Origin: Flavobacteriia bacterium
GTDB lineage: Bacteria; Bacteroidota; Bacteroidia; Flavobacteriales_D; Crocinitomicaceae
Length of the DNA: 61,072 bases
Direction: 5' to 3'
NCBI GenBank assembly: GCA_947463445.1
Contig: CANHRS010000008.1
Coordinates: forward strand, 1 to 61,072
Part shown: in pieces, positions 1 through 61,072 of the stretch
Position numbering within the stretch: position 1 is the stretch's first letter
How the letters are laid out: each line of letters opens with the position of its first letter
The notes under the pieces: model-generated
What the model was told of the DNA's origin: nothing
Seen by the model: the letters and a program-made list of their open reading frames with translations, nothing else
Databases searched by the model: none
Position numbers and translations under genes: made by a program

Positions 1-2777
1 CAACTTATTACTATGTAGTTGTAAGTGCATCAGGTTCTGGTTGTACATCAACAACTAGTAGTGCAGTAGCAGGAAATATTATAGCTGACCCAACAATAGG
101 CACTCAACCACTTGCAGTAACCGAATGTATAGGCGGTACCGATGCTATGAGTGTTTCAGCTTCAGACGGCACACCATCTTTATCTTATCAATGGTATTCT
201 AATGGTTCTAGCAGTAATAGTGGAGGAACTTCAATCGGTTCAGCCACATCATCGAGTTATACTATTCCATCAGTATCTGCAGGAACAACCTATTACTATG
301 TAGTTGTAAGTGCATCAGGTTCTGGTTGTACATCAACAACTAGTAGTGCAGTAGCAGGAAATATTATAGCTGACCCAACGTGGGCAACAAATACCGTAAC
401 ACCAGCCTCTATTTGTTCAGGCGGCGATGTAACATTTAGTGCAACAGTTTCAGGAGGTTTGAGTAATACAATTACTTGGACACGTGCAACGTCAACAGGT
501 GGTGCAGGAAGTGCCGTTACTTCTCCGAACACAGAAGCATCCGCAACCACAGCATATTATCGTCCGGTATATACAAGTTCAGTTTCAGGCTGTAATTTAG
601 CGGATGGCACAGAAACACCAGTAACGATTAATGCACGACCATCAACTGCTGTTTTAGCAGGAACAACAAGTATTTGTAACGGTTCAAGTGCGAACTTAAC
701 AGTTACCGTAACGGGTGGTACTTCTCCTTATTCTGTTGTTTATTCAGGCGGTACTGTAAATAGTTATACTTCAGCAAGTAATATTTCGGTTTCTCCAATA
801 ACTAATACTACCTATACCTTAACATCCGTAACAGATGCGAATGGATGTACTGCAATTACACCAAGTGGTACAGCAACAGTTTCTGTGGATGCAGCGTCTG
901 TTTTAGGTACTGCAGGTTCAAGTCAGACTATCACTTCGGGTAGTACCGCTGCTTTAACACTTTCTGGTAATACCGGTTCAATCCAATGGCAAGAATCAGC
1001 AGATGGATCTAATGGTTGGACAAATGTAGCTACCGGTAGCGGTGCAACGTCTACAGCTTACACGACAGGTACCCTAACTTCAACCAATTATTATCGTGTT
1101 GTTGTAACCAATGGTGTGTGTAGTGCTGTAAATTCAAGTGCAATTACTATTACGGTGATTTCTGGCGTAACCACCTTCTACTTTAAAGGTTCTGGTGATA
1201 TAAATAACAAAACTAGCTGGACTTCAAATTCCAATGGCTCAACAGTTTCAGCAACAATTCCAACCGCAATGGATAACAATAATCATACATTTTATATTCT
1301 TAACCTTGGTGCTAATGCTACACCAACTTTAAATGGCCCATGGACTTTAGGTACTGGAAGTAAAATTGTTGTAGGAAACGGAACAGATGCAGTAAATTTT
1401 ACGGTTCCCTTTGCAATTACAGGTGGTTCTATCGATGTTTCTAATAATGCAACATTGACGATTACTTCAACAACTGCACCAACATTAGGTACTATGGATG
1501 CTGGATCAACTATAGTATATGGAGCATCAAGCGGCGTTCAATCTATTCCAGCTAAAACCTATGGTAATTTGACGTTAAGTAATAGTTCTAATAATACCGC
1601 AGGTGGTGCTATCACGGTGAATGGAACGCTTGCACTGAGTGGAGGTTCAAAACTGTCATTAAATGGAAATAATCTTACGATTGGTTCTAGTGGGGTGATC
1701 ACAGGATATGATTCAGATAATTTTATTGTTACTGATTTAGGTGGTAAAATGATTCAAAATGGAATTGGATCCGGAGCTGCAGCAGGCAAGAAAATTTTCC
1801 CAGTGGGTACCACCTCCTACACACCAATTATTTTGGAAAATATTGGTACTTCCGATAATTTCTCTGTATACGTTGGTAATCAGCGTTTGGCTCAAGGAAC
1901 TACTGGGGGTGCTTCAACGATGCACGCTGTAGATAGGACATGGTTTGTAGAAGAGGGTACACCGACTGGATCTGATGTTACCATGACCATCCAATGGAAT
2001 GCGGGCGAAGAGTTAATTCCATCCAGTCACGCATTCAACCGAACAAATTGTTTTATTTCACATTATACTGGAAGTGCTTGGGATAGTGGATCACAAACTG
2101 GCACTGCTGCTTCTGCAGGAACCGAGGCGAATTCGTATAAAATTTCTAGAGATAGTATCACCTCCTTCTCTCCATTTGCGGTAGAAGATCCACAAGCATT
2201 ACCAATCACTTTAATTGACTTCACAGCGAAAGCAGAAGGTAAGAAAATACGCTTGGATTGGGAAACTGGTTCGGAAGAAAATAACGATTACTTTACCATG
2301 GAGCGTTCGTTAGATGGTAAAAATTTCGAACAGGTTTTCACCAAAAAAGGCGCTGGTAATAGTAAGGTGAATTTATACTATTTTGGTTATGATGCAAAAC
2401 CTTATACAGGAGTTTCCTATTACCGCTTAAAACAAACCGATTTTGATGGGAAGTTTGCCTATTCAGATATTGTTTCGGTGAAAATGCTTGGTGAGCAGAT
2501 GCGTTCTGAAATGGATGTACAAGTCTATCCAAACCCAGTATCGAATCAATTAATTCATGTGGATCTTAATGCACAAAATAATGGTACATATACCATGCAC
2601 ATGATTAATGAAATTGGACAACAAGTATTTTCGGATAGTTATGAGGTAGTTGCTGGTGAAAATAAATTCGAAATACAATTGCCAACGGTAGTGACAGGTA
2701 TTTATATGTTAGAAATTAGAAATCAAAATGAAATGTTAATAGATCGCGTAAAAGTAACTATTACATCGAATGAATAA
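1..2777 (+). CDS. Repetitive secreted protein with T9SS sorting domain (5' end outside window)
   Basis: The frame is open from the first complete codon (base 3), so the gene starts upstream of the window. The first internal ATG, at 147, lies inside a repeat and is not a credible start. The visible 925 or so residues begin with Ser/Thr/Gly-rich Ig- or PKD-like repeats, each with conserved Tyr and Cys positions. A beta-helix-like middle follows, and the end is a typical type A T9SS domain (VQVYPNPVSNQLIHVDL near the end, then a GIYMLEI strand). Such proteins cross the outer membrane through T9SS and are anchored at the surface or released; an adhesin or matrix role is inference. The N-terminal repeats are 95 residues long and one pair is almost identical in DNA. 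Confident on the class, not on the ligand. Confidence 0.85.
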   Translation, partial: TYYYVVVSASGSGCTSTTSSAVAGNIIADPTIGTQPLAVTECIGGTDAMSVSASDGTPSLSYQWYSNGSSSNSGGTSIGSATSSSYTIPSVSAGTTYYYVVVSASGSGCTSTTSSAVAGNIIADPTWATNTVTPASICSGGDVTFSATVSGGLSNTITWTRATSTGGAGSAVTSPNTEASATTAYYRPVYTSSVSGCNLADGTETPVTINARPSTAVLAGTTSICNGSSANLTVTVTGGTSPYSVVYSGGTVNSYTSASNISVSPITNTTYTLTSVTDANGCTAITPSGTATVSVDAASVLGTAGSSQTITSGSTAALTLSGNTGSIQWQESADGSNGWTNVATGSGATSTAYTTGTLTSTNYYRVVVTNGVCSAVNSSAITITVISGVTTFYFKGSGDINNKTSWTSNSNGSTVSATIPTAMDNNNHTFYILNLGANATPTLNGPWTLGTGSKIVVGNGTDAVNFTVPFAITGGSIDVSNNATLTITSTTAPTLGTMDAGSTIVYGASSGVQSIPAKTYGNLTLSNSSNNTAGGAITVNGTLALSGGSKLSLNGNNLTIGSSGVITGYDSDNFIVTDLGGKMIQNGIGSGAAAGKKIFPVGTTSYTPIILENIGTSDNFSVYVGNQRLAQGTTGGASTMHAVDRTWFVEEGTPTGSDVTMTIQWNAGEELIPSSHAFNRTNCFISHYTGSAWDSGSQTGTAASAGTEANSYKISRDSITSFSPFAVEDPQALPITLIDFTAKAEGKKIRLDWETGSEENNDYFTMERSLDGKNFEQVFTKKGAGNSKVNLYYFGYDAKPYTGVSYYRLKQTDFDGKFAYSDIVSVKMLGEQMRSEMDVQVYPNPVSNQLIHVDLNAQNNGTYTMHMINEIGQQVFSDSYEVVAGENKFEIQLPTVVTGIYMLEIRNQNEMLIDRVKVTITSNE
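6..379 (+). repeat. 285-bp intragenic tandem repeat (95 residues)
   Basis: Bases 6-94 recur without mismatch at 291-379, an offset of 285 bp, which keeps the reading frame. The copies encode one face of an Ig-like repeat. Because the window opens inside a copy, more copies probably lie upstream. Confidence 0.9.
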
Positions 2778-3138
2778 ATTGAAAAATTTTTAGTATATTA
2801 AGTGGAGTTAAACGTAACAATTATATACTTTCTAACTTTTTGTATGCTATGGTTTGGGAGGTTTTTCTATTTTCCTGATAGATTATTTACTATATAGAGA
2901 TACATAGAAAGGTCTGTTTTTAATAAGCTTTATTAGAGTGTATTTACGTAAGTGAAATACGTGCAACAGTGTAAAATTCTACAAAAAATGATAATTTTTC
3001 GTTTAGTTTCACTGAAATTATAGTTCAGTTTCGTTAAAATAAAATATATTTGTAGAAATTGTAAGTGTGTTTTGCTACGTGCTAATTAATAGATTAACCA
3101 AAGCGGTTTTTCTTTTTCTAATCAACTAAATGAACGAT
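2778..3138. other. Intergenic gap, AT-rich
   Basis: About 360 bases without a convincing ORF. I see no strong terminator after the T9SS gene. The only recognisable signal is a TATATTTG box at 3045-3052. Confidence 0.5.
3045..3052 (+). promoter_or_regulatory. Candidate -7 box (TATATTTG) for the small lipoprotein gene
   Basis: TATATTTG matches the Bacteroidota -7 consensus TAnnTTTG and lies about 85 bases before the likely start codon. The -33 region at the expected distance is only T-rich (GTTTC), so support is partial. Confidence 0.4.
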
Positions 3139-3402
3139 ATGAAAATATACCATACCATTATTACCATACTAGGATTAGCTTTTGTAGTAGCTTGTACACC
3201 TTCTTCAAAAAAGGAGGTTAAATCAATCGAGCATCAAACGAATCATAAAAAACATGTAACTCCTAAGAAAAATAAAAAAGAGTTAATCATGGATGAATAT
3301 CAGGATATGAAGCGCGATTTAGAGCCAAGCGGATACACCATAACAACAGATAGTGTAAATTATATTTACATCGACAATTCGGTGAAAGTAAAGTTTAATT
3401 AA
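3139..3402 (+). CDS. Small putative lipoprotein
   Basis: Encodes 87 residues from the chosen ATG. An in-frame ATG three codons upstream (3130) is possible, but 3139 gives a normal lipoprotein signal: Lys2, a hydrophobic stretch, and the lipobox VVAC with Cys19. The mature part is Lys/His-rich, then acidic, and ends in a short beta-like tail (YIYIDNSVKVKFN). No family recognised. It stands alone, upstream of the regulator at 3649 with a 246-bp gap. Probably anchored in the inner or outer membrane; function unknown. Confidence 0.65.
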   Translation: MKIYHTIITILGLAFVVACTPSSKKEVKSIEHQTNHKKHVTPKKNKKELIMDEYQDMKRDLEPSGYTITTDSVNYIYIDNSVKVKFN

Positions 3403-3648
3403 TACGTTGAAATTTTGTTGTTAGTAAAATTTACAAACAGCGTAAGTAGTACTATGTCTACTGGTTTATGTCCGAAAAAAAACTGTTTTTTAAGAATTTG
3501 TAATTAAAAGTAGTATGCATGTACTTGTAGTTACAAAACTTAGAGAAATCAATACTGATAAATTTGATCGGAAGTTAACTAATCACGACCTCAGATTGAA
3601 GGAAAGAATTAACCGTTTTGTCTATTAATACTGTTAAAACTCATTCGT

Positions 3649-4299
3649 ATGAAAATTAATACATTAATCATAAAGAATAACTCTATGCTCTCAGAAGGCT
3701 TGTGTGCTTTGATGCAACAAGATGCTGTTTATCAGGTGGAGACTATGAATTTGCAATCTTTTTTGAAAGCGCCGAAAGAAGCGCTTAAATCTCATGCTAT
3801 TATTCTTGCTGCTTTACCTTTAGAAAGTAAAGAGTATAAAAACCTACTTGCGCATTTAAAATTTTTAGAAATGCCTGCAATGATGATGATGCCTATAAGT
3901 ACCATTAACGATTTTCGTCAAGTGGTAAAATATAAAGTGAAAGGATACATATCATTTGCATGTGCATATGAAGAGTTGACAGATGCGATACATACCATTG
4001 TTGCTGGTGCAACCTATTATTCCAAAGAAGTAATCGCGCAATTGAAATTAATTCAAAAACAGTCTTCTTCGAAATCGGAGAAAAAGTTCGCTTCTCATTT
4101 GAAAATTTCACCAAGAGAATTAACGATAATTCGCTTGTTACAGCAAGGTTTACAATCCAAACAAATGGCAGAAGCCTTAGGTATAAGTGATAGGACTGTT
4201 GCTAAACATCGTGAAAATATCATGAAAAAATGTAAAGTGAATAATGTTACTGAATTACTTTATTTTTTACAAAAAAACGAAATTTTCCCAACTGCTTGA
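3649..4299 (+). CDS. LuxR/NarL-type DNA-binding regulator with degenerate receiver domain
   Basis: 216 residues. Residues 1 to about 130 have the layout of a response-regulator receiver, and about 151-216 form a LuxR-type HTH (SPRELTIIRLLQQGLQSKQM, then GISDRTVAKHRENIMKK). The receiver lacks the usual chemistry: the N-terminal acidic pair is Lys9-Asn10 (LIIKNNS), the strand that should end in the phospho-accepting Asp reads HAIILAALPL, and the conserved Lys after the KGY motif is absent (KGYISFA). Phosphorylation is therefore unlikely, and dimerisation or ligand binding may control it instead. No histidine kinase is adjacent. A strong terminator follows, so it is monocistronic. Confidence 0.85.
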   Translation: MKINTLIIKNNSMLSEGLCALMQQDAVYQVETMNLQSFLKAPKEALKSHAIILAALPLESKEYKNLLAHLKFLEMPAMMMMPISTINDFRQVVKYKVKGYISFACAYEELTDAIHTIVAGATYYSKEVIAQLKLIQKQSSSKSEKKFASHLKISPRELTIIRLLQQGLQSKQMAEALGISDRTVAKHRENIMKKCKVNNVTELLYFLQKNEIFPTA

Positions 4300-4337
4300 C
4301 TTAAGTTAGGAAATTCTATTGCATATTCTGTTAATTG

Positions 4338-4368
4338 AGTGCCCCACATCCTTGGGGCACTTTTTTTT
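4338..4368 (+). terminator. Rho-independent terminator of the LuxR-type gene
   Basis: AGTGCCCCA (4338-4346) and TGGGGCACT (4353-4361) form a 9-bp stem with a 6-base loop, followed by a run of T's to 4368. Confidence 0.92.
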
Positions 4369-4583
4369 GCTATATGAATAGTTTGTTACCAATAGTTTAA
4401 AATTTAATTATTTGCAAGAATAAATTTGGGTAATTGGGGTAAATGTTATACTTTTATTATGTAATAACTATCTGATTATTTGATTGTTAAGTAATATTAC
4501 GTATCTTATTAATCAATTATTTTTGGCTATTACACCTTTGGTAGAATCAGAGGAATACAATGTAACAACCATAACCAAAATAA

Positions 4584-5054
4584 ATGGAAACAGCAGAAAA
4601 ACAAACCATTTTTGAATCTACGATGGAGATGCAAAAAGAAACCCTAGCTCAATTAATCGAGACAGGTAAAAAAGTAACCGAAATGTATAAGGAAAACAAT
4701 CCATTGCAGTTCATGTTAAAAGCTACGAAAGTAGAAAATGTAGGAATGATGAATATGAAAGAGATTCAACAAACCTTACTTAACACAGCAACCGTTTTCT
4801 CAAAACAATTACACACACTTACCAAATTACAAAGAGAAAGCGTAAAACTTTTTACTACAACACAAAAAGAGTGGTTGCAAAATGTTGAAACAAAAGAGAA
4901 CAAACAATGGGTGGAGAAATTTGTTGAAATGAATGACTACCTAGAACAAACATATGTTACCCTTGATGAGAACATGTCAAAATCTATCCATAATGGATTT
5001 GAGGTGTATATGCAACAAGTGGAAAATAATACATTTATGAAAGCGAATTGGTAG
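4584..5054 (+). CDS. Phasin-like helical protein of unknown function
   Basis: 156 residues, almost all predicted helix, with no Cys or signal peptide. Heptad-like spacing (METAEKQTIFESTMEMQKE..., then TLLNTATVFSKQLHTLTKLQ) resembles phasin or coiled-coil proteins that coat storage granules. That likeness is compositional only; no polyhydroxyalkanoate genes are in the window. The gene is isolated, with 284 bases upstream and its own terminator downstream. It could also be a structural or membrane-associated coiled-coil protein. Confidence 0.6.
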   Translation: METAEKQTIFESTMEMQKETLAQLIETGKKVTEMYKENNPLQFMLKATKVENVGMMNMKEIQQTLLNTATVFSKQLHTLTKLQRESVKLFTTTQKEWLQNVETKENKQWVEKFVEMNDYLEQTYVTLDENMSKSIHNGFEVYMQQVENNTFMKANW

Positions 5055-5079
5055 TAATTCGTCCATGCAGGAAATAAAA

Positions 5080-5116
5080 AAAACGAGTAGTTCGAAAGAG
5101 CTACTCGTTTTTGTTT
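5080..5116 (+). terminator. Terminator after the helical protein gene
   Basis: AAAACGAGTAG and CTACTCGTTTT pair around a 10-base loop (5091-5100), followed by a T-rich tail. A-runs on the other side would let it work in both directions. Confidence 0.9.
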
Positions 5117-5134
5117 TGTGGTAATTTGAATTGC

Positions 5135-5214
5135 ATCACATTCTTCCCCTTTTGAAAGGAAGAAAAAGCACTGCTTTTGAAGACCGAACGAAAGTGACGG
5201 GAAAAGGGGGATGA
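5135..5214 (+). repeat. Repeat A, copy 1 (shortened)
   Basis: Starts CACATTCTTCCCC and contains the AAAAGCACTGCTTTT hairpin found in the other A copies. It ends in the GGGGGATGAC motif shared by all A copies and lacks the middle AATCATT/AATGATT hairpin. Confidence 0.75.
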
Positions 5215-5240
5215 CACTACATCCTCCATTATAAAATCTT

Positions 5241-5317
5241 TGTCACCTCCCTTAATCCCTCCTCACTTCGACAGGCTCAGCACATGCTAGGAGGGAAGTT
5301 TTATGTTCCACTTCGAG
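5241..5317 (+). repeat. Repeat B, copy 1
   Basis: Begins TGTCACCTCCCTTAATCCC and ends TTCCACTTCGAG. CCCTCCT and AGGAGGG form hairpin arms around an inner CTTCGACAGGCTCAG segment. Near-identical to copy 3 at 6195-6270. Confidence 0.8.
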
Positions 5318-5320
5318 TTT

Positions 5321-5482
5321 AATTGATTCATAATAAATTTACCAAACCACATTCTTCCCCCTTTGAAGGGAAGAAAAAGCACTGCTTTTGAAGACTGTAA
5401 ATCATTCAAGAAAAAAATGATTCATAATAAATTTACCAAACCACATTCTTCCCCCTTTGAAGGGGGACCGAGGGGGATGACC
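5321..5482 (+). repeat. Repeat A, copy 2 (full, left of the DUF559 gene)
   Basis: 162 bp, and the same length as copy 3 at 6010-6171 with only a few substitutions. It holds a series of hairpins: CCCCCTT/AAGGG, AAAAGC/GCTTTT, AATCATT/AATGATT and CCCCCTT/AAGGGGG. It ends GAGGGGGATGACC. A TTCATAATAAATTTACC segment occurs twice inside it. Confidence 0.9.
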
Positions 5483-5560
5483 ATTCACGATATTTTTTTA
5501 ATTAAGTGCTTTTGAACCAAACAAAATCTTACAATTTTCACTAACTTAAATAAGAAAAAC

Positions 5561-5935
5561 ATGTATACAAATAATTTCTACAACCCCAATTTAAAAAGTT
5601 ACGCAAGAGAATTGAGATCAACATCTATATCAAAAGCTGAAAAAAGAATATGGAAAGCATTACTTTCTAGAGAACAATTAAATGAAAGATTTCTAAGACA
5701 AAGACCTATAAAAAATTTTATAGTAGATTTTTTCTGTCCTAAACTTGGATTAATAATTGAAATTGATGGAAGTTCTCATTTGAACAAAGGTGCATATGAT
5801 TTTTACAGAGAAGAAAAATTAAAAACTCTAGGATATACAATTATTCGATTTCAAGAAGGCGAAGTATTAAGTCAATTAGATGATGTGAAAAGTAGAATTA
5901 TTTATGTTATTTATGTTTTGAATAAAGAGATTTAA
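5561..5935 (+). CDS. DUF559 (Vsr-like, PD-(D/E)XK fold) endonuclease-domain protein
   Basis: 124 residues, the usual length for stand-alone DUF559 proteins. The family pattern is clear: Glu27 in SKAEKRIWKALL, Asp56 in VDFFCP, Glu67 and Asp69 in IIEIDGSSH with His73, and a C-terminal TIIRFQEGEV. The family is related to very-short-patch-repair nucleases; its substrate here is unknown. The gene sits alone, between a full A repeat ending at 5482 and a B repeat starting at 5953, so it occupies the A-to-B linker of a tandem repeat array. The ATG follows an A-rich leader. Base composition is even more AT-rich than its neighbours. The fold is well supported, and a role in repeat maintenance or mobility is inference. 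Confidence 0.88.
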   Translation: MYTNNFYNPNLKSYARELRSTSISKAEKRIWKALLSREQLNERFLRQRPIKNFIVDFFCPKLGLIIEIDGSSHLNKGAYDFYREEKLKTLGYTIIRFQEGEVLSQLDDVKSRIIYVIYVLNKEI

Positions 5936-5952
5936 AATAAAAATTAATCGAT

Positions 5953-6004
5953 TCACCTCCCTTAATCCCTCCTCAAGGAGGGAAGCTTTATGTTCCACTT
6001 CGAG
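5953..6004 (+). repeat. Repeat B, copy 2 (short form)
   Basis: Matches copies 1 and 3 except that 23 bases (the CTTCGACAGGCTCAG segment plus CACATGCT) are absent. This leaves a compact hairpin, CCCTCCT-CA-AGGAGGG. Confidence 0.8.
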
Positions 6005-6009
6005 AGATG

Positions 6010-6171
6010 AATTGATTCATAATAAACTTACCAAACCATATTCTTCCCCCTTTGAAGGGAAGAAAAAGCACTGCTTTTGAAGACTGTAAATCATTCAAGA
6101 AAAAAATGATTTATAATAAACTTACCGAACCATATTCTTCCCCCTTCGAAGGGGGACCGAGGGGGATGACC
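6010..6171 (+). repeat. Repeat A, copy 3 (full, right of the DUF559 gene)
   Basis: 162 bp, aligned end to end with copy 2 at 5321-5482 in the same orientation. Its last hairpin is a perfect palindrome, CCCCCTTCGAAGGGGG. Confidence 0.9.
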
Positions 6172-6194
6172 TTATAACATCTTTCATGAAAAAA

Positions 6195-6270
6195 TGTCAC
6201 CTCCCTTATTCCCTCCTCACTTCGACAGGCTTAGCACATGCTAGGAGGGAAGCTTTATGTTTCACTTCGA
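6195..6270 (+). repeat. Repeat B, copy 3
   Basis: Same structure as copy 1, with the inner CTTCGACAGGCTTAG segment. It ends about 20 bases before the clpB stop codon and may serve as part of that gene's 3' untranslated hairpin region. Confidence 0.8.
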
Positions 6271-6291
6271 TATAATAATTGATTTATAATT

Positions 6292-8910
6292 CTAGTTCAA
6301 ATTCGCTTCCAATGCATGGATTGGTTTGCGAAAAACAATCTTATGGTCAAAAACATCCATCACTACATTATCGGAAGTGTCAATTGTACCTGAAAGAAGT
6401 GCTTTCGATAGTTCATTTAATACTTGTTTTTGGATGACACGTTTTACAGGTCGCGCGCCAAATTGCGGATCATAACCTACTTCCGCAATATGATCGAAGG
6501 CATGCTCTGTAACCACTAATTTTATATCCTTTCCAAGCAACATGCGTTTTAAGTTCATTAATTGGATTTCTACGATTTTACGTACATCTCCACGCGTTAA
6601 TGGTGTAAACATAATTGTTTCATCGATACGGTTTAAAAACTCCGGACGAATCGTTTGTTTGAGTAACTCCGTAACCAACAATTTTGCTTTTTCACCAGCA
6701 GCTTCTAATTCACTTTCCATTTTACCGTCAAAGGTTTCTTGAATCAAGTGAGAACCTAAATTGGAAGTCATGATGATAATGGTGTTTTTAAAGTTCACTA
6801 CGCGACCTTTGTTATCCGTCAAACGTCCATCATCCAACACTTGTAAGAGAATGTTAAAGACATCCGGATGTGCTTTTTCTATTTCATCTAACAGGATAAT
6901 TGAGTAAGGTTTTCTGCGCACCGCTTCGGTAAGTTGTCCACCTTCATCGTACCCGACGTATCCCGGAGGCGCACCAACCAAACGACTTACAGCGTGTTTT
7001 TCTTGGTATTCACTCATGTCGATACGCGTCATCGCATTTTCATCGTTGAATAAATATTCTGCTAATGCTTTCGCTAATTCCGTTTTACCAACGCCGGTTG
7101 TTCCTAAAAAGATAAAGGAACCAATTGGTCTTTTTGCGTCTTGTAAACCAGCACGTGAACGTCTTACAGCATCCGATAATGCTTCAATCGCTTCCGATTG
7201 ACCAACTACGCGTTTGTTCAATTCATCTTCTAATTTTAAGAGTTTTGAACGTTCGGATTCAATCATTTTGGAAACAGGAATTCCGGTCCATTTAGATACC
7301 ACTTCTGCTATTTCTTCCACCGAAACCTCTTCCTTTATCATTTTTGCGTGGAGTTGGATTTCTGCTAATTTCGCTTTGTTTGTTTCTAATAACGATTCGA
7401 GTTCTTTGATTTTACCATAGCGAATTTCAGCAACCTTGCCGTAGTCGCCAGCCCGTTCTGCTGCTTCAGCATCTAGTTTTGCATTTTCGATATCCTCCTT
7501 CGTTTTTTGAATCGCATCAATGACATCGCGCTCCGCTTGCCATTTTGCCTGAAAAGCATCGCGTTGTTGTTGTAAATTAGCTAATTCTTTCCCGAGTAAT
7601 TCTAATTTTTTAGTGTCATTTTCACGTAATATTGCTGCTTTTTCGATTTCTAACTGCATGATTTTACGCTCTAATTCATCCAGTTCTTCTGGTTTAGAAT
7701 TTATTTCCATACGAATTTTAGAAGCAGCTTCATCAATTAAATCGATGGCTTTGTCTGGTAAATGTCTATCTGTAATATAGCGTTGTGAAAGTTCTACTGC
7801 AGCAATAATTGCGGCATCTTTGATAATAACCTTGTGGTGGTTTTCGTATTTATCTTTGATCCCACGTAAGATAGAAATAGCATCTTCAGTGCTTGGTTCA
7901 TCGACTAATACGGTTTGAAAACGACGAACAAGCGCTTTATCTTTTTCAAAATATTTTTGGTATTCATTTAAGGTGGTTGCCCCTACAGCACGAAGTTCAC
8001 CACGCGCCAAAGCGGGTTTTAAGATGTTGGCAGCATCCATAGCACCATCTCCGCCACCAGCACCAACGAGGGTGTGTATTTCGTCGATAAATAATATGAT
8101 TTCACCTTCTGCTTGAATGACTTCTTTTACAACCGCTTTTAAGCGCTCTTCAAATTCCCCTTTGTATTTTGCGCCAGCTACCAATGCACCCATATCTAAC
8201 GAATAAACCGTTTTCGATTTTAAGTTTTCTGGGACATCTCCGTTGACAATACGATGTGCTAAACCTTCGGCGATAGCGGTTTTACCAACACCAGGTTCTC
8301 CAATCAAAATAGGGTTGTTTTTCGTTCTACGAGTTAATATTTGCAATACACGACGAATTTCTTCATCCCTTCCAATGACTGGGTCTAGCTTTCCAGATTG
8401 CGCGAGTTGATTTAAGTTTTTCGCATATTTTTCAAGCGATTGATAGTTTCCTTCTGGGTTATTAGAAGTAACTTTTTCTCCGTTGCGTAAGTCCATAATT
8501 GCTTGTTTTAGATTTTTTTGTGTGATACCATTATCTTTTAGCAGTTTCCCAATAGCATCGTTACTATTTATTAAGGAATAAACCAATAATTCAATGGAAA
8601 CATAGTGATCTTCAAATTCTTTTAGGTGAATGATTGCTTCATTTAATACCTTTGAGAATGCTTGAGAAGCCTGTAATTGTCCACCAGTTACTTTTGGGTA
8701 TCCTCCAATAATTCGGTCTACTACTTGGTTTATGATTGTTGGATTTACCTGAAGTTTTTGGAGTAGGTAAGGGGTAACATCCTTGTCAACCTCCAAAATA
8801 CCTTTTAGTAAATGTCCCGTGTCTATGGTTCCAAATCCGCCATTAATCGCTTGTTGCTGCGCATTTTGTATGGCTTCTTGTGATTTAAGGGTAAATTTTT
8901 CAAAATCCAT
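6292..8910 (-). CDS. clpB: ATP-dependent chaperone ClpB
   Basis: 872 residues, the normal ClpB length. The order is an N-terminal Clp repeat domain, a first AAA+ module (Walker [14 protein letters not shown], Walker [12 protein letters not shown]), a long coiled-coil M domain (about 405-530, rich in Glu/Lys), and a second AAA+ module (Walker [14 protein letters not shown], Walker [15 protein letters not shown]), ending in the D2 small domain. ClpB is a cytosolic hexamer that pulls proteins out of aggregates with DnaK. The ATG at 8910 gives the canonical MDFEKFT start. A TACTTTTG box lies within a TTGTAC-TTTT-GTACAA palindrome at 9031-9046, about 120 bases upstream on the minus strand. It may be the promoter, but the -33 element is weak. 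Monocistronic. Confidence 0.98.
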
Positions 8911-9338
8911 CTTTTCTAGTTTTTGAGTTTCTTTTAGCTATTCAAATTTAATTCCATTACAAAAAATAAACTTGTAATCGGAATTTTTGTCACTTACAAT
9001 AAGTTTAGAATGACTTTTTGTCTTATTTGTACAAAAGTACAACTACAATAAGGTAAATAATAAGATAAATATTAGGTATAAAGATGATTTATGCGATTTA
9101 TATTTTTAAAGTTAGGTTTATTAAAATCCAACCAAAAGTGGCTTTTTTATATAGATTTGGTCGTTTAATAATTTAAATTAAATTTTTAATGTATTTATTT
9201 AATGTATTTATTTTGATTGAGTTGTGATTGATTTTCACATGTCTAATTCACTATTTTATTTGTGTTTTATATCTAGTACAAACACATGAATTAAAGTATT
9301 ATCTTCACTCCGTACTTTTAGGATTCACTCCCTACCTT

Positions 9339-9504
9339 CTCTCATCTCTCATCTCTCATCTCTCGTCACTCGTCACTCCGTCACTCCGTCACTCCGTCAC
9401 TCGTCACTCATCTCTCGTCACTCCGTCACTCGTCACTCGAAACGGTTCCTGAGGTTCTCGAAGGACCGTCACTTAATTTTTCCTTCACTCGTCACTCGTC
9501 ACTC
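9339..9504 (+). repeat. Heptamer microsatellite arrays (CTCATCT, CTCGTCA; 8-bp variant CTCCGTCA)
   Basis: From about 9339 to 9440 the units run three to four CTCATCT, then CTCGTCA units interspersed with CTCCGTCA, then CTCATCT again, then more CTCGTCA. After the palindrome at 9442-9469, three more CTCGTCA-type units follow (9484-9504). Confidence 0.85.
9442..9469. repeat. Dispersed palindrome with CTGAG/CGAAGG core, copy 1
   Basis: ACGGTTCCT and AGGACCGT are imperfect inverted arms around GAGGTTCTCGA. Related copies lie at 43441-43470 and 58067-58094, and the reverse complement of the core lies inside repeat B (5241-5317 and 6195-6270). Confidence 0.75.
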
Positions 9505-9511
9505 TTTTTAT

Positions 9512-9519
9512 TATCTTTA
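9512..9519 (+). promoter_or_regulatory. Candidate -7 box (TATCTTTA) for proS
   Basis: One mismatch to TAnnTTTG, 19 bases before the proS ATG, which would give a very short leader. The -33 region would fall within the end of the CTCGTCA array, so the microsatellite may affect promoter spacing. Confidence 0.4.
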
Positions 9520-9538
9520 CATTTCAAATTTCAATTCT

Positions 9539-11014
9539 ATGTCAAAAAATCTACCTACGCGAAAAGAAGATTATTCTAAATGGTATAATGAATTAGTGGA
9601 TCGTGCTGATTTAGCGGAGCATTCCGATGTACGTGGTTGTATGATAATCAAGCCTTATGGGTTTGCTATCTGGGAAAACATGAAAGATGTGTTGGATGCA
9701 AAGTTTAAAGAAACTGGACACTCCAATGCGTATTTCCCATTGTTTATTCCAAAATCCTTTTTGAGTAAAGAAGCGAATCACGTAGATGGTTTTGCGAAAG
9801 AATGTGCAGTAGTTACCCATTACCGTTTGAAAAATGCGGAGGATGGTTCTGGTATCATTGTAGATCCAGATGCGAAGTTGGAAGAAGAATTAATTGTTCG
9901 TCCTACGTCTGAAACGATCATTTGGAATTCGTATAAAAATTGGATCCAGTCGTACAGAGATTTACCGATATTGATAAATCAATGGGCGAATGTAGTGCGT
10001 TGGGAAATGCGTACGCGTTTGTTTTTGCGTACAACAGAATTTTTATGGCAAGAAGGACATACCGCACACGCAACGAAAGTGGAAGCGATTGAAGAAGCAG
10101 AAAAAATGTTGGATGTATATACGGATTTTGTAGAGAACTACATGGCAATGCCTGTAATTCGTGGGTACAAGTCCGAGAGCGAGCGTTTTGCTGGAGCGGA
10201 AGAGACGTATTGTATAGAAGCAATGATGCAAGATGGAAAAGCTCTACAGGCAGGGACTTCCCATTTCTTAGGACAAAATTTCGCGAAAGCATTTGATGTA
10301 AAGTTTGCGGATAAAGAAGGTAAATTAGAACATGTTTGGGCAACGTCTTGGGGTGTTTCCACTCGTTTAATGGGTGCCTTGATTATGACGCATTCCGACG
10401 ATGAAGGATTGGTATTACCTCCAAAATTAGCACCGATACATGTGGTTATCATACCTATTTATAAATCACAAGAAGAATTTGAAGCGATTTCAGCAAAAGC
10501 AAAAGAATTAGTTGCTGCATTTAAAGCGCTGGGTATTCGTGTGAAATTTGATGATGATGATAATCGTCGTCCAGGTTGGAAATTTGCAGAATATGAAATG
10601 AAAGGGGTTCCGGTACGTTTAGCAATCGGACCAAGAGATTTAGCTGCAGGAAATGTGGAGTTAGTGCGTCGCGATACCAAAGAGAAAACAGTTGTTAGTT
10701 TAGAAGGAGTGGAGTCACGTGTACAAGCCTTGTTAGAAGAGATTCAAGCAAACTTACTAAAACGTGCGCAAGATTTTAGAGTAGCGAATATACATAAGGT
10801 AGATACCTATGCAGAGTTTAAAGAGCGTTTGGAGAAAGATGGCGGTTTTTATTTAGTGCATTGGGACGGAACCAAAGAAACAGAAGAAAAAATCAAAGAC
10901 GAGACCAAAGCTACTATACGTTGTATTCCATTAGATGCGCCGTATGAGGAAGGAGTGTGTATGGTGACTGGAAAACCGTCAACGCGTCGTGTAGTGATCG
11001 CTAAAGCATATTAA
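9539..11014 (+). CDS. proS: Prolyl-tRNA synthetase, archaeal/eukaryal-type
   Basis: 491 residues, typical of the short class II ProRS form without the bacterial insertion domain. Visible motifs are [14 protein letters not shown] in motif 1, [10 protein letters not shown], motif 2 [18 protein letters not shown], motif 3 around [20 protein letters not shown], and an anticodon-binding domain ([12 protein letters not shown]). The C-terminal zinc-domain-like tail ends AKAY, like the conserved -Y end of this subtype. It charges tRNA-Pro in the cytosol. The gene at 11018 starts three bases after its stop, so the two are almost certainly co-transcribed. Confidence 0.97.
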
Positions 11015-11017
11015 TTC

Positions 11018-11713
11018 ATGTCCGTAAAAGAATTGCAAGATACCGTACTGAATTTACTCCACGACAAAGTAACGTTAAAACAGGATGTATTAGCGCTTAC
11101 CAAGAAGTGGTTTAAGGAATTGAATGAAGTGATAGCTTCGGAAGTTCCTTCGTTGAAATTAGGATTACGTGATCAACGTATTCGCATGGATTTTACCGTT
11201 AAAAGTGATTATGAGACCCGCATTATGATAGGAAGTGATGCGCTTATTTTTCATTTGCATACTAACGTATTTACCATTCCTGAAGATAATCCCTTATGGA
11301 AAGACGTTTATGTTAAAAAAGATTTTTCACGAGGGTATTTTGGCGTAATATATGTCTATAATTTTTCAGCTCAATCTATTTTACAAAATAGAATAGGGGA
11401 TGAAGGGGCATTGTTAGCGCGAATTTATATTAATAAGGAGAACCATTTTGTAGTAGAAGGTGTACAGCAAGTAGCATTACGTTTCCCTAAAATTTCAAAA
11501 AATATTCTTTCCAAAGAAGTGTTTGTAGAGATGTTACATTTGTTATTCTTGGGAGCTGTAAGTAACGATTTGATTATTCCTCCGTATGATGCTGTGTCTG
11601 GAATTAATGTAGATCAATTAAATGAGTTGAGTGAAAATCTCGGGATACGCACGAATAAAACACTGGGGTTTAGATCTTCTAATGCTACAGATAGCGAGGA
11701 AGCGTATGTATAA
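11018..11713 (+). CDS. Conserved hypothetical protein downstream of proS
   Basis: 231 residues, no signal peptide or membrane segment. I do not recognise a named domain. The middle is beta-rich (RIRMDFTVKSDYETRIMIGS, DALIFHLHTNVFTIPED) and mentions of aromatic pairs (RGYFGVIYVYNFSAQSI) suggest a compact alpha/beta fold. It is tightly coupled to proS (3-bp gap), which fits a housekeeping cytosolic role, but function is unknown. Confidence 0.75.
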   Translation: MSVKELQDTVLNLLHDKVTLKQDVLALTKKWFKELNEVIASEVPSLKLGLRDQRIRMDFTVKSDYETRIMIGSDALIFHLHTNVFTIPEDNPLWKDVYVKKDFSRGYFGVIYVYNFSAQSILQNRIGDEGALLARIYINKENHFVVEGVQQVALRFPKISKNILSKEVFVEMLHLLFLGAVSNDLIIPPYDAVSGINVDQLNELSENLGIRTNKTLGFRSSNATDSEEAYV

Positions 11714-11765
11714 CACCTTCTAAAAAGAGAATTAAGAAAAAAAATGCGTATTTATTGTGTTTTTT

Positions 11766-11796
11766 TTTGGAAAAACAAAAATAAGACCTATATTTG
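11766..11796 (+). promoter_or_regulatory. Promoter of the tRNA-Glu pair (TTTG-N19-TATATTTG)
   Basis: TTTG at 11766-11769 and TATATTTG at 11789-11796 are exactly 19 bases apart, a full match to the Bacteroidota housekeeping promoter. Transcription would start about 30 bases before the first tRNA. Confidence 0.85.
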
Positions 11797-11835
11797 CACA
11801 CCAAAATCAGGAGATAACGTTCATTGATTTTATTT

Positions 11836-11907
11836 GGCCCATTCGTCGAGTGGTTAGGACGCCAGGTTTTCATCCTGGAAACAGGAGTTCGATTCTCCTA
11901 TGGGCTG
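11836..11907 (+). tRNA. tRNA-Glu (TTC), copy 1
   Basis: 72 bases. The acceptor arms GGCCCAT and ATGGGCT pair with one G-T at the end. The anticodon loop TTTTCAT has anticodon TTC, the anticodon stem is CCAGG/CCTGG, the T arm is CAGGAGTTCGATTCTCCT, and the discriminator is G. No CCA is encoded. It differs from copy 2 by one base: G instead of T at tRNA position 13 (window 11848), which makes a G13-G22 mismatch in the D stem. Confidence 0.93.
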
Positions 11908-11929
11908 CTGAGTTAGTAACAACTAATTT

Positions 11930-12001
11930 GGCCCATTCGTCTAGTGGTTAGGACGCCAGGTTTTCATCCTGGAAACAGGAGTTCGATTCTCCTATGGGCT
12001 G
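11930..12001 (+). tRNA. tRNA-Glu (TTC), copy 2
   Basis: 72 bases, identical to copy 1 except T at position 13, the usual base, which allows the U13-G22 pair. It lies 22 bases after copy 1 and 48 bases before rpsT with no terminator between, so the tRNAs and rpsT are probably one transcript that is then processed. Confidence 0.97.
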
Positions 12002-12049
12002 CAAGAAAAAGAACAAAGTTTCTTAACTAAATTTAAATAAATAACTATT

Positions 12050-12301
12050 ATGGCTAATCATAAGTCTGCAAAAAAAAGAATTAGATCCAATGAGTCAAAA
12101 AGACTTATTAACAAATACCAACATAAAACTACAAGAAACGCGTTACGTAAATTACGTGGTTTGACAGATAAAGCGGAAGCGCAAACATTATTTGTTTCTG
12201 TTTCTTCTATGATTGATAAGTTAGCAAAGAAAAATATTATTCATGCTAACAAAGCTGCTAACTTGAAATCAGGTTTAGCTGTTAAAATCAATAAATTATA
12301 A
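12050..12301 (+). CDS. rpsT: 30S ribosomal protein S20
   Basis: 83 residues, the normal size. The start [18 protein letters not shown] and the basic, helical composition are diagnostic. S20 binds 16S rRNA near the base of the small subunit. The gene follows two tRNA-Glu genes and is closed by a strong terminator. Confidence 0.98.
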
Positions 12302-12325
12302 TATACGATTTTTTCATACAGATAT

Positions 12326-12348
12326 AGGGGGATTTGTTCCCCCTTTTT
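12326..12348 (+). terminator. Terminator of tRNA-Glu/rpsT transcript
   Basis: AGGGGGA and TCCCCCT form a 7-bp stem with a TTTGT loop, followed by T's. Confidence 0.9.
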
Positions 12349-12433
12349 CTGTTTATAGTCATTCTGTTCTTTGATTGAATATCGGTTCGAGTGTTTTCTA
12401 TTTAAATTGTAATTTCGATTTTAAACGTTTTTT

Positions 12434-14179
12434 GTGAAAATTGTAAAATCTCTCTTCATATGCTTTTTTTCGTTTGCTTCTTTTGCGCAGACGAATTTGT
12501 TATTTCATAGGGTGGATACGCTCAATGCGGATTTTCGCTCTGGTGGTAAATCCATTGACTCTCTGGATTTGAATTATGCGGAAAAACAAACGACGTTACC
12601 AGGGGGGATTCAAAATAATCCATTTGGTGAAAATGGAGCAGATTACTTCCACTTTTTTCAAAACTTACCCAAGCAGTATCGAGCAACTAAAATAGGAGTC
12701 CCTACGTTTACGGCTTTACCGCATCTTGGCTTTATGTATGCAATAGGTTCGGGAGGTCAGCAGTATTTGCATACGGATTACCAACAAACTTTTAGGTCAA
12801 ATATCCATCTAAATATGCATTACAACCGACAAGTAAGTGCAAGTTTATACAAACAAAGTGATTTTACTTCCGATGCGTTTACCTTTAGTTTAGCGCGCTA
12901 TGGAAAATATTGGAAACACCTTTTGGAAGGTTCTTCCACCAATTTTGTTCGTACGCTGAATGGTGGTGTAACTGCCAATAATACCATGTTAGATGCATAT
13001 GGTTTGGAGTTCGCCCCTGTAAACAAAACGCAAGCAAAAGATTCATCCAATCGTTATTTAATACAACAGCAGTCCGTATGGAATTTTATGCCTGTGGATT
13101 CTTTACGCAAAATAGAAACCGGTTTGGTGTTTTCAAATCAGCTGCGCGTGGATCGAAGAATTTATAGAGAAACAGATTCTATTTCTAAGATGTATACATT
13201 TTTCGGAAATCCAACCTTTACAAGAGATCTTTCGCAATGGTCGAATCTAGAGAGTGGTGTTTCCTATTTTTTGAAGACAAAAAGACAAACCACTGCTTTT
13301 GGGGTTAATCGTGTATATTGGTTGTATAAGACAAATGCTTTACAAGTTAATAATGCAATCAATATTAATTTACATTCTGATTGGGTGTTTGGAAGTGCAA
13401 AGTTACAGTATGCTTTAATGCAAAATGTGGTAGGGCAGCAGAATGAATATAAGCATTCTTTGCAATTAAGTAGTCGACAAAAGTATGGTGACCATCACAT
13501 CGAGTTAATGCAATCTGCGCTTTTGCCAGATCCGATGCAACGTTTATATTACGGAAATACAATTGAATGGCAAATACCTGTTTTAGAAAAGCAAGGTGTG
13601 CAAGCTGTTAGTTATACATTTACAGGGAAGGGCAAAGTGAAGCCTTTTGTGCAATTAGGGTATAAGCAAATGCAAAATACCTATTTCTTAGTGAAAGATA
13701 CATGGAGAAACGATACACTTAGTCAGATACAACAACTATATCTTAATGCATCTTGTGCTTTTAATGTGGGTAAGTTTCATTTTCACCCAAGGGTAGTATT
13801 GAATATGTTAAGTGAGCAGATTAGTTTACTCCCGAGGTATGATGTGCGCGGACGATTTTTTTGGAAGACAAAATTAAAACAACGGGATAAGTATGAGGTT
13901 ATTGTAGGTACAGAAGTGTATGCTAAATCCGTATATACATTGTTGAGTTTTGATTCGCCTTGGGGACTATATTCTGTGGATAATCCAGCTAGATTAAAAT
14001 ATACCTCGATTGTTCAATTAGACGCGTTTGTAGGTATTTCCATCGATGAATTACGCTTTTATTTTAAATATGAAAATATCGATAACGCATGGAATCCAGT
14101 TACCAATCGCGTGGCAATAAACTATCCAGTGATGCCTAAAATTTTGCGAATTGGTTTGACGTGGGATTTTCTGAATTAG
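12434..14179 (+). CDS. Putative outer-membrane beta-barrel porin
   Basis: 581 residues. The start is GTG: an ATG start would lose the signal peptide, and the GTG gives KIVKSLFICFFSFASFAQ, a clear signal sequence with an AQ cleavage site. The rest alternates hydrophobic and polar residues in many short strands rich in Tyr and Trp, and ends with an aromatic barrel-type strand (ILRIGLTWDFLN). This matches the Bacteroidota putative porin family, in which solutes diffuse through the outer membrane; substrate unknown. The last 44 bases overlap the 3' end of the convergent acyltransferase gene. It is near the lipid A acyltransferase, consistent with envelope biogenesis. Confidence 0.85.
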   Translation: MKIVKSLFICFFSFASFAQTNLLFHRVDTLNADFRSGGKSIDSLDLNYAEKQTTLPGGIQNNPFGENGADYFHFFQNLPKQYRATKIGVPTFTALPHLGFMYAIGSGGQQYLHTDYQQTFRSNIHLNMHYNRQVSASLYKQSDFTSDAFTFSLARYGKYWKHLLEGSSTNFVRTLNGGVTANNTMLDAYGLEFAPVNKTQAKDSSNRYLIQQQSVWNFMPVDSLRKIETGLVFSNQLRVDRRIYRETDSISKMYTFFGNPTFTRDLSQWSNLESGVSYFLKTKRQTTAFGVNRVYWLYKTNALQVNNAININLHSDWVFGSAKLQYALMQNVVGQQNEYKHSLQLSSRQKYGDHHIELMQSALLPDPMQRLYYGNTIEWQIPVLEKQGVQAVSYTFTGKGKVKPFVQLGYKQMQNTYFLVKDTWRNDTLSQIQQLYLNASCAFNVGKFHFHPRVVLNMLSEQISLLPRYDVRGRFFWKTKLKQRDKYEVIVGTEVYAKSVYTLLSFDSPWGLYSVDNPARLKYTSIVQLDAFVGISIDELRFYFKYENIDNAWNPVTNRVAINYPVMPKILRIGLTWDFLN

Positions 14180-15140
14180 GATCTTTTTTTAGTAGCGTTG
14201 TAGGAAAACGTTTTTCAAATTTTTCTTGTTGTTCCTTGCGTAATTCTTCTAGGTTTTCTGGGACGTTGCGTTTCCAACGGTTATGAGACCAAAGCCAATA
14301 CTCAGGTTTTTTATTGATGGATCGCTCTAAAAGTTTTGTGTGTTTTTCTGTGATTTCACCATACGACATCTCACTCGGAGATGTACAAATCAATTGAAAA
14401 TCTACTTTGTAATAACCTCTTCTACGTTTATTAATTACAAAATAAACAACTGCACTATTGTATTGGTGTGCTAGTTGTTCACAACCAAAAAATACCGCGG
14501 TTTTCTGATTCAAAAAATTCATCCAATATGCTTTAAGCGAATTCCAGGGTGCTTGATCAGCTAATACTAATGTTGCGATAGGTTTAGTGTGATCTTGCCC
14601 TAAATATTCGTGTACATTGCTTGCGTTTAAAATTTTCATACCAAATCTTCCTCTGCGTTGGTTAAGTTTTTTGTTCCAAAAAACGTTCGATAAGGGCATG
14701 CCAATTCCAACAGCTTGGTGGCGTAATAAAAAGTTTTGAGCAGTAATCATCCATTCCCAATTGTTGTAGTGACCAGAAACGAGAAGTACATTTTTCCCTT
14801 CAGCATACAGTTTATTTAATAAAGTATGGTCTGAAATCTTAAAACGTTTGCGTAATTCATACTCGCTAATCGAAATGTTTTTGATGCTTTCAGCAAGTAA
14901 ATCACATAAATGTTTGTAAAATGCATTTTTGATTTTCTTTCGTTGACCATGAGATGCTTGCGGGAATGCTTTAAAAATGTTTTTGCGTATTAATTGTTTT
15001 CTATACGGAATCACATAGACTAACAATAGGTACAATAGATCTGAAAACAGATAGATTATCCTTAAAGGTAGTAGGGATAAAGGATATATTACAATGTAAT
15101 ATGCTAAAGCGGATGTTATATAGGATATTTTGTTCCCCAT
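14136..15140 (-). CDS. Lipid A biosynthesis acyltransferase (LpxL/HtrB-like)
   Basis: 334 residues. There is an N-terminal membrane segment (ALAYYIVIYPLSLLPLRIIY). The catalytic H-x4-D/E motif is SGHYNNWEWM, and KTAVFFGCEQLAHQYNSAVV follows the usual family layout. The family transfers fatty acyl chains to lipid A precursors at the inner face of the inner membrane. The start codon lies inside the 3' end of rarA (25-bp overlap, same strand), so the two are translationally linked. The 3' end overlaps the convergent porin gene by 44 bases. The Lys/Glu-rich tail (EELRKEQQEKFEKRF) is unremarkable. Confidence 0.92.
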   Translation of the reverse strand: MGNKISYITSALAYYIVIYPLSLLPLRIIYLFSDLLYLLLVYVIPYRKQLIRKNIFKAFPQASHGQRKKIKNAFYKHLCDLLAESIKNISISEYELRKRFKISDHTLLNKLYAEGKNVLLVSGHYNNWEWMITAQNFLLRHQAVGIGMPLSNVFWNKKLNQRRGRFGMKILNASNVHEYLGQDHTKPIATLVLADQAPWNSLKAYWMNFLNQKTAVFFGCEQLAHQYNSAVVYFVINKRRRGYYKVDFQLICTSPSEMSYGEITEKHTKLLERSINKKPEYWLWSHNRWKRNVPENLEELRKEQQEKFEKRFPTTLLKKDPNSENPTSNQFAKF

Positions 15141-16399
15141 AGTTGTTTAATTTGTTCTGAAATCTCTTGTTCTTTGCGACTACTTCCAGCACTAAAAAAG
15201 TTTGTTTGACTTAGTGATTCTGGCATGTAATCTTGTGGAATAAAATTGTTTTTGTAATCGTGTGCGTAGGTATATCCTTCCCCGTATCCGAGGTCTTTCA
15301 TTAATTTTGTTGGTGCATTGCGCAAGTGAAGTGGAACCGGTAAATTTCCCGTTTGATTTACCACTTGTTGTGCTTGGTTAATTGCTTGGTAAGCAGCATT
15401 TCCTTTTGGAGAAGTCGCTAAGTAGATCGTACATTGAGAAAGTATAATGCGTGATTCAGGCCAACCAATGGCTTGAACCGCTTGAAAGGTGTTATTTGCC
15501 ATTACTAAAGCAGTTGGGTTTGCTAATCCAATATCTTCACTTGCAGCGATGAGTAGTCTGCGTGCAATAAATTTCGGATCTTCTCCACCAGCGATCATGC
15601 GGGCTAGCCAATAAACAGCAGCATTTGGATCACTTCCACGGATGGATTTTATAAACGCAGAGGCGATATCATAATGCACCTCTCCGTCTTTATCATAGAT
15701 GGCAAGACTTTTATTTGCAAATTTTTCAACGAGTGCATTGGTGACAATGATTTCTTTACCTTCTTCACAATTGGAAATAATTAATTCAAAAACATTTAAC
15801 AATTTTCGTGCGTCACCACCAGAAATACCTAGTAAGGCATTGGTTTCTTGCAAGCTAATTTTTTTTGTTTTTAAATATGTATCTGTTTGAATAGCTTGGT
15901 GTAAAATAGCAAGTAATTCCGCTTCACTATGATTTAGCAAAGTGTATACCTGACAGCGGGATAGAAGTGCGGAAATAACTTCAAACGAAGGATTTTCGGT
16001 AGTTGCACCAATTAAGGTAATTATTCCACGTTCCACCGCATTTAATAAAGAGTCTTGCTGAGATTTAGAAAAACGATGTATTTCATCAATGAATAAAATG
16101 GTTCCTTTTTCTTGAAATAAACCTCCTTGTTCTACTTTTTGAATCACGTCGCGTACATCTTTTACACCCGATGAGATTGCAGATAAAGTATGTATTGTTC
16201 GGTTTGTTTGTTTTGCTATAAGGTATGCTAAAGTAGTTTTACCAACCCCAGGAGGACCCCAAAGTATCATGGATGGAATTAATCCTTTATCCAGTCCAAT
16301 ACGAAAAGCGGATTCAGTCCCAAGAATTTGAGATTGTCCAATGTACGAATCCAATGAAATTGGACGCATTCGTTCCGCTAACGGTATAGCATGTTGCAT
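15116..16399 (-). CDS. rarA: Replication-associated recombination protein A (RarA/MgsA AAA+ ATPase)
   Basis: 427 residues, standard length. Walker A is GPPGVGKTT (48-56), Walker B ILFIDE (101-106), and the sensor region is TLIGATTENPSFEV. The C-terminal tetramerisation domain contains DPNAAVYWLARMIAGGEDP and the DYMPES end. RarA acts at stalled replication forks with clamp-loader-like architecture. It leads an operon with the downstream acyltransferase gene, and a good promoter lies 23 bases before the ATG. Confidence 0.97.
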   Translation of the reverse strand: MQHAIPLAERMRPISLDSYIGQSQILGTESAFRIGLDKGLIPSMILWGPPGVGKTTLAYLIAKQTNRTIHTLSAISSGVKDVRDVIQKVEQGGLFQEKGTILFIDEIHRFSKSQQDSLLNAVERGIITLIGATTENPSFEVISALLSRCQVYTLLNHSEAELLAILHQAIQTDTYLKTKKISLQETNALLGISGGDARKLLNVFELIISNCEEGKEIIVTNALVEKFANKSLAIYDKDGEVHYDIASAFIKSIRGSDPNAAVYWLARMIAGGEDPKFIARRLLIAASEDIGLANPTALVMANNTFQAVQAIGWPESRIILSQCTIYLATSPKGNAAYQAINQAQQVVNQTGNLPVPLHLRNAPTKLMKDLGYGEGYTYAHDYKNNFIPQDYMPESLSQTNFFSAGSSRKEQEISEQIKQLWGTKYPI

Positions 16400-16421
16400 A
16401 TATAAATAATCACCTTTCTAC

Positions 16422-16452
16422 CAAATATAAGTATAATAACGGATAATAGCAA
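16422..16452 (-). promoter_or_regulatory. Promoter of rarA (CTTG-N20-TATATTTG)
   Basis: On the minus strand TATATTTG (16429-16422) is preceded by TTG (16452-16450) with a 20-base spacer, close to the Bacteroidota consensus. Confidence 0.65.
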
Positions 16453-16530
16453 GACTTGTTATCCACAATTTATTATTAATTGTTAATATATTCTAGGTGT
16501 ATTTGGTGATCTTTTTAGCTTTCTACATGC

Positions 16531-16558
16531 TTGTTTTGTTTCTATAATATTAACTTTG
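16531..16558 (+). promoter_or_regulatory. Promoter of the lipoprotein-permease-hydrolase operon
   Basis: TTG (16531-16533) lies 17 bases before TAACTTTG (16551-16558). A second TTTG (16535-16538) is closer. Leader length to the ATG is about 60 bases. Confidence 0.65.
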
Positions 16559-16628
16559 CGCTCTTGTTTTAAAGGGTTGTTTACCCCTTTAGAATGGTCT
16601 AAAAAATGGATAATTAAGTAATTATAGA

Positions 16629-17813
16629 ATGAAATTAGGGTACAAAAGCATAGGTTTAGTTATTGGAATGTTTATTGTTTCTTGTGGCGGTACAACTACC
16701 GAAAAAGAGGCGAAAACAACGAGTAAAGTAGAAGCATCCAAAGAAGAGGAGGATAAAAAAGTTGTAGAAGAGCCAAAAGATTCGATTTATATTGATTCAT
16801 TTTTTACGGATGTTGCCCTTACTATTGGTGGTTTTGAAAATAACTTTGCTAAAAAACGTAAGTTGGTTAGTACATATCCTGCAACTGTTTCTGCTCATTT
16901 CTCTGGATTTACAAAATCGAAGATGGAGCCAATCACGAATTGGGTGAATGAAAATAAAATGATTCCGGAATCGTATGCATGTAAAACCTTGTTTTATCCT
17001 TTAGCAGGTGCAGATTTTGTGTATGCAGATGCATTCTTTTCGAATGTGCGTAATTATATTCTAGTAGGGTTAGAGAAACCAGGATATTTACCAAATTACG
17101 ATCAATTAACGAATACGGATGTTCAAAGCTATTTGAATCAAATTTTTAATAGTCTAGATATCTCGATGAAGTCTGGATTCTTCCGTACAAAAAGTATGGC
17201 TGTTCAATTCAATCAAAAAACGGTTAACGGAACACTTCATTCCTTACTTTTCTATTTAGTACGTAGAGGTAATAAAATCCGTAAAATTCGTCATTTTATC
17301 TTAAAAGAAAATTCCGTTATTAAATATACATCTGGAACGGAAGGTATGTTTAGTCCAGGATTAGATATCGAATTTTTAACAGCAGATAATAAAGTAAAAA
17401 ACTTATTTTATTTCAACACCGATTTAAGTGATGCTAATACCAAGTTGGACAACTTTTTTAATTGGGTGAGTGCGTTTGGTGAACACCACACGATGTTAAA
17501 AGCTGCATCTTATTTGAATTCACGTGATTATTTCTCCAAAACACGAAATTATATCTTGAAATCCTCCAATATGATTGTGCAGGATGATAGTGGAATTCCA
17601 TACAAATATTTCGTAGATGGTACTTGGGATGTTAAGTTATATGGAGGTTACAAAAAAGTAATTCCTTTATTTGCTTCTCGTATTCAGCCTGACATGGTTA
17701 AGGCATATGCGGATACCGCTAGACTAACCAGTAAATACTTACCATTTAGAATTGGGTATAACGTTGCTGTTGGAGAAACAAATCTTCAAGTAATCTACAA
17801 AAAGAAGCAATAA
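16629..17813 (+). CDS. Conserved lipoprotein of unknown function
   Basis: 394 residues with a lipoprotein signal (FIVSC, Cys19) followed by an acidic/basic low-complexity linker (about 22-50) and a globular part without a family I recognise. Its internal segments KLVSTYPATVSAHFSGF and TWDVKLYGGYKKVIPLF look beta-rich. It is the first gene of a three-gene operon with an amino acid permease (12-bp gap) and a serine hydrolase, which suggests an envelope function linked to peptide or cell-wall products. That link is inference. Confidence 0.75.
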   Translation: MKLGYKSIGLVIGMFIVSCGGTTTEKEAKTTSKVEASKEEEDKKVVEEPKDSIYIDSFFTDVALTIGGFENNFAKKRKLVSTYPATVSAHFSGFTKSKMEPITNWVNENKMIPESYACKTLFYPLAGADFVYADAFFSNVRNYILVGLEKPGYLPNYDQLTNTDVQSYLNQIFNSLDISMKSGFFRTKSMAVQFNQKTVNGTLHSLLFYLVRRGNKIRKIRHFILKENSVIKYTSGTEGMFSPGLDIEFLTADNKVKNLFYFNTDLSDANTKLDNFFNWVSAFGEHHTMLKAASYLNSRDYFSKTRNYILKSSNMIVQDDSGIPYKYFVDGTWDVKLYGGYKKVIPLFASRIQPDMVKAYADTARLTSKYLPFRIGYNVAVGETNLQVIYKKKQ

Positions 17814-17825
17814 CTTCTACTTTCC

Positions 17826-19139
17826 ATGGCAAAAAAGAAAAAGTTTAGTTTATACACTGCGATCATGGTAGTAGTTGCCAATATGATTGGTGCTGGTGTA
17901 TTTACAAGTATTTGCTTTCAAGTAGTTGATATAAAATCTAGTTCTGCGATACTTTTATTGTGGATTATAGGAGGATTGATTGCTTTCTTTGGTGCTTATT
18001 CGTATGCTATTCTAGGTACTTTCTACAAAAAAAATGGAGGAGAATACCTCTTTTTAAAGTCGGCTTATTCGGAACAATTGGGTTTTTTATCTGGTTGGAT
18101 TTCTTTTCTTTTAGGGTTCGCGGCACCAATTGCTGCAGCTTGTTTTGTATTTAGCTCCTATTTTTCTGGGATGATACATTCTGAACAAAATGCCACATTT
18201 ATTGGGATACCAATGGTTACTATCTATGCAGCTATTATTTTATTCTTTATAACCTTGATGCATTCGAAAAGTCATAAAGTCAGTTCGGTTTTTCAAAATG
18301 TATCTTCTACTATTAAAATAGTTATTTTAATGGTTTTAATTTTAATTGGTCTTTTTTCAAAGCATAAAGTAGATGTTGATTTTTCCATCGGAGAAAATTT
18401 TTTTAATAGTATCTGGCAAAAAGCATTTGCAACTAGTTTGTTTTTTGTAGGGTACGCATACTCTGGTTGGAATGCAGCTGCCTATATTGGAGGTGAAGTG
18501 ATAAATCCAAAAAGGAACGTGCCATTAGCGTTAATTATTGGTACAGGAACAGTATCGATCTTGTATTTTTTACTCAATTATGTGTTCTTAAAAAATATTC
18601 CGATAGATCAGATGGCAGGACAATTGGATGTTGGGGTTATTTTTGTGGAGAAAGTTTTAGGGGATACATGGGGAAGAATATTTGGAGGTGTGATTTCCTT
18701 TTTGTTAATTTCCAGTATTTCTAGCATGGTGTTGGCTGGTCCACGTGTAACAAATGCGGTCGCAAAAGATTTTTCAAAATTGAATTGGTTTAGTGCGAAT
18801 AATGAGAGCGGTATTCCTGTTCGTGCATTGTGGATACAGGCAGCAATCGCATTTGCTTTTGTGGCAACTTCTTCTTTTCAGAGTTTGATCATCATGATCG
18901 GTTTTGTATTGAATCTTTTCACCATGTTAACTGTCATTGGGTCTATTCGTATTGGATTACGCATCAAAAATGTTAGCGGATTGATAAACAAGGTAGTTTT
19001 TCCTTTGTTTCCAATAATCTTCTTGCTGTTCCAAGCATGGATCCTTATCTTTGGATTAGTGGATAAACCAAAAGAATCCTTGATCGGATTATGTATAACA
19101 TTGTTAGGAATACCAGTATACAAATGGGTAAAACGTTAA
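17826..19139 (+). CDS. APC-family amino acid/polyamine transporter
   Basis: 437 residues with about 12 membrane segments. The first segment carries the family signature (IMVVVANMIGAGVFTS), followed by GGLIAFFGAYSYAILGTFY and the helix-3 motif NGGEYLFLKSAY. YAYSGWNAAAYIGGEVINP is the typical segment 6 region with the E-ix-P motif. It imports or exchanges an amino acid; the substrate cannot be read from sequence. It overlaps the next gene by 16 bases, so translation is coupled. Confidence 0.92.
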   Translation: MAKKKKFSLYTAIMVVVANMIGAGVFTSICFQVVDIKSSSAILLLWIIGGLIAFFGAYSYAILGTFYKKNGGEYLFLKSAYSEQLGFLSGWISFLLGFAAPIAAACFVFSSYFSGMIHSEQNATFIGIPMVTIYAAIILFFITLMHSKSHKVSSVFQNVSSTIKIVILMVLILIGLFSKHKVDVDFSIGENFFNSIWQKAFATSLFFVGYAYSGWNAAAYIGGEVINPKRNVPLALIIGTGTVSILYFLLNYVFLKNIPIDQMAGQLDVGVIFVEKVLGDTWGRIFGGVISFLLISSISSMVLAGPRVTNAVAKDFSKLNWFSANNESGIPVRALWIQAAIAFAFVATSSFQSLIIMIGFVLNLFTMLTVIGSIRIGLRIKNVSGLINKVVFPLFPIIFLLFQAWILIFGLVDKPKESLIGLCITLLGIPVYKWVKR

Positions 19140-20401
19140 TTATAGCAGCTTTATTGGTGTGTAGTAATCTGTATGGTCAGGTTGCTGAAACTTCAAGTGC
19201 ATCTCGCATTTTACAAAATGTGTTGGATTCCTTGGAGAATAAATATCCTAAGGTTATAGAGAATCCTGAAAAATACCGATTCAAAATTGTATTTACAGAA
19301 ATTAAACGTACTAAGGATAAGGTAAATCTTGAAACTGTTGGGTTTCGTATGGATGAAAACGAATATTTATATCCTGCAAGTATTGTAAAGCTTCCAACGA
19401 TTTTGATTGGAATGGAAGAATATAATAAAATTCATAAACAACGTGCGCGTGTAACGTACGAAACACTTATTAAATTCAACAAAGAAAAAGGGTGTATGCC
19501 TACCGCTTTTTCGGTGAAGATTGGAAATAAATTGGAATATTACACTTTGGATTTATTTACCAAACAAATGTTGGGTGTTTCAGATAATGATGCTTACAAT
19601 CGCATGTTTGATTTTGTTGGACAGCAACAGTTAAATCGTCGACTCAAAGAAATGGAATTTCAAAATGGTAAAATCATTCGAAAGTTTGTATTAAATTGTT
19701 CGCTAGACCAAAACCGTATTAGTGATTCTTACGTGTTTTTAGGAAGAAGAAATGAGTGGTTGTACAACCGTCGCGGAATTACAAATCCAGATACAATATT
19801 TACGGATTCTACTTACAAAATAGGGAAGGCATACGAAGGATTGGATAAGAAGATTGTACCTCGTCCATTTGATTTTTCACGTCAAAATAACTTAGAATTG
19901 GTTGATTTACATAAGACCTTGAATGGTGTTGTTTTTCCTACATCTAGTTTCGCACATACATTTGATATTTCGGAGGAACAACGTAAATATGTATTATCGA
20001 ATATGGCGAAATATCCAGGGGAATTTTCCTTAGATTTTAATCCCAAAGATTTCCATCCAACCTACAAAAAATATTTGTTTTTCGGAAAAGATACGAATAC
20101 GAACTACACTAACGATAGTTTAAGTCGTTTTCGTTCGTTTAACGTGGTTGGTTTGTCCTTTGGTTGCGCAATCGATGCTGCTTACATCGTTGATTTAGAC
20201 ACAGGGAAAGAATTCGTATTAACGGTTGGTATTTATGCGAATGAAGATGAAGTAATTAATGATGCAAAATACGATTATGAAACCCTAGCATATCCTTTAA
20301 TGAAAGATATTGGTCGTTTGATTATGAATCAACTTCCAGAGAATAAAGACAATGTAGCATACTTACGCGAGATGCTTGGGGAGTTTGGATTGAAACGATG
20401 A
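19124..20401 (+). CDS. Secreted class A beta-lactamase-like serine hydrolase
   Basis: 425 residues from the ATG at 19124. The longer start at 19091 would place eleven residues before the signal peptide (MGKTLIIAALLVCSNLYGQ) and is rejected. The nucleophile motif is SIVK (Ser86, Lys89) in YPASIVKLP, and an SDN motif (153-155) follows at a normal distance, as in class A beta-lactamases. The third KTG motif is not clear. It is periplasmic or exported, and probably a peptidase or transpeptidase-like enzyme rather than a resistance enzyme. It is last in the operon with the APC permease, so hydrolysis products may feed the transporter (inference). Confidence 0.82.
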   Translation: MGKTLIIAALLVCSNLYGQVAETSSASRILQNVLDSLENKYPKVIENPEKYRFKIVFTEIKRTKDKVNLETVGFRMDENEYLYPASIVKLPTILIGMEEYNKIHKQRARVTYETLIKFNKEKGCMPTAFSVKIGNKLEYYTLDLFTKQMLGVSDNDAYNRMFDFVGQQQLNRRLKEMEFQNGKIIRKFVLNCSLDQNRISDSYVFLGRRNEWLYNRRGITNPDTIFTDSTYKIGKAYEGLDKKIVPRPFDFSRQNNLELVDLHKTLNGVVFPTSSFAHTFDISEEQRKYVLSNMAKYPGEFSLDFNPKDFHPTYKKYLFFGKDTNTNYTNDSLSRFRSFNVVGLSFGCAIDAAYIVDLDTGKEFVLTVGIYANEDEVINDAKYDYETLAYPLMKDIGRLIMNQLPENKDNVAYLREMLGEFGLKR

Positions 20402-20785
20402 TCCTATAATCTTTTTTTGACAAATTTTTTAGTGCAAATAGGTTTGTTTATAGCTAGTTATTTTTCATGCAAGTGCAGCATTAAACCAGAAAATAAAACA
20501 ATATCCTTTTCACTAGTGTCCGACAAAAGTTTTCTATCAGTGATGAAAACTTATAGATTATAAGCAGTTTAGCGTTATTGAAGGAAGATAGACTTATTTT
20601 TTTGTAATTCATTTAAATTGCCCTTAAAAATGATTTTACGAAAACAAGGATAAATGAAAGGAAATGCACCCATGTTTGAGCTCAGCAGTCTTGCATCCTG
20701 AAAGGGGCAAGTCAACTGCGTTTGCGAGTTTGGGTAAATGACTAGAATGTTCCGTAGTTTTAGAAAATTATTTTTACAGGCTTAG

Positions 20786-20834
20786 TCCCGATGGCTATCG
20801 GGATTTTGGTTCTTTTGGGTCAAGCCAAAAGAAC
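20786..20834. repeat. Two adjacent hairpins (REP-like)
   Basis: TCCCGAT-GGCT-ATCGGGA followed by GTTCTTTTGG-GTCAAG-CCAAAAGAAC. The second stem is perfect over 10 bp. Neither is followed by a T run, so they are not simple terminators. Confidence 0.75.
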
Positions 20835-20883
20835 AGAAAAATTAATCGGACAATACTGTATCCTTTTAGAGTTTATTGAATAA

Positions 20884-20923
20884 AAAAGAGGCTGTTTCTA
20901 CATATCTAGAAACAGCCTCTTTT
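20884..20923. terminator. Bidirectional terminator between convergent genes
   Basis: A perfect 17-bp stem AAAAGAGGCTGTTTCTA / TAGAAACAGCCTCTTTT with a 6-base loop. A and T runs on either side serve both the serine hydrolase gene and the Asp-box protein gene. Confidence 0.95.
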
Positions 20924-20952
20924 TATACGCTTAAACGCTCTCAATAAACAAA

Positions 20953-23301
20953 TTAGTTCTTACTAAATTTTGATGTATATACACCATATTGATCTTCGAG
21001 GCTAATTACATAGATTCCAGTCTGGAAGTTTTCTACGTCAATTATATAGTCATTACTTTCTTTTTCAATACTGTATACTTCTTTACCTAGAAGAGAATGT
21101 ATATGTATCGATTTAATAGTGTTCTTTGAATTTACAAATAATTCTTTGGAGGTTGGACTAGGATATAGGGTAATATTTACCTCTTTTGAACCATTGTTTG
21201 CAATTAATTCAATGGAAGAAGTATTCTTTTTTAAACCTATATGTCCATATAAGCCAGTTCCTGTACCAATTAATAAATCATCATAATACAAAAAGTTAAT
21301 CTCGGTACCTGTAGGGTAGGAGTAACCCAAACTCCAAGTGCTAGCAGCAGTAGGTAAGATGTAAACCTCATGATCAACAGCTACATAGATTGTGTCTATT
21401 CCTTTAGTGATGGCTTTTCCAATTTTCCCAGTACTCATAGGGAAGCCAGTTGTTGTAAATGGTGTCCATTTATTTGTGCCGAAAATGGATTTAAAGTATG
21501 CAATTGGATGATTACTTCCCACATCTGTTCCACAAGCAAGAATAGTATCTCCCGTACTGCTAGTTTCTACATCTAATATCGATGCGGAAATTGGATATCC
21601 TACACTCGTACCGCTTGCGTCCATGTCTTGTTTAACAGTAAAATTCTTAGCAGTAGTATCCCAAGTTAGTTGATAGATACTTTTAGAGGTTGTGTTATAT
21701 TCTACACCAACATAAAGTATCGTATTTCCAGCCTCTTTATTAAATGTTAGATCCCAAACATCTACATCTTTATCCCCAGAAATTATATCGATATATTGTT
21801 GTTGCCAGTTTACACCTCCATCGGTAGAATAAAATACGCCACCTTTCTCATTTCCTGAGTAGAATGCACCTGCAACGATGAGGTTAGGATCCCATGGACA
21901 AATTTCAATTGCTTCAAAGCGATACATTTCGCGAAGCCACGCGTATTTTTTTTCAGGACTAAATAATTCTTTCCAAGTTGCTCCTGCATCCATTGTTTTA
22001 TAAATTCGTACATTTCCTGCATATGCAATATTGGAATTTGTTGGGTGCATAGCGATACTGTAATAAGGGGAACCGTCACCATTAGGAAACATTGCATTAG
22101 TCCAATTAGGTGTGGATGTGTAATTAGTTACTCTTCTAATACCAGCTTTTGAGGCGATCCAAGCGGTGTCCTTGTTGGTTGTCATGTTTATATCATTCAC
22201 TTGTATCGCTTCCATGCCATTGTTAATTTCAAATAAAGTTTTTCCATTGTCTATACTTGCTCCAATACCTTGGTCAGTAGTTACATAAATTAAATTTGGA
22301 TTATTTTGGTCTGCTAAGATTCCTCCATCATTTGGATGAGTTTCAATACCCCCAGGTGTGCCAATTTCAAACCAATTACCTATGTTACCATTTGAATTGT
22401 TGTACAATTTTGAATAATACACATTAGAAGTTCCTCCGCTAGTAGTACATACAATTTCATCTCCTGAAACACCAGAAATACCGGTATTATATTCCGTGAA
22501 GGTAACTCCATTATCATCGGAATATGCAATCAGTTTTTTTGCTGGTTCAGGGGAACTATGTCCGCCAATTAGAATTCTATTAGTACCTGTAATTCCAAAC
22601 GCTTTCCAATGTTTATTAGGGCTAGCTAGTGCAGAAAGATTAATAGTATCATACTTGGTGGATGCAGACATAGAAGTGAACGCATCTTTAAATTTGTAAA
22701 GTGTAGGAGCAGTTCCGTCAATAAAAAGAAATAATTTTGAATCTGAGGTGTTCAATACTAATTTAGGTAAATTAGGTAGTGTATTTGGTATGCTTATTTC
22801 AGCAATTTTAGTTAGAATACCGCTAGTATTTAATGTGTTTACAATCAAATTTTTGTCTTTGATGTAGAAAAGATGATTACCCACAACTTTGACATAACGA
22901 ATTAATTTAGAATCTAATAAAGTACTTGTTGAGGCATGAATATCTGTTCTGTAAAGGTTTTCATTATAAATGAAATACAATTTACCGGAAGTTTCGTGAG
23001 CTGCTATATTAGTTATATATCCTAAATTTTTAGAAGCATTTAAACTTGGTAATACTTTCCATTTTTGGAAACTAGAGCTTCCTGTCGCCATTGATTTTAC
23101 ATCGGTATAAAAAACAGAATTAGCGCTTTGTGTTGATGCAAATACGCGCGTAGAATCACTATTTAATGTATATGAGCAAAGGGAAAGTACGCGACCTCCA
23201 TATATTTTCTCTACGTTTGGAATCGATAAATTTTGCGCATGTAAATAACAGGATGTTAACAGCGAGATAAAATAAAATACAAATTTTAGGTTTTTCATCA
23301 T
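20953..23301 (-). CDS. T9SS-secreted beta-propeller protein with Asp-box (BNR) repeats
   Basis: 782 residues with signal peptide (NLKFVFYFISLLTSCYLHAQ). At least four Asp-box motifs of the S-x-D-x-G-x-T/N-W type appear: SDDNGVTFTE, SIDNGKTLFE, TMDAGATWKE and STDGGVNWQQ. This indicates a sialidase/VPS10-like propeller. The C-terminus is a type A sorting domain (LYPSPTSKELFVN ... TGIYVISL). The protein is exported by T9SS. No catalytic residues of a known glycosidase are evident, so binding or structural function is as likely as enzymatic. A TATTTTTG box lies at 23322-23329 upstream on the minus strand. Confidence 0.85.
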   Translation of the reverse strand: MMKNLKFVFYFISLLTSCYLHAQNLSIPNVEKIYGGRVLSLCSYTLNSDSTRVFASTQSANSVFYTDVKSMATGSSSFQKWKVLPSLNASKNLGYITNIAAHETSGKLYFIYNENLYRTDIHASTSTLLDSKLIRYVKVVGNHLFYIKDKNLIVNTLNTSGILTKIAEISIPNTLPNLPKLVLNTSDSKLFLFIDGTAPTLYKFKDAFTSMSASTKYDTINLSALASPNKHWKAFGITGTNRILIGGHSSPEPAKKLIAYSDDNGVTFTEYNTGISGVSGDEIVCTTSGGTSNVYYSKLYNNSNGNIGNWFEIGTPGGIETHPNDGGILADQNNPNLIYVTTDQGIGASIDNGKTLFEINNGMEAIQVNDINMTTNKDTAWIASKAGIRRVTNYTSTPNWTNAMFPNGDGSPYYSIAMHPTNSNIAYAGNVRIYKTMDAGATWKELFSPEKKYAWLREMYRFEAIEICPWDPNLIVAGAFYSGNEKGGVFYSTDGGVNWQQQYIDIISGDKDVDVWDLTFNKEAGNTILYVGVEYNTTSKSIYQLTWDTTAKNFTVKQDMDASGTSVGYPISASILDVETSSTGDTILACGTDVGSNHPIAYFKSIFGTNKWTPFTTTGFPMSTGKIGKAITKGIDTIYVAVDHEVYILPTAASTWSLGYSYPTGTEINFLYYDDLLIGTGTGLYGHIGLKKNTSSIELIANNGSKEVNITLYPSPTSKELFVNSKNTIKSIHIHSLLGKEVYSIEKESNDYIIDVENFQTGIYVISLEDQYGVYTSKFSKN

Positions 23302-23370
23302 AAATAAATTTTAATTTTTGTCAAAAATAGAGATAAAAAATTAAAATTAAAATTTACAATGTGTTATTTT

Positions 23371-25097
23371 TCAGTACTCCACGTCTAGATTGAACGTTTT
23401 TTGTAAGGTAAATAAATTTGGATTTTTACGTGCTAATGCGTTAAAACGATCTTTGCCTGTTTGGTGTTTTACATTTTCTTCCAAATTATCGGTTATGGTG
23501 AAGTCTACTGTAATCGACCAGTTTTTTAGGTTTTCACGTAAATATTCGATCAATTCAGAAATGTGCGTTTGAATGTAATCAATTTGTACTTGGTTATCCA
23601 CTTCATGGTTTATGTGAAATTCTCCGATAATTTTTGGATCGCGTTTTACCATGGCAAGATAAATGGTGTCATTACCATCTTCCTTCATTTTGAAGGCAAA
23701 TTTCTTCCAAAACATTTTGAGTTGATCGGTAGAAAAAGGAGTTTTTGGTCGGTTTGCGTGATTTGCTCCACCTTCTATGGTATCTTCCACTTTTTTAGCG
23801 GTTAATTCTTTGATGGAGAGTAAATTTGTTTGCACCTCTCCTTGGATTTTCTCCATGGATTTGGGTTCCTTTTTCAAGGAAATTTCAGCGTAGGAAAGTG
23901 TGTTTGTTTTAGGTTTTACAGGTGCTGCAGGAGCATTTTTATCTGTTTGACCAAAAAATGGAATTAGGGTAACGAAATCAGTTAATCCTTTTTTTTTTCA
24001 AGCTCCTGTTTAATTGAACAAATCTGCATGATTGCTAGTTCAACTAAAAGTCGCTGATTTTTAGAGGATTTATATTCCACATCTGCTTTACTTAACACAC
24101 CAATAGCACGTAAGATAAAAGGTGTTTCTATAATTTTTGCTTGTTCTGAGAATCGGTTTTCAACACTTTCACCAACTTCAAGTAACTTAACTGTTCGCAT
24201 GTCTTTGCAAACTAGTAAATTACGGAAATGGTCTGCCAAGCCAACAATGAAATTGTGTCCATCAAATCCTTTTTCTAGGATGTCATTGAACAACAATAAA
24301 CATGCAGGAATATCTTCTTTCATTGCACTATCTACAATACGGAAGTAATAATCGTAATCTAAAATGTTTAGGTTGTCAATAACCGCTTGGTAGGTCAAAT
24401 TGTTTCCAGCAAAACTTACAATTTGATCAAAAATAGATAACGCGTCACGTAAAGCACCTTCTGCTTTTTGAGCAATTAAGTGTAATGCTTCGGAGTCAGC
24501 ACTGATTCCTTCTGTTACAGCGATGTAAGAAAGATGATCTGCAATATCTTTAATTTTAATTCTATGGAAGTCGAAAATCTGACAACGCGAAAGGATCGTA
24601 GGGATAATTTTATGTTTTTCTGTCGTAGCCAAAATAAAGATGGCATGTGCAGGTGGTTCTTCCAATGTTTTCAAAAATGCATTGAATGCAGAATTGGACA
24701 ACATGTGAACCTCATCAATAATATAAACCTTGTGTGTTCCTATTTGTGGAGCGATGCGAACTTGGTTTACCAACTCACGAATGTCATCCACCGAGTTATT
24801 CGAAGCAGCATCTAATTCATATACATTTAATGAAGCACCAGAATTAAACGAAGTACAAGATTCACATTGATCACATGCTTCAATGCTTTCGGTACGATTA
24901 AAACAATTGATTGTTTTTGCTAAGATACGAGCAGTAGTAGTTTTACCAACACCCCGGGATCCACAAAACAAGAAAGCTTGCGCCAGGTGGTCAATTTTGA
25001 TCGCATTTTTTAGGGTAGAGGTAATATGCACTTGTCCAACGACAGTGTCGAAGGTTTGTGGTCTATACTTTCTAGCCGATACTACAAAATCGCTCAT
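23371..25097 (-). CDS. dnaX: DNA polymerase III subunits tau/gamma (DnaX); tau needs a -1 frameshift
   Basis: The first frame (25097-23982, 371 codons) encodes the clamp-loader ATPase: Walker A GSRGVGKTTTAR, four zinc-binding Cys around CDQCESC, Walker B KVYIIDEVHML, SRC motif LSRCQIFDF. It stops right after an A10 run. In the -1 frame the reading is open from the run to a stop at 23371 and encodes a Pro/Lys-rich linker and a C-terminal domain, giving a 575-residue tau. The short product would be gamma. A TTG-started ORF at 23877 is simply the inside of the tau tail. The clamp loader loads the sliding clamp, and tau also bridges the polymerases and helicase. Whether gamma is made in this lineage needs proof. 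Confidence 0.9.
23988..24007 (-). promoter_or_regulatory. dnaX frameshift site: SD-like AGGAG plus A AAA AAG
   Basis: On the minus strand AGGAG (24007-24003) lies 8 bases before the in-phase heptamer A AAA AAG (23994-23988), which ends a run of ten A's. The zero-frame stop TAA follows one codon later (23984-23982). This is the E. coli dnaX layout. The long A run would also allow transcriptional slippage as in Thermus. Confidence 0.8.
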
Positions 25098-25454
25098 TGC
25101 TTGGTTTTTCTTTTGCGTAACAAATGTACAAAGACTTTCGGAGATTCAAAAATATAACTTACGAACAATAATGACAAAAATCAGTTTTATCACTAGTTCA
25201 TATCATAATCTTAGCATTTCTTTTCCTGCAAATTTGTAGGAGGAAATAGTAAACGAGGATGTTGTGCAAAGAACACTAAGAAAACGTTTCAAAATATACG
25301 CTGATATTAACATATACGCTTTTTGTTTAGGTCAAAGTGATAGATTCTGTATGTTTTGTAGTAATGCGTTTCAAATGTAAATAGTAAAGCGAAATCGGGA
25401 TGTTTTACCAATACTAAAATGAAGCTTATTTAAATTAACTAAAAAAAAAAGAGT
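25098..25454. other. Intergenic region between divergent dnaX and Gre-like gene
   Basis: 357 bases. It holds the dnaX promoter at its left edge. I see no repeat, RNA gene or clear promoter for the Gre-like gene in the rest. Confidence 0.5.
25121..25150 (-). promoter_or_regulatory. Promoter of dnaX (TTTG-N18-TACATTTG)
   Basis: On the minus strand TTTG (25150-25147) and TACATTTG (25128-25121) are 18 bases apart, a near-perfect match to the Bacteroidota promoter, about 25 bases before the ATG. Confidence 0.75.
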
Positions 25455-25904
25455 ATGAAAATCGATAAAAATGCGTTGAAAAAAGTGATGATTTCCAATT
25501 ATGAGCATATTATTACAGAATTAAAGGAGGAATTAGCAACCAAAAAAGGTTCTTCTGATTTAGACGAGAATGACACCTTAGACCCAGAGGATTATTCGAC
25601 ACAAACCGTTTCGAATGTCATGGTGGATTTATTACAAGAACAAATAGCTAAAACGAAAAAAGATTTGGAGCGGATTCAACAAATAGATTTTTCACCGAAA
25701 GAGGAAGCAAATGTTGGTGCGATAGTTACAACTGATATGTTTAACTTTTTTCTAGGTGTTGCAACGGTTCCTTTTTTATACGAGCATAAACAAATCGTTG
25801 GAGTTTCTGTAAGTGCACCAATTTTTGTAAATATCAAAGGAAAAAAAGTAGGGGATACGTTTACTTTTTCAGGACATTTATACACGATTCACTCCATTCA
25901 ATAA
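25455..25904 (+). CDS. GreA/GreB-like protein
   Basis: 149 residues. The N-terminal half is an acidic/basic helical hairpin (LKEELATKKGSSDLDENDTL, VMVDLLQEQIAKTKKDLERI) and the C-terminal half a small beta domain ending GDTFTFSGHLYTIHSIQ, the layout of Gre factors with an FKBP-like C domain. Gre factors rescue backtracked RNA polymerase. This protein belongs to a divergent Bacteroidota group, so true transcript-cleavage activity is not assured; an Asp/Glu pair suitable for the hairpin tip (DLDENDTLDPED) is present. Monocistronic, ends in a strong terminator shared with fabG. Confidence 0.7.
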   Translation: MKIDKNALKKVMISNYEHIITELKEELATKKGSSDLDENDTLDPEDYSTQTVSNVMVDLLQEQIAKTKKDLERIQQIDFSPKEEANVGAIVTTDMFNFFLGVATVPFLYEHKQIVGVSVSAPIFVNIKGKKVGDTFTFSGHLYTIHSIQ

Positions 25905-25915
25905 TCGTTGCTATT

Positions 25916-25964
25916 AAAAACGTAGGTATAGGGCATGCCTTATACCTACGTTTTTTTTTTTTTT
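25916..25964. terminator. Bidirectional terminator between the Gre-like gene and fabG
   Basis: AAAAACGTAGGTATA pairs with TATACCTACGTTTTT around a GC-rich loop, followed by 14 T's. The T run touches the fabG stop codon on the opposite strand. Confidence 0.95.
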
Positions 25965-26709
25965 ACATCAACATACCTCCACAAACGTGAAGTGTTTGTC
26001 CTGTAACATATGCAGACATATCAGAAGCTAAGAAAACAGTTGCGTTTGCTACATCGATAGGGTTACCGCCTCTTTTTAAAGGAATTGAATTTCTCCATTC
26101 TTGCACTACTTTTTCATCCAAAGCAGCAGTCATTTCCGTTTCAATAAATCCTGGTGCAATTGCGTTGCAACGGATGTTACGGGAACCTAATTCTTGTGCT
26201 ACTGATTTCGTGAATCCAATTAATCCAGCTTTGGAAGCTGCATAGTTGGATTGACCAGCATTTCCACTTACACCAACTACAGAAGACATATTGATGATAG
26301 AACCTTTACGTGCTTTCAACATTGGTTTTTGAACCGCTTTTGTTAAGTTGAAAGCAGATTTAAGGTTTGTATTGATTACCTCATCCCATTGTTCTTCCGA
26401 CATTCTCATTAACAAAGTATCACGCGTAATACCAGCATTATTTATTAATACGTCGATAGTACCATAAGTAGCTACTACGTCATCTACTAATTTTTGAGCG
26501 GCATCAAAATTTCCAGCATCTGATTTGAATCCTTTCGCTACACCTCCGTTTGCAGAAAGTTCCGTTTCCAATGCTTTTGCTTTTTCTTCGGAAGAAATAT
26601 ATGTGAAAGCAACGATTGCTCCTTGTTTTGCGCATTCTTCAGCAATTGCTTTCCCAATTCCTCTAGATGCTCCTGTGATTAGAACCACTTTGTCTTGTAA
26701 CAATTTCAT
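25963..26709 (-). CDS. fabG: 3-oxoacyl-[ACP] reductase
   Basis: 248 residues, the normal size. The NAD(P)-binding motif is TGASRGIG, followed by NNAG (VLINNAGITRD). The catalytic Ser-Tyr-Lys are in INMSSVVG and SNYAASK. The end is the usual SAYVTGQTLHVCGGMLM. FabG reduces beta-ketoacyl-ACP in fatty acid elongation. The gene stands alone between two other minus-strand units, 97 bases downstream of the MFS gene. Confidence 0.96.
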   Translation of the reverse strand: MKLLQDKVVLITGASRGIGKAIAEECAKQGAIVAFTYISSEEKAKALETELSANGGVAKGFKSDAGNFDAAQKLVDDVVATYGTIDVLINNAGITRDTLLMRMSEEQWDEVINTNLKSAFNLTKAVQKPMLKARKGSIINMSSVVGVSGNAGQSNYAASKAGLIGFTKSVAQELGSRNIRCNAIAPGFIETEMTAALDEKVVQEWRNSIPLKRGGNPIDVANATVFLASDMSAYVTGQTLHVCGGMLM

Positions 26710-26806
26710 AGGTTTGAATTTATTTTGAATGTAAAATTACACTTTTACCACTTTTATTCTTTTGTTTCGTGTTGATTTTTATACACTAAGGTATGTTTAC
26801 GAGGAT

Positions 26807-28045
26807 TTAATCGTGAAAATCTAAATCTTTATCGTGTGTTTCGGGAATTGTTAGTGTAGCATAAATACCTATAACAAAACAAATAATACCAACTACTGCA
26901 CCTGCTATAATAACATTGGTAGTAGGTTTTAAATAATCAAACAATAGTGTCATTAAAATTACGGTACCACGCACAAAATTAGGGATGGTTGTTGCAGCAG
27001 TAGAACGAATATTCGTACCAAATTGTTCAGCACTTACCGTTACAAACATTGCCCAATAACCAGTACCTAGACCTAACCAAATACAATAGAAATAATACAT
27101 TTTCGCTGTTTTTACGCCAGAGAAAAGCAATAAAACAACACCAATCAGCGTAAAAAACATCATCCAAAAAATTGCTTTCTTCCGGGAATGTAACCAATGA
27201 CTTATAAATCCACTCGATAAATCCCCTACAGAAATTCCGATATATGCCCACATAATAGCCATTCCAGGTTTTACTTCTTCCGTGATGCCTAAAGCAGTTG
27301 CAAATTGATTCGCAAACATGGCCAAAATACCGATACAAAACCAGGTAGGTAAACCAATTCCAATACATTTCATGTAACGTAGAAATAAATCTTTCGAAGT
27401 AAAGAACATAAAAAAGTTTCCTTTTTTGACTGTGTCATTTTGTTTTATTTGGTGAAACATACCAGATTCAACCACACCAACACGAAGTAAGAGTAGACAA
27501 ATCCCCATAGCACCACCAATCCAATAGGCAATGGTCCAGTCCCCAGATAATTCTACTGTAAAGTTTGCTACTACAGCACCAAGTAAACCGAATCCAGCAA
27601 CAATCGATGTTCCGATAGCGCGTAGATTTTTAGGGAGTGATTCGGATACAAGTGTAATTCCAGCACCTAATTCTCCTGCTAGACCAATACCAGCAATAAA
27701 ACGAAGTAGCATATAAGCAGCGCTTTTATCCATAAAGTTAATTTGCGGAAGGAAACCGCATGCAATATTTGCTAGCGAGTAGGTGATAATGGATCCGAAA
27801 AGTACGGAAAGTCGTCCTTTTTTATCCCCTAAAACACCCCATAAGATTCCACCTAATAATAGTCCAGCCATTTGCCAATTCAAAATACTTTTACCAACGG
27901 TATCTGGATTTATATGCATTGCTTCCAAACTAGGAATACGCACAATTCCAAAAAGTAAAAGATCATATATATCTACAAAGTAGCCTAAAGCGGCGACAAT
28001 TACGGGTAGACTAAATAAGTGTTTTAATTTTGTTGAATTACTCAT
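26807..28045 (-). CDS. Major facilitator superfamily transporter (metabolite:H+ symporter-like)
   Basis: 412 residues, about 12 membrane segments. Loop 2-3 motif GVLGDKKGRLSVLFGS and helix 4-5 motif RFIAGIGLAGELGAGITLVSE are typical of the sugar/metabolite H+ symporter branch. The substrate is unknown. The start codon lies one base after the stop of the DUF2079 gene, so the two are co-translated. Confidence 0.9.
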   Translation of the reverse strand: MSNSTKLKHLFSLPVIVAALGYFVDIYDLLLFGIVRIPSLEAMHINPDTVGKSILNWQMAGLLLGGILWGVLGDKKGRLSVLFGSIITYSLANIACGFLPQINFMDKSAAYMLLRFIAGIGLAGELGAGITLVSESLPKNLRAIGTSIVAGFGLLGAVVANFTVELSGDWTIAYWIGGAMGICLLLLRVGVVESGMFHQIKQNDTVKKGNFFMFFTSKDLFLRYMKCIGIGLPTWFCIGILAMFANQFATALGITEEVKPGMAIMWAYIGISVGDLSSGFISHWLHSRKKAIFWMMFFTLIGVVLLLFSGVKTAKMYYFYCIWLGLGTGYWAMFVTVSAEQFGTNIRSTAATTIPNFVRGTVILMTLLFDYLKPTTNVIIAGAVVGIICFVIGIYATLTIPETHDKDLDFHD

Positions 28046-28046
28046 G

Positions 28047-29540
28047 TTATTTTAGATTCGATGTTTTTGGAAGCAAAATTACTTTTTTGTTTAACTTTTT
28101 AAGTATAAGTAGATTGAATTTTTGGTGAACGATCTGATAATGTTTGTTTTTAGAAAGGTTTTTAAGTTTGTTATCATACGCTTCACTAGTTAAAGGATAG
28201 GCATATTCAGGTAAGGTTATCAGTGCTATGAAATCTGCTTTTTGAGTGTAAGGAAAATGGTAAATATTTTTTCGAAAAGCAAGTTGCGGAGCAAGTGGTG
28301 AAGAACAACTAACACTTGCATCATTTGGAATCAGTTCAAGTGCTTTTTTGATGGAAGATACATCTAGTTTTGATTGATAATGACCTGATTTAAAGAAAAT
28401 GGAATTAGTAGCTTCGTACCACTTTGATTTTCGACTAATGATTGTTTGGATGGTTGAACCAAATGTAAGAAGTGTAATGATTGTTAAGAGTAACATTCTC
28501 TTTTTGGAAATAAGCGATAAAAAATCGATGACTATAAAACTTATTATGGGTGTAAGTTCAATGGAGTATTGATTGTTGATTCCCCATAATGAGTAATCAT
28601 TAGATAAAAACTTAAACGAAACAATTGGAATCAACATTAATAAATATATAGGACGAAAAATGATTAAAATTCCTCCTGAAAATAGAAACATGAGCGTTGT
28701 CTCTAATTTAATTCCATTATACTCCACATCATTGGTTGTATTTGAAAATAACTTGTAGAAAAAATCTATGGGATGAGTAAAAAATGTTTGAATAATTTCT
28801 CCTGGTTTATCGTATCGCTCTAGTTGTAAGTTTGTCGATGAATCCTGTAGTTCAGGCATACAATAACCTAGGATAACAAGTGCATATACGATGCAAAAAA
28901 CCAATTGTGCAAGTTCAATTTTGGTACTTTTAAACGTGTTTGATTTTTTGTTTTTTATCAGTAGCGCAGTAATAATGAATATCAACCAAATGGACATTGT
29001 TTCGATGGATAACAATGCGAGTATTAACAAAAGAGTGGCGTTTCTATGATGTTTTTTCTCGAAGTAATAGATAAACCATGGAATAAACATCGTGCCGATT
29101 ACATTCATATGGAAATCGAATGAAAGTGCAGAGTAAATCCCCCAAATACTTAAAAAATGAATGAGGCAAAATTTAGAAAGTCTTGCTTGATTTGGTAGTT
29201 TATCGGATGCATATTTATAGATTCCAAGACTTCCAAAAATGATGCTAGCAATTTGAATAATTAATAATGTATATGAACCAAAAATGAATCTGAATGGTGC
29301 GAATATTGCAATTAACACCGAAAAATGGGTTGCCAAAAATGGATATTCAGTTTCAGACAAACCAAGTGTAAATCGCACCTCGTTGAAATTTGAATACATA
29401 TATAATGCATGATTAAACATCCCCAAATCCAATGCATAAGTTCTGAGTAGGTAGTGATTTACAAGTGAAATAGAAGAAAATATCAGACTAAAAAATATCA
29501 GAATTAGCGTGATAACACTTCGTTTAGAGTTCATATACAA
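28047..29540 (-). CDS. DUF2079 membrane protein
   Basis: 497 residues with 10 or more hydrophobic segments. The family signature is near the start (RTYALDLGMFNHALYMYSNF, followed by FLATHFSVLIAIFAPF). DUF2079 proteins resemble GT-C glycosyltransferases and may use polyprenyl-linked sugars; no activity is proven. A second ATG two codons in (MNSKRS) may be the real start. It lies between a gliding-type surface protein (7-bp gap) and the MFS gene, all in one operon. Confidence 0.85.
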   Translation of the reverse strand: MYMNSKRSVITLILIFFSLIFSSISLVNHYLLRTYALDLGMFNHALYMYSNFNEVRFTLGLSETEYPFLATHFSVLIAIFAPFRFIFGSYTLLIIQIASIIFGSLGIYKYASDKLPNQARLSKFCLIHFLSIWGIYSALSFDFHMNVIGTMFIPWFIYYFEKKHHRNATLLLILALLSIETMSIWLIFIITALLIKNKKSNTFKSTKIELAQLVFCIVYALVILGYCMPELQDSSTNLQLERYDKPGEIIQTFFTHPIDFFYKLFSNTTNDVEYNGIKLETTLMFLFSGGILIIFRPIYLLMLIPIVSFKFLSNDYSLWGINNQYSIELTPIISFIVIDFLSLISKKRMLLLTIITLLTFGSTIQTIISRKSKWYEATNSIFFKSGHYQSKLDVSSIKKALELIPNDASVSCSSPLAPQLAFRKNIYHFPYTQKADFIALITLPEYAYPLTSEAYDNKLKNLSKNKHYQIVHQKFNLLILKKLNKKVILLPKTSNLK

Positions 29541-29547
29541 TTATCTA

Positions 29548-32500
29548 TTAACGGATCAAATTTACATGTCCGTGTAGTTTTTTCACTTCTTTTGTTAAGC
29601 TAGTTGTTACTTGAATGGTCCACGTATAAATTCCAACCAAACTAACATTGTTGCCATAGGTACCATCCCAACCAATAGCAGGGTCATGTGAAACAAATAG
29701 TATTTCCCCCCATCGATTAAAAATGGTTAATGTGTATGATTGAGAATCAAAACCACTATACAGTATTGGTAAAAATGTGTTATTTAAATTGTCACCATCT
29801 GGTGTAAAACTATTCGGAACATAATAGATAAATTCATCTATAACATCGATTAATTTGGATTTTTGAGAAGTACATTTTGAAGCATTGGAAGCAAATAATG
29901 TTACAACATACGATTGAGGTTTTCCAAAATACCCATGTTTTGGATTTTTTTCTTTGCTGTTTATATCATCCCCAAAATCCCATAAATAACTAGTGGCATC
30001 TGAGGAAGACGTATTAAAAAAAGTTACGTTGGGATTTAAAGCAGAAATGGTTGTTGGTTCGATCTCGAAATCAGCGATAGGGGTACTTTTACCACAAATC
30101 ATATTTTGTTTTGTAGCAGAATTGCCACATCCATTTTTTGCTGTTTTTAACTGTACATCATAACACTTTACCTCTTTAAATGAATATTTAACTACAGGCT
30201 GGTCTCCTAAAACAATTAAAGAGTCGGAGCCAAAATACCAAATGGAGGAGTCTCCAATATTCGTAGATGCATTTATAAATGTAGCAGTAAATGGCACGCA
30301 GCCAGTTAGTTTATCTGCTTGGAAATTAATTTTTGGCTTTTGTCCGATAACAATTTTAAAACTATCTTCAAATGCACAGCCATCTTTTTTATCATAGAGA
30401 AAAAGAAGTGTATCTTTTGTAATCGCTTTATTGATAATTAGACCATTCTTTTTTTGTGTATTTGAATAATAATTTTCGTTACCTGAAAGGTTGTTTCCTG
30501 TGAGTTTAATTAGTTTGAATGTATCACAAATCGATTGATCTCCAGGATTATTTATTTTAGGTGAGTTATGGACAGTTATTTTAAAACTTTTTTCATCGGA
30601 ACAAGTATAGAGAGAGTCGTAGATATATATAGTTTTAGTAGCAGTTATAGGTCCCTTAATTGCAGTGCTTAGTGTCGATTTTGGTGTTTCAAAATAGTTT
30701 TCCTGCCCAGTTAGATTCGTTCCGATAATAGTTGGTAATAGGAATGTATCACACACTGTGGTGTCTTTTACACTTTTTAAATTAGATCGTTTATTTACAG
30801 TGATAACACGTGTTTTTTCGGAGAAACAATTTGGAGTACTTCCCGTTTCGGCATAGACAAAGAGGGTGGTATCTTTTTTGAAATACGTACCTGTAGGAAT
30901 AAGATTCCCTCCCTTTTTAGTCTGACTATAATATTCCCCAGGAGTACCAGTAATAAATGCAGGCAATGCTACGCTATCACAACCTACTAAGGGAGTTTGT
31001 GGTGAAATTATTGGTGAGTTTTTTACGGTAATATTAAACGATTTTTCGATTTTACATTTTACACTATTTCCTGTTTCAGCATATATGAAAATTGGTATGG
31101 AAGATTTTATAATGTCTGTAGTGCCATAATTAATTCCTCCTCGATTTGCTGCGCCGAAATAATTCCCTAGGCTTAAAGGGATTAAGACCAAACTATCGCA
31201 TACAGTAGTATCTATATACCTTGGAAGTATCGGGGTTTTGTAAATTGTTATTTTTTTAGTTTTTTCAGAATAACAATTTGGAGCACCTCCCGTTTCGGCA
31301 TAGACATAGAGCGATGTATCTTTTTTGAAATACGTATCTGCGGGAATAAGATTTCCTCCCTTTTTAGTCTGACTATAATATTCTCCAGGAGTTCCAGGAG
31401 TAAATGCAGGTAATGCTACACTATCACAACTTACTAAGGGAGTTTGTGGTAAAATTATTGGTGAGTTTTTTACGGTAATATTAAACGATTTTTCGCTTTT
31501 ACATTTTACATTATTTCCTGTTTCGGCATATATGAAAATTGGTATGGAAGATTTTATAGTGTCAGTTGTGCCATAATTAATTCCTCCCTGATTCGCTGCA
31601 CCGAAATAATTTCCTAAACTTAAAGGAATTAACACTAAACTATCGCATACCGAAGTATCTATATATGTGAGTAGCTTCGGGGTTTTGTAAATTGTTATTT
31701 TTTTTGTTTTTTCAGAATAACAATTTGGTGTACCACTCGTTTCGGCATAGATAAAGAGCGTAGTATCTTTGTTGAAATATGTACCTACTGGAATAAGATT
31801 TCCTCCCTTTTTAGTCTGACTATAATACTCCATAGGACTTCCAGGAATAAATGCCGGCAGTGCTATGCTATCACAACCTTCCAATGGAGTTTGTGGTGAA
31901 ATTATTGGTGAGTTTTTTACGGTAATATTAAACGATTTTTCGGACGTACATCCAGTTAGCCCAGGTATTGCAATATATGCGTAAATTTTTTGGGTGGTTT
32001 TTATGGTGTCTAATACTGTTAGTGATCCACCTGTTTGGTTAGCGCCTTTAAAATAGCTTACGTTTGGGATGTTTGGCAAAACAAAATAATCACAAACACT
32101 AGAATCTTTTAGTGTTTTAGCGATTGAAGAATTTATATTTATGTTAAAAAAATTTTCTGAATAACAGCTTGCATTAGTAGTTGATTCAGCATAGATATAT
32201 ATTTTCTGTGATGTTTTTATAGAATCTCCAGCAATTAATTTAGTTCCTGATTTATTGGTTCCAGTATAATAGTTTCCCGTCGTTAAAGGTGGAAGTGCTA
32301 TTGCTAGACAACTATTTGTATCATTTTGCTTTTTGATTGTTGGTGTAGCAGTTAAATTTACTATAAAACTTTTTTCATCGATACAAACTCCGGAGGAATC
32401 AAAAATCCAAACTGTTTGATTTGTCTTTAAATATCCAGTTAGTAATTGTCGACTAGCAGAAGTATGTGTATTAGTATAATAGTTAGGATTCTTCTTATTT

Positions 32501-34458
32501 GTTCCTAAGATTGCGGGTAATAATAAGGAGTCACATCCTTCTATAGTTCCAGGGTTTGTCGTATTTGGAGTCGTATAAACATTAATTTTTACCTTAGTTT
32601 TACATCCATTTGTACTTAGATATACGATATCGGTTGTTCCAGAAGATTTCCCAGTTACTATACCATTATTATCTACATCAGCAATAGCTGTATTAGCAGA
32701 AGTCCAAGGGTTTGTTCCGTTTGGAGTTAATGGATTCTTTTTTAGTTGCGTAATACCATCTTTACATAAGGAAGTAGTTCCAGTTACTTCTTCGCTTTCA
32801 TTTACGGTGATTGTGGTATCGCGCTTACATCCTTGGTTGGATTTGAACGATATAATTGTTGTCCCAGCTTTTTTTCCAACTATTAGTCCTGTGTTGTCAA
32901 TAGTTGCAACAGCTATGTCCGAGGACGTCCATGGATTAGTAGCTTCTGGCACTGCAGTTGCTGTAAGTTGTTCTTTTTCATTGACACAAATTATCAAATC
33001 ACCGGAAACACTAGCGATTTCAGGTTTGGATTGCGGAGTTACCGTTTTTTCAAGCGTAGTGGTACAACCAGCAACAGAAATAATTTCACATTGGTATATC
33101 GTAGGTGCTGTTGGTGAAACTTCTAACGAATCTTTTGTGCCAATCTCAGTTGTATTTCCTTTTATAGTCCACTTATAGGAATTACCTCCAGGTGGAGCGT
33201 AGAGCATTGTTTTAGTGCTATTACATGCTGCAGATTTGCTGGTTATTTCTAGTTTTTGACAAACAGCATCCACATAAGCATATCCAAAATGTGCTTTATC
33301 TGAACAATCCATGACAGTAAAACGAATGGTGACACTCGTACCAATGTAATTCGTTAAGTCAATAAATACTGGAGTCCAATCTTTGTATAAAACTTTTGTA
33401 GATAAATCTGCTTTTGGATTAGTTGGGTTATCAATAGCATCTTTTTCTACAAACCCAGGGATAGTTCCACTTGCAACTACGAGGTACTCTCCGCATAAGA
33501 TTCGTTTACCATCTTGATCAACAGCATCGATGCGAAAGGTTGGTTGTTGGTTAGGGGCGTGATTACTTGCTTCTAAAACTACTGCGTAATAGTAGGTAAA
33601 TAGTGAATTATCGGAAGTGACCTTAAATTGTTGTTCAATCGTTGCGCCGTTTGATGAAACACCAACTACATCATCGTTATAACGGCGTAGCGTTTTTGTA
33701 CTATCTCCTAGTAGTAATGATTTTGTACCTAAGCCTGGTCGAACTTTTTTAAATCCTCCAATGGCATCTACCCCAGAATACATAATCTTATGTTGTGTAG
33801 AGCTATTTAGTGAAGCATTGGAAATACAAGATTCTGGAAAATAAATAGGGTGTTTAGCTATAGAAACCCCTTCTGAAATTCCTCCGTCTGTGAGTATCCA
33901 GCTTGAAAAATCTCCAGATTCAAATCCAATATTGGAACATGCGTTTTGTATCGTAGAGTTATATACAAATAAACTATAATTATAGCCATCATCCTGTCCG
34001 CAGTCAAGCATGATCCAGTAATCCTTATTAATTATAGCTTTAAACGAAATTTTCAATAAATTATCTGCATTGTCGTCCCCAATTGAAGTTACCGACTCAA
34101 TCAAAATTCCACCACTACCTGGTTTACCTTCCCAAACAGAAAGACTCGGAAGTAAATCTTTTCCGGATTCTCGAACAAATGATAAATTAACGAATATATT
34201 ACCATCCGCTATGGCTTTATGATAGAAAAAAAAATCTGGTCCCTTCGTGTAACTAGAAACAAAACCAGGTGGATCGGTTATATCCGCTGTATTTACATTT
34301 AACGTATTGTTTGATAGTGTGTATGGAAGTGAAATAGAATTTGTAAGAATAGTTGGGGACTCAACTTGGCTAAAAGTCCAATATACCGAAGTAATACTAA
34401 TTAACACAAGTAAAATTCTAACTATCATATGCTTATCAGAAAATAAAGCTACATTCAC
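29548..34458 (-). CDS. Large secreted protein with Ig-like repeats and gliding-motility C-terminal domain
   Basis: 1636 residues with signal peptide (MIVRILLVLISITSVYWTFS). The N-terminal part has jelly-roll-like domains (about 40-420) with FESGDFSSW and FGYAYVDAV motifs. Two bacterial Ig-2 domains follow (TAVPEATNPWTSSDIAVATI and its copy). Then come about ten Cys-containing repeats of the NYYTGTN or YYSQTKKGG type, one PKD domain (SYLWDFGDDINSKEKNPKH), and the gliding-motility C-terminal domain (PNSFTPDGDNLNNTFLP ... FNRWGEILF). This type B domain directs T9SS export. A role in adhesion or gliding is inference. The repeats include a 149-residue unit duplicated at DNA level. Confidence 0.9.
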   Translation of the reverse strand: MNVALFSDKHMIVRILLVLISITSVYWTFSQVESPTILTNSISLPYTLSNNTLNVNTADITDPPGFVSSYTKGPDFFFYHKAIADGNIFVNLSFVRESGKDLLPSLSVWEGKPGSGGILIESVTSIGDDNADNLLKISFKAIINKDYWIMLDCGQDDGYNYSLFVYNSTIQNACSNIGFESGDFSSWILTDGGISEGVSIAKHPIYFPESCISNASLNSSTQHKIMYSGVDAIGGFKKVRPGLGTKSLLLGDSTKTLRRYNDDVVGVSSNGATIEQQFKVTSDNSLFTYYYAVVLEASNHAPNQQPTFRIDAVDQDGKRILCGEYLVVASGTIPGFVEKDAIDNPTNPKADLSTKVLYKDWTPVFIDLTNYIGTSVTIRFTVMDCSDKAHFGYAYVDAVCQKLEITSKSAACNSTKTMLYAPPGGNSYKWTIKGNTTEIGTKDSLEVSPTAPTIYQCEIISVAGCTTTLEKTVTPQSKPEIASVSGDLIICVNEKEQLTATAVPEATNPWTSSDIAVATIDNTGLIVGKKAGTTIISFKSNQGCKRDTTITVNESEEVTGTTSLCKDGITQLKKNPLTPNGTNPWTSANTAIADVDNNGIVTGKSSGTTDIVYLSTNGCKTKVKINVYTTPNTTNPGTIEGCDSLLLPAILGTNKKNPNYYTNTHTSASRQLLTGYLKTNQTVWIFDSSGVCIDEKSFIVNLTATPTIKKQNDTNSCLAIALPPLTTGNYYTGTNKSGTKLIAGDSIKTSQKIYIYAESTTNASCYSENFFNININSSIAKTLKDSSVCDYFVLPNIPNVSYFKGANQTGGSLTVLDTIKTTQKIYAYIAIPGLTGCTSEKSFNITVKNSPIISPQTPLEGCDSIALPAFIPGSPMEYYSQTKKGGNLIPVGTYFNKDTTLFIYAETSGTPNCYSEKTKKITIYKTPKLLTYIDTSVCDSLVLIPLSLGNYFGAANQGGINYGTTDTIKSSIPIFIYAETGNNVKCKSEKSFNITVKNSPIILPQTPLVSCDSVALPAFTPGTPGEYYSQTKKGGNLIPADTYFKKDTSLYVYAETGGAPNCYSEKTKKITIYKTPILPRYIDTTVCDSLVLIPLSLGNYFGAANRGGINYGTTDIIKSSIPIFIYAETGNSVKCKIEKSFNITVKNSPIISPQTPLVGCDSVALPAFITGTPGEYYSQTKKGGNLIPTGTYFKKDTTLFVYAETGSTPNCFSEKTRVITVNKRSNLKSVKDTTVCDTFLLPTIIGTNLTGQENYFETPKSTLSTAIKGPITATKTIYIYDSLYTCSDEKSFKITVHNSPKINNPGDQSICDTFKLIKLTGNNLSGNENYYSNTQKKNGLIINKAITKDTLLFLYDKKDGCAFEDSFKIVIGQKPKINFQADKLTGCVPFTATFINASTNIGDSSIWYFGSDSLIVLGDQPVVKYSFKEVKCYDVQLKTAKNGCGNSATKQNMICGKSTPIADFEIEPTTISALNPNVTFFNTSSSDATSYLWDFGDDINSKEKNPKHGYFGKPQSYVVTLFASNASKCTSQKSKLIDVIDEFIYYVPNSFTPDGDNLNNTFLPILYSGFDSQSYTLTIFNRWGEILFVSHDPAIGWDGTYGNNVSLVGIYTWTIQVTTSLTKEVKKLHGHVNLIR
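31017..31910 (-). repeat. 447-bp intragenic tandem repeats (149 residues)
   Basis: The AGTTTTTTACGGTAATATTA segment recurs at 31017, 31464 and 31911, each 447 bases apart. Between them, two full units keep high nucleotide identity. Flanking units are diverged. Confidence 0.85.
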
Positions 34459-34577
34459 ATTTCATAAAGTTAATGTACAAATAATTTAGTAAATAGAATC
34501 ATTTATACAAAGTAAACTCTTTTATCTCCGATACGTTGCTTTTTAAACGAATTGGAATACATAAATTAACTATTCAC

Positions 34578-35696
34578 TTACATTACTTTTTGGTCAAAAT
34601 CAAATTTTTTCGTTTTGAATGGAAAGAGGTTATATAATTCACCAGAATAATAAAATTCATAGGCTACAGCGCCAAAGGAATGTGGTTTTTCATGTATTTT
34701 GATTGTAGAGCCACCAACTTTTGGATTCTTTTTAGGTTGAGATTGTGGGTATCCAACATTAAAGAGTGTTGCTAAAATTTCAGGACGATTATCAATAGGA
34801 TATCCAGCCTTTTCCCATTGGATTTTTACTTGCTTAACAAATATTGCAGCGTAGATATAAGAATAGAAATGGTTTTTGTAGTCTACCAAACGATTTACAC
34901 GTTCTGCTTTTGGATTATCTGTTTTAAAGTCAAGTAGGTGTATATATTTGTCGCCTAGGTAATAAACGGATTTTGGATCGTGTAAGTTTTTTTCAATATC
35001 TATGGCAGTTTGTTCTTTTATACCGGTCACACCCAGTGAAAATTGGGATTCAACAGTTAGAATTTTGAGTGGTCCGATCCATTTTTTGTATGCTTCACGT
35101 TTAGAATTAAACAAACGGATTTGTTCACCAACAAGACATGCAACAATTAATCGTGCTTCAACACCCGTTAAGTTTTGCACAGAGTCAATCAATTTTTTGT
35201 CTTTGGCAACTGCGATTTTAAAGTCTTGCCATTCGGAAATATTCATCCAGTCAAAAATACTTCCTTGTAAACGTTTCGGTTGTTTTTTTTGTTTGTTAAG
35301 TTGTTGTATTTCTTTTTGGTACGCTTTGTTTTTTTGTAAGAATAGCTCTACAGCATCAATCATTTTACTTGTTTCTACCTCATTTTTATCTTGCATGTAG
35401 GCATCCATAATAAAGTTTGCGTTTTTCGGACAATATTTGTTAAGGATTAACAAGCGTTCTAAATTTTTGTAGGTACGGATTTCCCCATTGGTAGTATCTA
35501 TTTTAAACGATTGGTTGTATTTATCTTTGATTTCGTTAAAATATCGGTCGTTCATATCAATAGAACCTGCATCGTTTGTGAGTTTTAATTGTACAGCAAA
35601 ATACGTTGCAGATAGAAAGAAACCAACAATAGCAAAAGCAAAAATAAGTGTGAAAAATGGGTATTTAACCCAACGTTTAGCGAAGAATTTTTTCAT
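34578..35696 (-). CDS. Membrane-anchored protein with possible lysozyme-like domain
   Basis: 372 residues. One N-terminal membrane segment (FFTLIFAFAIVGFFLSATYF), then a periplasmic part. The stretch EARLIVACLVGEQIRLF, followed by SQFSLGVTGIKEQTAIDIEK and later RPEILATLFNVGY, has the order seen in lysozyme-like (transglycosylase or DUF1402-type) domains: a catalytic-type Glu, an S-x-G-x-x-x-I segment and a helix with N-x-G. This is my reading of motifs, not a firm family call. If correct it would cleave peptidoglycan. It stands alone, with a heptamer array just upstream. Confidence 0.6.
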   Translation of the reverse strand: MKKFFAKRWVKYPFFTLIFAFAIVGFFLSATYFAVQLKLTNDAGSIDMNDRYFNEIKDKYNQSFKIDTTNGEIRTYKNLERLLILNKYCPKNANFIMDAYMQDKNEVETSKMIDAVELFLQKNKAYQKEIQQLNKQKKQPKRLQGSIFDWMNISEWQDFKIAVAKDKKLIDSVQNLTGVEARLIVACLVGEQIRLFNSKREAYKKWIGPLKILTVESQFSLGVTGIKEQTAIDIEKNLHDPKSVYYLGDKYIHLLDFKTDNPKAERVNRLVDYKNHFYSYIYAAIFVKQVKIQWEKAGYPIDNRPEILATLFNVGYPQSQPKKNPKVGGSTIKIHEKPHSFGAVAYEFYYSGELYNLFPFKTKKFDFDQKVM

Positions 35697-35703
35697 GGAG
35701 CGA

Positions 35704-35738
35704 AATTACAAATTACAAATTAGAAAATTACAAATTAG
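35704..35738. repeat. Heptamer array (ATTACAA)
   Basis: Units ATTACAA, ATTACAA, ATTAGAAA, ATTACAA, ATTAG run in tandem, starting 8 bases upstream of the start codon at 35696. Confidence 0.75.
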
Positions 35739-35803
35739 CAGATTCGAGATTATGGATAGGTTGATTAGGATGGTGGGATATTAACCGTTAAGAAATTAAG
35801 GAC

Positions 35804-35836
35804 AAGGATGCGAGGGATGTGAGGGATGTGAGGGAG
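35804..35836. repeat. Short 9-bp tandem repeat (AGGGATGTG)
   Basis: AAGGATGCG, AGGGATGTG, AGGGATGTG, AGGGAG in tandem. Confidence 0.75.
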
Positions 35837-35883
35837 ATTTATTAAGGTGTTTAAGTTGATTCTCTTTGAGAATATTTAACGTA

Positions 35884-36522
35884 CTAAATAGCAAATTTAT
35901 GGGAGCCATCGCAGTTTGGCATGCGTTTGGATAATCCGCAGGTGCAATCAGTCATTCCTTTTCCTTGCAGGATTTTGTCCATATATTTTTCAATGCGGTT
36001 ATTTCGGGTTTTAGCATTGTTTGACCCGGAAAAATGTAGGAGATATCCTTTTTGACGTCCAGGAGTAAGCGCTTCGAAAGCGGTTTGGAATTCCGTGTTT
36101 TGCTTAAATTTTTCTATTAATTCTTCCGGGATAGTATAGTCTTCCTTTTTTTTATATTCAATTTTTAGTCCTCTTTTTTCAACCTCAATCGCTTCGAAAA
36201 TGTATGCTTTGATTGTTGCTTCCATTGCAACGAGTTGTTCGATAGTTGTGAAGCGTATTTGTCGCCCAGATTGTACATTTTCTGTTTGTTGAATTAAGAC
36301 GTTTTCACTATCGAGTAGCAAGGAACCCTTCATGAAGTTTAGTGCGAAATATTCTTTAAATCCATGAATTAACACGATGTTTTTTCCGTTGTATGTATAA
36401 CAAGGAACTTTCCATTTTTCCTCTTCGATTAATAAGCAATCAAGTACAAATGTCCTTAAAAGTTGTAACTCTTCTTTCCATTGTGTTAGTTCGTCAAAAA
36501 ATACATTAATTTTTGGGTTCAT
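35884..36522 (-). CDS. YdeI/OmdA-type protein with DUF1801 domain and C-terminal CDGSH-type motif
   Basis: 212 residues. The N-terminal half (about 15-110) is DUF1801-like (LLIEEEKWKVPCYTYNGKNI, then YFALNFMKGSLLLD). The C-terminal half is the OmdA/YdeI-type segment (FEALTPGRQKGYLLHFSGSN, ARTRNNRIEKYMDKIL). The last 20 residues contain CTCGLSKRMPNCDGSH, which fits the CDGSH iron-sulfur pattern C-x-C-x2-S-x3-P-x-C-D-G-S-H (Cys193, Cys195, Cys204, His208). A 2Fe-2S cluster is therefore likely. Function unknown. It starts 6 bases after the stop of the lipoprotein gene at 36529 and is probably co-transcribed with it. Confidence 0.82.
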   Translation of the reverse strand: MNPKINVFFDELTQWKEELQLLRTFVLDCLLIEEEKWKVPCYTYNGKNIVLIHGFKEYFALNFMKGSLLLDSENVLIQQTENVQSGRQIRFTTIEQLVAMEATIKAYIFEAIEVEKRGLKIEYKKKEDYTIPEELIEKFKQNTEFQTAFEALTPGRQKGYLLHFSGSNNAKTRNNRIEKYMDKILQGKGMTDCTCGLSKRMPNCDGSHKFAI

Positions 36523-36528
36523 AGTGTC

Positions 36529-37080
36529 TTAGTTTTTAATACAATCTACTTGTAAGTCTTTATTTCTCCATTGTATCCAAAATTCTTGGAGGCCTTCAGG
36601 TGTAGTTTTTAGTTGGCTTATATCCAATGAATCTCCGGAGAGTAATACTTTGTTTAAGCGCTCTTTTCGTTTGGTTATAGCCGGGTAGTGGTTCCATCCA
36701 CCAGCATGATCGAAAGAAGTATAAGCAGCGCATTTCGTTGACACGCGCGTAAATGGAATAACAAGTTCGTAGGTTACCTTACCTGTCCCCATACCTTTGG
36801 TAGACATTTGGATGTTTTCAAAATCTACTTTACTAAATTTTTCAGTTTGATAAAGTTCTTTGAGTTTATCTCCAACTGCTTTGGACATTTTATTGGAAAA
36901 TTGGTGTGCGATATCGGATCCATTTATAACTTCTTGACCACTATATTTTCCGAAGCAAGAACCGTCGGTACAAGTGATGTGGTGCTTGGATTCTTCCTGT
37001 TGTTTTGAAGTGTTATGGTTTGTTTTACACGTGGAACTTGCAAGAACTAACAAAAGTAGTATGAAGAAGAAAGATTTCAT
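36529..37080 (-). CDS. Putative lipoprotein, unknown family
   Basis: 183 residues. The signal peptide ends in a slightly unusual lipobox (SSTC, Cys18). Four further Cys in the mature part (CTDGSC, KCAAYT, DCIKN) may form disulfides. The segment KVTYELVIPFTRVSTKCAAY looks like a beta sheet and SFDHAGGWNHYP is a His/Trp-rich loop. Unrecognised. It is the first gene of a pair with the CDGSH-bearing protein. Confidence 0.7.
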   Translation of the reverse strand: MKSFFFILLLLVLASSTCKTNHNTSKQQEESKHHITCTDGSCFGKYSGQEVINGSDIAHQFSNKMSKAVGDKLKELYQTEKFSKVDFENIQMSTKGMGTGKVTYELVIPFTRVSTKCAAYTSFDHAGGWNHYPAITKRKERLNKVLLSGDSLDISQLKTTPEGLQEFWIQWRNKDLQVDCIKN

Positions 37081-37292
37081 GTGGTAAAATTACGAGAAAT
37101 ATTTTTTTAGAGCAGATACCTAGATTGCCAATTTTGGGTTATAGGAAAATAGTCAACCAATCGATCTTTCTTTCAGCTTTAGTAAAATTATTATAAAGAG
37201 AAGATGCAATATATACTAAAGTATTTATACGATTGTTTATGTTAATTTTGTTTCGTTTTTTGTACATAGAGACATTGACATTGCATCTTTAG

Positions 37293-37913
37293 TTACTTTT
37301 TTCTTCCTACAAAACGAATTACGGATCCAGTTCCGTTATGGTATTCTCCTTCTTGAAGGTCTATGACTTCTTCATTTAACATCATCCATTCGTAGTTCGG
37401 GAAATCCTGTTGGATTTCTTCTATGGAGAACAACATTTGGAGGTCTTTTGGTCCACCTACATTCGGGTTTGCCGTTACATATTCTAAATGTTTTTTACTA
37501 AATGCTTCAAATAGAATAGTTCCGCCAGATTTAAGGAGTTTATCTAATTGTTGGTGATAATTGGATTTAATAGCAGCTGGAAAATGTGCATAAATCAGGG
37601 CGATTGCATCAAATTGATTCGGGATGAAATCTAATTCTGCAAGTTGTCCAATTTGGTAATCTAGTGTAACCTGGGTTTTCGACGCTAGAGAAAGTGCTTT
37701 TTTCTTACCTACTTGACTAATATCGAAAGCGGAAACCTCCCAACCATTTTTTGCAGCAAATACCGCATTTCTACCTTCCCCTTCTGCAGCAAATAGTATT
37801 TTCCCTGGTTCGAGCAAGGCAATTTGTGTTTTTAAAAAATTATTTGGTTCGGTTCCATAAGCGAATTCGACTTTTCCAAATCGATCGTCCCAAACTTTTG
37901 TCCAGTTATCCAT
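37293..37913 (-). CDS. SAM-dependent methyltransferase, TehB/thiopurine-like class I
   Basis: 206 residues. Motif I is [20 protein letters not shown], with the acidic residue at the end of strand 2 in [27 protein letters not shown] follows as motif IV and [12 protein letters not shown] as the post-IV motif. The start [20 protein letters not shown] is typical of this group. The substrate is unknown (tellurite, thiols or a small molecule). Isolated gene. Confidence 0.88.
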
Positions 37914-37958
37914 ATTATTTCTGATTGAGGTTGTTTTTAAGTGCTGAAATTAATTCTT

Positions 37959-38321
37959 TTATTTCCGTAAAATCTTATCCAACGTTCTTCCTTTCGCTAA
38001 TTCATCCACTAATTTGTCTAAATATCTCACTTTTTGGGTTAGGGGATTGCTGATTTCTTCCACGCGATATCCACAAATAACTCCAGTGATTAGAGACGCG
38101 TTAGGATGTAGATTTGCTTGTTTAAAAAATGTTTCAAAAGTAACTTTTTCAGTGATGAGTTGTTCAATCTTGGTTGTTTCGAAACCAGTAAGCCAGGTAA
38201 TCACTTGATTTAAATCATCTTGTGTACGCCCTTTCCGAACTACTTTGTTGAGATATAAAGGATATACCGTAGCGAAAAGCATCGTAGCGAAACGTTGGTT
38301 TTGTAGTTCTATATTATGCAT
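37959..38321 (-). CDS. DUF2200 family protein
   Basis: 120 residues, the usual size. The motif VYPLYLNKVVRKGRTQDDLN followed by VITWLTGF identifies DUF2200. The family is widespread, cytosolic and uncharacterised. It lies 45 bases upstream of the methyltransferase gene on the same strand and could share its transcript. Confidence 0.88.
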   Translation of the reverse strand: MHNIELQNQRFATMLFATVYPLYLNKVVRKGRTQDDLNQVITWLTGFETTKIEQLITEKVTFETFFKQANLHPNASLITGVICGYRVEEISNPLTQKVRYLDKLVDELAKGRTLDKILRK

Positions 38322-38418
38322 GGATTTTACCTATTATTTTCAGTTTAAATTAAGTAAATTCTTGAAATTGGAAAGTCTCTAATTATCCTTAATTATATAA
38401 CGCACATTGAAATTTCGT

Positions 38419-39114
38419 TTAACAAATTAGTAATAAGCGTTTTCTTCCACTAGTTTCCTTCGGAGCACGATGCACACATGGCAAGACCTTACTTTCCGGA
38501 TGGTCCACTGCTATGCGCCATAGATGTCCACTGCCAGCACGAATAATAGTTGCTTCTTCTAAAGCTTGATAATGTAAGTCAAAGAAATGTTCGCTTACAA
38601 ACGCATCAAAATCTATTGCCTCTCCAACGTATGCTTTTTCTATTTTTTCACGAATGTCAGGAACCTGAATCTTTTGAATCGCATCTTCATTTGAAATGAG
38701 TTCGCTCGCATCCCCGTAATAGGTACATAAAAACGTATCCGTCGCAATTGGTGAACGATCTATATGAAAGGAATACACATCCGTCGGAAAAAAAGGATGT
38801 TCGTCTGCTTCGTAATTGGCAATAATATTCAAAATAGGGGAGGCTCCGAGTTCCGAAAGTAACTTAAAATCTGAAAGTATCGTTTCTCTTGCAACTTTCC
38901 CCGCTTCACTTAATTCCAACGCTAAAAGGTCCTCTTCATCTATTTCTAGCATAGTTCCTTCAAAGGCAATCGCGTTGACAATTTCCTCAAAATCGCCCTC
39001 CAATTCCCGCGACCAACTGATAGCGTTGGTAGTTCCTTGAAATGGGGTAGATATCAAATCTTGGAAGTTGTTGACGTGAACTAAGTTTGACGATTTAGGA
39101 AAGGATTTTGTCAT
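38419..39114 (-). CDS. Uncharacterised protein with FHIDRSP motif
   Basis: 231 residues. It contains a H-x-D motif (SFHIDRSPIATDTFLCTYYG) and a distal His pair (SGHLWRIAVDHPES, PCVHRAP), an arrangement reminiscent of metal-binding double-stranded beta-helix enzymes or the DUF1826 family. I cannot assign it with certainty. The basic C-terminus reads GRKRLLLIC. Its upstream region holds one copy of the long palindrome that also flanks the DUF4143 ATPase gene. Confidence 0.65.
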   Translation of the reverse strand: MTKSFPKSSNLVHVNNFQDLISTPFQGTTNAISWSRELEGDFEEIVNAIAFEGTMLEIDEEDLLALELSEAGKVARETILSDFKLLSELGASPILNIIANYEADEHPFFPTDVYSFHIDRSPIATDTFLCTYYGDASELISNEDAIQKIQVPDIREKIEKAYVGEAIDFDAFVSEHFFDLHYQALEEATIIRAGSGHLWRIAVDHPESKVLPCVHRAPKETSGRKRLLLIC

Positions 39115-39137
39115 TAGAAATAAATGGTTTATTATTA

Positions 39138-39176
39138 AATCATTAAAACATGTAATTTTTGCAAGTTTTAATGATT
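39138..39176. repeat. Long palindrome, left copy
   Basis: Arms AATCATTAAAACATG and CAAGTTTTAATGATT (one mismatch) around spacer TAATTTTTG. It lies 22 bases beyond the ATPase stop codon and 24 bases upstream of the gene starting at 39114. Confidence 0.9.
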
Positions 39177-39197
39177 AATGGTTTAAGTTGTTGATTT

Positions 39198-40430
39198 TTA
39201 AATATTTTCAAGAAGCCAGTTGTATACGTTAAGGTGTTTTATTCCGCTTCTGTTTTGTGTGAATGAATCAGTTGTTAGAAGGTATTTAGGATAATTGTCA
39301 TTAATTTTTTCTAAAGCACTATATTCACGTTCGAGTGTACTTTCTTCGGAAATCTGCCAAGCTACTTGATAATATTCAATTTCTCCTGCCGGAGTTTTAC
39401 AAACAAAGTCAACTTCACTACTTCGTGTGGTACCAGTCCAGATTTTATTTCCTCTACGAAGTAGTTCTAAGTATACTATATTTTCGAGGATATGCCCCCT
39501 GTCTGTGGTTCTGTCTTTACCTACCAAAATGTTAAGCAATCCAACGTCTACGAGGTAGTATTTTTCTTGCGTTGCTAATTGTTTTTTGCCTTTCAAATCA
39601 AAACGATGCACCTTATAAAAAATAAAACTTCCTACTAAATATTCGATATATCTTTCTACAGTTGTATTATGTAATTTTTTTCCGTCTTGAATAAGTGATT
39701 TTGCGATATTCGTTGGAGAAACTGGACTTCCAATATGAGAACTTATAAATTTTGTAATATTTCCAAATGCGCGTTTATCGTTGATTTGATGACGTTGCGA
39801 AATATCTTTTTCAATAATGGTAGTGTAAATTGCCTCCAAATATTCGTATATCATTTCAAAACCGCCATCGCGTAAGTCTACACCTTTTGGTAAAGAAGTT
39901 TCATTCACATAGTCAAAAAAAAGTGCTTCAAAATTTAGGTATTTATTGTTCGATTCAATTTTGCGTGCACTTAAATATTCTTTAAATGAAAATGGTAAAA
40001 TGGAAATTTCGATATAACGACCACTAAGTAATGTTGCTAATTCACTCGATAGTAAAAATGCATTTGAACCTGTTATATATACATCGATAGTTGGTTTAAC
40101 AAATAATCCATCGACTAATCGTTCAAATTCTGCTACATTTTGAATTTCATCTAAAAAAACATAACTAGGTATTGATAAATCTAATTGACTTGTAATGAAT
40201 GCGTATAAAGCATCTAAATCATTCAAATAGTTACGAAGTTCAAAATCTTCAAAATTTAAAAACACAATTTGAGAAGTGTCAATTCCTAAGTGAATTAATT
40301 CATTTCGATAGAGTTCAAACAAGGTACTTTTACCACTTCTTCTCAGACCACTTACTACTTTGATAAGATCTTTGTCTTTGTAAGCTAGTAACTTGTTAAT
40401 GTAATTAGTACGGGATGTATAATTTCTCAT
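39198..40430 (-). CDS. AAA ATPase with DUF4143 C-terminal domain
   Basis: 410 residues. Walker A is GLRRSGKSTLF and Walker B SYVFLDEIQN, followed by the sensor segment DVYITGSNAFLLS; the DUF4143 domain in the last third includes a nuclease-like EVDFVCK segment (SSEVDFVCKTPAGEIEYYQV). This family (AAA_14 + DUF4143) is abundant and often multicopy in Bacteroidota, with unknown function; suggestions include defence or toxin-like roles. The gene is bracketed tightly by two copies of the same palindrome (17 bases before its ATG, 22 after its stop). TAACTTTG lies 4 bases before the ATG, so its mRNA may be leaderless. Confidence 0.92.
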   Translation of the reverse strand: MRNYTSRTNYINKLLAYKDKDLIKVVSGLRRSGKSTLFELYRNELIHLGIDTSQIVFLNFEDFELRNYLNDLDALYAFITSQLDLSIPSYVFLDEIQNVAEFERLVDGLFVKPTIDVYITGSNAFLLSSELATLLSGRYIEISILPFSFKEYLSARKIESNNKYLNFEALFFDYVNETSLPKGVDLRDGGFEMIYEYLEAIYTTIIEKDISQRHQINDKRAFGNITKFISSHIGSPVSPTNIAKSLIQDGKKLHNTTVERYIEYLVGSFIFYKVHRFDLKGKKQLATQEKYYLVDVGLLNILVGKDRTTDRGHILENIVYLELLRRGNKIWTGTTRSSEVDFVCKTPAGEIEYYQVAWQISEESTLEREYSALEKINDNYPKYLLTTDSFTQNRSGIKHLNVYNWLLENI

Positions 40431-40434
40431 ACTA

Positions 40435-40442
40435 CAAAGTTA
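40435..40442 (-). promoter_or_regulatory. -7 box TAACTTTG directly before the ATPase start codon
   Basis: A perfect TAnnTTTG match ending 4 bases before the ATG. Transcription would begin at or next to the start codon. The -33 region falls inside the palindrome arm at 40447-40463, so a protein bound there could block the promoter. Confidence 0.6.
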
Positions 40443-40446
40443 CTAC

Positions 40447-40489
40447 TAAATCATTAAAACTTGTAATTTTTGCAAGTTTTAATGATTTA
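40447..40489. repeat. Long palindrome, right copy (operator-like)
   Basis: Perfect 17-bp arms TAAATCATTAAAACTTG / CAAGTTTTAATGATTTA with spacer TAATTTTTG. It differs from the left copy by one base in the arm core, and its symmetry extends farther. Confidence 0.95.
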
Positions 40490-40579
40490 AGGGTAAGCTA
40501 TTGTTTTTTAAGTGTTTTTATTTGCGATAAAGTACAAGATTACAATTCTAACTCAGCAGGGTGCTTTAGGCTATAAGAA

Positions 40580-41038
40580 TTAGGTATGCTGTATTTCAGT
40601 AGTGTTATTCAATTGATTTAATATCTGTAATCGAGTTTTAATGCATTGACTACCTCCGTAATATTTTTCAAGAACTTTTGAGAAAATATCAATATCGTTT
40701 TGGACTAAATCAAACAATGTCATACAAGATTTCATTTTAAGATAATCTGGTTCTCCAAGTATCTCAAATGCAGTTTTACCTTCTAATATGAAAAATGCAG
40801 TAGTAATTTCGATAAGCCTTTGACCAAGAATTGGATGTTTGAAATACATGGAAGCCTCCTCAATACAAGTAATTGCATATTTTTGCGATGTTAAACTAAA
40901 AGCTAACCCTTTATATTGTGGAAATATGTACCACATCCAATGACTTGTTTTATTTCCCCTTTTTATTTCATTTAAAGCCCTTTCATAGGTTTTTTCTTGT
41001 GCTGCTACAAACCTATTTAATTTAAACTTGTCTGTCAT
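40580..41038 (-). CDS. DUF1810 family protein
   Basis: 152 residues, normal for the family. The signature is FVAAQEKTYERALNEIKRGN, followed by SHWMWYIFPQYKGL and later ILGQRLIEIT. DUF1810 proteins are small, cytosolic and uncharacterised. The gene lies between the palindrome-flanked ATPase and an attC-like element, in a stretch of single-gene accessory units on the minus strand. Confidence 0.9.
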   Translation of the reverse strand: MTDKFKLNRFVAAQEKTYERALNEIKRGNKTSHWMWYIFPQYKGLAFSLTSQKYAITCIEEASMYFKHPILGQRLIEITTAFFILEGKTAFEILGEPDYLKMKSCMTLFDLVQNDIDIFSKVLEKYYGGSQCIKTRLQILNQLNNTTEIQHT

Positions 41039-41068
41039 GATTTATAAATAATTTTTTTAGGATTGGTG

Positions 41069-41199
41069 ATAACATTTTGCAGCTTGTCGAAGTGACGGAC
41101 TTTGAAGCACTTACTTTCAATTTAGCACTAAACTTCATTTGAAAACCGAATGTTCAATTTAGCACTGAACACGCCATTTTGCCAAACTGCTGTTATGCC
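41069..41199 (-). repeat. attC-like imperfect inverted repeat
   Basis: 131 bases. The end sequences are ATAACATTTTGCAGCTTGTC (41069-41088) and, on the other strand, GGCATAACAGCAGTTTGGC (41199-41181). They pair as ATAACA...GCAG(C/T)TTG(T/G)C with a 4-base bulge. Inside, CAATTTAGCACT(A/G)AAC occurs twice. The outer ends resemble R boxes of integron cassette sites (GCATAAC ... GTTAT) but do not match RYYYAAC/GTTRRRY exactly. Confidence 0.6.
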
Positions 41200-41209
41200 T
41201 TCGCCCTTT

Positions 41210-43282
41210 TTAGTCAGCATATTTTATAGTCAATTCGTCTTCTAATCCGAGAATTGTCAAAGCCTCTTTAATTCTGTCAAATTTTGTAGAATTAACAATA
41301 TTGGTGTAAAGGTAATAAGTGTCGTTTAACTTTTCATAATCTCTTTCAAGTCGTTCAATATTGACATCGTTAACCAACATTATTCTTTCACGAAGTCCAG
41401 TTGTGAAAAATAATTCAGATGACAATTCAAATAGTTGTTTGAAGATAGAAACATAAAAATCTTTTGCAGAAGATACGCTCGTTCGTTGCTCTAACAAAAC
41501 ATAATATTCTATTTTCTTTCCGCCTGGGTCTTCCGCTTCAAATATATTTAATTCGTTATTTTCTTGTGTATTTTCTATTTGAATATCCGGATATTGCCAA
41601 ATATTCAAAAATCTTTCTGCGATTACTTTTGAACGGCTTTCAATTTCTATTTTGTTCCAGTTTTCTTTATCTTTTATATCTCTGTTGAGCCACAAACGGC
41701 TGAATTTGTAACCTTGTTCTTTGCCGTCTTCATTCATCATTTGTTTATCAGTAAAATACTTGTTGCCAAGTTTACCATTGTTGCCAGATAAAGTCAAATT
41801 GCCTATCGTATTTAGGTAAGTTTCTTTGATGAAGTTATATTCTTCATTACCCAATTCAAGTTTCCATTTAGGATCGGGATTTTGAGGAAAAATGTGTTCA
41901 ATGGTTATGTCTGAATTCCCCTCTATAACGACTGGTTCGTTGTTTTGATAATTTTCAAGTCTTTCAAGTAAATAGGTTCTATTTTTAGATTTAATGTTGT
42001 AAACGTCTTTTTCTTTAAGTGCATTTATAGTTTCTGTATCTCTTGGAAAACGTTGAACTCCAGCACGCAATAGAAGAGATTTTTGAATTGAAAAAAGATA
42101 ATTGTTTTGTTCAACTTTGTCATATAAAGACATAAATATCTTATTCAAAGCATTAGTTGGTAATCCAACAATAAAACGTCTAAATGAAAACGATTGAATA
42201 AGTGTTAAAATAGAAATGAAAGTTTGCTTTTCAATAACTTCATTTGAATAATCTTCATACACCTTCATCAAGAAAGGAAATGCAACATTTATTTCAAGCT
42301 TGTTAATAAATTCAAGTTGTTGTCTGACTGCTTTATCTTCTTCATTTTTCGGATTTACAAGTTTATTGTAAAATTTGCTTAACGATTTTATTTCAGAAAG
42401 ATTTTTTTCCAATACATCAACTGTTTCAGTTGGAAAGTTTTCTTTGAATGTTACATAAACATTAGATTTGTTTGGAATTTCTTTGTTTTTTAACGTCAAG
42501 AAATCACGGATGAAATCAGAAACTTTTGTTTGGTTAAGCATTTCGTCTTTTGCATTTTTCTCAATTACTTCCCAATAGTTTTTGTAAATTTTCTCTTGGT
42601 TTGTCCTCGACAAACCCATCAAAATATAGTTTCTGATTAGGTCGGCTTGCGACAATTCTAAACCTGTTGAGTTTAGGCTTTCAAAAATTCTTTGCGGATT
42701 GTCTCTTTGTCTGTCAAGAGCAATATCAATAAAAATAAGTTTTGATAAACCTCGTTGAATTATTTCGTAATTGTCAGCATTGATTGAGCTTTTAAAGAAA
42801 TTGAAGTTTTCAATAATTTTTGAATATCCTTTAAATTCTTCTCCGTTTTGTGAATTTAATATATAGTGTAATGCTTCTTTGTTGTTTTCTGTCGGTTTAA
42901 GTTTTAATTTTTCTGTTTCAGGTGCAAACTCGTTTATCAAATATGTTTTATGAATTCTATTCACTAACATTTGGTTGTCAAGTTGTTGAGCAAGTCTATA
43001 AAGTGTAATGTAAATAAGTGTTATTGTTGTTAAGCGTTGTTGTCCGTCAATAATTGTTAATTCAGTCAAGCCCGATGCTGTATATACATCATCGTGTACA
43101 TAAACGATACTGCCGATAAAGTGAGCGTTGATATTGTCGCTTTTACCAGTTTCGATAATGTCATTCAAAAGTTGACTGCATTGTGTCAAAGTCCAATCAT
43201 AGTTTCTTTGATAGACAGGTATAGCAAATGTTGTTTCATTTGACGCTAAAAATTTATCTACTTTCGTTTCGTTTGCTTTCAT
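41210..43282 (-). CDS. DUF262/DUF1524 protein, GmrSD-type restriction nuclease-like
   Basis: 690 residues. The N-terminal DUF262 domain has IPVYQRNYDWTLTQC and IIDGQQRLTTITLIY, the nucleotide-binding/ParB-like DGQQR motif. The C-terminal DUF1524 domain has the HNH-type motif TIEHIFPQNPDPKW and later IGNLTLSGNNGKLGN. In single-chain GmrSD enzymes these halves recognise and cut modified phage DNA using NTP. An extra 100-residue tail follows. The gene is alone and bounded by complementary ends (41193-41207, 43325-43338), with an attC-like structure after its stop, which suggests transfer as a cassette. Confidence 0.9.
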   Translation of the reverse strand: MKANETKVDKFLASNETTFAIPVYQRNYDWTLTQCSQLLNDIIETGKSDNINAHFIGSIVYVHDDVYTASGLTELTIIDGQQRLTTITLIYITLYRLAQQLDNQMLVNRIHKTYLINEFAPETEKLKLKPTENNKEALHYILNSQNGEEFKGYSKIIENFNFFKSSINADNYEIIQRGLSKLIFIDIALDRQRDNPQRIFESLNSTGLELSQADLIRNYILMGLSRTNQEKIYKNYWEVIEKNAKDEMLNQTKVSDFIRDFLTLKNKEIPNKSNVYVTFKENFPTETVDVLEKNLSEIKSLSKFYNKLVNPKNEEDKAVRQQLEFINKLEINVAFPFLMKVYEDYSNEVIEKQTFISILTLIQSFSFRRFIVGLPTNALNKIFMSLYDKVEQNNYLFSIQKSLLLRAGVQRFPRDTETINALKEKDVYNIKSKNRTYLLERLENYQNNEPVVIEGNSDITIEHIFPQNPDPKWKLELGNEEYNFIKETYLNTIGNLTLSGNNGKLGNKYFTDKQMMNEDGKEQGYKFSRLWLNRDIKDKENWNKIEIESRSKVIAERFLNIWQYPDIQIENTQENNELNIFEAEDPGGKKIEYYVLLEQRTSVSSAKDFYVSIFKQLFELSSELFFTTGLRERIMLVNDVNIERLERDYEKLNDTYYLYTNIVNSTKFDRIKEALTILGLEDELTIKYAD

Positions 43283-43324
43283 ATTTTATTTCTGTTTGTC
43301 ATTATGTTTACGGCCGCTCATAGG

Positions 43325-43338
43325 GTGAGGCATAACTT
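43325..43338 (-). repeat. Boundary sequence complementary to the 3' end of the DUF262 unit
   Basis: On the minus strand GTTATGCCTCACCC. The other end (41207-41193, minus strand) reads GGGCGAAGGCATAAC, its near-perfect reverse complement. Together they frame the DUF262 gene. Confidence 0.65.
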
Positions 43339-43440
43339 ATATATAACCCTGATACATTCAATTTTTATCAGGCAAATCCCTCAAATTTGGAAAGCTTTGC
43401 CTAAGATCAATCAGGTTTTCTAATTTTTTAATTATTTCAC

Positions 43441-43470
43441 ACCGGTTCCTGAGGTTATCGAAGGACCGGT
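43441..43470. repeat. Dispersed palindrome with CTGAG/CGAAGG core, copy 2
   Basis: ACCGGTTCCT and AGGACCGGT arms around GAGGTTATCGA. It is followed by TTCCTATCGGGATG, similar to part of the hairpin at 20786-20803. Confidence 0.75.
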
Positions 43471-43500
43471 TCCTATCGGGATGATTAATGCTTTACCCTA

Positions 43501-43534
43501 CGCGTCACTTCGTCACTTCCGTCACTCGTCACTT
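43501..43534. repeat. Heptamer array (GTCACTT/GTCACTC type) over the M3 peptidase stop codon
   Basis: GCGTCACTT, CGTCACTTC, CGTCACTC and GTCACTT run in tandem. The TGA stop of the minus-strand M3 peptidase gene (43529-43531) lies inside the last unit. Confidence 0.75.
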
Positions 43535-45565
43535 GATAAGTCCTTCTCTTCTCAACAACGCTTTCGGATCCGCATCTCTTCCTCTAAATCTTCTGTATAA
43601 AATAGATGGATGCTCGCTTCCTCCAGCTGCTAAGACATTATCGTGGAATGATTTTGCTACTTCTTTGTTGAAAATTCCTTTCTCTTTAAATGCTTCAAAT
43701 GCATCAGCATCAATTACCTCCGCCCATTTGTAAGAGTAGTAACCGGAAGAATATCCTCCTTGGAAAATGTGGGAGAACGAACAACTGGTGCTTGTTTCTT
43801 TTACGGTGTGGTATAAATCGGTTGCAGCTGTTGCGTTTAATTCAAATGCTTTTACGTCCTCGATGTTTGATGGATCCGCACTATGCCAAGCCATATCTAA
43901 GCGACCCAATCCAATTTGACGAATTGTTGCCAATCCACTTTGGAAGTTCGCGCTTTCGGTGATTTTTTGGATGTATTCTTCTGGAATTGCTGCGCCTGTT
44001 TCGTAGTGTTTCGCAAATAAATCCAAACACTCTTTCTCGTAACACCAGTTTTCCAAGACTTGCGATGGTAACTCAACGAAATCCCAGTAAACACTCGTTC
44101 CGGTGATACTTCCATACGTTCCGTTGGCACACATTCCGTGTAACGCGTGACCAAATTCGTGAAATAGGGTAGTCACCTCGTTGAAAGTCAATAAAGATGG
44201 TTTGGATACTGTTGGTTTCGTGAAATTACAAACGATGGAAATGTGTGGACGTACATCTACGCCATTAATTCTTTTTTGGTTTTTGAAGACTGTCATCCAA
44301 GCACCTTGACGTTTTCCAGCTCTTGGGAAGAAATCCATGTACAACATTGAAACGTATTCGCCTGCTTCGTTAGTCACTTCGTAAGCTGTTACGTCTTTGT
44401 GGTACACTTCAATGTCGTTGCGTTGTTTGAAGGTTAAACCATATAATTTTTGCGCGGTGATAAATACCCCGTCAATGACATTTTCTAACTTGAAATAAGG
44501 TTTCAACAACTCATCATCGATGGAGAATTTCTCTTTTTTCAATTTCTCAGCGTAAAACGCAACATCCCAACGTTTCAATTCGTCTGGACCTCCAATCGAT
44601 TTACTGTAAGCCGAAAGTTCTGCTAATTCGTCTTTCGCAAATGGAAGTGCATTGACCAAGATGTCTTCTAAGAATGCAAATACGGTTGTTGGATTTTTCG
44701 CCATACGCTCTTCCAACACGAAATCCGCATGCGAAGCATACCCCAATAAATTTGCACGTTGGTGACGCAACAAAGCAATTTTCTTAATGATTGCTGAATT
44801 GTCGCGCTCATTTCCCTTGAATGCTTTCGATCCAAATGCTAAGAACATCTCTTCGCGCAATTTACGTTGATCGGAATACGTCACAAATGGAATGTAACTT
44901 GGGTAATCCAAGGTAAACACCCACGCATTGTCATGTCCTTTTTCTTTTGCGGTTAATGCTGCTGCTTCAATAACACCCTCTGGCAAACCTGACAATAAAG
45001 ACGCATCGGTAATTACCAATTTGTATTCATTACTTTCTGCCAACACATTTTGACCAAATAATAGGGTAGTAGTCGCTAATTCTTTGTCAATCTCTCTTAA
45101 TTTTTCTTTATCCGAATCGTTCAATTTGGAACCATTTCGTACAAATCCTTTGTATGTTTTGTCTAACAAAGTTGTTTGCTCAACCGTTAGATTTTCGTTT
45201 GTTTTATTCAAATAAACTGCTTCAACGCGTTTGAATAATGCTTCGTTCAACATAATATCGTTGCCAAACTCTGTCAATTTTGGAGAAATTTCAGTAGCTA
45301 AATCTTGTAATTCATCGCTTGTTTCTGCCTCGTGTAAATTGAAGAAGATGTTACTTAACAATTCTAAGATTTCCCCGGAATTATCTAACGCTGCAATGGT
45401 ATTCTCAAAGTTTGCTACTGCAGGATTGGAAGTAATTGCTTCGATGTCTGCTTTACCTTGTTGAATTCCAGCTTCCAATGCTGGTAAATAATGTTCGTTT
45501 TTTAATTGCTCAAAAGGAAATGTTTCGTGTGGAGCTGTGTTTTTTGTTAAAAAAGGATTATTCAT
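43529..45565 (-). CDS. M3 family oligopeptidase (Dcp/PrlC-like)
   Basis: 678 residues, typical for Dcp or oligopeptidase A. The zinc motif is HEFGH in TTLFHEFGHALHG, and the distal Glu lies in the region GSITGTSVYWDFVELPSQ. The substrate-binding segment SYKWAEVIDADAF near the C-terminus is also conserved. It lacks a signal peptide, so it is probably cytosolic and clears short peptides. It is 32 bases downstream of the M43 protease gene's stop side, separated by an AT heptamer array. Confidence 0.95.
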   Translation of the reverse strand: MNNPFLTKNTAPHETFPFEQLKNEHYLPALEAGIQQGKADIEAITSNPAVANFENTIAALDNSGEILELLSNIFFNLHEAETSDELQDLATEISPKLTEFGNDIMLNEALFKRVEAVYLNKTNENLTVEQTTLLDKTYKGFVRNGSKLNDSDKEKLREIDKELATTTLLFGQNVLAESNEYKLVITDASLLSGLPEGVIEAAALTAKEKGHDNAWVFTLDYPSYIPFVTYSDQRKLREEMFLAFGSKAFKGNERDNSAIIKKIALLRHQRANLLGYASHADFVLEERMAKNPTTVFAFLEDILVNALPFAKDELAELSAYSKSIGGPDELKRWDVAFYAEKLKKEKFSIDDELLKPYFKLENVIDGVFITAQKLYGLTFKQRNDIEVYHKDVTAYEVTNEAGEYVSMLYMDFFPRAGKRQGAWMTVFKNQKRINGVDVRPHISIVCNFTKPTVSKPSLLTFNEVTTLFHEFGHALHGMCANGTYGSITGTSVYWDFVELPSQVLENWCYEKECLDLFAKHYETGAAIPEEYIQKITESANFQSGLATIRQIGLGRLDMAWHSADPSNIEDVKAFELNATAATDLYHTVKETSTSCSFSHIFQGGYSSGYYSYKWAEVIDADAFEAFKEKGIFNKEVAKSFHDNVLAAGGSEHPSILYRRFRGRDADPKALLRREGLIK

Positions 45566-45570
45566 GTGGT

Positions 45571-45600
45571 TATGAATTATGAATTATAAATTATGATTTA
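45571..45600. repeat. Heptamer array (TATGAAT)
   Basis: TATGAAT, TATGAAT, TATAAAT, TATGATT, TA. The last bases form the TAA stop of the minus-strand protease gene at 45598. Confidence 0.75.
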
Positions 45601-48210
45601 TTGAATTTCAATGGATTTTGTAAAACTTGTCTGACCTTCACCAGTAAATTTTAAGTGATATATACCTGGCGCAATGTCTGAAAATTCTTCCGTTATTTTT
45701 ACGTTTTTAAATGCTTTTTTCGTAAGAATTCTACCAGTATGATCCACTAATTCAAGCGATGTATATCCTACAGGAATTCCTTGGATCGTGATTTTACCAT
45801 TACTTGGATTCGGAAAAATACGGATGTTTTCATTCGTTAAATTTTCTAAACTAGCGGAAGTATTTGCATCACAAAATATATTAACTTTCAAGTTGTTAGA
45901 GTTTGCTATATTTGAAGTTACACAGGATGCATTGGATGTTAAATCTACACTTATTTGATCATTATGCATAAGAGTATTGGAAGTGTAGGTTGCTGCTGTT
46001 TGGTTTTGTATAGCTATCCCATTGTTTTTCCATTGGTAACTTGGATTTGTACCACCATTATTAATTTTAGCTGTATATGTAACGGATGTACCACTGCAAA
46101 AGGTATTATCGCTGTCTGAGGAGGTGATGCTAACAGTTGGTTTAACAATTGGATTAACAGTTACAAAAATTGGATCGGAAATTGCTGCAGGTGAACAATT
46201 ACCTGTAACAATTACATCATAACTTCCTGCTTCTGCGGTGGAAGGATTGGTAAGAGTTAAAGTAGCTGTAGTTGCACCGCTATACATGTAATTGTCAGTA
46301 ATATTTACACCAGCTTTACGCCATTGATAGGTAATATTATCACCTGTTGCAATAACAGATAATGTTTGTGTTTCAGAGCCAGAACAAGTAGCGGTGGGTG
46401 TGGTTGGTTGATTGGTAATACTAGGTGCGCCTAAACATGCGGATTTAATATAAACAGCATAATCTTCTACATCGCCAATAAAATATACTACATTACAACT
46501 TTTTTCAGAGGGACTTAATGTTTCTGCTTCTCCATAAATGCGCATTCTTAGTGGTGTATTTACTACTGCATTTTGAGGAATGGTAACAGATGTTTTAAAT
46601 GGTACAATTGGTGTGTTAACAGCATCCGCAGGTGTACTTCCTTCATGTATTTTTTCATTGATTTCAAATATACCGTTGTTATTGTAATCAATATATGCTT
46701 CAAAAACTTCTGATTTATCAGCAGCACGAATGGATACACTTAAATCGTAGGATTTTCCAACTTCTAATACCGTACCATGCGAACAACTGAAGTCTGTATG
46801 GGCAACATTATTGTAAATAGAAGTGTTATTATCTATCGTGTTAAAATTAACGTTAGTAACACAATTCCAAAAATTACCTACATTGGTTGATTTTGGTACA
46901 CAGGCTGTTTTTGGTTGTTTGGAAACTATTATAAATGATTTTTGTACAATACTTTGTGTTCCAAAGGATGTTTTAACTTCTAATGTTACATCATATTCTC
47001 CTTCCGTTGTAAGTTGAAAATATGGATTTTGATTCGTGGATGTTAATACAGTTCCGCCATTGCTTAGTGTCCATTGGAAACTGATATTGGACCAAACAGT
47101 ACCAACTAAAAACGAGTTTGGAACACATGCTATTCGCGCATTTAAATTAACTGTAGATCCTGTACAAACTAATGTGTTGGAAGCTGTAAAATCAATAGTA
47201 GGTGAAGCTGGAGGTACTAAAGATAAATTCCCGTTTTCTTCTAAGTAAGATTTTCGTGTAACGGTAAGTGCAGCGAGCATACGCGTTTTTTGTCCTTCTG
47301 TAAACATATTAGCGCAGTCGTTGGAAGAGTAATCCATGTAATTACGAATAAAATTCTCGGTGGATGAACCTCCATCGCAAGTATTTGTTCCAATAACACA
47401 ATCACTTTTGCTTCGCATATGTGGTGGAGTGTCACAAACTAGGTCTCCATTGGTGTTGCAATTCGTGTTTGTAGGACATGATTTTCCATCAACATCTCCT
47501 TCAAACGTATGATATAGATTAAAAGCATGGCCTAATTCGTGTGGTAGTGTAATATCATTTTTATTTTTAAACGCATTTACTAAAATCACAGTTCCATCTT
47601 TTGCTTGCCCATGACTAGACGCGAAATAGGCGTAGCCTTGTGTTCCAGAGGCACCGTTGTTATTGTCAATTTCCGAAACTAACCAAATGTTGTAGTATTT
47701 AGTTTGGTCCCAAAGATCAAATGTTTTTAAGGTTACATCTGAAATACCGTCCGAATTTGATGTTGTACCAGCAGCCATGTATTTAGCATTGGTAGTCATG
47801 TCTCTCCGAGTAATTCCATTGGTGCATTTTCCTTGTGGATCCCTTACTGCTAAAGCAAATTCAATCGTTACATCTACACCTTTTCCATCCCCTTTTGTGC
47901 CAGCTACTTTTCTATAGTTTTCATTCAAATTTTTAATAGCAGCATAAATTTGTTCATCCGTAATTTGCGTTAATGCATTTTTAGCATCCAAAACATGAAT
48001 GACTAACGGTATTTTATACGAACCATTTGCTTTTAATCTAAAAGAATGGTAATTAGCTATAAGATTTTGTTCGAATGCTTCCAAGGATTTTACATAATCC
48101 TGGTTTTCTTGTAATTGCTGTCTGTGTAATACGTCAAAACCGCATCTTTCTTGTGCTTGAATCCAATAGGTTAGCAATAAGAAAGCTAGAAGAGTAATTT
48201 TATTTAACAT
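45598..48210 (-). CDS. Secreted M43-type metalloprotease with GEVED, PKD/Ig-like and T9SS domains
   Basis: 870 residues with signal peptide (ITLLAFLLLTYWIQAQ). The zinc motif HExxHxxxxxH is HELGHAFNLYH (224, 228, 234), with the Met-turn region NYMDYSSNDC. A PKD-like domain follows (ISFQWTLSNGGTVLTSTNQN), then GEVED (YIDYNNNGIFEINEKI ... DVEDYAVYI), Ig-like domains with Cys and YQW motifs, and a type A T9SS domain (RIFPNPSNGKITI ... APGIYHLKF). It acts outside the cell on proteins. The fold and export route are clear; the substrate is not. Confidence 0.93.
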   Translation of the reverse strand: MLNKITLLAFLLLTYWIQAQERCGFDVLHRQQLQENQDYVKSLEAFEQNLIANYHSFRLKANGSYKIPLVIHVLDAKNALTQITDEQIYAAIKNLNENYRKVAGTKGDGKGVDVTIEFALAVRDPQGKCTNGITRRDMTTNAKYMAAGTTSNSDGISDVTLKTFDLWDQTKYYNIWLVSEIDNNNGASGTQGYAYFASSHGQAKDGTVILVNAFKNKNDITLPHELGHAFNLYHTFEGDVDGKSCPTNTNCNTNGDLVCDTPPHMRSKSDCVIGTNTCDGGSSTENFIRNYMDYSSNDCANMFTEGQKTRMLAALTVTRKSYLEENGNLSLVPPASPTIDFTASNTLVCTGSTVNLNARIACVPNSFLVGTVWSNISFQWTLSNGGTVLTSTNQNPYFQLTTEGEYDVTLEVKTSFGTQSIVQKSFIIVSKQPKTACVPKSTNVGNFWNCVTNVNFNTIDNNTSIYNNVAHTDFSCSHGTVLEVGKSYDLSVSIRAADKSEVFEAYIDYNNNGIFEINEKIHEGSTPADAVNTPIVPFKTSVTIPQNAVVNTPLRMRIYGEAETLSPSEKSCNVVYFIGDVEDYAVYIKSACLGAPSITNQPTTPTATCSGSETQTLSVIATGDNITYQWRKAGVNITDNYMYSGATTATLTLTNPSTAEAGSYDVIVTGNCSPAAISDPIFVTVNPIVKPTVSITSSDSDNTFCSGTSVTYTAKINNGGTNPSYQWKNNGIAIQNQTAATYTSNTLMHNDQISVDLTSNASCVTSNIANSNNLKVNIFCDANTSASLENLTNENIRIFPNPSNGKITIQGIPVGYTSLELVDHTGRILTKKAFKNVKITEEFSDIAPGIYHLKFTGEGQTSFTKSIEIQ

Positions 48211-48289
48211 ACAATAATATTTAATTTTTAAACGAACTATTAACTAAAAAGGTCTTTAAAAATACGAAATATATTACTGTTAAAATTAT

Positions 48290-48670
48290 TTATGGGGCTA
48301 AATAGAATGTACGTAAAGAAAGACTCTCATTTTTAGCTTCATCTAAGATGTTAACTTTCATCACTAATGCTTTTAACTTAGTGTTTTTAACAACTAAAAA
48401 TGAGTTTTTGTAGCTGTAATTTTGACCAGCTAATGTTTTTGTATCTGCAAAATAGTTTTTTCCGTTCTCATCATTTATTTCTAAATAAAGGGAAGCTAAT
48501 TTATTGTTGTCAGAGGCTGTAAATTCTAAAAAAACTTCGCTATTGTTTCCGGATATCGTGTCGTTTGTTTTTGGAGATAAGATGTTTATGCTAGGTTTTT
48601 CGGAGTCGTTCAGTTTGCTACATCCCAAGCAAATTGTAATAAATAGGCAAAATATAAAAATTAATTTCAT
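48290..48670 (-). CDS. Small lipoprotein with Ig-like domain
   Basis: 126 residues. Lipobox CLGC (Cys17). The mature part begins SKLNDSEKPSINILSPKTND, typical of a short linker plus an Ig/cadherin-like sandwich (VFLEFTASDNNKLASLYLEI). It may bind other surface proteins. It follows (same strand) about 80 bases upstream of the protease start; a shared promoter is possible. Confidence 0.8.
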   Translation of the reverse strand: MKLIFIFCLFITICLGCSKLNDSEKPSINILSPKTNDTISGNNSEVFLEFTASDNNKLASLYLEINDENGKNYFADTKTLAGQNYSYKNSFLVVKNTKLKALVMKVNILDEAKNESLSLRTFYLAP

Positions 48671-48831
48671 TGTGTTTCACTTAATCTGTGCAACAAAAAT
48701 AGTATTATTGTTTTAGTTCTGAAAAAGGTAAGTTTCATCTAATGAATTGTTTTCTATTTTAGTGTAATTTATATGTGTCATAAAGCGGAATGAATTTTCT
48801 TAAAATCCTCCATTAAACCTTTTGAAATAAG

Positions 48832-48839
48832 TAAATTTG
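48832..48839 (+). promoter_or_regulatory. Candidate -7 box (TAAATTTG) before the serine hydrolase
   Basis: Perfect TAnnTTTG 19 bases before the ATG. The -33 element at the expected distance is weak. Confidence 0.45.
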
Positions 48840-48858
48840 ATGCACTAACTATACATTT

Positions 48859-50220
48859 ATGCGCAAAATTCTTATTTCAGGACTAGTACTATTTGTTTGT
48901 ATCATCTCTTACGGATGGATGAATTCTGCCTGTCAAAATAACGATTTATGGAAGACTACATCGTCCAATAAACACTCCTATCCAGAAGTTCAATTACCAG
49001 AAAATGTGCTGCTTTCAAAAGCTACACCGGAAGCATTAGGGCTGGATGCAAATGATTTTTCGAAAGTGGACCAAATTGCATTAAATGCAATTAAAGCAGG
49101 TGCCTTTCCTGGTTGTCAGATTTTAGTAGCAGTAGAAGGTAAAATTGTCTATCAAAAGAATTTTGGAACCACCATGTATGGAAATAACGATTCCATCCGA
49201 AACGATTTTGTATATGATATCGCTTCCGTAACCAAGATTGCTGGTTCTACGCTTGCATTAATGCGCTTACAAACACAAAATTTATTTTCCTTAGACAAAC
49301 AACTTAACGATTATTTACCAGGATTAGTAGGTAATGGAAAGTTTTCCAATATGCTTTTACGCGATATGATGGCGCACCAAGCTGGATTGGTTGCATGGAT
49401 TCCTTTTTATCAAAAAACGATGAAAAATGGGAAGTTAGCACCCGAATTATATAAAACAGCAAAAGCAAACGGGTATGAAAATGAAGTTGCGAAAGATGTT
49501 TGGTTAAATTCAGCATATTCGGATACAATTTACCAACGTTTATTAGCGAGTAGTTTAACTCAAGGTAAGCATTATGAGTATTCGGATTTAGGGTATTATT
49601 TCATGAAGAAAATTATCGAAAAACAAAGTGGTAAATCGATGGATGTATTTTTACAAGAGGAGATTTATACAAAGTTAGGATTAACCCATATTGGTTACAA
49701 CCCTTTGAAATGGTATGCTTTGGATAAAATAGTTCCGACGGAAAATGATAAAACGTTTAGAGGACAACAAATTCATGGCTATGTGCATGATCCAGGTGCT
49801 GCAATGCTTGGTGGCGTTGGAGGTCATGCGGGTCTTTTTGCAAATGCACAAGATTTGGCAACGATTATGCAGTTGTTTTTAACTAAAGGAAAAGCAGGTA
49901 ATCAGCAATTATTGGACGAGAAAGTGGTAGAGGAATTTACACGTGTGCAATTTAATGGAAATCGAAGAGGAGCTGGTTTTGATAAACCAACACCTAGCAA
50001 AAAAGGACAAACGTGTGGATTGGTTTCTGCAGAAAGTTTTGGTCATTCTGGATTTACAGGAACGTTTGCTTGGGCAGATCCGGTATATAAAATTAATTAC
50101 GTATTTCTTTCCAATCGTGTATGTCCAAGTGCTGAAAACTGGAAGATTAGAGATATGAATGTGCGAACAAATATCCAACAAGTGATCTATGAGGCGGTAA
50201 TGAAACGAACAAAAAAATAG
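48859..50220 (+). CDS. Serine hydrolase of the class C beta-lactamase/penicillin-binding type
   Basis: 453 residues with an N-terminal hydrophobic segment (ILISGLVLFVCIISYGW), so exported or membrane-anchored. The SxxK motif is SVTK (123-126) in YDIASVTKIAGS; the Y-x-D/N motif is YSDLGYY; the third motif is HSGFTGT. The family includes esterases, D-amino-peptidases and beta-lactamases. It lies directly before bshA (3-bp gap), so the pair is an operon, although a functional tie to bacillithiol is not evident. Confidence 0.93.
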   Translation: MRKILISGLVLFVCIISYGWMNSACQNNDLWKTTSSNKHSYPEVQLPENVLLSKATPEALGLDANDFSKVDQIALNAIKAGAFPGCQILVAVEGKIVYQKNFGTTMYGNNDSIRNDFVYDIASVTKIAGSTLALMRLQTQNLFSLDKQLNDYLPGLVGNGKFSNMLLRDMMAHQAGLVAWIPFYQKTMKNGKLAPELYKTAKANGYENEVAKDVWLNSAYSDTIYQRLLASSLTQGKHYEYSDLGYYFMKKIIEKQSGKSMDVFLQEEIYTKLGLTHIGYNPLKWYALDKIVPTENDKTFRGQQIHGYVHDPGAAMLGGVGGHAGLFANAQDLATIMQLFLTKGKAGNQQLLDEKVVEEFTRVQFNGNRRGAGFDKPTPSKKGQTCGLVSAESFGHSGFTGTFAWADPVYKINYVFLSNRVCPSAENWKIRDMNVRTNIQQVIYEAVMKRTKK

Positions 50221-50223
50221 CGT

Positions 50224-51351
50224 ATGAAAATCGGAATTGTATTATATCCAACGTTTGGAGGAAGTGGAGTTGTTGCTACAGAATTAGGAAAAGCTTTGGC
50301 TTTAAAAGGACATGAAATTCATTTTATTACGTATTCGCAGCCAGTAAGATTAGGAAGTTTTCGACAAAATATCTACTACCACGAAGTTTCCGTATCGGAT
50401 TATCCTTTGTTCGATTTTCAGCCTTACGAGACTGTTTTAACCTCCAAAATTGTGGATGTTGTAAAGTATGAAGGATTGGATTTGTTACATGTACATTATG
50501 CTATTCCGCATGCTTCTGCAGCGTTTATGGCAAAAGAGATATTGAAAACACAAGGTATTCATATACCATTCATTACCACTTTGCACGGAACAGATATTAC
50601 CTTGGTAGGTAAAGATCCATCTTTTGAACCAGTTATTACGTTTTGTTTGAATAAGTCGGATGCTGTAACAACCGTTTCGGAAAGTTTAAAAAAAGATACT
50701 TACGAACATTTTGCTACCGAACGTCAAATCCATGTGATCCCAAATTTTATTCACGTACCAAATGAATTTCCTACACAAGATATGGAAATGCGTAGAAAAT
50801 ATGCTTTAGATAATGAGCGTATTATATGCCATATTTCCAATTTTAGAAAAGTGAAAAGGGTGGAGGATGTTGTTGCTGTATTCGCTAAATTAAATGCAGA
50901 AGTTCCATCTAAATTATTGTTTGCAGGCGACGGACCAGAGCGAAGTACAGCAGAACGATTAGCACGTGAGTTGAAAATATGTCACCGGGTTATTTTTGTG
51001 GGAAAAGTACGAGACACTACACCAGTTTTACAAATTAGTGATTTATTTATTCTTCCTTCCGAGACAGAGAGTTTTGGGTTAGCAGCATTGGAAGCAATGG
51101 CACTCGGAGTACCGGTAATTTCATCCAATACAGGTGGGATTCCGGAAGTTAATAAACATGGATACTCGGGGTATTTGTCAAATGTGGGGGATGTAGAAGA
51201 TATGGCTATACATGCGAAACAAATTGTAGTAGATGAATCTGTATTACAACAGTTTAAGTTACAAGCATGGAAACATGCACAGGTGTTTAAAATCGAAAAT
51301 ATATTGCCAATTTACGAGGAACTTTACAAAGAGGTAATGTCTTTCTCCTGA
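50224..51351 (+). CDS. bshA: N-acetyl-alpha-D-glucosaminyl L-malate synthase
   Basis: 375 residues, close to family length. The start KIGIVLYPTFGGSGVVATEL, then LLHVHYAIPHASAA and TLHGTDITLVGKDPSF, and the GT4 motif ESFGLAALEAMALGVPVISS are all diagnostic of BshA. It joins UDP-GlcNAc to malate, the first step of bacillithiol synthesis, giving the main low-molecular-weight thiol in many Bacteroidota. Its 3' end overlaps the convergent EI24 gene by 28 bases. Co-transcribed with the upstream serine hydrolase. Confidence 0.96.
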   Translation: MKIGIVLYPTFGGSGVVATELGKALALKGHEIHFITYSQPVRLGSFRQNIYYHEVSVSDYPLFDFQPYETVLTSKIVDVVKYEGLDLLHVHYAIPHASAAFMAKEILKTQGIHIPFITTLHGTDITLVGKDPSFEPVITFCLNKSDAVTTVSESLKKDTYEHFATERQIHVIPNFIHVPNEFPTQDMEMRRKYALDNERIICHISNFRKVKRVEDVVAVFAKLNAEVPSKLLFAGDGPERSTAERLARELKICHRVIFVGKVRDTTPVLQISDLFILPSETESFGLAALEAMALGVPVISSNTGGIPEVNKHGYSGYLSNVGDVEDMAIHAKQIVVDESVLQQFKLQAWKHAQVFKIENILPIYEELYKEVMSFS

Positions 51352-52139
51352 ATGAATTTTTGATAAATCAGCGCACCGCTTACGAGTGCATAGGTAGGTG
51401 CTAAAAACCATCCGATAACTGGTATTAAGAGTATAAACATAAACCCAAGTCCTAATGCAAACAAAAGGGATTTGTTTTCATTATAAATAGTTCTACTTTC
51501 ATCTATCGTGTACCCATTTCGTTCCAAAGAATAATCCATCATCAATATACCGTTGTAATAGGCAAGTACAATAAATGTGAGTAAAGGAGTTATTATAGAA
51601 AGTACAGGTATAAAAGATACTCCTGTAATTAGGATAATTAATCCAAATTGTTTAACGGAATTACGCATAGATAATTTAATTCCTCGCCAAATTTCAGCCA
51701 TCCACCCCAGGTTTTCGCGCTTTGGATGAGTGTGTAGTAATTGATGTACTTTTCGACTAATCAAGGAGAAATAAGGAGTTCCTAGGATTAAAAAAATACT
51801 GGTAAAAAAAGAATCTTTATTCGCATTTATCGAATGACGTACCAGCCAAAAGACACCATTCGCACCATATTTTAATTCTGTTTGTGAAAGTTTAACATAT
51901 TTAGATCCTTGCTCGAGTAACCATTTTGTGATCCAAGTTTCATGTAGGTCTATCCAATGAAGAAGTCCTTGAATGCTGATGGAGAATAATATTAAAAAAG
52001 AGAATCCAGATATAATTAAGTAGCGTTTTAGTTTATTTTGCCAAATAAATACGTGTGCGTCTAAAAATAATTGCAGACCTGTAACCATCCATTGGTTGGA
52101 ATCTTTTATTTTTTGTAGGTATTTTTTCTTTTCAGGCAT
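51324..52139 (-). CDS. EI24/CysZ-like membrane protein
   Basis: 271 residues with about four to five membrane segments. Motifs ISGFSFLILFSISIQGLLHW, LITGVSFIPVLSIITPLLTF and LGFMFILLIPVIGWFLAP match the EI24 domain. CysZ members transport sulfate; other members are uncharacterised, and no sulfur genes are adjacent. The gene overlaps bshA (convergent) by 28 bases and lies 61 bases downstream of rplS, after a terminator. Confidence 0.85.
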   Translation of the reverse strand: MPEKKKYLQKIKDSNQWMVTGLQLFLDAHVFIWQNKLKRYLIISGFSFLILFSISIQGLLHWIDLHETWITKWLLEQGSKYVKLSQTELKYGANGVFWLVRHSINANKDSFFTSIFLILGTPYFSLISRKVHQLLHTHPKRENLGWMAEIWRGIKLSMRNSVKQFGLIILITGVSFIPVLSIITPLLTFIVLAYYNGILMMDYSLERNGYTIDESRTIYNENKSLLFALGLGFMFILLIPVIGWFLAPTYALVSGALIYQKFIQEKDITSL

Positions 52140-52147
52140 ATTTTCAG

Positions 52148-52180
52148 GTAAAAAAAAAGACCACTTAAAAAGCGGTCTTT
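52148..52180 (-). terminator. Terminator of rplS
   Basis: On the minus strand AAAGACC and GGTCTTT form a stem with an inner CTT/AAG pair, followed by T's. It lies 21 bases after the rplS stop. Confidence 0.85.
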
Positions 52181-52200
52181 CAAATATACGTGAGTTTCGA

Positions 52201-52566
52201 TTACTTTTTGATAGAAGCGAAACTTCTTTTTTCTTTAATTCTTGCAGCTTTACCAGTCAATTCTCTGAAGTAGAAAATACGTGCTCTACGTACAGCACCT
52301 TTCTTAGTAACTACGATTTGATCCACAAATGGTGAAGCGATTGGGAAGATACGTTCAACACCAATGTTACCAGACATTTTACGAACTGTAAAAGTTTCAG
52401 TAACACCAGAACCACGACGTTGTAATACAACACCTTGAAACTGCTGGATACGCTCCTTGTTTCCTTCTTTAATTTTATAAGATACTATAACTGTATCACC
52501 ACTTTTGAAATTCGGGAAGTTCTTAACTTCTACTAATTCGTTCTCAAGTTGTTTAATGATATCCAT
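52201..52566 (-). CDS. rplS: 50S ribosomal protein L19
   Basis: 121 residues. The motif GDTVIVSYKIKEGNKERIQQ, then FQGVVLQRRGSG, SGNIGVERIFPIASP and ARIFYFRELTGKAARIKEK are diagnostic. L19 sits at the subunit interface of the large subunit. A near-consensus TAATATTG box lies at 52610-52617 upstream on the minus strand. Single-gene unit here, not in the usual rpsP-rimM-trmD cluster. Confidence 0.97.
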   Translation of the reverse strand: MDIIKQLENELVEVKNFPNFKSGDTVIVSYKIKEGNKERIQQFQGVVLQRRGSGVTETFTVRKMSGNIGVERIFPIASPFVDQIVVTKKGAVRRARIFYFRELTGKAARIKEKRSFASIKK

Positions 52567-52609
52567 GATTCTTAATTTCTTTTATCAATTTTCCGTTAAA
52601 TTCGGAGTG

Positions 52610-52617
52610 CAATATTA
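52610..52617 (-). promoter_or_regulatory. Candidate -7 box (TAATATTG) for rplS
   Basis: One mismatch to TAnnTTTG, about 45 bases before the ATG on the minus strand. The -33 region is T-rich only. Confidence 0.4.
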
Positions 52618-52808
52618 CGAATAAAATTTAATTAAACTTCAGTAAAGAGAAAAAAAAATGAAATATTCCGTTAATTATGCTTTTTTCTCTCCTTTGTGTT
52701 AATCACTAGGTAGTTCTAAGTGAAATTAACAATGATTTTGTTTAAATGTTATCAAATATAGTGATGTCAGGCGAATAATAAGAATTAATTTAGTTTAAAA
52801 TTTAAAAC

Positions 52809-53429
52809 ATGACCAAAGTTATTTCATTTATAAGTCGTAAAGGCGGAACTGGTAAAACTACAAACGCAATAAATTTAGCAACTATGCTTCACAGTTTGGG
52901 GTATGTAGTTCGCTTAATAGAGACAGATACAAACTACACGTTGACTACTTTGCGTAAAATGGAATTATTTAAAACGGGTGCTAAGGAAGAGCAACTTTTT
53001 ACCATTACTCCTTCCGAAGATCAGTTGATTGCGGAGGAGTTAGAAAGTTACAAAAAACAAAAAATAGATTTTATTATTTTAGATACTGCAGGTAAGACTA
53101 CGGATGTAAGTATTAAAAAGATTTGTGTTGCGAGTGACTTAGTTCTTATTCCGACGAGTTTGTCGCAAAATGACTTATTGGTGACTTATCAAACGGTAGA
53201 AGATTTAAAACCTGCTATCGCTTTAAATGAAAAATTAAAAATTGCTATTCTTCCAAATAGAATTCATGGTTCTACGCGGACAAAGACAATTGCGTCTATG
53301 TTAGATCAATTAGATGCGCATATCCTTGAAAATTTCGTACCTTCGAGAAATATGTTTACCCAAAGTAGTACAATTCTCGCGGAAAAAGACTATCTTGGGA
53401 TAACGAAAGAAATATTAACCCTATTTTAA
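52809..53429 (+). CDS. Orphan ParA/MinD-type ATPase
   Basis: 206 residues. The deviant Walker A motif is KGGTGKTT (11-18) with the signature Lys; Walker B is IDFIILDTAG. The protein is short, lacks an N-terminal HTH and has no ParB beside it, which is typical of ParA-like proteins that position cargo such as granules, microcompartments or protein clusters on the nucleoid. The 135-residue gene starts 3 bases after its stop and is a natural candidate partner. Cargo unknown. The chromosomal ParA would be expected elsewhere. Confidence 0.88.
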   Translation: MTKVISFISRKGGTGKTTNAINLATMLHSLGYVVRLIETDTNYTLTTLRKMELFKTGAKEEQLFTITPSEDQLIAEELESYKKQKIDFIILDTAGKTTDVSIKKICVASDLVLIPTSLSQNDLLVTYQTVEDLKPAIALNEKLKIAILPNRIHGSTRTKTIASMLDQLDAHILENFVPSRNMFTQSSTILAEKDYLGITKEILTLF

Positions 53430-53432
53430 CAG

Positions 53433-53840
53433 ATGGCGAAGAAAAATACGACATTGAATGATTTGACACGTTTTTTACAAACGGAGTCTGTATTACAAAC
53501 ACCTTCCACATCCGAAACCGAAGATTTTTTTGAAAAAGATCCTATTTCCTTAGTGGTAGTAAATGCAGATGGTATTATTTCTACTTCCAAAGCGGAGCCA
53601 AATATTACGGAAAAGTTTATTGACTCAAAAGCTTTGCAAAAAACATCTTTTGAAGATGTACATGAGCAAATTAAAACGTTAGCACTAGAAAATAAAATGT
53701 CTGTTCAACAGGTTATAACGACTTTGTACATGCGTTCTGTAACACCGGTAACAGTTACAAATGTATTTGAATGTTCGCAAAGTATTCAGAAGAACTACAT
53801 GCAGTTTTGGATGGATTTCCAGAAAAGTTGGAAAAAATAA
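53433..53840 (+). CDS. Small putative partner of the ParA-like ATPase
   Basis: 135 residues, no recognised family. The N-terminal third is Thr/Ser-rich and probably disordered; the middle SFEDVHEQIKTLALENKMSV and the C-terminal SIQKNYMQFWMDFQKSWKK are helical. Adapters that link ParA-type ATPases to cargo (McdB, PhaM and others) are similarly small with a disordered head and a helical tail, and phasin-like adapters end in such aromatic helices. Pairing with the ATPase rests on the 3-bp gap. Confidence 0.7.
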   Translation: MAKKNTTLNDLTRFLQTESVLQTPSTSETEDFFEKDPISLVVVNADGIISTSKAEPNITEKFIDSKALQKTSFEDVHEQIKTLALENKMSVQQVITTLYMRSVTPVTVTNVFECSQSIQKNYMQFWMDFQKSWKK

Positions 53841-53889
53841 TTCCATACTATCCTCCTCGCTTTCTATTTATTAATTCACTATTTTTTTG

Positions 53890-54318
53890 ATGAAAATAAA
53901 CGCACACTTTTTCTTATTGAATGATGATTTTTCTCCAGAATATGCGGAAGCAAATCATGGAGGGAAAGAATCCGACAACAATCCATTGTATGAATGGGAA
54001 GATGAATTTTCTGTTTCAGAAGACTTAGAAGATGTCGTTGTTGAAGAAAAAAGTGTTTACCTATTACAAGGCGAAACGAATGACGGGCCTTTTTCGTATG
54101 AAATTCCAAATATGTTGGTGGCACGATTAAAAATGAAAAATGGGGTGGTAGGTGCCTTTGCTATTTCGGAAAGTATTGTAGATTCTTATACTTTTGAAAA
54201 AGAAGAGGAAGTGGTTCATTTTAAGGTGTATATTAAAGATTACGAACCATTGGCAGATCCAATACCGGGTGTGTATATCGCTTCTAAAGAGTTTCCAACA
54301 GATCTAGCGCGCGATTAA
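53890..54318 (+). CDS. Conserved hypothetical acidic protein
   Basis: 142 residues from the ATG at 53890; a TTG codon one step earlier is not needed. Acidic, beta-rich (NGVVGAFAISESIVDSYTFE), no Cys, no signal. Unrecognised. It is 49 bases after the small partner gene and its stop overlaps the start of the ABC ATPase gene (TAATG), so it belongs to the same operon as the ABC ATPase. Confidence 0.7.
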   Translation: MKINAHFFLLNDDFSPEYAEANHGGKESDNNPLYEWEDEFSVSEDLEDVVVEEKSVYLLQGETNDGPFSYEIPNMLVARLKMKNGVVGAFAISESIVDSYTFEKEEEVVHFKVYIKDYEPLADPIPGVYIASKEFPTDLARD

Positions 54319-55241
54319 TGTTTTCCATTCAAGGTATTTATTTTGAACGTGGGGAACGTTCTATTTTATCCAATATCCAACTTGCAGTTAAAAAAGGGGA
54401 GATGTTAGGGTTGGTAGGACCAAGTGGTGCAGGAAAATCTACACTTTTACATATTTTAGCAGGATTATTAGATGCTTCTCAAGGTACTGTGAAATTAGAT
54501 GGGGAGCATATTTTAGGCCCTAAAGATCGTTTGTTGCCCGGACATCCAGAGGTGCAATTGGTCAATCAAGAATTTGGATTAGATCTTTATCATACAGTAC
54601 GTGAAAATTTGTTGGTTAAAGCAAATCACTTAACAAAAGAAATACGAGATCAATTTGCAGATGAACTCTTAGCATTGTTAGGTCTAACAAGTATTAAGGA
54701 TAGTCAAGCAGTTTATATATCTGGTGGCGAGAAACAAAGACTCGCATTGGGTAGAGCGCTAATTATGGAGCCAAAGGTGATTTTGTTGGATGAACCTTTT
54801 GCCCACATGGATGCACATATCAAACGCAAAGTAGTACATTATTTGCAGGCCTTAAAAAAAACACGTAAAACTACGTTTGTTTTTGTTACGCACGATGGAC
54901 AAGATGTACTTGGTTTAGCAGATAAGATTGCCTATTTCTCCGATGGAAAAATACAACGTTTAGATACACCACGCGCGTTTTATGAAAACCCTGCTTCTTA
55001 TCAAGAAGCTTTGTTTTTTGGGGAAATCAACCGTTTTAACATAGATAAAAAGGAAGTTTTTTTTCGACCACATCAATTTTCGTTGGAAGAAAATAGCGGA
55101 GCATATAAAATTCCGGTTATTTTTCAATTTGCTACCTACTATGGTGGATTTGTTCAGTCTACATTCAAGCTTAGTAAAAAGGAATTTATCGTATTGAACC
55201 ATCCAGAATCCTTAGAACATGTCGATGAAATCTATATCTAA
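54318..55241 (+). CDS. ABC transporter ATP-binding protein with TOBE-like tail
   Basis: 307 residues. Walker A GPSGAGKST (34-42), Q-loop NQEFG (83-87), signature ISGGEKQ (134-140), Walker B VILLDEP (154-160), and switch His in FVFVTHDGQD. Beyond the ATPase domain a short regulatory tail (FFRPHQFSLEENSG) resembles the TOBE domains of PotA/MalK-type ATPases. No permease or binding protein is nearby. The start overlaps the stop of the preceding gene, and its end overlaps the BrkB gene by 23 bases. The transported substrate is unknown. Confidence 0.93.
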   Translation: MFSIQGIYFERGERSILSNIQLAVKKGEMLGLVGPSGAGKSTLLHILAGLLDASQGTVKLDGEHILGPKDRLLPGHPEVQLVNQEFGLDLYHTVRENLLVKANHLTKEIRDQFADELLALLGLTSIKDSQAVYISGGEKQRLALGRALIMEPKVILLDEPFAHMDAHIKRKVVHYLQALKKTRKTTFVFVTHDGQDVLGLADKIAYFSDGKIQRLDTPRAFYENPASYQEALFFGEINRFNIDKKEVFFRPHQFSLEENSGAYKIPVIFQFATYYGGFVQSTFKLSKKEFIVLNHPESLEHVDEIYI

Positions 55242-56124
55242 TCCTACAAAAAGATTAAGTTGGAAAGCATATCGTAGTTTGTTTAAAAATACGGTAGTTG
55301 AATTTGCGAGTGAAAATAGTTTGTTTCATGGAGCGGCTTTATCTTATTATACCATTTTTGCATTAGTACCAATTTTGTATTTAAGTATCGTTTCTTTTGG
55401 AGCGTTTATTGGTCAGGAAAAAATGCAATCCATTATATCGGATGTGTTAACGAAACAGATTGGTATTAAAGATGTGCATGGTATTATGTCATTTTTAAAC
55501 GAGATCGATTTTCATAAAACTAATTTTATTTTACAGACTGTTGGTATTATCGTGTTATTAGTTTCTTCTACGGCAATTTTATCCTCCTTAAAATACAGTA
55601 TTAATGATTTTTATGATATTCAAAGGGTACATATTTCTAAAAAGAAATTACTGTTTTCAACATTAAAAGATCGTTTGGTACATGTACTCTTGTTGATGTT
55701 TTTTGGCACAATCATTATTGTTACGTATTTCGCACAATTGGTAATTATATCGTTTGGGGATAAGTTATTTAGTGAGTTGCATGGCTTACGAGAACTATTT
55801 TCATTACTAACCCAGCATTTTATTCCATTCATTACCAATGTTATTATCTTTTATTTTGTTTTAAAATATGTTTCCGATGGTTTGGTACACAAACGCCTGG
55901 CTTTTGCTGGGAGTATAGTTACTGCAACTTTATTATATCTAGGACAATTAGGCATTAAATTTTACCTAACACATTATTTTTTCGCGAAAGATGCAGGAAT
56001 AGCTGGTACCATTTTGATTTTACTTGCGTGGGTGTATTATACCTCTCAAATCATTTTTTTTGGTGCAAAATTCACCTCTGAATATGCTAAGATTTTGGGG
56101 CAACCAATTCAGGTGAAAAAATAA
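55219..56124 (+). CDS. YihY/BrkB family membrane protein
   Basis: 301 residues, about six membrane segments. The family marks are FHGAALSYYTIFALVPILYL, then ALSSLKYSINDFYDIQ-type segment and IAGTILILLAWVYYTSQIIF near the end. The family is annotated as virulence factor BrkB or RNase BN by older error; its role, perhaps in transport or envelope stability, is unclear. The start overlaps the ABC ATPase gene by 23 bases, so the two are translated together. A second Met two codons in is also possible. Confidence 0.92.
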   Translation: MSMKSISNPTKRLSWKAYRSLFKNTVVEFASENSLFHGAALSYYTIFALVPILYLSIVSFGAFIGQEKMQSIISDVLTKQIGIKDVHGIMSFLNEIDFHKTNFILQTVGIIVLLVSSTAILSSLKYSINDFYDIQRVHISKKKLLFSTLKDRLVHVLLLMFFGTIIIVTYFAQLVIISFGDKLFSELHGLRELFSLLTQHFIPFITNVIIFYFVLKYVSDGLVHKRLAFAGSIVTATLLYLGQLGIKFYLTHYFFAKDAGIAGTILILLAWVYYTSQIIFFGAKFTSEYAKILGQPIQVKK

Positions 56125-56152
56125 ATTACACCTTCTTTACCTATTGTGTTTA

Positions 56153-58039
56153 CTAAAGTAATTGGTATACACCGGTAAAAATTATTTCCTCTTCTAAAAT
56201 CATGTGTTGTAATACCTGTTTAATTTGAGAATCCGATATAGCGTTGTTTATATTTAGTAATTCATCTAGAGTTTTTGGATTTTCTTCTAATTGGGAACGT
56301 ATCTTTTCTATTAATTGTGTTTGTGCAATTTTTTCTTTTCGAAGATTTCTACAGTAATCACATTTGCCACATGTAAGTACTTCTTGTCCAAAGTAGTGTA
56401 AGATAAATTGTTCACGACAATGCTTGGTCAACAAATACTGTTGCATATTGTCCCAACGTCTGAATGCACGAATTTTACGATTATGATAGACTTCGTCAGA
56501 GACGCGCATGTAATCATCGGGTAAACGTTCATGCAGAAATGTGACTTTCGGTAAATCCGTTTTCCAGGTAATATCAATGATTCCATTTTGTTCTAAAAAA
56601 TGAAGTTGATTTTCTAATTCTTTCGCTGTTATTCCGAGTTTTGCACAACATACAGCCTCATCCAAATCAAAAAAGTGATCAAAAATTCCTGGATAACTTC
56701 GACTCAAGAAACTGATGAGTTTTGCCACTTTCTCGTATTTTATTTGGAAGCTATATACCACCGTATTTCCAACTGAAAATTTTATACGTGTAGGATTGAA
56801 AACACTTTCATTAAATAAGATATCTCCATTCATCTCAAGTATTTTCAGCGATTGATATGTTTCTATCACTTCCAATTTAAAGCTATTACATAAATCTTTA
56901 AGGTTGATCGGAAATGATTCCCCTTCACCAGAACCAATGGCGAGTTTTAGGTGGTTACACAGCGCTCTGTAGGTGGATTTAACTTTTTGGATTGGAGGGA
57001 ACTGTTTTTCAATAGTTTCATGCGTACTTGCAATGTCACGTTGATTCAATAGTACTAGTGTGCGCGACTCTTTTCCATCTCGACCTGCTCTTCCTGCTTC
57101 TTGAAAATATGCTTCAATATTATTAGGAAATTCATAATGAATTACATAGCGAACATTTGGTTTGTCAATTCCCATCCCAAAAGCGTTGGTAGCAATCATG
57201 AGGTGTACTTCATCGTTCATCCATAATTGCATCATTTGGTTGCGTTGTACGGCATCTAAACCACCATGATAAATCCCAGTTTTAATCCCATGGTTAAATA
57301 AGAAGTTCGCAATTTCTTTAACAGATTTACGTGTTTGGCAGTACACAATACCGCACATATAGGGAAATTTTTCTACCCATTTGCGTAATGCAATTTCTTT
57401 GTTTTCTACTTGATGTACTTCATAACTTAGATTCGCACGTTGAAATGAACTTTCAAATACAGCAGGGTTTTTCAAATCTAATTGAAGTATAATATCTTCT
57501 TTAACTTCCTTCGTTGCAGTAGCGGTTAGCGCCATAATTGGAGCTTCAGGATGGTATTTACGTAGATCTGCAATTTTTCGGTAGGGTGGACGAAAATCAT
57601 GTCCCCATTCAGAGATACAGTGTGCTTCATCCACTACAATAAGTGAAATATGCATTTGTTTGAATCTTTCGATGAACATACGCGATTGCAAGCGTTCTGG
57701 TGAGGTGTACAGAAAATCAAGTCCCTCAAATTTTGCATTGTCCAAGGTGATGTCGATTTCTCGGTAGCTCATCATACTTGTAATAGCTTTAGCGCGAATT
57801 CCTTTGCTTTCTAACTGATCTACCTGATCTTGCATGAGCGAAATTAAGGGAGAAATAACCAAGCAGATTCCCTCGCGTGCTAAACCTGGAATTTGAAAAC
57901 AGATGGATTTACCTCCACCTGTTGGCATAAGCGCAACGGTATCTTTCCCATAAATAGCAGCATCAATAATATCTTCCTGTAGTGTTCGAAATGTATCGAA
58001 ACCCCAGTATTTTTTTAATATTTCTTGACTTTTATTCAT
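56153..58039 (-). CDS. recQ: RecQ-family ATP-dependent DNA helicase
   Basis: 628 residues. Walker A PTGGGKS (39-45), DEAH box (137-140) in VVDEAHCISEWGHDFRPPY, motif VI region QEAGRAGRDGK, RecQ-Ct zinc Cys around LTCGKCDYCRN and the winged-helix part. An HRDC domain is not evident, so it is shorter than the longest RecQ forms. RecQ unwinds recombination intermediates. A TPR protein gene lies upstream on the same strand, separated by a repeat region. Confidence 0.95.
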   Translation of the reverse strand: MNKSQEILKKYWGFDTFRTLQEDIIDAAIYGKDTVALMPTGGGKSICFQIPGLAREGICLVISPLISLMQDQVDQLESKGIRAKAITSMMSYREIDITLDNAKFEGLDFLYTSPERLQSRMFIERFKQMHISLIVVDEAHCISEWGHDFRPPYRKIADLRKYHPEAPIMALTATATKEVKEDIILQLDLKNPAVFESSFQRANLSYEVHQVENKEIALRKWVEKFPYMCGIVYCQTRKSVKEIANFLFNHGIKTGIYHGGLDAVQRNQMMQLWMNDEVHLMIATNAFGMGIDKPNVRYVIHYEFPNNIEAYFQEAGRAGRDGKESRTLVLLNQRDIASTHETIEKQFPPIQKVKSTYRALCNHLKLAIGSGEGESFPINLKDLCNSFKLEVIETYQSLKILEMNGDILFNESVFNPTRIKFSVGNTVVYSFQIKYEKVAKLISFLSRSYPGIFDHFFDLDEAVCCAKLGITAKELENQLHFLEQNGIIDITWKTDLPKVTFLHERLPDDYMRVSDEVYHNRKIRAFRRWDNMQQYLLTKHCREQFILHYFGQEVLTCGKCDYCRNLRKEKIAQTQLIEKIRSQLEENPKTLDELLNINNAISDSQIKQVLQHMILEEEIIFTGVYQLL

Positions 58040-58066
58040 GTATCTATTTTAGCATCATTCTTCACT

Positions 58067-58112
58067 CCGGTCCATGAGGCTCTCGAAGGGCCGTCACTCG
58101 TCACTCGTCACT
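58067..58112. repeat. Dispersed palindrome, copy 3, followed by GTCACTC heptamers
   Basis: CCGGTCCAT-GAGGCTCTCGA-AGGGCCG at 58067-58093, then GTCACTC repeated three times up to 58112, six bases before the stop codon of the minus-strand TPR gene. Confidence 0.8.
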
Positions 58113-58117
58113 CTTTG

Positions 58118-58843
58118 CTATTTTGCCGTTCCATTTGCAGGGTTGCAATACAATTGGATCATATATTGTACGGTTTTATCGCCAAGATCTTCCGCTTTTG
58201 TGAAATCTCCACAACCTCCTTGTTCGCCACTTTTGAGTTTAGCAACACCGCGTGCAATATAGGCTCTCGCAAAATCAGTTTTAAGCCCAATTGCTTGGTC
58301 GTAATTTTTTATCGCTTCGGGATAGGTACCTAGCATAGTGTATACATTTCCAAGTTCAAAAAACACATCCGGAAAAGCTTTATTTATCGAAATAGATTTT
58401 ACATAATCTTTAATCGCACGTTTGTAATGTCCAATGGCTTGGTTTGCATTTCCGCGATTATAGTATGCTTTTGCGTGTTTCTTATTTAAATGTAGTGTTT
58501 GATTGAAATCGCGAATAGCTTCTTGATATTCTCCTAAGATGTTGTGAATTTCACCACGTAAATTATAGGTTTCAGAAGCGTTTGGATTGATGCCCAAGGC
58601 ATGGTTAAAGTCTGCAATTGCGCCACGATAATCTCCGAGAAAACCTTTTGAAATCCCTCGATTTACATACGCTTCCGTGTAATGTGTGTTGATTTTGAGT
58701 GCTTTATTGTATTCAACTATCGCTGCTTTGTAATTTCCTTCTGCTTCTTTAGCGATACCAGATTCCAAAAAAACTTCTGCTTTCTGACAGAATAGTACTG
58801 TAGAAATAAAACAAAAAAATACGAAGAATACCTGTTTTTTCAT
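58118..58843 (-). CDS. Tetratricopeptide repeat protein
   Basis: 241 residues with a signal peptide (VFFVFFCFISTVLFCQ). Five to six TPR units follow, such as AEGNYKAAIVEYNKALKINT, LGDYRGAIADFNHALGINPN, LGEYQEAIRDFNQTLHLNKK and IGHYKRAIKDYVKSISINKA. The short C-terminal tail contains two Cys (GGCGDF, LYCNPANG). It is probably periplasmic and scaffolds protein-protein contacts. Isolated gene. Confidence 0.93.
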   Translation of the reverse strand: MKKQVFFVFFCFISTVLFCQKAEVFLESGIAKEAEGNYKAAIVEYNKALKINTHYTEAYVNRGISKGFLGDYRGAIADFNHALGINPNASETYNLRGEIHNILGEYQEAIRDFNQTLHLNKKHAKAYYNRGNANQAIGHYKRAIKDYVKSISINKAFPDVFFELGNVYTMLGTYPEAIKNYDQAIGLKTDFARAYIARGVAKLKSGEQGGCGDFTKAEDLGDKTVQYMIQLYCNPANGTAK

Positions 58844-58959
58844 AGAATCTATCCGAATTCTAATGAATATACGGAATTTTCAGCTAAATGTTATAGCTAT
58901 CTACGCAATATATGTATAGCACATGTGTTTTTGTTGGAATTTCCTTGAAACGAATCGTA

Positions 58960-60048
58960 TTAATAGACAAATCGACTAATTACCGTATTATCTAAAAGTT
59001 GGTAAGTTTGGTGGCAATCTGCAGTTAAGCATGCGTGAACAGGAAGTATATACAAGATATCCCCGATTTTATAGTTGTTTATTAGTTCCGTAGAAACAGA
59101 AATAATACCGTGTTCTTGCGATAAACTTTTGACATAAATCCCATCAATAGTATTTCCCCAACCGGTTGCTGTTTTTTCCACTACTTTTCCATAGATTGTT
59201 CCAAGTTTTGGATCTTGATATGCATCTTTTGCAAAATGTACCCCTCCACCGTACATAATGATTTCGTTTTTTTCTGGGTGTATTGCTACGATTGGACAAG
59301 CCATAGCTACCGCAATTTGATCCAAATGATTAGAACCGATTTGTGCTTGGGTTAAATCGTAAAACACAAAATTTCCAGGACGAATTTCATCCACCATGGA
59401 AAAATCTTCCACGACACTACACGTTGGGGTATCTCCAACCGAAATAATTAATTCTGGGTATTCTACGTGATATTTTTCTTTTAAAGGAAGAATTTGAGCG
59501 ATGCTTTCGTTGTGAATACGCTCAATTTCTGTGATAGAATTAGATTTGTAGCTATGTCCGGCATGTCCTATAAAACCAAGGAATTTTAGTTTGTCATTGG
59601 ATGAAGTTTCGTGTAGAATTTCATCTATCAGTTGGAAATTGTTTGGTAAAATTCCAGTACGATGGTAACCGATGTCAATTTTTATAAAAAATCCTAATGT
59701 ATGTTCTACATGTTTGTTTAGGAAATCGATGGTTTCACGGTTTTCTACTAAAAGATTTAGTTGAATACAGGAAGCTAAAAAATTAATTGTGTTGATTTCT
59801 AGAATATTGACAGGGAAAGCCACCGTAATATCGTCCCATTCTTTGGAGAAATATTTCGCCATTTCTAGAGATGAAACTGTAATTTTTTCAATACCAGCTT
59901 CTTTCAACCATTTACCTACACTTAGTGATTGATGTGTTTTAACATGAGCGCGCAACGTGACATCGTTTCTTTTTGCTTTCTCAACCATTTTTTGAATGTT
60001 TTCGCGACATTTTTTTTCATCGACAAGTAGGGTAGGCTTTGTTATCAT
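58960..60048 (-). CDS. DSD1-type PLP enzyme (alanine racemase N-domain fold; D-threonine aldolase/D-serine dehydratase-like)
   Basis: 362 residues. The N-terminal PLP barrel contains the likely Schiff-base Lys in LRAHVKTHQS, and residues in IKIDIGYHRTGI and HAGHSYKSN. The C-terminal beta domain ends with PVHACLTADC (His338, Cys340), the zinc-binding pair of eukaryotic D-serine dehydratase and D-threonine aldolase. It would cleave or deaminate a D-hydroxy amino acid; which one is unknown. Single gene with divergent neighbour at 60339. Confidence 0.9.
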   Translation of the reverse strand: MITKPTLLVDEKKCRENIQKMVEKAKRNDVTLRAHVKTHQSLSVGKWLKEAGIEKITVSSLEMAKYFSKEWDDITVAFPVNILEINTINFLASCIQLNLLVENRETIDFLNKHVEHTLGFFIKIDIGYHRTGILPNNFQLIDEILHETSSNDKLKFLGFIGHAGHSYKSNSITEIERIHNESIAQILPLKEKYHVEYPELIISVGDTPTCSVVEDFSMVDEIRPGNFVFYDLTQAQIGSNHLDQIAVAMACPIVAIHPEKNEIIMYGGGVHFAKDAYQDPKLGTIYGKVVEKTATGWGNTIDGIYVKSLSQEHGIISVSTELINNYKIGDILYILPVHACLTADCHQTYQLLDNTVISRFVY

Positions 60049-60338
60049 GTTTTATTGTTTATCAGATCAATACTATGTTTTGTAGTTTTTTTTTAATTAC
60101 AAGTATGTGAAAGTAGTAATTTTTATTTTTAGGATGAGGTTTGAATAGGGTGAAAAAAGAAGAACTGTAAAAAAAACAGTTTTCCGTTTTAGTACCCTTA
60201 AAGATCGAAAAATCTAATTTTTACAAGGGGTTAAATAGGTTAATTGCTTATGGGTTTTGAAGTGAAAATCATTGTATGAGGTTTAATTAGAACTTTATTT
60301 TATTACCTTTAAATAATACATCAAATTTGGAATAGATT

Positions 60339-61072
60339 ATGAATAAATATGCCATTGCAATTCACGGCGGTGCCGGTACTATCTTAAAAAGCACCATGAC
60401 TCCAGAGAAAGAAAAAGCCTATTTGGATGGTTTGAAAAATGCAATAGAAGCTGGTGAAACAATTCTGAAAAATGGAGGTTCTTCTTTAGATGCTGTTGAA
60501 AAAGCTATTCGTTCTTTAGAGGATAATCCATTATTTAATGCAGGTAAAGGTGCTGTTTTTTCGAACGCTGAAAAAAATGAGATGGATGCTAGTATCATGA
60601 ATGGAGCCGATTTGACTGCTGGTGCTGTAGCTGGAATTTCAAATGTCAAAAATCCAATTTCTTTAGCAAAAGGGATTATGCAAAAATCGGAACACGTCTT
60701 TTTAGCCGGAAATGGTGCTATTGAATTTGCGCATTCAATTGGTGCTGAATTTGAAGAAGATGCTTATTTTTTCGAACAAATGCGTTTTGACCAATTACAA
60801 CAGGCAAAACAAAGTGACGGTGTTTTTCTAGACCATACGACTGATAAATTTGAAAATGGTGAAAAGAAATTCGGTACGGTAGGAGCAGTAGCTCTTGATA
60901 TTCATGGAAATTTAGCTGCTGGAACGAGCACAGGTGGAATGACAAATAAGAAATTTGGAAGAGTTGGTGATAGTCCAATAATAGGCGCTGGAACGTATGC
61001 TAATAATGAAACGTGTGCTATCAGTTGTACTGGTCATGGTGAATTTTTTATTCGATCTGTTGTTGCGCATGA
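60339..61072 (+). CDS. Isoaspartyl peptidase/L-asparaginase, N-nucleophile type (3' end outside window)
   Basis: The first 244 codons are visible; the frame is open to the last base. The start MNKYAIAIHGGAGTI, then GAVFSNAEKNEMDASIMNG, is diagnostic of plant-type asparaginases. The catalytic Thr after self-cleavage is in FGTVGAVALDIHGNLAAGTS, preceded by the usual Lys-rich linker. GMTNKKFGRVGDSPIIGAGT is the substrate-binding region. The enzyme removes isoaspartyl peptide bonds and hydrolyses asparagine. No signal peptide is visible. It is divergent from the DSD1-type gene. Confidence 0.96.
   Translation, partial: MNKYAIAIHGGAGTILKSTMTPEKEKAYLDGLKNAIEAGETILKNGGSSLDAVEKAIRSLEDNPLFNAGKGAVFSNAEKNEMDASIMNGADLTAGAVAGISNVKNPISLAKGIMQKSEHVFLAGNGAIEFAHSIGAEFEEDAYFFEQMRFDQLQQAKQSDGVFLDHTTDKFENGEKKFGTVGAVALDIHGNLAAGTSTGGMTNKKFGRVGDSPIIGAGTYANNETCAISCTGHGEFFIRSVVAH

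Follow-up and report, generated by a model that had tools for sequence, protein, structure and literature searches.

Results

Organization of the repeat array and its DUF559 gene

The DNA analysed (the window) is a stretch of 61,072 bases from a 2.56 Mb genome in 122 contigs. A gene for a 156-amino-acid protein without a Pfam match and a ClpB-like gene flank a gap of 1237 nt that holds six repeats and a single gene. The repeats form one family, each combining a tag of 8 nt, a linker of 3 nt and a polypyrimidine hairpin. The following features were assigned, with repeats scored by a covariance model:

5137..6270 (no strand), whole element; the orthologous site in the relative G010 is without it
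about 5137-5215, block A1
5144..5215 (- strand), repeat A1, degenerate, with a break between hairpin and tag; 11.6 bits, E 0.14
5241..5484 (no strand), upstream complete dimer B1-A2, tags outward, from alignment to the downstream dimer
5241-5316, block B1
5242..5297 (+ strand), repeat B1: tag, 3-nt linker (TTA, purine strand), hairpin with loop insert; E 1.5e-10
5348-5482, block A2
5449..5481 (- strand), repeat A2: tag, CCG linker (purine strand), 8-bp hairpin; E 1.9e-13
5561..5935 (+ strand), DUF559 nuclease gene, 124 aa; PF04480, 96.7 bits against a cut-off of 20.6
5950..6173 (no strand), downstream complete dimer B2-A3, tags outward, from alignment to the upstream dimer
5953-6003, block B2
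5952..5984 (+ strand), repeat B2: tag, TTA linker, 8-bp hairpin; E 1.5e-13
6037-6171, block A3
6138..6170 (- strand), repeat A3: tag, CCG linker, 8-bp hairpin; E 5.1e-11
6195-6270, block B3
6196..6251 (+ strand), repeat B3 with loop insert; E 1.8e-9

A search of the 61,072-base window with the covariance model gave 11 matches (E up to 1), all within 5144-6251 and five of them with E 2e-9 or lower; the model sequences were filtered for A in the tag, L044 and L046 were left out, and 34 of the 35 listed were used. Rfam models at gathering score identified two tRNAs only in the window. All blocks of the order A1-B1-A2-gene-B2-A3-B3 given in the original prediction were present, the A-to-B gaps were about 25, 470 and 24 nt as claimed, and the Pfam score confirmed the assignment of the gene to DUF559. 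However, A and B, described there as separate blocks in the same orientation, are one repeat type in opposite orientations. The dimers B1-A2 and B2-A3 were identical at 208 of 221 aligned bases, with 26 additional gap columns; thus, the natural unit is a B-A dimer with outward tags, and the gene sits between two dimers rather than inside an A-B linker. The identity found, about 92-94%, does not bear out the almost identical copies of the original prediction.

Secondary palindromic inserts are nested in the window repeats at about 5158-5204, 5266-5288 and 6220-6242. One of them (GAAAAAGCACTGCTTTTGAAGACCG..) sits between hairpin and tag and recurs at locus L034, a second (CTTCGACAGGCTCAGCACATGCT) sits in the hairpin loop, and a third kind was observed in a similar position at L033. 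These inserts may be other repeat families targeting the first one.

Assignment of the repeats to the intrastrand-triplex type

The repeats follow the order 5'-GTCA[C/T]C..CCCT (tag), 3 nt, pyrimidine arm, CA, purine arm, and the tag in the genus is mostly GTCA[CT]C. It tends to mirror the pyrimidine arm of the hairpin, and tag and arm change together between lineages, as seen at related loci in the tag/arm pairs CCTCCCT/TCCCTCC, CCCCTCT/TCTCCCC, CCCTCCT/TCCTCCC and TCTCCCT/TCCCTCT. In a set restricted to hairpins with CA/TG loops (69 hairpins, giving 20 distinct tag/arm pairs), the mirror match was 0.681 versus 0.514 (sd 0.026) for permuted tags, and none of 5000 permutations reached this value; 12 of the 20 pairs matched at 6 or more of 8 positions, and the worst pair at 2. 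In a separate set (93 hairpins, taken from the phylum sample and from plasmids of other phyla), the mean mirror match was 6.59 of 8 positions versus 5.72 (sd 0.07) with swapped flanks. A direct-repeat relation of tag and arm was rejected: it showed no enrichment in the first set, where 4972 of 5000 permutations scored as high, and rose only mildly in the separate set (6.04 vs 5.68), so that the mirror relation fits better. In an intramolecular triplex, a pyrimidine strand that runs parallel to the purine arm acts as the third strand. Among the 69 hairpins, TTA was the commonest linker (18/69) and CCG occurred in 6/69; both window dimers join a TTA repeat to a CCG repeat.

Intrastrand-triplex motifs of bacteria (BoxC/PIT/TM) were described by Holder et al. 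2015, and one of them (TMECO) was shown to fold in vitro (PMC4666352). PIT/TM motifs are defined there for searching by three consecutive arms of 6-15 nt, with one mismatch above 7 nt, and loops of 1-6 nt; the second loop of the E. coli motifs has 3 nt, TTA or CCG, and inverted pairs join both types in 5/5 cases (PMC4666352). The window repeats B2 and A2 fall within this definition with 8-nt arms, loops of 2 and 3 nt and 7/8 mirror matches. They share with the E. coli repeats the hairpin with a third, mirroring arm, the 3-nt second loop, TTA or CCG as in types A and B of TMECO, and inverted pairs of these two types; they differ by their 8-bp arms (TCCCTCCT, TCCCCCTT) and 2-nt first loop, compared with CCCTCNCCC and 3-6 nt in TMECO (PMC4666352). 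The window arms TCCCTCCT/TCCCCCTT did not fit the TMECO consensus CCCTCNCCC...GGGNGAGGG; CCCTCTCCC arms are present at several other DUF559 loci. Judged by the mirror layout, the TTA/CCG linkers and the paired types, the window repeats are of a known kind, as they fit the intrastrand-triplex (PIT/BoxC/TM) type, and the hairpins are not undescribed (PMC4666352).

Palindromes flank DUF559 genes

The second DUF559 gene of the genome, on contig C35, has palindromes on both sides, as does the window copy. Among 45 DUF559 copies at 44 loci, a perfect pyrimidine palindrome was found within 300 bp on both sides of 29 and on at least one side of 38, a count that excluded three duplicate loci, one locus at an edge and matches with E >= 1e-4 or fewer than 75 model positions. 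Pseudo-genes placed at random positions in the same loci were flanked on both sides in 0 of 12,183 cases and on at least one side in 137, so the flanking is not due to chance. At least one palindrome was present at 20/27 loci of relatives (one of them, L075, being a helicase-type DUF559 domain scored as a miss), 25/27 phylum loci and 10/13 plasmid loci (Cyanobacteria, Alphaproteobacteria, a Photobacterium and Deinococcus), and palindromes on both sides at 15/27, 18/27 and 5/13, respectively. GIY-YIG genes from the same relatives were flanked in 0/29 cases, and loci with less than 150 nt of flank were skipped (2/29 relatives, 3/30 phylum, 0/13 plasmids, 1/30 GIY-YIG). The expectation that DUF559 genes are flanked more often than other genes was thus borne out, for both copies of the genome and for the relatives. 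Neither side carried a perfect pyrimidine palindrome in 7/45 copies of the first count and at 12/67 loci of the second; several unflanked loci have imperfect or mixed-base hairpins by eye. A random or compositional origin of the repeats was ruled out by the random-position and GIY-YIG controls.

Several DUF559 matches also lie at contig ends (G025 C1 and C2, G042 C167 and C63, G058 C128, G032 C89), which would be expected where assembly is interrupted by the flanking repeats; draft genomes may understate the copy numbers.

Repeat numbers in genomes with and without DUF559

Repeats were counted with the covariance model, which is biased toward the genus, scoring at most 120 candidates per genome. 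Genomes with DUF559 (n=29, selected at E below 1e-15) had a median of 5 repeats and those without (n=30) a median of 0 (Mann-Whitney p 1e-4); within the genus, the medians were 56 and 9.5. The proposed link between DUF559 and repeat number thus held for the medians but not as a strict dependence: repeats were present in 9/30 DUF559-negative genomes, with 22 in G008 (99% complete), and the genus-biased model detected none in 7/29 positive ones.

These numbers bear on a RAYT-like explanation, in which the repeats would be non-autonomous elements mobilized by the action of DUF559 on them, with the unit that carries the nuclease as their autonomous version. This explanation would account for the repeats around the gene at most examined loci, for the many solo repeats (39 model matches in the source genome), which scale with DUF559, and for the pairing of repeat and nuclease in several phyla. 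However, DUF559 is not an HUH/Y1 enzyme, and the repeats persist in the nine genomes that have no DUF559; we consider this explanation possible but would not bet on it. A RAYT proper was rejected as the driver: Y1_Tnp matches occur in 40/59 genomes, the source genome included, their presence correlates more weakly with repeat number (p 0.008), and 0/2 examined Y1 loci were flanked by palindromes. No HUH Y1 transposase lies between the window repeats, where the gene matches DUF559 only.

Filled and empty sites

In the close relative G010, whose protein flanking the window site is 96% identical, the site measures 70 nt instead of 1237 nt and the element is absent. The C35 copy lies between genes that we take, from reading their sequences, to encode an RluA-like protein and a DEAD-box helicase. 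This gap comprises 959, 984, 763, 1026 and 1295 nt in five filled contigs, and is empty in G008 (28 nt) and in a second contig of G004 (27 nt) that may derive from another strain (3% contamination); in G001 the copy at this site is in two pieces. The filled and empty sites sought among relatives were therefore found at both positions. Filled junctions start and stop at or near tags, and no clear target-site duplication was seen at the filled and empty junctions compared. A recent duplication of the gene within the genome was rejected, as the C35 and window copies share 81.5% amino acid identity at dS 1.09 and the window copy falls outside the branch of the RluA-site group. On two Deinococcus plasmids (L186, L191), related DUF559 genes were observed in different gaps among the same hpa genes.

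Properties of the DUF559 protein

The solved chain closest to the window protein is 3hrl_A (E 5.6e-20). An AF2 model (pLDDT 83.6) matched 3hrl and, next, the catalytic domain of I-Bth0305I (3r3p, E 4.6e-4), with TM values of 0.74 for 3r3p_B (E 4.6e-4) and 0.77 by target length for 3r3p_A; structural matches to Vsr had E values of 0.42 (1cw0) and 0.87 (1vsr). In this model, the best functionally named match is thus a homing endonuclease, and DUF559 is a putative DNA-cleaving enzyme. The motif E-x-D-G..H is present in 103/106 DUF559 copies. Copies in the genus are under purifying selection, with dN/dS of 0.05-0.16 in 19 of the 20 pairs that gave a value and 0.25 in the remaining one; 8 further pairs were saturated. 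The nearest relatives in named records come mostly from Flavobacteriia/Flavobacteriales MAGs. PADLOC gave a weak match to methyl-directed restriction (3.7e-6), and the NCBIfam match PRK09767.1 was below its cut-off.

In-frame copies in host genes

DUF559 was found in frame with host genes in 29 copies, whose host labels rest partly on peptide reading (e.g. RecG, HsdM); checks against solved homologues or Pfam covered L082, L083 and nine others. In MetH of G013, the frame remains open across the first hairpin, DUF559 and the second hairpin. Query residues 18-417 correspond to 355-757 of a solved methionine synthase and residues 558-1039 to 772-1262, and the insert matches the DUF559 relative 3hrl at 453-548. 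The LeuRS insert of G031 falls between residues matching 236 and 238 of solved LeuRS. Further hosts identified by Pfam are a SpoIIE phosphatase, Eco57I, type ISP, HsdR, a second LeuRS and another MetH. DUF559 lies toward or at the end of an N6/N4 methylase frame and a PurL-type frame, the latter (L160) representing a terminal fusion and not an insertion; Pfam gave DUF559 only for L091, and L150 has no second domain after the insert. The translated hairpins appear as flanking peptides such as PPSPQKGE and PSPSGRG. The inserts stay in the reading frame, and no intron or intein was seen in them. The tags of free copies pointed toward the gene in 61 cases and away from it in 27 (20 unclear), those of in-frame copies toward it in 9 and away in 26 (14 unclear).

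The DUF559 frames of L091 and L221 contain the tandem peptides CPQDGVVNTPLEG and TGTPPEEGNK, which suggests local expansion of a border repeat within an open frame.

The in-frame copies bear on two further explanations. Hairpins lie close to both ends of many free-standing DUF559 genes and might serve as terminators or regulators retained around a nuclease gene that is harmful. Yet similar hairpins lie within LeuRS, MetH and other genes, where they are translated in frame, solo copies are common, and PIT elements are reported to have no promoter or terminator activity (PMC4666352), which makes such an insulating role very improbable. Triplex repeats might alternatively be unstable landing sites, with DUF559 as a Vsr-like repair or restriction nuclease that has no role in the repeats. 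Genome variability is indeed reported to be higher around triplex repeats (PMC4666352). In addition, the DUF559 protein VsrA of Caulobacter, required for a DNA damage response in one mutant background, was interpreted by its authors as Vsr-like mismatch repair (PMC12907096); it shares the domain family and is linked to DNA damage in vivo, but is read as a repair protein in a text that contains neither 'palindrom' nor 'repeats' (PMC12907096). Against mere hitch-hiking stand the unflanked GIY-YIG genes of the same genomes and the in-frame DUF559 inserts, which bring hairpins along into conserved genes; we regard it as unlikely, if less so than insulation.

Clustering by insertion site and allele states at LeuRS

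A tree of 106 copies showed a tendency of the 29 in-frame ones to group according to insertion site: the site label changed 19 times, compared with 26.9 times on average and never fewer than 22 times in 2000 shuffles. The MetH-site copy of G013 (family f1) groups with those of G093 and G130 (f26), with one free copy inside the group, and the LeuRS-site copy of G031 (f1) with those of G087, G109 and G159 (f17); same-site clustering within f17 could be due to vertical inheritance. The copies in the second LeuRS site, Eco57I, type ISP and HsdR fall in two places each. At the LeuRS site in 12 genomes of the G087 genus, 4 are without DUF559, 2 have an intact E-x-D-G..H motif and 6 a decayed one; no hairpin peptides were recognized by eye in the six decayed copies. 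Empty, filled and decayed states of this kind would correspond to a homing cycle. The traits of homing elements found are thus site-specific lineages together with empty and decayed alleles, with clustering incomplete at some sites. Clustering by site across families also fits homing better than the RAYT-like movement of hairpins; together with the I-Bth0305I-like fold predicted for the protein and the empty/active/decayed polymorphism, it points to homing of the whole element.

In the LeuRS of one genus (L223, L224, L225, L227, L228, L233), a decayed in-frame DUF559 was observed in the linker before the editing domain; such a domain is possibly a domesticated insert.

The DUF559 gene ycjD of E. 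coli

Reports of triplex-forming repeats in bacteria date back to the 1990s and assign them no mobility function. In E. coli, the DUF559 gene ycjD is followed by a motif fitting the TMECO consensus; at least 80% of this ycjD/TMECO stretch is held by 3362/5426 complete genomes, and the triplex repeat near ycjD is well formed on one side only. In two ycjD-less strains (L265, L267), an RND efflux operon lies upstream of fabI instead, indicating that the ycjD/TM region is a variable site. A clean empty site at ycjD was sought and discarded, as both ycjD-less strains examined carry the operon there. The study of the E. coli repeats found no mobility functions beside them and calls their origin unanswered (PMC4666352); the repeats described here differ from those in having a nuclease gene as partner.

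Discussion

The element described here is probably a selfish element of the homing type, in which a DUF559 nuclease gene lies between border repeats predicted to fold as intrastrand triplexes. As the pairing recurs in distant bacteria, even in essential genes, it looks like a widespread selfish mobile element, with a distribution far broader than the original prediction supposed. It resembles I-Bth0305I-type homing endonucleases (3r3p) in the modelled catalytic-domain fold, in clustering by site and in the presence of empty, filled and decayed alleles; it differs from them in its in-frame insertion with no intron or intein seen and in its triplex-repeat borders.

With REPtrons, in which GTAG REPs flank a RAYT tyrosine transposase, it has in common the gene of a DNA-processing enzyme between palindromes that also occur alone as dimers; the differences lie in a DUF559 fold in place of an HUH Y1 transposase and in the missing GTAG tag (PMC3733652), as well as in intragenic in-frame copies, which contain the gene itself. 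The palindromes known as CGTC REPs and Rickettsia palindromic elements likewise enter protein genes and are reported to be without a dedicated transposase, but have other tag and stem sequences (PMC3733652). The window repeats, with a stem beginning TCCC.. and a loop of 2 nt, did not fit the CGTC REP description given there (CGTC tag, stem of 8-9 bp starting AT, loop of 4-5 nt; PMC3733652). Both the repeats and the fold are known; in the open-access literature, we found no link between DUF559 and palindromes in print, nor the union of repeats and fold, the in-frame lifestyle with no sign of splicing or the spread across the phylum.

From the fold and the population pattern, we infer that the nuclease cuts the element-free allele, and that repair from the filled allele would copy the element in. 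Replication may stall at the borders, or these may open up as single-stranded triplex hairpins; the nuclease may act directly on the repeats, or the repeats may serve only as fork-stalling borders. Occasionally, the cassette or a lone border would be copied to a new place, leaving solo repeats behind. Within host genes, survival would be limited to copies that are in frame, contain no stops and lie in tolerant linkers, with their borders translated as the linker peptides read from the frames. Copies would later decay, as in the states observed, and then be lost.

A more far-reaching proposal, which we put forward tentatively and with clearly less confidence than the homing-type element itself, is that DUF559 provides the engine so far missing for the intrastrand-triplex repeats of bacteria. 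The target of the nuclease would be the triplex structure, probably in single-stranded form at forks; solo repeats, among them those of E. coli, one of which still has ycjD as its neighbour, would be footprints of triplex-bordered homing elements; and persistence in essential genes would be achieved by translating through the insert without intron or intein splicing.

A specific nuclease partner that recurs across phyla would give triplex repeats a source, and DUF559, an uncharacterised family, would gain a likely role. The copies in LeuRS and MetH would define selfish inserts that lie in frame in these genes without a sign of splicing, and in-frame inserts of this kind would offer proteins a way of acquiring new domains and linkers.
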